In this document: piece after piece, positions 1 to 36,093 of the stretch | How the letters are laid out: each line of letters begins with the position of its first letter | Numbering within the stretch: position 1 is the stretch's first letter | Assembly (NCBI GenBank): GCA_027460605.1 | Contig: JAPZAN010000236.1 | Location: 1-36,093 of the forward strand | DNA length: 36,093 nucleotides | Source: Candidatus Methanoperedens sp. | GTDB lineage: Archaea > Halobacteriota > Methanosarcinia > Methanosarcinales > Methanoperedenaceae | Direction of reading: 5' to 3' | The notes under the pieces: generated by a model | Seen by the model: only the letters and a program-made list of their open reading frames with translations | Told to the model about the DNA's origin: nothing | Databases searched by the model: none | Program-made: the position numbers and the translations under genes

Positions 1-141
1 TAAATTTTTATGTTTTTTTAAGCACAAACCACATAAGCCATTTAAGCTGTCTCATAAATAGGTGAGACGGCAAAACACTTGCCCATCTACCGCTTAGCCA
101 GAAATTAAACAAAGTCATTAAAGATAAGGAGGAAAAATAGA

Positions 142-300
142 ATGTATATTGCAGAGTGGCAGATTCGAGCCTTTCAAGCCTTAGCTATAGCATTAGGAAT
201 AACTGGACTATTTACATATATAATTAATTTAATAATTAATAAAAATATAAAGAAGGATCGGACAAAATTAGATAAGATTGTATTGGAGCATGGACATTAG
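142..300 (+). CDS. small membrane protein, 52 aa
   Basis: ATG preceded by AAGGAGG-type RBS (127-135); translation MYIAEWQIRAFQALAIALGITGLFTYIINLIINKNIKKDRTKLDKIVLEHGH with one hydrophobic helix; absent from the ORF track because of length. Confidence 0.5.
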   Translation: MYIAEWQIRAFQALAIALGITGLFTYIINLIINKNIKKDRTKLDKIVLEHGH

Positions 301-407
301 TAAACATAATCCAACATCTATATGGTTTTTATTTTACCTCTAAACTGTCGAAGAATTATGATAGATAAAATCAACATCACTATTTCGAGGAGAAATGCTT
401 TGATTCT

Positions 408-752
408 ATGATAGTAATAGGAATTTATTATATCTCACTGGTTTTTTCCTTGATAATTGCAGCCATCGGGGTATATATTTCCCTCAAGAGTTGGAGACGC
501 CTGAAAGAAATTGAGCTTGATACGCTGAAAGCGCGGGCATTTCTGGATAAATCATTCCTATATACTAATTTTAAACTTACGCTGGTTGTGATAGGGCTGG
601 TGACTCTTCATATGATAATGGAATCTACCGAATTTGAGGGAACTTTACCATCTGAATTGCATCCTGTTTATTATGCTGTGTTTCCAATTGCTGTACTGAG
701 CCTTGTACTGATGATATATTCCTGGTATAGACTTCTTTATAAAGAAAAGTAG
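408..752 (+). CDS. hypothetical membrane protein, about three hydrophobic segments
   Basis: ORF track; hydrophobic segments alternating with charged linkers. Confidence 0.6.
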   Translation: MIVIGIYYISLVFSLIIAAIGVYISLKSWRRLKEIELDTLKARAFLDKSFLYTNFKLTLVVIGLVTLHMIMESTEFEGTLPSELHPVYYAVFPIAVLSLVLMIYSWYRLLYKEK

Positions 753-842
753 AAATGATACTAAATTTTGATGCTGCAATACAATCTTTTGCCCCTTTAC
801 TAACCACAATTTGAATTCATCTCAGAAATCTATGGATGGAAT

Positions 843-1281
843 ATGCCCATGTACCGGGCTTACTATGTTTTAATTGCCTCTCTTGTTGCTATTTTGGGGC
901 TTGGGACTGTTTATCTTTTCAACAGGCGTGCTGGAAAATATCTAACCCTCTACTTTGCGGTAGTTATAGCTGCTTTAATAATCTTGACCCTGAATGCCCA
1001 GGTGGATACCGGAAAACTGAAAGAAAGAACCGTAGGAGGCAGTGCCATGCCAGTCAATGTTAGAACAATATCCCCGTTCCTTACAATTCCCGGTTCCACT
1101 GGTACATCGCACGAAGAAACTATAACTTATTCATCGCGATAGGTGCCCTTCTGGTGGCATCCGGAGGCGGTCTATCCAGATTTGGCATGGAATGGGCGCT
1201 GTATGTGCTTGAACTGCTCGGGATTGCTGTGATATATATCGGGTTTATTAAAAGTGAAGATGTAATAAAAAAGCGTGTTTA
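843..1281 (+). pseudogene. membrane protein gene split by an apparent frameshift (first part 843-1142, second part open in another frame 1064-1281)
   Basis: Second frame reads IARRNYNLFIAIGALLVASGGGLSRFGMEWALYVLELLGIAVIYIGFIKSEDVIKKRV*, a plausible membrane protein with no good start of its own. Confidence 0.4.
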
Positions 1282-1386
1282 GATTTCATTTTCTTAAAAA
1301 AAGATACCTGAAGAATGTGAAACTTAAAGGGAAAACCGCTTAAATGAAAAAGAAGATATTGGTTTTATACATATTTCGGAGAGAAG

Positions 1387-1839
1387 ATTACGAGTAAACT
1401 GTATCAAAAAATCTTAGTAGCGACGGATGGATCAGATTACACCAAAAAAGCGACAGCCCATGCGATAGAGCTAGCAAAGCTTTGTGGAGCAGATCTTCAT
1501 GCGATTTATGTGATAGACACAAGATATGGTTGCGGTCCAGATTCCTGCATTCTTACCGATACATCCCCTGAAAGGTTGAAGAGTATTCTGGGATGCCAGG
1601 GGGATACAGCCATAAAATATATCGAGAAATTGGCAAATAAAGAAGGTATCCATACTGAGAGATGGATCGTGGAAGGACACCCGGCTGAGGAGATATTGAG
1701 GCTTGCAGAGGAACAGTCAGTCGATCTGATAGTAATGGGCACACTGGGCAGTAGTGGCATTGAGCGGTTTTTGCTCGGAAGCGTTGCAGATAAAGTGATA
1801 CGAAGTTCAAGAATTCCTGTTTTGACTGTTAGAAAATAA
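1387..1839 (+). CDS. universal stress protein (UspA family); start codon uncertain and non-ATG
   Basis: In-frame extension upstream of the GTG at 1510 gives KLYQKILVATDGSDYTKKATAHAIELAKLCGADLHAIYVID, and the C-terminus has IVMGTLGSSGIERFLLGSVADKVIRSSRIPVLTV, both typical of the Usp fold. Confidence 0.8.
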   Translation: MTSKLYQKILVATDGSDYTKKATAHAIELAKLCGADLHAIYVIDTRYGCGPDSCILTDTSPERLKSILGCQGDTAIKYIEKLANKEGIHTERWIVEGHPAEEILRLAEEQSVDLIVMGTLGSSGIERFLLGSVADKVIRSSRIPVLTVRK

Positions 1840-1858
1840 TTTATATAAAATAGTTGAT

Positions 1859-1981
1859 ATGATTTATCTATATACTGCTTTCGGAATTGTATGGATTGTA
1901 TTGATAACGTATCTCTTAAACATATTTCGATTGCGAAGGGCATTAAATAACGAACTTGATACAATAAAAAATTTGAAATAA
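1859..1981 (+). CDS. 40-aa single-TM protein, CcmD-like in layout
   Basis: MIYLYTAFGIVWIVLITYLLNIFRLRRALNNELDTIKNLK; TM helix then basic/coiled tail as in CcmD-type microproteins. Confidence 0.5.
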   Translation: MIYLYTAFGIVWIVLITYLLNIFRLRRALNNELDTIKNLK

Positions 1982-2011
1982 TAATTAAATAAACTGAAAA
2001 GGATATAAAAT

Positions 2012-4114
2012 ATGCCTAAAGACCCTGTATGCGGAATGTACGTGGATGAAAAGACCGCCATAAAAAAGGAAATCGGAGGCAGAACGTACTATTTTTGCAT
2101 GGAGAGCTGCCTCAAAACCTTCGAGAATCCGGAAAGGGAATTGAAAAGTATGAAGCGGAGGGTTACAATAGCCCTCTCGGGAGTACTGTTATTGGCAGCC
2201 CTGCGGGTAGCAGCTATGTTAACTCTGGCTGCGGGAGTTACGCTGGTCACGTGGGCGCCAATCCCTTCGCTTCCGTGGTTTACCTGGGGCTACTGGCTGT
2301 TTATACTGACTACACCAGTCCAGTTTATAGGGGGCTGGAGTTTTTATACAGGCGCTTATACTGCCTTGAAAGCGAGAAGGGCAAACATGGATCTCCTGAT
2401 TTCAATTGGAACCCTGACCGCGTATTTTTTCAGTGTGTTTGTGCTGTTTTTCCCGGATATTCTGCCTGTAAAAGAAAAAGATGTTTATTTTGAGGTAAGC
2501 GCGGTCATAATCGCTTTTGTGCTGCTCGGGAAATTCATGGAAGATTATATGAAAACAAGCACCTCGGCTGCGGTAAGAAAACTAATGGACATGCGTCCCA
2601 GCATGGCAAAGGTTATCAGGAACGGCGAAGAGGTCGAGATTCCCGCAGAAAGCGTCATGGTAGGTGAGATTGTTGTGGTGCGCCCCGGCGAGAAAATACC
2701 CACGGACGGCGTTGTTGTGGAAGGGCAGTCTGCGGTGGATGAAAAAATGATATCGGGCGAAAGCATGCCTGTTGAAAAGAAAGCAGGGGATAACGTGTTT
2801 GGAGCCACAATGAACAAGGTGGGTATGCTGAAGTTCAAAGCCACGCAGGTCGGTGCTGATACCACGCTGATGCAGATAGTAAAGATGGTGGAGGAAGCGC
2901 AGGCATCAAGCGCGCCCATCCAGAGGATGGCAGACCGTATCAGCGCATATTTCGTGCCAGCCGTGATTGGTGTGGCGATCCTCACGTTTGCAGTCTGGTA
3001 TTTCATCCTTGGAAATTTCACGGCTGGACTCCTTGCGTTCGTTGCGGTTCTTATCATTTCATGCCCGTGCGCGCTCGGTATTGCCACTCCAACTGCTTTG
3101 ATGGTAGGCGTTGGAAAGGGGGCAGAAGCCGGGATATTGATTCGCGGCGGAGAGTACCTTGAGCGGGCGCAGAAGCTTCAGACCGTTGTATTTGATAAGA
3201 CTGGTACTCTCACGAAGGGAGAACCTTCTGTCACCGATATACTTGCAGAGAATAGCAATGAGGTATTGAGGCTGGCTGCAATAGCTGAAAATGGATCAGA
3301 ACATCCGCTGGGCGAGGCTATAGTTAGGGCTGCCAGGGAAAAAGGTATGGATATAAGGGATGCCGAATCCTTTGAGGCTGTGCCCGGACATGGCATCCGA
3401 GTGGTTATAGATGGGAAAGACGTGCTTGTGGGTAACCGCAGGTTGATGCAGATTAACGGTATCGACACGGCGCATCTTGAGCAGAATATCCAGACCCTTG
3501 AGACTCAGGGCAAGACCGCAATGCTGGTTGCTGTAAATAAAGCGGTTATGGGCATAATAGCAGTTGCAGATACCCTGAAGGAGAACTCAGCAGAAGCTGT
3601 GGCTGAACTAAAAAAGATCGGGGTTGAGACAATCATGCTCACAGGGGATAATGAGAGAACTGCAAAAGCGATTGCACTGCAGGTCGGAATAGAGCGCGTT
3701 ATTGCAAATGTGCTTCCCGGAGAAAAGGCTGGCGTAATAAAAAAATTGCAGGCAGAGGGAAAGGTTGTTGCAATGGTAGGCGACGGCATAAATGATGCTC
3801 CGGCTCTTGCGCAATCAGACATCGGAATAGCAGTAGGCAGCGGCTCTGATGTGGCAAAAGAGACCGGTGGAATAATCCTGATCAAAGACGACCTTCGCGA
3901 TGTTGTTGCAGGAATCAAGTTGAGTAAAGCCACGATGAAAAAAATAAAGCAGAACATGTTCTGGGCGCTTGGATATAATACAGCCGCTATACCTATAGCA
4001 GCCGTCGGGCTATTGAATCCGATAATTGCTGCTGCTGCGATGGCAATTAGTTCACTTTCCGTTGTTGCAAACTCCGCGCTGCTCAAGAGATTCAAGTTTG
4101 AAAGAAGGGTCTGA
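2012..4114 (+). CDS. copA: P1B-type heavy-metal (Cu) translocating ATPase with N-terminal YHS domain
   Basis: DPVCGMYV...YYFCMESC (YHS), CPC metal motif [12 protein letters not shown], phosphorylation site [17 protein letters not shown] hinge, HPLGEAI. Confidence 0.93.
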
Positions 4115-4130
4115 TAATTGACACGGTTAT

Positions 4131-4992
4131 GTGCTCATGTATGTCATAAAAGCAAACGGTAAAAAAGAGGAATTCAATCCTGAAAAAATCAGAGGTTCGC
4201 TTACGAGGGCGAGAGTGGACAGAGCAATTTCTGATGATATCATAGAACAAGTAGAAAAAGAAGTGTTCGATGGTATGAGCACAGGCGCGATTTTCAAGAG
4301 AGTCATGGCGCTGTTGAACGAGTATTCACCTGCAAGAGCATCGTGCTATGACCTCAAAGAGGCTATAATGCGCCTTGGGCCTGCCGGATTCCCATTTGAG
4401 ACCTTCATCGCTGAGATTCTAAAAGAACATGGGTTTCAAACAGTGCTGCGTACAAGGCTCATGGGCAAATGCGCAGAGCACGAAATTGATGTAATAGCCA
4501 CCGATAACATGGGCAAGAGATTTATCATCGAGTGCAAATTCCACAATTCTCCGGGTACTTATATTGATTTGAAAGAGGCACTTTATACATATGCACGGTT
4601 ATTATATTGATTTGAAAGAGGCACTTTATACATATGCACGGTTATTGGATTTGAATAACGGGAACAATTCTTTTGACGGCGCATGGCTCTCATGCAATAC
4701 GAAAGCATCAACCGAGGCGCAGAGATATACTGAGTGCATGAATATCAGGCTGCTATGCTGGAGACACCCCAAAGATGGCAGCCTTGAGAAAATGATAGCT
4801 GAGAAAAACCTGTATCCGATAACAATATTGCAGTCTGCCGGGCCTGATATCATTAAAAGATTTTCAAATGCAGGATACATGCTGGTAAAAGACCTGCTTC
4901 AGGAGGATTTCAGGAATATAAGGAGTAAAACCGGACTAAAAGATCGGAAAATAAGGAAATTGTTGGAAGAGGCTCGGGAAATTTGTTGTTGA
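4131..4992 (+). pseudogene. ATP-cone / restriction-endonuclease-like / C-terminal helix-hairpin-helix-like protein split by a tandem duplication (ORFs 4131-4610 and 4591-4992)
   Basis: N-terminus VIKANGKKEEFNPEKIRGSL (ATP-cone); ECKF nuclease-like core; both ORFs contain YIDLKEALYTYARLL and are joined by a 43-bp direct repeat. Confidence 0.75.
4559..4646 (+). repeat. 43-bp tandem duplication (2 copies)
   Basis: ttatattgatttgaaagaggcactttatacatatgcacggtta repeated with offset 43, no mismatches over 4559-4646. Confidence 0.95.
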
Positions 4993-5687
4993 TGAAAAAT
5001 CGAAATCACAAGATAATGGACGAGAAACAAGAGTACTACTCACTTGTAAAAAATGTGTTTAAAATATTAGCTCCTTTTTATGATACTGTAACTATGCCCT
5101 TTTCAAGAATAAGGGATAAGGTAGTGGATTTTATTAATGCAACAAATGGTTCAAGAATACTGGACGTAGGTACAGGAACAGGAAAGCAGGCATTTGCATT
5201 TGCGAAAAGGGATTATGATGTCACAGGTATCGACTTATCGGAAGACATGCTAAAAGTTGCCAATAAGAAAAATAATTATGAAACTGTGAAATTTGCAGTC
5301 GCAGATGCTTCAAATCTGCCTTTTAAGGATAGCAGCTTTGATGTTTCCGGTGTGTCGTTTGCCCTGCATGATATGCTTCTTCCTATAAGAGAAAAAGCAT
5401 TGAAAGAAATGGTCAGAGTTACCAAACCAGGCGGAATGATAGTGATTGTTGATTATGCCCTGCCTGAGAACAATATCGGTAGATTCTTGATTTATCACTT
5501 TGTTAAACTTTATGAGGGCAAATACTACATAGAATTTATAAAATCTGAGTTTGAAACATTGCTTGAAAAATCAGGGATCGAGATAACGGAGAAACTTCCT
5601 ATATTGCTCGGGGCCGGGAGAATCTTAAAAGGAATAAGTATAATTAAATTAAAGAAGGGAGAACAGAATCACAGATCACGTAAATAA
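4983..5687 (+). CDS. class I SAM-dependent methyltransferase (UbiE/Methyltransf_11-like)
   Basis: ILDVGTGTGKQAFAFAKRDYDVTGIDLSEDML motif I; likely start ATG 4992. Confidence 0.85.
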   Translation: MLLMKNRNHKIMDEKQEYYSLVKNVFKILAPFYDTVTMPFSRIRDKVVDFINATNGSRILDVGTGTGKQAFAFAKRDYDVTGIDLSEDMLKVANKKNNYETVKFAVADASNLPFKDSSFDVSGVSFALHDMLLPIREKALKEMVRVTKPGGMIVIVDYALPENNIGRFLIYHFVKLYEGKYYIEFIKSEFETLLEKSGIEITEKLPILLGAGRILKGISIIKLKKGEQNHRSRK

Positions 5688-5713
5688 GCGGAGTTGTGGA
5701 TTAGGACTCTACC

Positions 5714-6520
5714 TCATCGCACTTCTCGGTCCATTCCAACATAATATACCTTTGGTTTCGTTCCCAGATCAGGCTTGAGAACATTGATTCTCTCTTTATC
5801 CAGTATTTTATTGACAGCGCTTTCAGGGTCCTTCAGGTCTCCGAATACCCTTGCACCGACAGGGCATGCCTGGACACATGCAGGCAAAAGACCCTTGGTA
5901 ATCCTGTGATAGCACCATGTACATTTATCAGCAACCCCGCCACCTAAATTGGGGTGTGGTTTGTGGTGGGGACTCTCTTTCGAGTTAAAATATCTGGCGC
6001 CATATGGGCATGCCATGATGCAGTACCGACAGCCAATACAGTAGTCATAATCCACAAGAACAACGCCGTCCTTTGTCAAATACGTGGCCCCTACAGGACA
6101 AACCTGAACGCATGGTGGGTTATCGCAGTGATTACATAATTTAGGAACATAAAATGCCTTTTTTATATCTTCGGCAGGAATATCATCATTAAATCCATCG
6201 ACACCTCCATTTGGAGAATCAATTTTTGTTTCTCCCTCTTTTTTAATTCGATATCTTTCTACCCATGTCCGGTACCAGGATTCATCAAAAGGGACATGGT
6301 TTTCAAGCTTGCATGCATATGCACACCTGCCGCAGCCTATGCATTTATTGTTGTCAACCACAAAGCCCCAATAATGTTCATTCCAATCATATTCCCCTTG
6401 CGGCCAGTTCTCAGCAGCAGTGCTGTTTTTAACAAGGGATTCGATGATAACTGTGCCTGCTGCCGCTCCTATAATTACCTTGCAGCCAAATTTAGTAAAT
6501 TCTCGCCTGGATATGTTCAT
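5714..6520 (-). CDS. 4Fe-4S ferredoxin-type electron transfer subunit (DmsB/NrfC-like) with Tat-like leader
   Basis: CIGCGRCAYACK, CNHCDNPPCVQVCP, CIGCRYCIMACPYG, CTWCYHRI...CVQACP clusters; SRREFTKFG at N-terminus. Confidence 0.88.
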   Translation of the reverse strand: MNISRREFTKFGCKVIIGAAAGTVIIESLVKNSTAAENWPQGEYDWNEHYWGFVVDNNKCIGCGRCAYACKLENHVPFDESWYRTWVERYRIKKEGETKIDSPNGGVDGFNDDIPAEDIKKAFYVPKLCNHCDNPPCVQVCPVGATYLTKDGVVLVDYDYCIGCRYCIMACPYGARYFNSKESPHHKPHPNLGGGVADKCTWCYHRITKGLLPACVQACPVGARVFGDLKDPESAVNKILDKERINVLKPDLGTKPKVYYVGMDREVR

Positions 6521-6535
6521 TTTTCACACATCGCC

Positions 6536-7027
6536 TCATGCCGCTCCCGCATAGAATGAGATGGATCTCACATAATCCGGGTCTCTCCATTTGAGCGCAT
6601 AGACCGCACCTTCTTTTACAGCAATATCAATCGCTGGTAACGGAGAAGGTGGTGGTCCAGAGATCACAGCCCCTGTATTGGGGTCAAATCTGCCTAAATG
6701 GCAAGGACAAAAGATATCATTCTCTTCAGGTTTCCAGTAAGCGATGCATCCAAGGTGCGTGCATACAGCTCCGAATGCCCTGAAGCCAGCAGGCCTTTTT
6801 AAAAGGACGGCTGCTTTGCCGTTGAACGTAAACTTTTTAGCGGTTCCGGTTGTAACCTCATCCACTGAAGCTATTCTTACTTCACTTGAAGTAGCTTTTG
6901 CAGTTTGCGGCCATAAATATTTTAATATTGTAGCTATAGCTCCTGAAGCAAAAAATAATGAGACCAGACCAATTAGAATTTCAGTGAGCTTTCTTCGTGT
7001 GATGGTTAGGGTAATTTTATCACTCAT
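6536..7027 (-). CDS. Rieske [2Fe-2S] protein, N-terminal TM anchor
   Basis: CTHLGCIAY ... CPCHLGRFD ... GPPPSPLPAIDI Rieske motifs. Confidence 0.93.
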   Translation of the reverse strand: MSDKITLTITRRKLTEILIGLVSLFFASGAIATILKYLWPQTAKATSSEVRIASVDEVTTGTAKKFTFNGKAAVLLKRPAGFRAFGAVCTHLGCIAYWKPEENDIFCPCHLGRFDPNTGAVISGPPPSPLPAIDIAVKEGAVYALKWRDPDYVRSISFYAGAA

Positions 7028-7273
7028 ACTCTCCCTCTATCGTAGTCCATATTTTTCTTGCTACAATCCTTTGCATACATGTATATAATGACATACAAAT
7101 TCTAATTATATCAAATAAAAAACACTTTCTTTCTTTATGGGAGTTTTGGTTTAAAATCGTAAAAAATAATAACTTATTTTTTAGTAGTAATAATTCATTC
7201 AGTGGTTTTTTTATGGTTCTTCCATTGTCTAACGATTGGTGTATGCATCCAGAAACGAACTGACCAGATTTGA

Positions 7274-7558
7274 GGGTATAATTTTAACCTGAAAACCAAG
7301 GAAAACTATGAATGTGATTTTATAATTAAAGAGGGCATGAAGATAAAATATGCAGTTCAGGCAACCCTATCCCTAAAAGATGAAACCGCAAGAAAAAGAG
7401 AGATTAGAGAATTACTCGAAGCAATGGATGCATATAACCTCAAGGAAGGACTTATAATAACTGAAAAAGAGGCTGAGATAATGAGTCAGGATGAGAAAAA
7501 AATAGTGATAAAGCCCATTTACGAATGGCTTAATGAAATGGAATCAGTTAAAGGTTGA
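7274..7558 (+). pseudogene. C-terminal relic of an AAA ATPase with DUF4143-like C-terminus
   Basis: Frame open from 7274 after a stop: NLKTKENYECDFIIKEGMKIKYAVQATLSLKDETARKREIRELLEAMDAYNLKEGLIITEKE; no N-terminal ATPase sequence upstream. Confidence 0.6.
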
Positions 7559-7660
7559 AAAATGCCTTCCATATTGACAGAATCGGTTCTGTAAAATCTG
7601 CGATTGTTAATATTATATAAATCATCATATCGTTAGTGGTTGCCTTCTTGACAGTACTTA

Positions 7661-7733
7661 TAGTCCCGGGCGGATTCGAACCACCGTCTCCGGCTCCAAA
7701 GGCCAGAAGGATTGACCACTACCCTACGGGACT
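7661..7733 (-). tRNA. tRNA-Gln (TTG)
   Basis: Reverse strand AGTCCCG TAGGGTAGTGGTCAATCC TT CTGGC CTTTGGA GCCGG AGAC GGTGGTTCGAATCCGCC CGGGACT A; cloverleaf with TTG anticodon. Confidence 0.92.
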
Positions 7734-7954
7734 GCGGGGCTGGGGTTTAAATCGCAACCAAACTACTTAGTCTTTATGTTGGCTAAATACTGCTGTTAAC
7801 TCAGTTAATTAAGATATCGGGGAATTAAAATCGGGTCTGGGCACACTATCTTCTTGACCCCTTTATTTCCTCTGGAACTTAATGATAAATCATTAAATTA
7901 GCTAAAACGACATTATCGTTAAGTATATTCAAAAGATAAGACATACCATAAATT

Positions 7955-9109
7955 ATGACAAGACAAGTTTATATGGACCACAGCGCGACAACGCCCGCCG
8001 ACCCTCTGGTCGTGGAAGCCATGCTTCCTTATTTTTCTGAAAAGTTTGGCAATCCTTCAAGCCTTTACACAATCGGAAGACAGGCAAGAAGAGCAATTGA
8101 GGAATCACGGCAGAAAGTCGCAGACCTTATCGGAGCAAAAAAAGAAGAGATAATATTCACGGGCAGCGGTACGGAATCAGACAACCTTGCAATAAAAGGG
8201 ATTGCGTACAGGAACAGGAAAAAGGGCGACCACATCATTACAAGCTCGATTGAACACCATGCCGTTCTGCACTCCTGCAAATACCTTGAAACCCAGGGAT
8301 TCAAGGTCACCTACATACCTGTGGACAAAGACGGGCTTGTGAACCCGAAGGACGTTGAAAAAGCCATCACACCCGGGACGATATTGATAACCATCATGCA
8401 TGCAAATAACGAAATCGGGACTGTCCAGCCCCTAGAGGAGATTGGTAAAATTGCGAAAGAAAAGAATATTCCTCTCCATACGGATTCAGTCCAGACTACA
8501 GGAAAAATCCCTGTGAACGTGGACACTCTCGGTGTTTCCCTGCTGTCGATGAGCGCCCATAAAATATACGGGCCAAAAGGCGTGGGAGCACTTTATCTTC
8601 GCAAAGGCACATTCGTAGAACCCCAATTGCATGGCGGCGGTCATGAAAGGAATCTCCGCTCAAGTACAGAAAATGTCCCCGGGATTGTTGGTTTCGGGAA
8701 AGCCTGCGAGCTTGCAAAGGAGCGCCTTCCAGAGGAGGCAAAATTGGCGGACTTAAGAGACAGGCTCATTAAAGGAATCCTCGAAATCAAGGATTCATAT
8801 CTTAACGGGCATCCTGTAAAACGACTTCCCAATAATGCGAATGTCAGGTTCAGCTATATTGAAGGCGAGTCCATGATATTGAACCTCGATATGAAAGGCG
8901 TGGCAGCATCAACCGGTTCTGCGTGTTCATCCACATCCCTTGAGCCTTCTCATGTCCTTATGGCTATAGGTTTGAAACCTGAAGAGGCGCACGGTTCTCT
9001 CAGGTTGACTATCGGGCGCGGGAACACACAGGAAGATGTGGATTATGTGGTTTCGGTGCTGCCCGAAATCGTGAATAAACTGCGGATGATATCACCATTG
9101 GCGAGGTAA
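7955..9109 (+). CDS. iscS: cysteine desulfurase
   Basis: VYMDHSATTPADP, HADSVQTTGKIPV-like PLP region, SMSAHKIYGPKGVGALY, GSACSSTSLEPSHVL active-site loop. Confidence 0.95.
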   Translation: MTRQVYMDHSATTPADPLVVEAMLPYFSEKFGNPSSLYTIGRQARRAIEESRQKVADLIGAKKEEIIFTGSGTESDNLAIKGIAYRNRKKGDHIITSSIEHHAVLHSCKYLETQGFKVTYIPVDKDGLVNPKDVEKAITPGTILITIMHANNEIGTVQPLEEIGKIAKEKNIPLHTDSVQTTGKIPVNVDTLGVSLLSMSAHKIYGPKGVGALYLRKGTFVEPQLHGGGHERNLRSSTENVPGIVGFGKACELAKERLPEEAKLADLRDRLIKGILEIKDSYLNGHPVKRLPNNANVRFSYIEGESMILNLDMKGVAASTGSACSSTSLEPSHVLMAIGLKPEEAHGSLRLTIGRGNTQEDVDYVVSVLPEIVNKLRMISPLAR

Positions 9110-9113
9110 AAAT

Positions 9114-9548
9114 ATGACAGACGGATACAGCGAAAAAGTGATGGAACATTTTGCCAACCCGCGAAATGTGGGTGAGATAAAGGATGCCGATGGGATCGGG
9201 AAAGTCGGGAACCCGGTTTGCGGCGACCTTATGTGGATTTATATCAAGGTAAAAGATAACAGGCTTGAGGATGTGAAGTTCAAGACCTTTGGCTGCGGCG
9301 CGGCGATTGCCACAAGCAGTATGATTACAGAGCTTGCAAAAGGGAAGACGCTGGAAGAGGCTCTTAAAATTACACGCGGCGATGTGGCAGAGGCGCTTGA
9401 CGGGCTGCCGCCAATAAAGATGCACTGCTCAAATCTTGCTGCGGATGGATTGCATGCGGCGATAAAAGATTATCTTGAAAAAACCGGGAAGAAAATGGAG
9501 CTTCCGAAAATGGAACACGAAGATGAACACGCAGAGTCAAGCCTCTGA
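9114..9548 (+). CDS. iscU: Fe-S cluster assembly scaffold
   Basis: YSEKVMEHFANPRNVGEI, GNPVCGDLM, FGCGAAIATSS, MHCSNLAADGLHAAIKDY. Confidence 0.95.
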   Translation: MTDGYSEKVMEHFANPRNVGEIKDADGIGKVGNPVCGDLMWIYIKVKDNRLEDVKFKTFGCGAAIATSSMITELAKGKTLEEALKITRGDVAEALDGLPPIKMHCSNLAADGLHAAIKDYLEKTGKKMELPKMEHEDEHAESSL

Positions 9549-9596
9549 AGGGCGTGTTCATCTCGCCTTCAGCTCGATTGGACTGATAATGCATCC

Positions 9597-10154
9597 ATGG
9601 TCGTCATGAATCTATACTTTGAGTTCGTCCTGATAACCTCATACATGGTTATCACCTACCACATGATAGCTATCAAATACAGGAAGTCAACAGGTTTTTC
9701 CGGTTTCACTCCAGTCTCAAAAGTATCCTGGGTCTCGCTTCACGTTTTCATCGTTTCAACCAACATATTTTTTTATTTCTGGTTTATTTCAAGAGACTTC
9801 AATCCTGTTCATATATTGTTAAGAGCCTCCGGGCTTTTGCTATTCGCTGTGGGTCTTTTATTCATTTTCTGGGGCATGTATACGCTTCGGAAAGCGGTTT
9901 TTGTCCCGGAGAATAAATTGGTTGCAGCAGGTCCTTACAGGTTTGCCCGCCATCCTATGTACTCTGGCGGGATTATCGGCGCTTTCGGGCTTGCCGTGTT
10001 TGCGGGTTCGGTGCTTGGGTTGGCATACTCTTTCCTCCTTGCGGTTGTGCTGTCACATATTTCTGATGCTGAAGAAGCCGACTTAATAGCAAGGTTTGGC
10101 AACGAGTACACTGAGTATGCAAAGAGAGTTCCTAAGCTTTTTCCGCATGTGTAG
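9597..10154 (+). CDS. isoprenylcysteine methyltransferase / PEMT-like membrane methyltransferase
   Basis: GPYRFARHPMYSGGIIGAFG and EEADLIARFGNEYTEYAKRVPKLFP, typical of the ICMT/PEMT fold. Confidence 0.85.
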   Translation: MVVMNLYFEFVLITSYMVITYHMIAIKYRKSTGFSGFTPVSKVSWVSLHVFIVSTNIFFYFWFISRDFNPVHILLRASGLLLFAVGLLFIFWGMYTLRKAVFVPENKLVAAGPYRFARHPMYSGGIIGAFGLAVFAGSVLGLAYSFLLAVVLSHISDAEEADLIARFGNEYTEYAKRVPKLFPHV

Positions 10155-10176
10155 AGGTATTCAAATACTGTATTTG

Positions 10177-10581
10177 TTATTCCGAAGGAATAAGTGATCT
10201 TATTTTTATAAGTCTTTTAACTTCCTCTACAGGAAGAAGAATTCCATACACCTCATCCACTTTTGGATTTGCCGGGTCTACACCATATTTTTCAATGTAT
10301 AGTTTCCTTGCGTCTTCTTCGATAGTTAAAGATTCATTTGTACTTATTCCACCAGTCGTGGTATTTCCATCCAATACCGTTCCTTCTAAATAATGAGGTA
10401 ACTCACCCCGTGCAAACTTTATATCATTTTCTGTTATGTTATATTTCAAATACTGGTCTTTTAGTTCTTCCTGTGTGTAGTCTAATTTATTTGGTATCGC
10501 GATGCTTGAATATGCAGCCAAAACTCCTATAAATATTATTAATAAAAGTGCTAACACGATTATTATTCTACTTTTATTCAT
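10177..10581 (-). CDS. exported hypothetical protein
   Basis: N-terminal signal/TM segment; RBS GGAGG upstream; leader copy 1 directly upstream. Confidence 0.65.
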   Translation of the reverse strand: MNKSRIIIVLALLLIIFIGVLAAYSSIAIPNKLDYTQEELKDQYLKYNITENDIKFARGELPHYLEGTVLDGNTTTGGISTNESLTIEEDARKLYIEKYGVDPANPKVDEVYGILLPVEEVKRLIKIRSLIPSE

Positions 10582-10621
10582 CTTACTTTTCCTCCTTTAA
10601 TTCTTTTGTTTTGTTTATCCC

Positions 10622-10816
10622 AGAGGCAAAACCGGCAAGCTTTAAGTGATTTCAAAGCATACCTGACCATGCCTTCGGGCATCTGGGGTTCAGTTGCTCT
10701 TGCGGAACGGCTAAACCCCACGTTTTTTCACGGGCTATAAAATTCGTTGTTATAGTTTTTATCTCCCCAACCTGCCAACTTACCACCCATTTTTATGTAC
10801 AGGATTTATTCATCTG
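10622..10816 (-). promoter_or_regulatory. conserved structured leader, copy 1 (strand inferred)
   Basis: Aligns along its length with 12991-13188 and 20316-20518; contains TGCC-TTCG-GGCA hairpin and TGGGGTT...AACCCCA stem. Confidence 0.7.
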
Positions 10817-10828
10817 GATTCGCATATC

Positions 10829-10927
10829 TCAACTTGCCTGCACCAATCCAAACATGTATATTCTATCCTTGCCAGCGTCACCAAAATCAATTGCATTATA
10901 AGCCGATGCCTCACGGATTTCCTGACC
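10829..10927 (-). pseudogene. subtilase-like C-terminal relic A
   Basis: Reverse-strand reading GQEIREASAYNAIDFGDAGKDRIYMFGLVQAS*; resembles the terminal xxYGYGLVxA segment of S8 peptidases; similar to relic at 13460-13561. Confidence 0.55.
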
Positions 10928-11093
10928 TATTTCGAATTCAAGGATGTTTATGAGGAGGATTTTAGGACTTTTTTGGCTGAATTACGAGCCACAAAGGAGT
11001 GGACTTTCGTCAACTTCGAGCTTGAAATCTGGATGGCAAAGATTCCACAAAGGAGTAGAGAGAAGAGATTTCATTGATAACTCCAATATTCTG

Positions 11094-11786
11094 TCATTGC
11101 TGTCGAACAAATAACCATACAAGGAGAATGGAAACCAATCCGCCGAATAATTCAAAACCAGACACTGATTTATTTGGAGCTTCGCCTGCTTGGGATGTGT
11201 TCCTGTTCTGGGGTGGAGTTACGCTCCTATTTTCATAAACTGTCATTGTCAATATGGGAGGGGCTGCGAGCTTGAATGCTACTGGAACTTCCTGAATGCC
11301 TATTGTTTTAGCTTCTTTGTCTATTATTCCATATATTTCATCAACAAGAGACGCATTCACAGTTGCATTTTCATAAAAATCTACATAGAAGAAGCCCTCC
11401 CAATCAAAACCAGACGAAATTACAGTCCCATTTGGATGAATATAAGGAAGCATGTTATCTCGTATCCCAATTCTAATTTTATCAAGCTTATCTAGCCAAC
11501 TTCGTCTTTCTTTATCGGTGGCATACTTAGGTATTATTCCCCGCGTCTCTATAACCTTAGGATCTTTTTTCAACTTTTCGAAAACTTCAGGCCCGAAGTC
11601 AGGGATATCTTTATCCTGAAGTTCAGAATCGTTCAATCCCAGTAAAACACGCTCCGGTATATCCTTTCTCTCTGAAAAATTGCCTCCATGTACAGTAATC
11701 GCAATACTAAGGATAACAAAAACTACTATCAAAAAATACTTCTGTTTTCCCATTTTTTCCTCCATAAAAAATAAAGGGGATATCAA
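11094..11786 (-). CDS. membrane-anchored paralogue of the protease N-terminal domain (no protease domain)
   Basis: Nearly identical to residues ~40-170 of the downstream-coordinate protease; ends SGFELFGGLVSILLVWLFVRQQ; likely start ATG 11752. Confidence 0.85.
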   Translation of the reverse strand: MISPLFFMEEKMGKQKYFLIVVFVILSIAITVHGGNFSERKDIPERVLLGLNDSELQDKDIPDFGPEVFEKLKKDPKVIETRGIIPKYATDKERRSWLDKLDKIRIGIRDNMLPYIHPNGTVISSGFDWEGFFYVDFYENATVNASLVDEIYGIIDKEAKTIGIQEVPVAFKLAAPPILTMTVYENRSVTPPQNRNTSQAGEAPNKSVSGFELFGGLVSILLVWLFVRQQ

Positions 11787-11809
11787 TTAACGACATCCCG
11801 CATATATCT

Positions 11810-12946
11810 CTACCTAGTAAGAACATTTACGCTCAAACTATTCTTTACGTTAGAAATCTTGGAAAAATATGAGCTACCAAAAATTCCTGCGTTAATTCCC
11901 GCTATGAAACGATTAGAATTAGCATCCAAATACCATACTGGTGCGCCACTATCTCCTCCTTCGGTATAGTACGTCGCAAATGCCTGATCGTATAGATGAT
12001 AACCGTTCCAATATACTTCACCGAAACTTGTCACAGTTCCTCCGTTTACGCCTGTCGTCCTGCCCGATTTAAAAACTTGCATTCCAATAAATGGATCTAT
12101 AAAACCCTTCACTGGAACCCTTACTCCTCCGCCAATATGGATTGATGCTTCAACATTATTGTAGGGTACAAATGCTGCATCGGCAGTATTAGTTCCAACC
12201 TTCGAAACAGTTCCGGCTTGATACCCAGATTGCGAAGTATCTGGTTGGTATACCACTGTACCAACTATAGGAGCAAAGTGATTTGCTACTACATAGCCTT
12301 TATTTCCATTGGTATCCTGTGCAGCAAAGCCCAATGTACCAATTCCACCACTTGCTCCGTTAACTACTTGCACTCCTCCGATTACAGGACGGTAGTAATC
12401 TTGATAACCTGCCAATGTCAACTTGGGAGGACCTGAGACCTTAAATTCTACTGGGACTTCCTGAATTCCTATCTTAATAGCTTGTTTATCTATTATAGCA
12501 TAGATTTCATCAACAAGAGACGCATTCACAGTTGCATTTTCATAAAAATCTACATAGAAGAAGCCCTCCCAATCAAAACCATACGAAATTACAGTCCCAT
12601 TTGGATGAATATAAGGAAGCATATCATTTCGTATACCTATTCTAATTTTGTCGAGTTTATCGAGCCAGCTTCGTCTTTCTGTATCGGTTGTGTACTTAGG
12701 TATTATTCCCCGCGTCTCTATAACCTTTGGATCTTTCTTCATCTTTTCAAAAACTTCCGGCCCGAAGTCAGGGATATCTTTATCCTGAAGTTCAGAATCG
12801 TTCAGTCCCAGTAAAACACGTTCCGGTAGATCTTTCGGAAATTTTTTGAATTCTTTGTTTGGGGCGGCGGTACCAGCAAATGCTAATGCGACCAGCAGCA
12901 TCACCGCAAGCATCGCGCCTAATTGCATTCCTTTATTTTTCTTCAT
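11810..12946 (-). CDS. exported chymotrypsin-like (S1-fold) serine protease with N-terminal prodomain
   Basis: VVANHFAP (His), NTADAAFVP (Asp), GGDSGAPVW (Ser); signal peptide MKKNKGMQLGAMLAVMLLVALAFAGTAA. Confidence 0.82.
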   Translation of the reverse strand: MKKNKGMQLGAMLAVMLLVALAFAGTAAPNKEFKKFPKDLPERVLLGLNDSELQDKDIPDFGPEVFEKMKKDPKVIETRGIIPKYTTDTERRSWLDKLDKIRIGIRNDMLPYIHPNGTVISYGFDWEGFFYVDFYENATVNASLVDEIYAIIDKQAIKIGIQEVPVEFKVSGPPKLTLAGYQDYYRPVIGGVQVVNGASGGIGTLGFAAQDTNGNKGYVVANHFAPIVGTVVYQPDTSQSGYQAGTVSKVGTNTADAAFVPYNNVEASIHIGGGVRVPVKGFIDPFIGMQVFKSGRTTGVNGGTVTSFGEVYWNGYHLYDQAFATYYTEGGDSGAPVWYLDANSNRFIAGINAGIFGSSYFSKISNVKNSLSVNVLTR

Positions 12947-12990
12947 ATTTTTATTTCTCCTTTATATTTTCTTTTCTTTGCTACCCTCAT

Positions 12991-13188
12991 CAGGCACGGC
13001 GCTGGCTTTAAGTAAACATAAAGCAAATACTACCATGCCTTCGGGCAATGCTGGGGCTCAGTAGCTCTCTTGAAGCGGCGACTGAGCCCCACGTTTTTTC
13101 ATGGGCTGTAAAATCCGTTGTTAGAGTTTTATCTCCCCAACCTGCCAACATTACCACCCATTTTTAGTACAGGATTGTTCATCTGTAC
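12991..13188 (-). promoter_or_regulatory. conserved structured leader, copy 2 (strand inferred)
   Basis: See copy 1; TGGGGCTCAGT...ACTGAGCCCCA 11-bp stem; reverse-strand TATA box TTTATATA at 13211-13218 about 22 nt upstream of its 5' hairpin. Confidence 0.75.
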
Positions 13189-13317
13189 ACCACCTAATTT
13201 TCATGTAATGTATATAAATTTATCGTTTTTTTACTTTTAAATAATAAATTCAAAAAAGAAATATTTATATTAACAAACAATATATCAAAATTAGAAAAAA
13301 CGGTTAGTTAAAACAAA

Positions 13318-13452
13318 TTGAAATACGGAGGAGTTGGAATTTTCAAAAACAATCCATACATATCAATCCTTAAATTAAAAGGAAGTATCGTTGACATCTC
13401 TGTTGTAGCGGTAACCTGCGCTGTTCTGGGAGTCTGGGATTACAGGACAGCT
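13318..13452 (+). pseudogene. truncated 5' fragment of UbiA-family prenyltransferase
   Basis: MKYGGVGIFKNNPYISILKLKGSIVDISVVAVTCAVLGVWDYRTA matches the N-terminus of the 20649-21500 gene, then diverges. Confidence 0.9.
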
Positions 13453-13459
13453 ATAAAAA

Positions 13460-13561
13460 TTAGCCAGCCTGCACTAACCCGAATCCATAAATACTGCGTA
13501 CGCCTCCTAGATCAACTGCATTATAGGCCAGTGCGTCGCAGATACCGATTCCTTTTCTCTG
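13460..13561 (-). pseudogene. subtilase-like C-terminal relic B
   Basis: Reverse-strand QRKGIGICDALAYNAVDLGGVRSIYGFGLVQAG*. Confidence 0.55.
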
Positions 13562-13586
13562 CATCATTTAATTGGTACTACACTGA

Positions 13587-14540
13587 TTACTCTACTAGCT
13601 TCAAAAATACCCTCTGCAAATCCATTCTTTCTTCCTCAAATCTGGATATGGTTCCGCCTATGGACTTTACTGCCACAGCTATCTCCATGCGCGTGCCCAT
13701 ATCCGTCAGCAGCGAGATATGACTGTTAACTGGCTCAACAGAACGCACGCCTTTTAGTCCTCTCAAGCCCTCTATAACCCTCTGCACTGGCAAGTCCTGG
13801 ACTTCAAGTGCGTATCTTACTCCTTCTTTTTCTCTTACCTTATTCCTGAGTTCCTCCACCGAACCTACGGCGAGCAACTTGCCTCTTGCGATAACGCCTA
13901 TCCTGTCGCATATTTCCTCAACCTCTGCCATGCTGTGACTGCTCAAAAATACTGTTACGCCTTTTTCTTTGCTGAGCTTTTTTATCAAATCCCGCATCAT
14001 CTGTGCACCTAGGGGATCGATGCCGCTGGTGGGTTCGTCAAGGAACAGAACACTTGGCTCATTAATCAGCGCTTGGGCGAGACCGAAACGCTTCCTCATG
14101 CCTGTTGAGAATCCTCCAGTCCTCTGGTCTACGGCACGTCCAAGACCCACAAGCTCAAGTAAATCAACAATCCGCTTCTCTCTTGTTTTTTCATCAATAT
14201 CGTAGAGCTTTGCATAGAACCTGAGATTCTGTCTTGCCGTGAGATTATCATAGTATCCAGCAGGCTCTGGCAAAACACCTGTTGCTTCCCTTATCCTGAT
14301 AACTTCTCTCACAATATCAAAGCCTGCTACTTTGCCTGTGCCGCTTGTTGGTTCAAGCAAGCCAATGAGCATTTTCATAGTAGTGGTCTTGCCTGCGCCG
14401 TTTGGACCTACAAAGCCAAAGACCTCACCCTTTTTAACGCTAAGATTAAGCGAATCCACCGCTACAAGTTCATTCTGCTTACCAAAACGTTTGGTAAGAT
14501 TTATGGTTTCTATAATATTTTCATTTTTTTCTGTATGCAT
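13587..14540 (-). CDS. ABC transporter ATP-binding protein
   Basis: GPNGAGKTTTMKMLIGLLEPTSG Walker A; FSTGMRKRFGLAQALINEPSVLFLDEPTSGIDP signature/Walker B. Confidence 0.95.
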   Translation of the reverse strand: MHTEKNENIIETINLTKRFGKQNELVAVDSLNLSVKKGEVFGFVGPNGAGKTTTMKMLIGLLEPTSGTGKVAGFDIVREVIRIREATGVLPEPAGYYDNLTARQNLRFYAKLYDIDEKTREKRIVDLLELVGLGRAVDQRTGGFSTGMRKRFGLAQALINEPSVLFLDEPTSGIDPLGAQMMRDLIKKLSKEKGVTVFLSSHSMAEVEEICDRIGVIARGKLLAVGSVEELRNKVREKEGVRYALEVQDLPVQRVIEGLRGLKGVRSVEPVNSHISLLTDMGTRMEIAVAVKSIGGTISRFEEERMDLQRVFLKLVE

Positions 14541-14542
14541 GT

Positions 14543-16114
14543 TTATCTTCTCCCGAATTTGCGTATTATGAACACAAGCGCAATGATAGCCAGCACCACC
14601 ATCCCGATTCCTGCTACCCCGCTTGATCCGGATTTTTCCACATTGACTTTGACGCTCTTTTCCTCGCCCTGAATATCGCCGCTTTTGGCACGCATGAATA
14701 TCTCTTTTATACCTGAACCTGCATCTGCCCGTGCTGTTATCTCAACAGGGATATTCCTCGATTCGCCGGCTTCCAGTTTTTCTATTGTCCCGAAGCTCCT
14801 TATCTGGGTACTGATGCCGCTTACCTCCTGTATCTCAAGCTGCACGCTGCTCAGTGTCTCATCCCCGCCGTTTCTCAGGGTTACACTGATATCTGTCGAA
14901 CCGCCAGGATTGAGCGTGACCTCGCTGTAGCTCGGATAAAGGCTGAGTATCTGGTTTTTCTCAAGACCTTTATTGACTGTGATCTCAAGTCTCTGGGATA
15001 CGCTCCTGTCATCTCCGCTGACAGCACCCACGAGTACAGGGTATATACCGTCGCTGGCATTCGGGGAAGGTTTGACTTTTACCTTGAACTTCTGCTCGCC
15101 TTTTGCTGGCAGCTCAAGCGTGGTCAGCCTAACTTTATCATCAGTATCCGATAGGAATTCAATATTCCAGCCTTCAGGCTTGTCCAGTGCTTTCAGGTTC
15201 AGCTTGAGCTGCTGGTCGTACCTGTTTTTCAGGGATACCGCAAACTCCGCTGTATTCTCAGGACGGACTTCAAGGCCTGCTATACTTGAATGTATCTCAA
15301 GATAGGCGCTCAATGCCTGGGCAGGGTCAAGGTCGGGGTTGATGCTGATGCTTAAAGGAAGCGTGATTGTCTGGCTTCCGCTTTCCATGGATGCTCCTAT
15401 CAGGACTTCATAATCCCCGTCAGTTGCATTGATAGGGGGCTGGGCTACTGCCTCAAAATCCTGCTTGCCTTTTGCAGGAATGCTCAGTTTTGTAATCCTA
15501 GCGCCATCTGAGGAAAGCATATCTACGCCCCACTCGCCTGGCTTTGAGAGCACTGAGAGCTTTACTGTTGCCCTGCTGTCATATTTATTTTCAACAGTGA
15601 CACTGAATTTGGCTGGAGTGCCAGGATGGGTTTTTCTGCCGGGAATGCCTGAATATATATCAAGGTTGGGCATGGCGTTTCTATCCACAGTTGCAACAAA
15701 GTCGCGGTATATCAATTCATAATTGGTCACAAATTCACCATAAGGCTGCAAGCCTATCCTTATCTGGTAGGAGCCGTCGCTGGTGTTGGCGGGCACCCGC
15801 ACTCTTAAAACAACCTGCTTTGAATTGGTTGAATCTGCCGGGAAGGTTATCTGGCTGACCTGATTGTTATCTGCGTAGAAGCCGGCAAGCCAATCGTCAG
15901 GTTTCTTATCTATGAAAAGCTTGACAGAGACGCTTTTTGTGGTGTTGTAGAATTTTTGCAGGGTTGTGGTGAATTCGACTATATCGCCCGGACGAACGAC
16001 TTTACCGGTTATGTCTGATGTGGCTGATATCTGAGAGAATTCTGCTGTGGCTAATGGTATCATGATTAATGTAAGTATTGTCAGATTTCCAAGGATTCTT
16101 AAGATTTTATTCAT
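14543..16114 (-). CDS. exported protein with repeated NEW3/NPCBM-associated-like domains and C-terminal TM
   Basis: Signal peptide, repeated (GxxxxVRPGxxAEFxVxLxNxxD...KGExxFxxxVxPxxNAxDGxYxVxVG) units, C-terminal TM IGMVVLAIIALVFIIRKFGRR. Confidence 0.8.
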   Translation of the reverse strand: MNKILRILGNLTILTLIMIPLATAEFSQISATSDITGKVVRPGDIVEFTTTLQKFYNTTKSVSVKLFIDKKPDDWLAGFYADNNQVSQITFPADSTNSKQVVLRVRVPANTSDGSYQIRIGLQPYGEFVTNYELIYRDFVATVDRNAMPNLDIYSGIPGRKTHPGTPAKFSVTVENKYDSRATVKLSVLSKPGEWGVDMLSSDGARITKLSIPAKGKQDFEAVAQPPINATDGDYEVLIGASMESGSQTITLPLSISINPDLDPAQALSAYLEIHSSIAGLEVRPENTAEFAVSLKNRYDQQLKLNLKALDKPEGWNIEFLSDTDDKVRLTTLELPAKGEQKFKVKVKPSPNASDGIYPVLVGAVSGDDRSVSQRLEITVNKGLEKNQILSLYPSYSEVTLNPGGSTDISVTLRNGGDETLSSVQLEIQEVSGISTQIRSFGTIEKLEAGESRNIPVEITARADAGSGIKEIFMRAKSGDIQGEEKSVKVNVEKSGSSGVAGIGMVVLAIIALVFIIRKFGRR

Positions 16115-17016
16115 GTACTTATGTCCTTCCTGAGAAATGCTATGAATGCTATTACAAGCAGGATGATCGGAGTTACTATTAGCGCTGTTAAATTCATCCA
16201 GAACTCACCAAACCACTGGGAGAGGGTAAAGCGGGTGTCTAATATTCCTCTTATTGCTGCCGATTCTGATCCAAGACCGCCCCATCCAACAAAACCCTGG
16301 CCAACCGTAGCTTCGGTATAATGGTAAAGCGGGGATATGTTCCCAAGGTTCAGTGCCAGTCCAAAGGAAGTGCTGCCAAGGTTGATAGATTGACCTGTAA
16401 GAAGGATTGCAATTGAGACTGCAATCGCACCAAATACAGCACATAGACCCAGCCAGATTACAACATTGTAAACCAGCGAATCTGATGCATCCTTAACAAT
16501 GATGGAAATAATAATACCGATTCCCAGAAAGATTAGACTATATAAGAAGGTCATTCCTATAAAAAGTATCAATCTACCCAGTTCAATTCCGCTTATTGTG
16601 TCGCCAAGGAGAAGAAGTAAACTGCTGATAGATACAATAGTTGACGTACCCAGAACAAGGGCTAACGTTACCATTGCTCCAAGCATCTTACCAATAATAA
16701 TATTATCCCTGAATACCGGATGAGTTAACAGAACATTTAAAGATCCAGATTTTTGTTCTTTAACTATCGCATCAAATCCAAGCGCAATACCTATCAGAGG
16801 GGAAAACCAGCCCAATAGATTCACCACACCCGAAAATCCGGACATTAACAAAGTGCTTCCTTTCGCGAATTGTCCTGCTTCTAACCCATTCAAATAGCTA
16901 GAACTGAAGACGATTAGTGTAAAGGTAATTAGCAGAACTAAAAATACAGGACTAAAGATGTTGTCTGCAAATTCTTTCTGTGCAATTGCGATTGAATTTT
17001 TAAAACTTATTTTCAT
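16111..17016 (-). CDS. ABC-2 type permease
   Basis: IAQKEFADN, GFDAIVKEQKSGSLNVLLTHPVFRDNIIIGKMLGAM, multiple TMs. Confidence 0.88.
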   Translation of the reverse strand: MKISFKNSIAIAQKEFADNIFSPVFLVLLITFTLIVFSSSYLNGLEAGQFAKGSTLLMSGFSGVVNLLGWFSPLIGIALGFDAIVKEQKSGSLNVLLTHPVFRDNIIIGKMLGAMVTLALVLGTSTIVSISSLLLLLGDTISGIELGRLILFIGMTFLYSLIFLGIGIIISIIVKDASDSLVYNVVIWLGLCAVFGAIAVSIAILLTGQSINLGSTSFGLALNLGNISPLYHYTEATVGQGFVGWGGLGSESAAIRGILDTRFTLSQWFGEFWMNLTALIVTPIILLVIAFIAFLRKDIST

Positions 17017-17022
17017 AACTCC

Positions 17023-17925
17023 TCACATTGTAATATCCTTTCGCAGGAATGCTATGAATGATGCAATAAACAGAAAAATTGGTAGAGCTATAAGCACCAG
17101 AAGGTTTGACCAATATTCTTCTATCCATTTATCCATGGAGCTGCCAGTATCAAAAATTCCTCTGCTTAATTTATCGGTATAGATTTTAACTCCCCCCCAC
17201 ATTCCTACACTTGGCTCACCACTGACAGTTTCAACATAGTGATACACTGGAGTAAGTTTTTGGAAGTTATTATTGAGTTCAAGCCTGGGTTTATAGAAGA
17301 TGGAAGAATCTAAAGAGAACTGTCCAGTTAACATAGATGCTATCATGAAAATGATCAAACTGTATACAATAACCAGATTGAGCCAGACAGCTATCCCATA
17401 AATCAAGGAGTTTGAAGCACTTTTTGAAACTATCGAGAGAAACACGCCAATACCCAGGAACACAGAGATATAAAGAAATGTTAAGATGGCGAAAATCAGT
17501 ACTCGCTCAAGCTCAAGAAGGCTGACCTGCGCTCCAGTCACCGCAAGAATTGTTCCAAACGAGACAATTACAGCTATGCCTACGACCAGCGCCAATGTTG
17601 CCATAGCTCCTAGAATCTTGCCTGTAATAATGTTATCCCTGAATACAGGATGGGTTAAAAGTACATTTAATGACGCAGATTTTCGCTCTTTAATTATTAC
17701 ATCAAATCCAAGTGTAATTCCCAGTAGAGGCAGGAAAAGTGCAATAATCCAGGCAACATTGTTTAAACCCTCTAGTAACTTGCGCCCATCAGTACCTTCT
17801 CTATAACTAATTGAGAATATTATTAGTGTAACGATTGACAGCAACGCCAGGAACCTCATGCTCCAAAGATTATCAGCAAATTCCTTCTGTGCAATTACAA
17901 ACGCATTTCCAATATTCCGTTTCAT
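17023..17925 (-). CDS. ABC-2 type permease (paralogue of preceding)
   Basis: IAQKEFADNLWS, GFDVIIKERKSASLNVLLTHPVFRDNIITGKILGAM. Confidence 0.88.
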   Translation of the reverse strand: MKRNIGNAFVIAQKEFADNLWSMRFLALLSIVTLIIFSISYREGTDGRKLLEGLNNVAWIIALFLPLLGITLGFDVIIKERKSASLNVLLTHPVFRDNIITGKILGAMATLALVVGIAVIVSFGTILAVTGAQVSLLELERVLIFAILTFLYISVFLGIGVFLSIVSKSASNSLIYGIAVWLNLVIVYSLIIFMIASMLTGQFSLDSSIFYKPRLELNNNFQKLTPVYHYVETVSGEPSVGMWGGVKIYTDKLSRGIFDTGSSMDKWIEEYWSNLLVLIALPIFLFIASFIAFLRKDITM

Positions 17926-19761
17926 TTAATTCTCCTCATTTTTTTTAATCTGGTAAATTGTTAATATTAATGCAATCACAGCAAATATCGAGCTAAATCC
18001 GGGTGTTATGGGCGTATCACCAGCTACAATCGGTGCTGGTGTTGCTTTATCGACGGTCAGCTCTGGTAACTGCTGACGTTCTTTGATTGTGATGGACTTG
18101 TTTGCAGTTCTAAAACCCTGTTTAACAGAAGTTAACCTGTAATTACCCGCTTCTTTGAAGTTATATCTTAAAACTCCAGTTTCATTGGTCTTTCCTATTT
18201 CCCTGCCATTAAAAAAAACTATTGCATTTTCAACGGGTTTTGACATGGATTTAACTTCAATAAAAGCATCATCTGCTTCCCGAAGAGAACGTGGAACATA
18301 AATTGACATAACCTCATCGTACCCTTTCATTTTCAATATATAGTTATGTTCTCGCTCATCACTTGAATCGCGTACAGTAAAAAGTATTCTGTTGCCATCA
18401 GGGCTTAAGTATATTTTGTTGTAGTTATAAACAGCCGTGGATAAATTTTTAATAAGCGGCAACGGTTCAGTTCCTTCTGGATTTACTTTAATTAAAGAGT
18501 AATTGGTAATATAATATATTTTGTTATCTAATCCCCAGCCATAGACTCCCTCCATGTTTATAGAGTAGCTTTCTGGAAGTGTAACTTTATCGGTTCCATC
18601 AGAATTTACTGTATAAATGCTGCTACTACTATCAATACGAAAAGCTATCCTGTTTCCATTTGGACTCCATGTAATTTGGCTTATCATATATGGAATTAGT
18701 TTAGTAGACATTCCATCAATATCTAAAGCGTAAACCTTATTCAATCCCTTTTTATCATACATTCCAAAAAGTAATTTTTTACCATCCGGATTCCATGACT
18801 CGATACCAAAAGTTCCATTTTCGATTAAAGTGAGAGCACTGTCGTCAGTATTCAATACATAAATTCCATCTTCAGCAGTAAATACTAATTTTTTTCCGTT
18901 AGGCTCCCAAGCCAATTCTATGGCTTGCACTCCAGTAGTAAACTGCTGAACAGAAAAAGTATCGGTGTTAACAGTATATATCCCTCCATTCTTAAAGCCT
19001 ATAAAAGCGATTTTATTTCCATCTGGGTTCCATGCTGCACTATATCCAATTGCACTGGTACTTAGAGGAATCTGCTCAATAGTTGAATTTTCCACATCGA
19101 ATATTAATATTCGAGAATTCTCTTTTCCACCATCTATAATAACAGCCTGGCTCCCATCAAGGCTCCAACGGATAAATGGATCATCAAGTCCCTTCACCTC
19201 CGTCTGAATAGAGCCATTTATATCTGAGACTATTAATTTATTTTCCTCGCAATAATTTCGTACTTTGAATATAATCTTACCTGAATCTGAACTCCACCAT
19301 GTGGACTGTATAATACCAAAGGTACTATTCTTTGCCGCTCGAGCACTTTCCTCTGCTCTTGCGATATCAGTAATTTGAGTGCCGTCTGCATTTATCAAAA
19401 AAAGTGTGGAAACACTTTCAGGAATACCAAATGGAAAACCTGGATTGCAGCGTTCAAGGTTTTTTTTGTCATCAGCTGTGATATTTTTTGTAGTAAGATA
19501 TGTCTGGATTAAAATCAATAACTTAGACCCATCAGGAGACCACGAAATAAAAGTTTTATTGGAGTAATTAGGAACATTGAAATGAGTAGAATCAATCGAC
19601 TTAAGCGTCTCTTTTTCTACTATATCTGTGATTTCAATCAAGCTTTCAACTTTATCAGTATCTATAGTCATATATGCGGCTTTAGCTATATCAATTCCTA
19701 TAAAAACGAGTGAACTAATTAATGTAGTAAATATTATTACTGTGCCTATTTTGTTGTTCAT
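17926..19761 (-). CDS. exported TolB/WD40-like beta-propeller protein with Ig/PEGA-like C-terminal domain and PGF-CTERM-like anchor
   Basis: Repeated SWSPDGSKLLI / AWNPDGNKIAFIG / SWNPDGKKLLFG blades; C-terminus TPGFSSIFAVIALILTIYQIKKNEEN. Confidence 0.82.
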   Translation of the reverse strand: MNNKIGTVIIFTTLISSLVFIGIDIAKAAYMTIDTDKVESLIEITDIVEKETLKSIDSTHFNVPNYSNKTFISWSPDGSKLLILIQTYLTTKNITADDKKNLERCNPGFPFGIPESVSTLFLINADGTQITDIARAEESARAAKNSTFGIIQSTWWSSDSGKIIFKVRNYCEENKLIVSDINGSIQTEVKGLDDPFIRWSLDGSQAVIIDGGKENSRILIFDVENSTIEQIPLSTSAIGYSAAWNPDGNKIAFIGFKNGGIYTVNTDTFSVQQFTTGVQAIELAWEPNGKKLVFTAEDGIYVLNTDDSALTLIENGTFGIESWNPDGKKLLFGMYDKKGLNKVYALDIDGMSTKLIPYMISQITWSPNGNRIAFRIDSSSSIYTVNSDGTDKVTLPESYSINMEGVYGWGLDNKIYYITNYSLIKVNPEGTEPLPLIKNLSTAVYNYNKIYLSPDGNRILFTVRDSSDEREHNYILKMKGYDEVMSIYVPRSLREADDAFIEVKSMSKPVENAIVFFNGREIGKTNETGVLRYNFKEAGNYRLTSVKQGFRTANKSITIKERQQLPELTVDKATPAPIVAGDTPITPGFSSIFAVIALILTIYQIKKNEEN

Positions 19762-19855
19762 TTTGTTGCCTTATATTCATTTCTATCATCATAATAAAAA
19801 ATAAAAAATTTAAAATTTTAAATATTTTGCCAATCTATTGGTAGATGTTATTCTA

Positions 19856-20287
19856 TTAGTAGACCCTCAGCGCGAACTGGTAAGACAAAGCTTTCCAATC
19901 AGGCGTAGCGTATACATTTATATAGGATGAACCATCTGCCGAATTTACTATAAAGTTTCCTGCTGTTGATCCTTTAAGCTGTAAATTGGTATATGGTCCA
20001 TCAAATGCATCCAGCCTAGCTCCATTATTCCAATCGGCTGTATCTATCTGATACCATAGGCGATCGTTTCTAACTGTATTTGGTCTGTACCAGTCTTTGT
20101 CATAAGATGTAATAGTTCCCTGATAGATTGTCCACTCTGTAGTATACTTAGGCGATATTACTATATTGGCAGCACTTCCAGGGGTATCACCCGCATCTCC
20201 ACCGCTTGGCGGATCTGCCAGCGCCACACTGCTTAATATGCTAAGTACCATCAGAGCCATCACTCCTATTCTTATGCTTGCTTTCAT
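19856..20287 (-). CDS. exported protein with pre-peptidase C-terminal (PPC)-like domain
   Basis: Signal peptide; GGDAGDTPGSAANI...YQGTITSYDKDWYR resembles PPC domains. Confidence 0.6.
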   Translation of the reverse strand: MKASIRIGVMALMVLSILSSVALADPPSGGDAGDTPGSAANIVISPKYTTEWTIYQGTITSYDKDWYRPNTVRNDRLWYQIDTADWNNGARLDAFDGPYTNLQLKGSTAGNFIVNSADGSSYINVYATPDWKALSYQFALRVY

Positions 20288-20315
20288 TCTTTTTCACCTC
20301 CTTTTTCATTTACTC

Positions 20316-20518
20316 CGGAGGCAAAACAAGGCAAGCTTTAAGTGATTTTAAAGCATACTTTACAATGCCTACGGGCACCTGGGGTTCAGTTGCTCTTGTG
20401 GAACTGCTGAACTCCACATTTTTCATGGGCTGTAAAATCCGTTGTTAGAGTTTTATCTCCTCAACCTGCCAACTTTACCGACCCATTTTTATGTACAGGA
20501 TTTATTATTCATCTGTAC
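20316..20518 (-). promoter_or_regulatory. conserved structured leader, copy 3 (strand inferred)
   Basis: See copies 1 and 2; TATA box TTTATATA (reverse strand, 20541-20548) about 22 nt upstream of 5' hairpin GTACAG...CTGTAC. Confidence 0.75.
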
Positions 20519-20648
20519 ACCACCTAATTCTCATGTAATATATATAAATTTATCGTTTTTTTAACTTTTAAATGAGAAATTCAAAAAAGAAATATTTATA
20601 TTAACAAACAATATATCAAAATTAGGAAAAACGGTTAGTTAAAACAAA

Positions 20649-21500
20649 TTGAAATACGGAGGAGTTGGAATTTTCAATAACAATCCATACATATCAATCC
20701 TTAAATTAAAAGGAAGTATCGTTGACATCTCTGTTGTAGCGGTAACCTGCGCTGTTCTGGGAGTCTGGGATTACAGGGCAGCCATTGCAGCTTTCTCAAG
20801 TATAATGATCCACAGCGGATGCGATATCATAAACGACATTTATGATATCGAAATTGACAAAATATGTAAACCGAACGGTGCCATCGCATCCGGTCAGATC
20901 CCTGTGAAAAATGCGTGGATATATATGTTGTTTTTGTTTTCAACTGCAATTATTCTTTCACTTAACCTGAGCCTTGTATTATTTGGTGGTTTTTTAACAG
21001 GGATTATTGTGGGTGGTTTAATGTATTCACACCCTTTATTCAGGTACAAGGACAAACCCGGTGTTTCTATGGCAGTCATGGCATTGTACTTTGGTCTGGT
21101 ATCCTTGGGTGTCTGGAGTATATACTCCCCTGTTAATGTTGATAGTCTTGTGATCTCAGTTTATGTATTCATACTTGTATTTTGCCTGACTTTTATGAAA
21201 GATTTTAAGGATGTTGCTGGTGATGTTAATTCATTGCCACTAATGATGGGAATCCCAAGGGCTGCGAAACTTTGCAGCTTGCTGACATTACTCCCTCTCC
21301 TCCCTCTGAGATATCTAATCATGAAATATCCATATTTTTCAGTTGCTGCTGTAATCTATGCTGTGCTAATTGCAGGATGTATTGAAATCCTGCTAAAGGA
21401 TCCAGTAACTGAAGGAAAACTGCTCAAAGATAGGATGATACTGGCGCTGACAGTCCCAAATTGCTTTATATTATTGGTAAAGATGATGGTGTTAATATAA
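20649..21500 (+). CDS. UbiA-family prenyltransferase (GGGP synthase/digeranylgeranyl-type)
   Basis: DIINDIYDIEIDKICKPNGAIASGQI and FMKDFKDVAGDVNSLPLMMGI motifs; multiple TMs; TTG start. Confidence 0.85.
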   Translation: MKYGGVGIFNNNPYISILKLKGSIVDISVVAVTCAVLGVWDYRAAIAAFSSIMIHSGCDIINDIYDIEIDKICKPNGAIASGQIPVKNAWIYMLFLFSTAIILSLNLSLVLFGGFLTGIIVGGLMYSHPLFRYKDKPGVSMAVMALYFGLVSLGVWSIYSPVNVDSLVISVYVFILVFCLTFMKDFKDVAGDVNSLPLMMGIPRAAKLCSLLTLLPLLPLRYLIMKYPYFSVAAVIYAVLIAGCIEILLKDPVTEGKLLKDRMILALTVPNCFILLVKMMVLI

Positions 21501-21515
21501 AGGGAGTTAATACAG

Positions 21516-22151
21516 TTATTTTAAATTCCCTTCTGTATGGAAAAACTCTTTGAGTTTTTCTACTGCATTTTTATTAATGAAAAAATCACTTATTGTTTTA
21601 TATTTGCTTATTAGCATACTTATTTTTATATCTGGATACCTGGTCACAAGATAATTTTTAGCATAAACAGCAGCATCCTGGTCCGATGTTGCCCTTCCTG
21701 TTATTACTGCCATATTCTTATCCCCGTAACATTTATAAACATCCTTCAGGACAACGCAACCTGAAATCATCGGAGTTACAACAATATCCCCTTGCTCAGA
21801 GGCATACTCATCAGCCATTATTACATGCTTTTTCTCAATCTCAAGCAGTTGTTCTTCATTTTCCGCTTCAGCCAGTATGATGAATTCCGTTGCCAGCCCC
21901 ACACGCTTCCAGTTGGGAACGATGGTATATCTATCAATTATTCCATTCTGCTGCATGGTGCGTGTGTGATATGCCGCAGAATTCCCGTCTTTGAATTTCA
22001 GTATTTTTGCAAGCTCCGCATTGGTTATTTTACTGTCGGCAAGCAAGGTCAGCAGGATAAACATATCGGTTTCGTTTAAATGCGATACTTCGGATAGTGT
22101 TTGGGCGATTTTTTTAACCCGGTCTGGAATTATTTCATTCATTATAATCAA
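21516..22151 (-). CDS. Lrp/AsnC-like transcriptional regulator
   Basis: N-terminal wHTH LNETDMFILLTLLADSKITNAELAKILKFKDGNSAAYHTRTMQQNGIIDRYTIVPN. Confidence 0.65.
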   Translation of the reverse strand: MIIMNEIIPDRVKKIAQTLSEVSHLNETDMFILLTLLADSKITNAELAKILKFKDGNSAAYHTRTMQQNGIIDRYTIVPNWKRVGLATEFIILAEAENEEQLLEIEKKHVIMADEYASEQGDIVVTPMISGCVVLKDVYKCYGDKNMAVITGRATSDQDAAVYAKNYLVTRYPDIKISMLISKYKTISDFFINKNAVEKLKEFFHTEGNLK

Positions 22152-22251
22152 CGATACTAATTATTCGTTTAACTAAAAGAAGTTTTCGTTTAGAAAGGTT
22201 GCTCGCACCCACGCCCATTTATGCCGTATGCTTCTTTCGCGAAACCACTTT

Positions 22252-23109
22252 TCATACAAAATCATCCATAAGCCCGCTTATATCAACCTTATCAATCGCC
22301 TGCTTCACAAGCGGCATCTCCTTTATCTGCGGCAGCTCATCCTCATAAGTGGGCGATTGCACCCTGTAAAATACCCCTATTGGAATATGTTCGCCCCATT
22401 CCTGCGATTTTATAAACGCTACCATCTTATCCCCTGTATTATGTCCCGCTGCCTGGAGGTCATAGACCCTCTGCTTATACCAGTCATATGTGTTAACATG
22501 GTTGAAACTCACACACGGCTGGAACACATCGATTAATGAAAAACCCCTGTGTTTCACGGCGTCCACAATGGTCTTCTGGAGATGCTTGACATCACCTGCA
22601 AAACTACGCGCCACAAATGTAGCACCTGAGGAAATGGCAAGAGCAATCGGGTTCACTGGCACTTCGATAACTCCTGAAGGCGTTGATTTGGTTCTCATCC
22701 CCTTCTCGCTTGTGGGGGAGGTCTGTCCTGTTGTAAGCCCGTATATCATGTTATTGTGCACTATATAGGTCATGTCGATGTTCCTTCTCATTGCATGAAT
22801 GAAATGACACATGCCGATACCATATCCGTCGCCGTCCCCACCCACTCCAAATACTGTCAGTTCATGGTTTGAAAGCCTGACTGCCGATGCAACCGGCAGT
22901 ACCCTGCCGTGGATACCGTGCAATCCGTATGTTCTTAGCCAGTGCGGCACTTTACCAGAACAACCAATTCCCGAAATAATAGCAATGTTCTCAGGCTCGA
23001 TATTGAGCTCGACTATCGCGCCTTTAAGGGCAAGAAGGATACCGAAATCGCCGCATCCCGGACACCAGTTGGGCTTATCAATCGTATTGATATCAATCAT
23101 CCTAACCAT
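22252..23109 (-). CDS. 2-oxoacid:ferredoxin oxidoreductase beta subunit
   Basis: KPNWCPGCGDFGILLALKGA, GIGCSGKVPHWLRTYGLHGIHGRVLPVASAVRL, GGDGDGYGIGMCHFIHAMRRNI TPP motif. Confidence 0.93.
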   Translation of the reverse strand: MVRMIDINTIDKPNWCPGCGDFGILLALKGAIVELNIEPENIAIISGIGCSGKVPHWLRTYGLHGIHGRVLPVASAVRLSNHELTVFGVGGDGDGYGIGMCHFIHAMRRNIDMTYIVHNNMIYGLTTGQTSPTSEKGMRTKSTPSGVIEVPVNPIALAISSGATFVARSFAGDVKHLQKTIVDAVKHRGFSLIDVFQPCVSFNHVNTYDWYKQRVYDLQAAGHNTGDKMVAFIKSQEWGEHIPIGVFYRVQSPTYEDELPQIKEMPLVKQAIDKVDISGLMDDFV

Positions 23110-24850
23110 GCGCCACCTCCATAATTTCACGGTGTATTTCTTCGGGATAAAAAGGCCTGCCGTCGTATTTCAATATCTTATGACCCGCGCTCTTTCCAGT
23201 CTTTTCCCTGATAATATCCGCAAGCTGTCCGGTGAAATTATTCTCAACCACAACCGTTTTATTAGCAGAATCCATAACATTTGCCACTTTTTCAGATGGG
23301 AAGGGGCTTAAATATAATATCTGGAGGTAATTCACTTTCACCCCGTCTTTTTCAAGCATCATCATAGCCTCCTTTATCGGGCCTTTTGTCGAACCCGCCG
23401 CAATAATAGTGACCGCCGCATCCCCCGGTCCCACTAACTCTGGCTGTTTCAGCTCCTTTGCAAACGAATCAAGTTTCCTCATCCTTTTTTTCATCATCTT
23501 TATCCTGTTACCGATATCTTCAGTGATGTTACCCTCTTCATCATGCTCGTCGCTTGTGGCAGTGTATATTCCTTTTTTCGTGCCCGGGATGGTTCTCGGC
23601 GAAACGCCATTTTCGGTATACCTGTATCTCTTGAAAAAAGTTTTTTCATCGGAAGCGGCAAGCTCCGAAACTGTCGCGAAACTTCCCCGGTCTATTGTAA
23701 TCCTTCGTTGATCGAACTTTTCCGTTGTCTTGTGGCTTTCTGCAAGGTTCTTGTCTGTCAAAACAATAACAGGAGTCTGGTATTTCTCGGCGATGTTAAA
23801 TGCTTCCTGTGTCATGTAGAAGCATTCCTCGTTATCGCCGGGTATGAGCACCGGGCGCGGGAAATCGCCCTGCGAAGCGTTAAGAACGAATTTGAGGTCG
23901 CCCTGCTCTGACCATGTGGGCATTCCAGTACTGGGACCGGGGCGCATCGCCATGATTATTACAACCGGCACCTCTATCATCCCTGCAAGCCCGTAGCCCT
24001 CGGACATGAGACAGAACCCGCCGCCAGATGTGCCGCACATCGCCCTCACACCTGCAAAGCCCGCGCCGATTGCCATGTTTATTGCCGAAATCTCATCCTC
24101 CGTGTGCTTCACCACGATATTGAACCTGCGCTCGTTGGCTGCCATGAAATGCAGTAAAGAAGATGCTGGAGTCATGGGATAAGCAGAATAGAACTTGCAG
24201 CCGGCTTTTATAGCCCCAATGCAAATGGCGTCGTTGCCAGTAAGCAGCATTCGCCCTCCTGCCCCAATTTTTTCAAGTTTATAATTGAAATCGTCAGGGA
24301 AATTCTTTTTTAAATAATCATATCCGGCTTGGGCAGCCTTCGTATTATCATTGATTATCCGGTCTCCTTTTCGTTTGAACGTGTCCCTTATAACTCCGGC
24401 TACAATATCAAAATCATAATCGATAAGAGCAATAGAAGCGCCCAGGGCAACATTGTTTTTCATAATCGTCTCTGCGCCGATTTCTTTGATTATGTTATTA
24501 AGTGGCACAGGATAGAGCCTTAGGTCTTCCCTGAGCTCTTTACTGTCCAAAACTTCAGCGCTGTCATATATTATACCGCCGCCGGAAGTGAGTTCATCCC
24601 TGTGCATGAGTATTGTTTCTTTATTCAGGGCAATCAGCACGTTGACGCCCTTCACCTGTGAAAATATCTCCCTGTCTTCTACCCTCACCTGCAATGTGTT
24701 ATGACCGCCTTTAATAAGGGAGGGGTATTCATTGATATCATACACATGCAGACCGCCGCGTGAGCATGACTGGGAGAAAATAAGCCCTGTCGCCATTATT
24801 CCTTCCCCCGCTTTTCCGCCTATTTTCCATGTAAGCCTGTTTTTTTCCAT
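23102..24850 (-). CDS. 2-oxoacid:ferredoxin oxidoreductase alpha subunit (fused gamma-alpha)
   Basis: WKIGGKAGEGIMATGLIFSQSCSRGG (gamma) followed by AYPMTPASSLLHFMAANERR (alpha PYR domain). Confidence 0.93.
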   Translation of the reverse strand: MEKNRLTWKIGGKAGEGIMATGLIFSQSCSRGGLHVYDINEYPSLIKGGHNTLQVRVEDREIFSQVKGVNVLIALNKETILMHRDELTSGGGIIYDSAEVLDSKELREDLRLYPVPLNNIIKEIGAETIMKNNVALGASIALIDYDFDIVAGVIRDTFKRKGDRIINDNTKAAQAGYDYLKKNFPDDFNYKLEKIGAGGRMLLTGNDAICIGAIKAGCKFYSAYPMTPASSLLHFMAANERRFNIVVKHTEDEISAINMAIGAGFAGVRAMCGTSGGGFCLMSEGYGLAGMIEVPVVIIMAMRPGPSTGMPTWSEQGDLKFVLNASQGDFPRPVLIPGDNEECFYMTQEAFNIAEKYQTPVIVLTDKNLAESHKTTEKFDQRRITIDRGSFATVSELAASDEKTFFKRYRYTENGVSPRTIPGTKKGIYTATSDEHDEEGNITEDIGNRIKMMKKRMRKLDSFAKELKQPELVGPGDAAVTIIAAGSTKGPIKEAMMMLEKDGVKVNYLQILYLSPFPSEKVANVMDSANKTVVVENNFTGQLADIIREKTGKSAGHKILKYDGRPFYPEEIHREIMEVAHG

Positions 24851-25017
24851 TTAATCAACTCATTCCCTGTATGATGAAATCCATGTTTTTTATTCCAGCC
24901 GATCTCCTGATAAAAGATTGTATCCAATATGCAATATAGTTTATGGAATTCACAACTAATAATACTTTAACACCGCTTGGATATAACTCAAATAGCTGAA
25001 AGCATGATGGAAATCAT

Positions 25018-25105
25018 GCCGAGGTAGTCTAGCCAGACAAGGCGTCAGACTGATAATCCGATAGATCGCGTCATGTCATCGCGGGTTCGAATCCCGTCCT
25101 CGGCG
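25018..25105 (+). tRNA. class II (Ser-type) tRNA with apparent anticodon GAT
   Basis: 88 nt; acceptor GCCGAGG/CCTCGGC, discriminator G, D arm GTC..GGC, anticodon arm TCAGA-CTGATAA-TCCGA (A-C mismatch), 19-nt variable region, T arm GCGGG-TTCGAAT-CCCGT. Confidence 0.75.
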
Positions 25106-25129
25106 AAGTGATCATTCAGATGTTCTGCA

Positions 25130-25927
25130 CTATTTCAACCTATTAACCTCGCACCTCACCCCCTTCCCCTCACATCTCCTCAAAACTCTCTCAAAAACCT
25201 CGCTATAAAAATCCTCCCCCTTCAAAAAAATCCTCTCATACCCCGCAAGCAGCTCAGGCTTAAATCCCGCAATAAACTCCCTCACCCTCTCCCACACTCC
25301 TTCCTTCAACCTCAACCTGTCCACAAGCACATACTTCGGCTTCACCTCTGCAATAGCATCAACCAGCGCCTCAACATCAGTAATATACGGCATCACGGGT
25401 CCAAGAAAGACCCATGTTTTAATCCCATTTTTCGAAAACTCCGAAAGCGCGCGCAGCCTTTCCTCCACACTCGATGCGCCGGGTTCCATTTTAGCCCTCA
25501 CGCTGTCGTCAAGCGCCGTTAGCGTTACTCCCACTTCGATATTCGAAAACTTCTTCAGCAGGTCAATATCCCTCAGCACAAGCGAGGATTTTGTCTGGAT
25601 GCACACAGGAAAGTCGTGCATCAGCAGGAGTTCAAGGCACCGGCGCGTTATCTCGTATTTCTTCTCAGCAGGCTGATACGGGTCTGTAACAGTCCCGAGC
25701 CCCACAACGCCTTTTTTCTTTAGCCGAAGTTCTTTCGACAGGATGCGCGGGAGGTTCATCTTAACCTCCACAAGCTCGCCCCACTTCCCTTTATCCCAGT
25801 GGATGACCGACGACGCATAGCAATAGACGCAGGCATGCGCGCATCCCCTGTATGGATTGAGGGCGTAGTCCAGGCCGGGAAGTTTTGACGGGGAAAGCGC
25901 TGTTTTTGCCTTTATTTCTTTTATCAT
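25130..25927 (-). CDS. SplB-like radical SAM protein
   Basis: LNPYRGCAHACVYCYASSVIHW (CxxxCxxC), GTVTDPYQPAEKKYEITRRCLELL. Confidence 0.88.
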   Translation of the reverse strand: MIKEIKAKTALSPSKLPGLDYALNPYRGCAHACVYCYASSVIHWDKGKWGELVEVKMNLPRILSKELRLKKKGVVGLGTVTDPYQPAEKKYEITRRCLELLLMHDFPVCIQTKSSLVLRDIDLLKKFSNIEVGVTLTALDDSVRAKMEPGASSVEERLRALSEFSKNGIKTWVFLGPVMPYITDVEALVDAIAEVKPKYVLVDRLRLKEGVWERVREFIAGFKPELLAGYERIFLKGEDFYSEVFERVLRRCEGKGVRCEVNRLK

Positions 25928-25966
25928 ATCATCGGAGTTCGTATCGAGTTCGTATTAGTTCGTTGT

Positions 25967-27223
25967 TTATTTTCCAAAGAAATCCTCAAGCCCTCTCTGG
26001 TATAAGGTATTTTTCAATATAGTGCTCTCCTTTATCCACCGCGCCTTCGGGATGACAAGCCTCGTTGAAATATACACAAAGGCATCATCCAGGGAAGCGA
26101 ACTTCACCGGAGGAGTCCGAAGCGCAGCCCTCACGTTCTCCCTTACGTTCCACACTCCGACAGGCATTATATAACCCGGATGCGCCTCCCTCAATATAAC
26201 CACGCGCGCCTGCCTTTGCTCATTCACGAGGTATTCATTCACCGCAAGCCGCGCAGCATAATAGCAGCCCCCAATCTCGGCATACGTCGTTCTCCCCTCA
26301 AAACCCTCCGAGGACGACATTATCGCCACCTCCTTCCCGAACGGGTTCCAGACTGTATTTGGATACCATGCCTCGATAAGCTCATAGCTCCAGGCACGCG
26401 GCATCATCAATACCACGAACCTGTTATCAAGCTGCCATGATTCAAAAACAAGGAATTCGTTAATCAAAGGGAAATCTTTCATTTTCTCCATCAGGTTTGC
26501 GCCAATCATACTGTCAACTGCTGTAATACTCCACCGCGTGGGAACAAAGCGGCGGGCTTTTCCTTCCCCGAAAGAGCCTACACTAAAGGCTTTCTGGATG
26601 CTTGAGACAAGAGTATCCCTTTTGTAAAGCTCAAGCACCGCATCCTTTGCCTTGAGGTCGGTATCATTGTATGCTTTCTCCATCCTCTGGTCGAATTTCG
26701 TGTTCCCAACATCGATTTTCTTAAGAGGCGCTGTCGGGCCGAAAGGCTGGACCTCGTCATCGAGCACAAGCCTTGCTGTTGGTTTTTTCAGGAATTCAGC
26801 CTCAACATCCACGGGGGATGCGGACAGCGCCATCTCGCGGGTAGCTTCTACGATGCGGCTGCCTTCAAGGTCTCTTATATGAACAAGATGCTTGCCGCGA
26901 ACAAGCTGTGTGCGGAAATCCACGATATCGTCGATACTCTTTCCTATCCACATTTCAGGCGTGTCAAGAAGAGTTGTGTCGCCGTGCGATGGCGGGATTA
27001 ACGGGCCTACGGACACGTATGGATAGCCGATTCTTCCCACGAACACGCCGGGCGGCGAAGAGCCGTCGATGTTCAGGCTGTCGGTGAGCGGCTTGACTTT
27101 TGCTCTTGAATAGAATTTAACAAGGACGGGACACCTCTGTTTTCCGCATAATAATTTTGCGCCCCGGCAAAGAATGCACAGGGTATCACTGGCGCCGCTA
27201 AATAGCGAATCCGGGCTTTCCAT
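25967..27223 (-). CDS. Nre-family DNA repair protein (NreA-like) with C-terminal PIP box
   Basis: Zn-finger CILCRGAKLLCGKQRCP; SSPPGVFVGRIGYPYVSVGPLIPP; C-terminus QRGLEDFFGK; likely start ATG of MESPDSLFSG. Confidence 0.85.
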   Translation of the reverse strand: MESPDSLFSGASDTLCILCRGAKLLCGKQRCPVLVKFYSRAKVKPLTDSLNIDGSSPPGVFVGRIGYPYVSVGPLIPPSHGDTTLLDTPEMWIGKSIDDIVDFRTQLVRGKHLVHIRDLEGSRIVEATREMALSASPVDVEAEFLKKPTARLVLDDEVQPFGPTAPLKKIDVGNTKFDQRMEKAYNDTDLKAKDAVLELYKRDTLVSSIQKAFSVGSFGEGKARRFVPTRWSITAVDSMIGANLMEKMKDFPLINEFLVFESWQLDNRFVVLMMPRAWSYELIEAWYPNTVWNPFGKEVAIMSSSEGFEGRTTYAEIGGCYYAARLAVNEYLVNEQRQARVVILREAHPGYIMPVGVWNVRENVRAALRTPPVKFASLDDAFVYISTRLVIPKARWIKESTILKNTLYQRGLEDFFGK

Positions 27224-27331
27224 ATATTTATTGACGATATGCAGGGATATAATATAAACGCAAGCCCGGTGAAAGTATTGTTGAGAACCTAATTTAAACA
27301 TATTCTTGTGAATACTTCGCGTACTTGGCGC

Positions 27332-27363
27332 CTTTGCGGTGAGCTAAGTTTTACACCGCAAAG
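27332..27363. repeat. 10-bp perfect inverted repeat CTTTGCGGTG...CACCGCAAAG
   Basis: 27332-27341 and 27354-27363. Confidence 0.9.
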
Positions 27364-27452
27364 TCGCAAAGACCGCAAAGATAGTTTAAATTGTATAGTT
27401 CTTAACCATAATTCTGACAAAAGGATTATACCATACAGAGTAATTAAGCCGA

Positions 27453-27935
27453 GTGATGTTCATTGAAATAGACGGCTGGATGGCAAAACTGCGATTTTCG
27501 GCATGCCATTTCATCCCGAATCATCCCAAATGCGGCTGCCTGCACGGTCATACGTATGCGGTTAGTGTGCGGCTCGAAGGCGAACAAATCGGGGAATTTA
27601 TTATTGATTTTGAGCTGGTTAAAAATATGGTAAACGGGATTTGCGACAGGTTAGACCATAAAGTCCTTATCGCAGAAAAAGACCCGCGCCTACGGATTAC
27701 GAAAAAGGATGGCGTTTCCATTGAAATCATTGAGAGTAAAAAGCGATATGTATTACCTTTGGAAGATATCATGTTCCTCCCTACGAAATCGGTGAGCGCT
27801 GAAGACCTGTGCAAGTATTTCACAACCGAAATGGCAAAAGGGTTAAAATCAAATGGCGCGGATAATATCAAGAAGCTCCATGTCAGGGTGGATGAAGGCA
27901 TAGGGCAGGGCGCTGGCTGCGAGTATATTTTATAA
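27453..27935 (+). CDS. 6-pyruvoyl-tetrahydropterin synthase / QueD family
   Basis: FSACHFIPNHPKCGCLHGHTYAVSVRLEG, DFELVKNMVNGICDRLDHKVL, SAEDLCKYFTTEMAKGL. Confidence 0.9.
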   Translation: MMFIEIDGWMAKLRFSACHFIPNHPKCGCLHGHTYAVSVRLEGEQIGEFIIDFELVKNMVNGICDRLDHKVLIAEKDPRLRITKKDGVSIEIIESKKRYVLPLEDIMFLPTKSVSAEDLCKYFTTEMAKGLKSNGADNIKKLHVRVDEGIGQGAGCEYIL

Positions 27936-27964
27936 GAATATTGTATATTTTTATAAAATATAAT

Positions 27965-28420
27965 TCAAGCAATCCCCTTCAATCTCTGTATCGGCCAGAC
28001 CCAGGCACTTCCAACGCGCTTTATTCCCTGTATTTCAAGCTCACTTTTTGCTTGTGGAATTATCTTTCTTAAAAACCCCATATCATAAATTATCCTTCCT
28101 TCATGGATCGCATCCAGAAGGTATCCGGCTCCTGCTTCGAACTGTGAGATGAATTCCTCCTCAGTCATCCAGATGCTCTGCAAAAGAGATGGACAATTCT
28201 CGATTTTCCTGACCAGTTCAGCCCTTTTGAAAAAATCAGAAGGCAAATCCTTTGCCACAACGATCATGTCAATATCGCTTTGTGGAAAAGGCAGCTCCTC
28301 ACGGCGCGCAACTGAGCCAAATAGGAGCACTCCTGTTACCCTGTGCTTTACTTTTTCAAGATATTCTTTTATAAGGGCGACATATTCTTCATTTAGACCC
28401 TTTAAGGAATTGTTTTCCAA
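27965..28420 (-). CDS. MNT-type nucleotidyltransferase (HEPN/MNT antitoxin-like)
   Basis: GVLLFGSVARREELPFPQSDIDMIVVAKDLP. Confidence 0.8.
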   Translation of the reverse strand: MENNSLKGLNEEYVALIKEYLEKVKHRVTGVLLFGSVARREELPFPQSDIDMIVVAKDLPSDFFKRAELVRKIENCPSLLQSIWMTEEEFISQFEAGAGYLLDAIHEGRIIYDMGFLRKIIPQAKSELEIQGIKRVGSAWVWPIQRLKGIA

Positions 28421-28719
28421 GTTCCATTACCTCCTTTGCATTGTTAAAAAGGGCTCCGGCCTTATTTGCATCATAAATTTCAGATGGCATTATGATCTTA
28501 TCAACGGTTTCCCATCCATACCTCGGAGATTCCTTCTGGCTCTCCAATAACTTTGAAAAATTCACAATTCGATCAAGAGTTTCAAGCTCTTGCTTTGATA
28601 ATTGGAATTTATTCCCCCTCATAACCATCAATTCGAGCACAGACGAAGGAAAATGAGTTTTTCCAGACTCAATCCCAAGAGATGAAAGGATGGCTTTGCA
28701 GACTTTTTCGGCGCACTAA
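28389..28719 (-). pseudogene. HEPN-domain protein, N-terminally truncated
   Basis: Frame open upstream of 28640 reads CAEKVCKAILSSLGIESGKTHFPSSVLELMVMRGNKF...RYGWETVDKIIMPSEIYDANKAGALFNNAKEVMELGKQFL (HEPN-like), preceded by a stop where N-terminal helix should be. Confidence 0.65.
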
Positions 28720-28745
28720 TATAAATAACATCTCTGTAAGGTGAT

Positions 28746-28984
28746 ATGTGAAAAAGGATGGCGTCTCAATTGAAATCATTGAAAGTAAAAAACGATATGT
28801 ATTGCCTCCGGAAGATATTGTGTTCCTTCCCACGAAATCGGTGAGCGCCGAAGACCTGTGCAAGTATTTCACAACCGAAATGGCAAAAGGGTTAAAATCA
28901 AATGGCGCGGATAATATCAAGAAGCTCCATGTCAGGGTGGATGAGGGCGTAGGGCAGGGGGCGGGATGCGAGTATGGGTTATGA
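28746..28984 (+). pseudogene. partial duplicate of PTPS-family gene (C-terminal ~78 codons)
   Basis: KKDGVSIEIIESKKRYVLPPEDIVFLPTKSVSAEDLCKYFTTEMAKGLKSNGADNIKKLHVRVDEG matches 27703-27935 with few differences; a ~95-nt stretch is identical. Confidence 0.92.
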
Positions 28985-29010
28985 TCTTTTCTTTTGTTGT
29001 GGTATTTCGG

Positions 29011-29163
29011 TTAGTTCTTTAATTCCATTATATGTACAACTTTCATCTCAATAACCGTAACCAACATATTTTTGCCACATTTAGGGCAATTAACAGCCCC
29101 TGAATAATCATCATAATTTTCACTAAATACAGTACCACATTTTATACAGCTTATATCGACCAT
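29011..29163 (-). CDS. 50-aa zinc-ribbon protein
   Basis: MVDISCIKCGTVFSENYDDYSGAVNCPKCGKNMLVTVIEMKVVHIMELKN; two CxxC pairs; not in ORF track. Confidence 0.65.
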   Translation of the reverse strand: MVDISCIKCGTVFSENYDDYSGAVNCPKCGKNMLVTVIEMKVVHIMELKN

Positions 29164-29368
29164 TGGCTCACCTCTCAACGGTATGAGAAGATTACTATAA
29201 AAAAGTAACGAAAAATGTTTCTGTCAAGTATGTGGCTGATTTAATAGGCCGTCAAAAATCGTCTGATGTAAGCTTTATGAATAATTTAGTTTTGTTTTAA
29301 GTTTTTCTGTTATTTCTCAGCCACCCTTTTAGTAGCTTCCAAACCAAGAAAACATTGTTCAATAGCTT

Positions 29369-29701
29369 TCAATTTACTATTTGTAAAATGTTATTTTCTG
29401 TTTTTATTTCACATAACTCCTTTAGTTTATATCCATCAAGTTTTGGAATTATTCCTTCAAACAAAATTTGGCTTATTTTTTTTGCAATGTCCATCCCTTT
29501 TTGGCGTGATGGGTCGGTATTACACCATTCAGATAGTTTACATAATATTCGCACAGTTACTTTTTTAGTTGTCTTTAAGTTTTTGAAATCGTCTTGAGTC
29601 TTTGGGTGTGAGGGAAAAAGTGGTATAAAATCTTGGATATATTTATCAAGAACTTGCATTTCAGTAGAACCGATTTCCATTATTCGATTTCTCAGTATCA
29701 T
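29369..29701 (-). CDS. hypothetical protein, AT-rich
   Basis: ORF track; divergent from the following two-gene module. Confidence 0.5.
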   Translation of the reverse strand: MILRNRIMEIGSTEMQVLDKYIQDFIPLFPSHPKTQDDFKNLKTTKKVTVRILCKLSEWCNTDPSRQKGMDIAKKISQILFEGIIPKLDGYKLKELCEIKTENNILQIVN

Positions 29702-29814
29702 ACTTTTACCAAGAGATTGAATAATATAAAAAGGTTATCTCAATTATGTAGTTACCTATATACAATTCCAAAAGTCTGGAAAGTCGAATAAATATAATAT
29801 ACTATAATGACAGA

Positions 29815-30660
29815 ATGAATCAAATGAACTTTTTTGCTCAGGTTATTGAACAGATTGAAGAAGCTGCCGTTCAAATAGATAAGCAAACAATAACTGGCTC
29901 AAGACTTGCCTTAATTCTAATAGATAATGTTATTGAAATATTAATGTATGACCTAACAAAAGCAGAATTATCATTAGAAGATTATGAAATGATAATTAAA
30001 GGTACATTTAATGATAAGTTTTATGATTTCAAAGCAAAAACAAAATTTCTAGTGAATGATGAAAAAATATCAGAAAACCAAAAAGAGATTTTAAATATTT
30101 GTCATAATTTTCGAAACGAGGCTTATCATTTAAATGAACTACGGGTTGGAATAATTAGCGAAATTGTGAAATTATATTTTCAAATTTGCTGTGATATTAC
30201 TCCAAAATTTTTCGGACACATACCATCTAATATAGAGAACAATTCTATCTTTTCTAAATATGAAATATTAGGCTTTAACAGCTTATTTTCACGAGGAAAA
30301 CTGGAAGAATTAATGAAGAAATTTCGTGCTGGTCGAGAATTCGATCAAAAGAATTTTTCAAAATCACTAGCATTAGATATTGAAGTCAGAGTGAAAAAAG
30401 TTTGTGGGTCAATGAAAGAAATCCAAAAGGTTGATACTAAAAACTCTTTCAATCATTATGAATCAAAATTACAATCATTTTTTAGGCGTGCAAATAAATT
30501 GAAATCAATATCGAATGAATCCAATGCTCTGAAGACTTATTGTAAACTTGATACAGATTTAGTAAAAATTCAATTAAACATAGATTTAATTAGAGAATAT
30601 ATTGATTATGAGACTGATTTAGCAATTGATAGATATAGAGAAGGTGATGCTTTTGGATAA
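29815..30660 (+). CDS. hypothetical protein with HEPN-like RN-x3-H motif
   Basis: ILNICHNFRNEAYHLNELRVGII; all-helical composition; overlaps next ORF. Confidence 0.55.
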   Translation: MNQMNFFAQVIEQIEEAAVQIDKQTITGSRLALILIDNVIEILMYDLTKAELSLEDYEMIIKGTFNDKFYDFKAKTKFLVNDEKISENQKEILNICHNFRNEAYHLNELRVGIISEIVKLYFQICCDITPKFFGHIPSNIENNSIFSKYEILGFNSLFSRGKLEELMKKFRAGREFDQKNFSKSLALDIEVRVKKVCGSMKEIQKVDTKNSFNHYESKLQSFFRRANKLKSISNESNALKTYCKLDTDLVKIQLNIDLIREYIDYETDLAIDRYREGDAFG

Positions 30661-31510
30661 GATTAAAAAATCCGAAGATATTATAGATAGATTATTTGAT
30701 TATCTTATGAATCATTTTGATGATTTTGGTCATAAAGATTGGTTTAAAACAGAATTTGGTAGTTCTTGGTCACCATTCGTAGAGACTTGCTTCATGTTAG
30801 AAGGTAAGAAATATGATTATAAAATTAGGCGCTGTTCAACAGCGAAAAGAATAACAGAATATGTAGAACAATTTCATAGATCAGATTTTCGTGAAAAGTA
30901 TTCACATTTTTTTAAGCATCCATGTCGAGGTATTGATATATCATGGATAGAAAAAAATAATAATATTTTTTTAGCTATAGAACATTCAGAGGATACTCCA
31001 ACAACGGAAAAAGAAATTAAGAAAATAAAGCGTCTGCTAAATTATTCAGAAGCTATAGAAGACAAAACTGTTAAAGGAGTAGCAAAAGAACAATTATTAG
31101 CTATTCGAGAAGAAATAAATAAGTTAATGGATTTTAAGTCAAGTTTTAAAGTGTTAATATCCCGACCTCGTCGATTTGATGCCATTAACGGAAAACCTGA
31201 ACCCAATTATAACCAATCGGTAGAGTACTTTAAATATAGAATAGAAGAGGATTTGAAGAAGTATGCAAAATCCTTCAATAATGACGAGATTTGGGTGATA
31301 ATTCTAATTGTTCCCGACCCTGGCGAACCACGTTCCAAAGTCGATAAAATTATATTCCATTGTTACGAATGGAAAGGGAAGAATGAAGGAGGAAAATTAT
31401 CTGCGATTGATGAAAAACATGAGAAATATACTATTCCTATAAAAATTGTAAACGGTAAGTGGGTAAAAGATTCCATGAAACAAGGGTCACCAAAAAGGAA
31501 TGAACAATGA
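30647..31510 (+). CDS. hypothetical protein, possible PD-(D/E)XK-like nuclease fold
   Basis: RGIDISWIEKNNNIFLAIEHSED core; ATG 30647 overlaps previous stop, final TGA overlaps purL ATG. Confidence 0.5.
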   Translation: MLLDKIKKSEDIIDRLFDYLMNHFDDFGHKDWFKTEFGSSWSPFVETCFMLEGKKYDYKIRRCSTAKRITEYVEQFHRSDFREKYSHFFKHPCRGIDISWIEKNNNIFLAIEHSEDTPTTEKEIKKIKRLLNYSEAIEDKTVKGVAKEQLLAIREEINKLMDFKSSFKVLISRPRRFDAINGKPEPNYNQSVEYFKYRIEEDLKKYAKSFNNDEIWVIILIVPDPGEPRSKVDKIIFHCYEWKGKNEGGKLSAIDEKHEKYTIPIKIVNGKWVKDSMKQGSPKRNEQ

Positions 31511-34350
31511 CCAGCAGGATTGAAGTAGGTTTTAAAAAGGGAATGAAAGACGCATTGGGCGAAGGTGTCAAGAAAAGGATAGTCGAAGACCTGCATATTA
31601 ACGTGGACTCTGTCAGGACTATTGAGGTTTACACCTTCGACGCTCTTTTTTCAGAAAAGGAATTGAATCTGCTCGGGGAACAACTATTCGCCGACCCTGT
31701 TATCCAGGTCTTCTCATCCAAACCGCTGGCAGAGGATTTTTCCTGGCTTATAGAAGTGGGATTCAAGCCGGGAGTGACGGACAATGTCGGAGCGACTGCG
31801 AAAAAAGCATCTGAAGATGTGCTTAAAACCGAATTGCGGGGAGTTTATTTTTCAAGACAGTACCTTATCAGTGGAAACATCACAAAAGAAGATGCCGATA
31901 AAATTGCAGGCGGGCTTCTTGCGAACAGCCTGATTGAAAGGTGGGTAATAATAAACATTGACGACTGGGACCGTGATAAGGGCGTGCGCCTTCCACTGCC
32001 GGTCGTGAAAGGAAAACATACGCCTTCGGTTACGACACTGAATCTGGATGTCAGCGACAAACAGTTAAAGGAAATGAGCGTTCAAAGACTTCTTGCTCTG
32101 ACCCTTGCTGAAATGAAAACAATTCAGAAGTATTTTTCTGATGCCGTTGTCAGAAAAGAACGGGAAGCTATCGGTCTTTCTCTTCCCACGGACGTGGAAA
32201 TCGAGGCGCTTGCACAGACATGGTCAGAACATTGCAAGCATAAGATATTCAACAGCCAGATAACCTATACTGATGAAAAAGGAACCAAGACCATAAATTC
32301 TCTTTTTGACACATTCATAAAGCGCTCAACCAGGGAAATCAACAAACCCTTGCTTGTCTCGGTTTTTACAGATAACGCCGGCGTTATCAAATTCAATGAC
32401 GATTATAACCTTGTGATGAAAGTGGAAACACACAATACGCCCTCTGCACTTGACCCTTACGGCGGCGCTATCACTGGCATCGTGGGCGTGAACCGCGACC
32501 CGCTTGGCACGGGCATGGGTGCTCGGTTGATATTCAATACCGATGTTTTCTGTTTTGCATCCCCATTTTATGACAAAGAGTTACCGCCGCGGCTTTTGCA
32601 CCCGAAAAGAATATTTGAAGGGGTGCGGCGCGGCGTGGAGCACGGAGGGAACAAGAGCGGTATCCCGACTGTGAACGGCTGCATCGTTTTTGATGAGAGG
32701 TATCTTGGCAAACCGCTTGTTTACTGCGGGACTGGCGGCATAATGCCCTCAGTAATAAACGGCAAGCCTTCCCACATTAAAGAGATCAATCCCGGCGACC
32801 TTATAGTGATGACCGGCGGGCGTATCGGGAAAGACGGCATACACGGCGCCACGTTTTCCTCGCTTGAACTTGATGAGAATTCTCCTGTAACTGCTGTCCA
32901 GATAGGCGACCCGATAACCCAGAAAAAGATGCTCGACTTCCTGCTTGAGGCGCGGGATTTGGGGCTGTATAATGCCATCACGGATGACGGCGCGGGAGGA
33001 TTGTCTTCATCGGTAGGCGAGATGGCGCAACTTAGCGGAGGATGCCTTATCGAGCTTGAGAAATGCCCCCTGAAATATCCGGGACTTGACCCATGGGAAA
33101 TACTACTTTCGGAATCGCAGGAAAGAATGACGCTTGCCGTATCTCCGGGTAAGATAGATGAATTCCTGGCTCTTGCAAAAACAAGAGATGTTGAGGCAAC
33201 GGCCATAGGTACATTCACAGACAGCGGAAAATTCCATGTAAAGTACGGCGATAAAAACGTGGCTTACCTTGATATGGATTTCCTGCACAAAGGTCTTCCT
33301 GCGATGAAGCTGAACGCCAGGTGGGAAGCCAGGAAGTTCGAAGAACCCGTGATCGGGATTGTGGAGCTGACCGCGGCGCTAAAAAACCTCCTCTCGCGTC
33401 TTAATATCTGTTCTAAAGAATATGTTATCCGGCAGTATGACCATGAAGTGCAGGGAGGCTCGGTTGTAAAACCCTTGACTGGAGATGGACCGAGTGACGC
33501 TGCGGTTATCCGCCCTCTCCTCGACAGCATGGAAGGGGTCGTGGTTGCAAACGGCATCTGCCCGAGGTATGGTGACATCGATACCTACCACATGACAGCC
33601 TGCGCTATCGATGAAGCAGTTCGGAACCACATTTGCGTGGGAGGCTCGTTTGACCACCTTGCAGGTCTTGATAATTTCTGCTGGTGCGACCCTGTGAAAT
33701 CCGAGAAAAACCCGGATGGAGAGTTTAAACTGGCGCAGCTTGTGAGGGCGAACAAGGCATTATATGATTATACGACCGTGCTTTTCTCAACGATTGGCAA
33801 GATAGAGGATGTCAGGAAAGCTGTGACAATGGATGTGAAGAGACCGGATGACAGGGTTTACGTGCTGGGGATGACAAAGGATGAACTCGGAGCTTCCGAA
33901 TATTTTGCTTCACTTGGTTTTATAGGCAACGACGTGCCAAGAGTTGATGCGGCGTCTGCAAAGCGGCTCTATATCGCGCTTGAAAAGGCCATTCGTGAAG
34001 GCGTTGTTGCATCGTGCCACGACTGTTCCGATGGCGGTCTTGGCGTGGCGCTGGCTGAGAGCGCATTTTCAGGCGAGCTTGGCATGACCATTGAATTGAC
34101 AAAAGTGCCCGTGGAGAACATCAAGCGTGCCGATACGATACTGTTCTCGGAGTCGCAGAGCAGGTTCGTGGTGACTGTGACGCCGGATAAGGTTGCGAGG
34201 TTTGAGGAGATAATGAAAGGGAATGTGTTTGCAGATGTGGGCACTGTTACAGCGCAGCAGAATTTCACGGTGATGGACGGGGAGAAGGTGGTGCTGAGCG
34301 CGGGGATTGATGAATTGAAAGAGGCGTGGCAGAGGACGCTCTGGTGGTGA
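31507..34350 (+). CDS. purL: phosphoribosylformylglycinamidine synthase (PurL with N-terminal tandem PurS-like region)
   Basis: TWSEHCKHKIF, KVETHNTPSALDPYGGAITGIVGVNRDPLGTG, DDGAGGLSSSVGEMA, CHDCSDGGLGVALAESAF; no C-terminal glutaminase domain. Confidence 0.93.
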   Translation: MTSRIEVGFKKGMKDALGEGVKKRIVEDLHINVDSVRTIEVYTFDALFSEKELNLLGEQLFADPVIQVFSSKPLAEDFSWLIEVGFKPGVTDNVGATAKKASEDVLKTELRGVYFSRQYLISGNITKEDADKIAGGLLANSLIERWVIINIDDWDRDKGVRLPLPVVKGKHTPSVTTLNLDVSDKQLKEMSVQRLLALTLAEMKTIQKYFSDAVVRKEREAIGLSLPTDVEIEALAQTWSEHCKHKIFNSQITYTDEKGTKTINSLFDTFIKRSTREINKPLLVSVFTDNAGVIKFNDDYNLVMKVETHNTPSALDPYGGAITGIVGVNRDPLGTGMGARLIFNTDVFCFASPFYDKELPPRLLHPKRIFEGVRRGVEHGGNKSGIPTVNGCIVFDERYLGKPLVYCGTGGIMPSVINGKPSHIKEINPGDLIVMTGGRIGKDGIHGATFSSLELDENSPVTAVQIGDPITQKKMLDFLLEARDLGLYNAITDDGAGGLSSSVGEMAQLSGGCLIELEKCPLKYPGLDPWEILLSESQERMTLAVSPGKIDEFLALAKTRDVEATAIGTFTDSGKFHVKYGDKNVAYLDMDFLHKGLPAMKLNARWEARKFEEPVIGIVELTAALKNLLSRLNICSKEYVIRQYDHEVQGGSVVKPLTGDGPSDAAVIRPLLDSMEGVVVANGICPRYGDIDTYHMTACAIDEAVRNHICVGGSFDHLAGLDNFCWCDPVKSEKNPDGEFKLAQLVRANKALYDYTTVLFSTIGKIEDVRKAVTMDVKRPDDRVYVLGMTKDELGASEYFASLGFIGNDVPRVDAASAKRLYIALEKAIREGVVASCHDCSDGGLGVALAESAFSGELGMTIELTKVPVENIKRADTILFSESQSRFVVTVTPDKVARFEEIMKGNVFADVGTVTAQQNFTVMDGEKVVLSAGIDELKEAWQRTLWW

Positions 34351-34446
34351 GCGGGGGAGCATGGGGTAAAATCGCAGAAAGAAAATATCAAATGAAAAAA
34401 AGAAAACATATATACGATATTAATCATCTATTAACATTGCATTAAT

Positions 34447-34680
34447 ATGGTAAAAGCAATAGTAAACATTAGTGAGAGGGCAAATAAGCTACTTAATATA
34501 GTAAAGGCAAAGCATGGGCTAAGAACAAAGTCTGAAGCCATCAATATTGTAGTAAGTGAATATGGAAAATCTCTTCTTGAACCTGAGCTTAGACCTGAAT
34601 TTATCAAAAAAATCAAAGCAAGGAAAAAAGAGAAGACCATTAAGATCACGGATTTTAGCAGTCATTACGGCTTAGATTAA
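34447..34680 (+). CDS. DUF2683-like antitoxin
   Basis: MVKAIVNISERANKLLNIVKAKHGLRTKSEAINIVVSEYG; adjacent to RelE-like ORF. Confidence 0.75.
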   Translation: MVKAIVNISERANKLLNIVKAKHGLRTKSEAINIVVSEYGKSLLEPELRPEFIKKIKARKKEKTIKITDFSSHYGLD

Positions 34681-34681
34681 T

Positions 34682-34945
34682 ATGTATTCTCTTGAAGTGA
34701 GAGAAAGCGTTGACCGGATATTTTCTAAACTTGCAAAGAAAAATCCGAAACAGATGCGGATAATCGAGAAAAAGATAAAACAGATTTGTGAAAAACCTTT
34801 ACATTTCAAGCCATTAAGAGCGCCGATGCAGCATTTGCGAAGAGTGCATGTTTATAAGAGCTTTGTCTTGACTTATTCAGTTAATGAGAAAAATAAAATC
34901 GTGATAATAGAAGATTACGATCACCATGATAAGGTCTATTTATAG
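34682..34945 (+). CDS. RelE/ParE-family toxin
   Basis: VRESVDRIFSKLAKKNPKQMRIIEKKIKQI...LRRVHVYKSFVLTYSVNEKNKIVIIEDYDHHDKVY. Confidence 0.82.
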   Translation: MYSLEVRESVDRIFSKLAKKNPKQMRIIEKKIKQICEKPLHFKPLRAPMQHLRRVHVYKSFVLTYSVNEKNKIVIIEDYDHHDKVYL

Positions 34946-35030
34946 TGATTTTTCTCGTATATAGAATGAGTGCACACGGCACAAGGTACACGAATACCAT
35001 TAAATACCTGTTGTAATTATATGCATACAC

Positions 35031-35300
35031 ATGGAAAACGCATCCATAACCGCCCGCATTACAGGCAAAGAACTCAAGAAAATAGACTCACTGATTTCAG
35101 CAGGTCTATACACCACGCGCTCGGACTTCCTGCGCCATGCTGCAATGCATTTGCTGCGCGAAGAGGCCCCGGAAATTCCTGAACTCTTCTTAAGATTGCA
35201 ATCTCAGGCAAAAGCGAAAAAACTCACAAAAGATAAAATATTAAAGGATATCCGAAGCACTCGACAAGGCCTCTACAAGGAGACCTTCGGCGATGATTAA
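35031..35300 (+). CDS. ribbon-helix-helix antitoxin-like protein
   Basis: ITARITGKELKKIDSLISAGLYTTRSDFLRHAAMHLLREE. Confidence 0.75.
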   Translation: MENASITARITGKELKKIDSLISAGLYTTRSDFLRHAAMHLLREEAPEIPELFLRLQSQAKAKKLTKDKILKDIRSTRQGLYKETFGDD

Positions 35301-35661
35301 GCTCTTCCTGGATACAAATATCCTTCTGAATTCATTAATTCCAGATAGAAGGTCGCACATATTCTCCCTATCCATAGTGCTTCAAAATAATATTCCTTTA
35401 GTTACAAATGAGTATGTTCTTAAAGAAGTCAGGAAGATTTTAGAGGAAACTTATTCCTTCAATCAGGAGGATATTCATCAATTTGTTGAATTTTGCAGGA
35501 CGAAACTTGAGGTCGTCAAAACTCCTTCAAAAGAAGAGTTTAAAACCATCAATGCTGGCGATAAATCTGACAGACCTATTATATTTTCAGCAAAAAAACA
35601 TAGCTGTATCCTGATTACAGACGATGCACCAACAAAAAAAGATGCAGATAAATACTCGTAA
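35293..35661 (+). CDS. PIN-domain toxin (VapC-like)
   Basis: MIKLFLDTNILLNSLIPDRR ... VTNEYVLKEVRKILEE ... NAGDKSDRPIIFSAKKHSCILITDD; overlaps upstream RHH gene. Confidence 0.82.
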   Translation: MIKLFLDTNILLNSLIPDRRSHIFSLSIVLQNNIPLVTNEYVLKEVRKILEETYSFNQEDIHQFVEFCRTKLEVVKTPSKEEFKTINAGDKSDRPIIFSAKKHSCILITDDAPTKKDADKYS

Positions 35662-35773
35662 CGCTAGGATCAATAGAAGCGGTTAATATATTTAATATCA
35701 AACTGGCAAAAGAACCACTGAACTTATAACAGATTGAGCAAGTATAAGTAAAATAAAAATTCAGGAATAAAAC

Positions 35774-35903
35774 GGCTCCAAAAGCGCTTATTCTCGCCGG
35801 TTACGGCATAAACTGTGATATAGAGCACAGCACGCCTTTCAAACTTGCAGGCGGGGAATTGATGAACTGAAAGAGGCGTGGCAGAGGACGCTCCGGTGGT
35901 AGA
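35774..35903 (+). pseudogene. chimeric scar: purQ 5' fragment joined to a copy of the purL 3' end
   Basis: APKALILAGYGINCDIEHSTPFKLAGG (PurQ N-terminus) followed by gcggggaattgatgaactgaaagaggcgtggcagaggacgctccggtggtag, near-identical to purL end at 34300-34350. Confidence 0.85.
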
Positions 35904-36019
35904 GTGAATTATTGCAGGTGAGTTACAGTATCATTTCAACTTGGTTCTCATCATCCCCATCAAAGCTATAGTCTATTATCGGCGATAGTTTTATTTATGA
36001 ATCTTGAGAGGTTACTATC

Positions 36020-36093
36020 ATGCCACCAAAAGCTGTTAGAACAGTAAGAGATTTAATCTACTGGCAATATGCAAAACTTATAGCTGAGTCGGC
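36020..36093 (+). CDS. start of an unidentified protein (partial, runs off the window)
   Basis: ATG then MPPKAVRTVRDLIYWQYAKLIAES, open to window end. Confidence 0.5.
   Translation, partial: MPPKAVRTVRDLIYWQYAKLIAES

Follow-up and report, generated by a model that had tools for sequence, protein, structure and literature searches.

A conserved two-hairpin leader RNA upstream of secreted-protein genes in methane-producing and methane-oxidising archaea, with a putative Shine-Dalgarno switch

Few archaeal cis-regulatory RNAs are known or predicted (PMC7247131, PMC11549558), and none described in those reports fits the element characterised here. Archaeal L7Ae regulates through a 5′-UTR kink-turn (PMC5539422, PMC6298567), in a leader that resembles the new element in being part of an mRNA near the Shine-Dalgarno (SD) sequence and in sharing the GAU-GA core of some Methanoperedens copies. 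The L7Ae leader, however, sits on the l7ae gene itself, whereas the new element is a two-hairpin RNA on many secreted-protein genes, most copies of which have no kink-turn. The archaeal ribosomal-protein leaders S15, eL15 and L4 (PMC7247131) are likewise conserved cis RNAs of related archaea found by comparative genomics, but they lie before ribosomal genes, while the new element is multicopy, precedes signal-peptide genes and has no match in Rfam 15. An alternative pairing able to hide the SD is also used by translational riboswitches whose platform is an anti-SD; PMC11549558 cites archaeal cases, among them the fluoride riboswitch. Unlike these, the new element has no known ligand or Rfam match, and its genes are defined by export rather than by metabolic pathway. 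Bacterial c-di-GMP riboswitches are a single class found in many copies before diverse, often exported, proteins, and the new element is similar in this respect, although it gave no match to the c-di-GMP Rfam families. Its mode of action appears to resemble that of translational riboswitches or protein-gated leaders, and with neither ligand nor protein identified its membership of either is not established.

The window, the whole 36,093-nucleotide stretch of DNA analysed here, comes from a Candidatus Methanoperedens (archaeal) genome of 2.13 Mb in 286 contigs. The original prediction had claimed a three-copy element before reverse-strand genes, and this held: all three copies are on the - strand, and each ends 16-30 nt 5′ of an ATG, just before the ribosome-binding site, with the gene behind it opening with a signal-peptide-like segment. 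A DNA search of the same genome with copy 1 recovered copy 3 (E 7e-62, 87% identity) and copy 2 (E 3.5e-40, 82% identity) and no further copy; a fuller covariance-model search also returned three copies, a weak fourth match to model R1 being absent with model R2. The features of the window are as follows.

10609-10727 (-): copy 1, conserved core (P1 and P2), type 1 (anti-SD form); model R1, 115.1 bits, E 1.5e-32, filters off
10711-10720 (-): copy 1, P1 5′ strand UGGGGUUUAG, pairing with 10693-10684; from sequence, fold and helix 1 covariation
10684-10693 (-): copy 1, P1 3′ strand CUGAACCCCA; from sequence, fold and covariation
10670-10680 (-): copy 1, P2 left strand GCCCGAAGGCA, near-invariant, with an alternative local fold GCC-CGAA-GGC; from sequence, alignment and fold
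10622-10626 (-): copy 1, anti-SD CCUCU in the P2 right strand; from sequence and a family-level permutation test
10591-10595 (-): copy 1, SD GGAGG; from sequence
10728-10809 (-): copy 1, 5′ extension spanning the GUACAG-type hairpin region, limited to some members of the genus and with weak structural support
10177-10581 (-): gene 1, 134-aa exported protein of unknown function; N-terminus resembles a signal peptide, no Pfam match
12977-13098 (-): copy 2, conserved core, type 2 (kink-turn form without an anti-SD); model R1, 77.1 bits, E 2.9e-21
12984-12996 (-): copy 2, right strand UGCCU-GAU-GA-GGG, forming the bulged side of a consensus kink-turn; from sequence and the kink-turn rule
about 13045-13036 (-): copy 2, left strand CCC-GA-AGGCA, kink-turn partner of 12984-12996; from sequence
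13211-13218 (-): TATA-box-like TTTATATA 5′ of copy 2; from sequence, start-site position inferred
11810-12946 (-): gene 2, secreted trypsin-like serine protease (weakly supported), 378 aa, signal-peptide-like N-terminus
20304-20423 (-): copy 3, conserved core, type 1; model R1, 117.5 bits, E 3e-33
20317-20321 (-): copy 3, anti-SD CCUCC; from sequence
20297-20301 (-): copy 3, SD GGAGG, complementary to 20321-20317; from sequence
19856-20287 (-): gene 3, 143-aa exported protein without a Pfam match; N-terminus resembles a signal peptide

The 5′ extensions of copies 2 and 3 reach about 13176 and about 20505, respectively, and the same TTTATATA lies 5′ of copy 3 at about 20548-20541, within a TATA-containing promoter sequence common to copies 2 and 3. 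The assignment of gene 2 as a serine protease, made in the original prediction, is only weakly upheld by a match of residues 190-374 to PDB 2SFA (E 0.0078) and by a match to NF051463 (E 8e-5) that falls under that model's cut-off. The PPC-like assignment of gene 3 was not confirmed, as the Pfam search found no PPC domain.

The element is a two-hairpin RNA of about 120 nt lying just before the ribosome-binding site. Hairpin P1 comprises an outer stem of 10 bp that varies in sequence, a small inner stem, which is the weakest part of the structure (56-58% of cells paired), and a loop rich in purines. Hairpin P2 is long and imperfectly paired, with a left strand GCCC-NN-AGGCA..., an apical GCUUU-loop-AAAGC and a right strand ...UGCCUC-N-GGAGU; its sequence is nearly invariant beyond what pairing requires, and the internal loops are conserved. 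Folds of single sequences broadly match this arrangement (z -4.4 to -5.2). Across 95 sequences outside the seed, double-sided changes are found at 32 of 36 pairs, and 83.7% of cells are paired, compared with 71.6% after shuffling of the 3′ letters and at most 46% with slid partners. The covariation score of the same set is 0.380, against 0.183 ± 0.006 for shuffled and at most 0.101 for slid alignments, with 0 of 500 shuffles reaching it, and the result was repeated on 112 sequences. The alignment was fitted to the model and so is biased toward the structure, yet the slid and shuffled controls remain far lower. Given these compensatory changes outside the seed, and a fixed position and orientation before coding starts, we therefore regard the element as a structured cis-regulatory leader RNA, and have little doubt that a conserved leader RNA of secreted-protein genes is real. 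A leader peptide was rejected, there being no common open frame (copy 1 encodes MNKSCT*, while copy 2 reads differently).

The structural claims of the original prediction fared variously. Its compensated long stem, present in the window copies, is P1, and its GCTTT...AAAGC hairpin is seen as the apical part of P2. The TGCC-NNNN-GGCA hairpin held only in part, since this local form competes with the longer helix P2, the form folding predicts, in which the partner of GGCA is a UGCC lying about 35-45 nt further downstream. The proposed length of about 195 nt likewise held in part, with the conserved core limited to the 120 nt given above: the GTACAG/CTGTAC 5′ hairpin recurs in the window copies but fails as a general part, the first ~75 nt being limited to part of the genus. 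Eight pairs of this 5′ extension showed a single double change, and it was rejected as a general part of the element on the grounds of this near absence of covariation and its restricted occurrence.

Searches at the DNA level found copies in 26 of 101 genomes, and a strict sequence pattern matched only ten stretches, nearly all from Methanoperedens. A covariance model (R1) of 15 aligned sequences, with the structure specified by hand, gave matches in 106 of 188 genomes from the order, in 77 of the 120 of good quality, and in 18 of 27 genera, amounting to at least about 590 copies, a lower bound as no more than 19 candidates were scored per genome. Extending the R1 search to the phylum gave full-length matches in further families at E about 1e-6 to 1e-10, the weaker matches beyond the order including Methanomicrobiales-like families and one genome taken as Methanocella. 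A second model (R2), built from a non-seed set, found the element in 93 of 397 genomes of the phylum. Fuller searches of individual genomes yielded 14 copies in G155, 16 in G116 and 25, the largest number in a fully searched genome, in G162; we take G155 to be Methanosarcina acetivorans C2A and G195 to be Methanocella arvoryzae MRE50. No match was obtained when viral contigs were searched with a 5′-domain pattern. Against Rfam 15, the window at the gathering threshold returned two tRNAs only, 20 further loci a group II intron only, and a permissive search of the three window loci chance-level matches only; the claim in the original prediction that the element belongs to no named class thus held. 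The open-licence literature we searched does not describe it, and the folded leader, absent from both, is likely to be previously unlisted. As to the other RNAs seen, the two tRNA genes of the window lie at 7661-7733 (-) and 25018-25105 (+), and locus L096 contains a group II intron domain (RF02012, 59.3 bits) at 185-319 (-).

When starts were chosen by the presence of an SD, then ATG, then proximity, 127 of the 150 elements analysed had an accepted start codon within 60 nt, at a median of 16 nt from the model end. A signal-peptide-like N-terminus was found in 120 of these 127 genes compared with 12 of 299 background open reading frames (Fisher p 5e-82). The background was drawn from random 19-kb stretches of related genomes, as neighbouring secreted genes contaminate a background from the same loci (47%) and make it unsuitable. 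The detector is a hydropathy heuristic recognising a charged and a hydrophobic segment, not SignalP, and some leader genes are homologous to each other. Several of the seven exceptions look as if their starts were miscalled; of the elements lacking an accepted reading frame, several precede visibly frameshifted or truncated signal peptides. Loci L046, L104, L145 and L162, in which the leader is followed by a frameshifted or early-stopped signal-peptide gene, are apparent pseudogenes or sequencing errors. The downstream proteins are diverse (48 clusters among 112), and most have no Pfam match; those matched are mainly secreted peptidases, comprising C39-like peptidases (8) and reprolysin/matrixin metallopeptidases (up to 6 members per family), along with transglutaminase-like proteins (2), subtilase and NosD/beta-helix families. 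Their signal peptides are alike, those of Methanoperedens being close to MKxxKGMQLGALLAAMLLLSMAFVPAVSAQ. Directly after the L142 element (2139-2260, -), a portion of the leader 3′ end (TGTGCCCCCGGGGAAACATAGAACATAAAC) recurs about 66 nt farther downstream.

The broader claim that a cis-acting RNA leader serves a secreted-protein regulon is thereby supported by covariation, by position at gene starts, by the signal-peptide association and by the lack of an Rfam match. Covariation in further homologues, placement at gene starts and association with signal peptides had each been put forward as a check, and each was passed, the first strongly and in sequences outside the seed. The original prediction left the subtype as riboswitch, thermosensor or protein-bound leader, and our data do not choose among these.

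Upstream sequences vary between groups while the leader remains unchanged. Several Methanosarcina copies carry TTTATATA 22-23 nt before the model start, a spacing from which a transcription start site near P1 may be inferred; in the absence of RNA data, that the leader forms part of the mRNA is also an inference, one with which these TATA-like boxes are consistent. In many copies outside the window the TATA box is preceded by AGTTNGATGATNTGGNCANAAA, which some of them carry as an inverted repeat, CCAAATCATCNAACT...AGTTNGATGATTTGG; this motif is absent from the three window copies. At least 15/18 is scored by 33 of 116 upstream regions, where the shuffled maximum is 14, although the motif was derived from the same sequences and the test is not independent. 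Exact matches number 16 in G155, with none for the reversed control. From this recurrence in the sequences we infer that a common transcription factor probably serves part of the regulon. Examples of the operator-like motif are found at L037, L097, L111, L115 and L154, and a second upstream motif, around GATGAATATTCATC, occurs in the Methanosarcinaceae-like copies L100, L103, L107, L108 and L116.

In most copies the P2 right strand contains CCUCC, CCUCU or CCUCA, complementary to the SD of the gene itself: CCUCC is accompanied by GGAGG in 25 of 30 cases, CCUCA by UGAGG in 7 of 11 and CCUCU by AGAGG in 13 of 29, while three Methanomicrobiales-like copies combine GUCUCC with GGAGAC or GGAGAU. 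The left-strand nucleotide facing the fourth-base C is often an A, a mismatch, so the right strand seems to be kept for more than P2 pairing. Anti-SD strands pair more strongly with their own SD region (-9.35 kcal/mol) than with swapped ones (-8.76 kcal/mol; z -4.5, p printed as 0.0000, 10000 permutations) when permuted within eleven sub-lineages, with near-duplicates removed and overlap of the SD and anti-SD windows excluded. Under the same permutation test three control strands of the same RNAs gave no signal (z -0.3, -0.9 and +1.1). Methanosarcina and Methanomicrobiales contribute most of the own-SD signal, and in Methanoperedens alone the preference is not significant (p 0.12); ancestry finer than the lineage strata could possibly inflate the difference. 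SD complementarity, in addition to structure, position and gene association, is thus shown. If the P2 left strand is made unavailable in the folding calculation, the highest SD:anti-SD pair probability climbs on average from 0.20 to 0.90, exceeding 0.5 in 72 of 77 leaders, and the mean unpaired probability of the SD drops from 0.62 to 0.06. The mutually exclusive, SD-hiding pairing expected of a translational riboswitch is therefore met, by prediction only and in type 1 copies only.

On balance we lean towards a model in which the leader gates translation of dispersed secreted-protein genes through an SD switch, the trigger being unknown and expression data lacking. In type 1 copies a closed P2 would leave the SD free and the gene on, while an open P2 would allow CCUCC to pair with the SD and turn the gene off, the P2 left strand then being tied up in its local GCC-NNNN-GGC hairpin or bound by some factor. 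A single trans signal, a protein or small molecule recognising P1/P2, would then set the output of many exported proteins. That the folds interconvert in cells, that this affects translation and that one factor drives it are all inferred. Against the switch, P2 has an average advantage of about 9 kcal/mol, so opening would require a strong partner or kinetic control. The switch cannot be universal, since the anti-SD is present in 77 of the 98 leaders typed and absent from 21, nor is the default state uniform, some copies such as copy 3 being predicted to have a sequestered SD without any blocking.

Some Methanoperedens copies (type 2) carry a kink-turn or tandem G-A form instead of the anti-SD, with GCCUGAUGAGGG, GCCUGAGGG or similar in place of CCUCC; as they lack CCUC, the anti-SD model does not cover them. 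A kink-turn is recognised by a 3-nt bulge followed by tandem G-A pairs, the rule used for assigning copy 2. The GAU-GA version of type 2 with the left strand CCC-GA-AGGCA, as in copy 2, satisfies this consensus, and the kink-turn strand CCUGAUGA is found in 5 of the 98 typed leaders. Type 2 would probably work through a bound protein. A kink-turn bound by L7Ae was rejected as the general mechanism, being confined to part of Methanoperedens while most members have CCUC[CUA]GG, and the kink-turn near the SD that an L7Ae leader would require in all members is seen only in copy 2 and some Methanoperedens copies.

Two alternatives to this SD-switch reading, or specifications of it, are each less likely than not, though far from excluded. 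In the first, a protein-bound leader, P1/P2 would be occupied by an RNA-binding protein of its own, or by L7Ae at the kink-turn, which would repress translation or stabilise the mRNA, CCUC being a protein contact. The near-invariance of P2, the consensus kink-turn of copy 2 and its relatives and the precedent of L7Ae favour this idea, but the kink-turn is limited to part of one genus, and contact alone does not predict a strand that tracks its own SD within lineages. We rate a metabolite riboswitch as equally likely; it is a form of the SD-switch explanation with the trigger specified, P1/P2 being an aptamer for a peptide, amino acid or nucleotide second messenger and CCUCC the expression platform. 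The conserved internal loops, the purine-rich P1 loop, the anti-SD platform and the presence of one RNA over many distinct genes are in its favour; there are no binding data, however, the overlap of aptamer and platform is strong, and P2 is very stable.

The remaining possibilities command less support. If the leader were a tag taking the mRNA to the membrane or the SRP/Sec machinery independently of SD control, the signal peptide, the one property common to nearly all the genes, would be explained, but the matching of anti-SD to SD is not predicted, and with only three copies in the Methanoperedens genome most secreted genes there must be leaderless; we consider this unlikely. Similarly improbable is a bolder reading in which an export-dedicated RNA class responds to export capacity, or anchors the mRNA at the membrane or the Sec machinery, and so couples translation to secretion; to our knowledge no archaeal RNA leader is known to couple translation of a secreted regulon to secretion in this way. 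An RNA thermometer, in which P2/SD pairing melts with temperature, has the support that temperature-responsive 5′ UTRs are discussed for Methanolobus (PMC5378194) and that SD:anti-SD pairing is possible. It is nevertheless very improbable, as in most copies the more stable fold predicted at 37 C frees the SD, the opposite of a simple thermometer, and sequence conservation is far above what a thermometer needs. Non-regulatory repeated DNA, whether the end of a mobile element or a duplicated cassette of promoter and signal peptide, might account for leaders in tandem clusters and for the likeness of the signal peptides, but is virtually ruled out by compensatory changes in both hairpins. A transposon end, which had been named as a refuting outcome, is also unlike an element of fixed orientation and fixed distance from the start codon with differing promoters upstream, and was rejected.

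The element is widespread in methane-producing and methane-oxidising archaea and marks a peptidase-rich secreted regulon, offering a handle, with a testable switch, on the control of what these archaea release. Its presence in the genome taken to be that of Methanosarcina acetivorans places it in a genetically tractable species. Tandem arrays of leader-bearing secreted-protein genes are also seen, with nine leaders on one strand within 31 kb of G162 (contig C1, 2844576-2875862). In the window, directly after the copy 2 protease gene, an open reading frame at 11094-11786 (-) shares 72% identity over 183 aa with the signal peptide and pro-region of the protease, but is without the protease domain and has a hydrophobic C-terminal tail; inferring from its sequence, it could possibly be a membrane-anchored inhibitor that shields the cell from its own protease.
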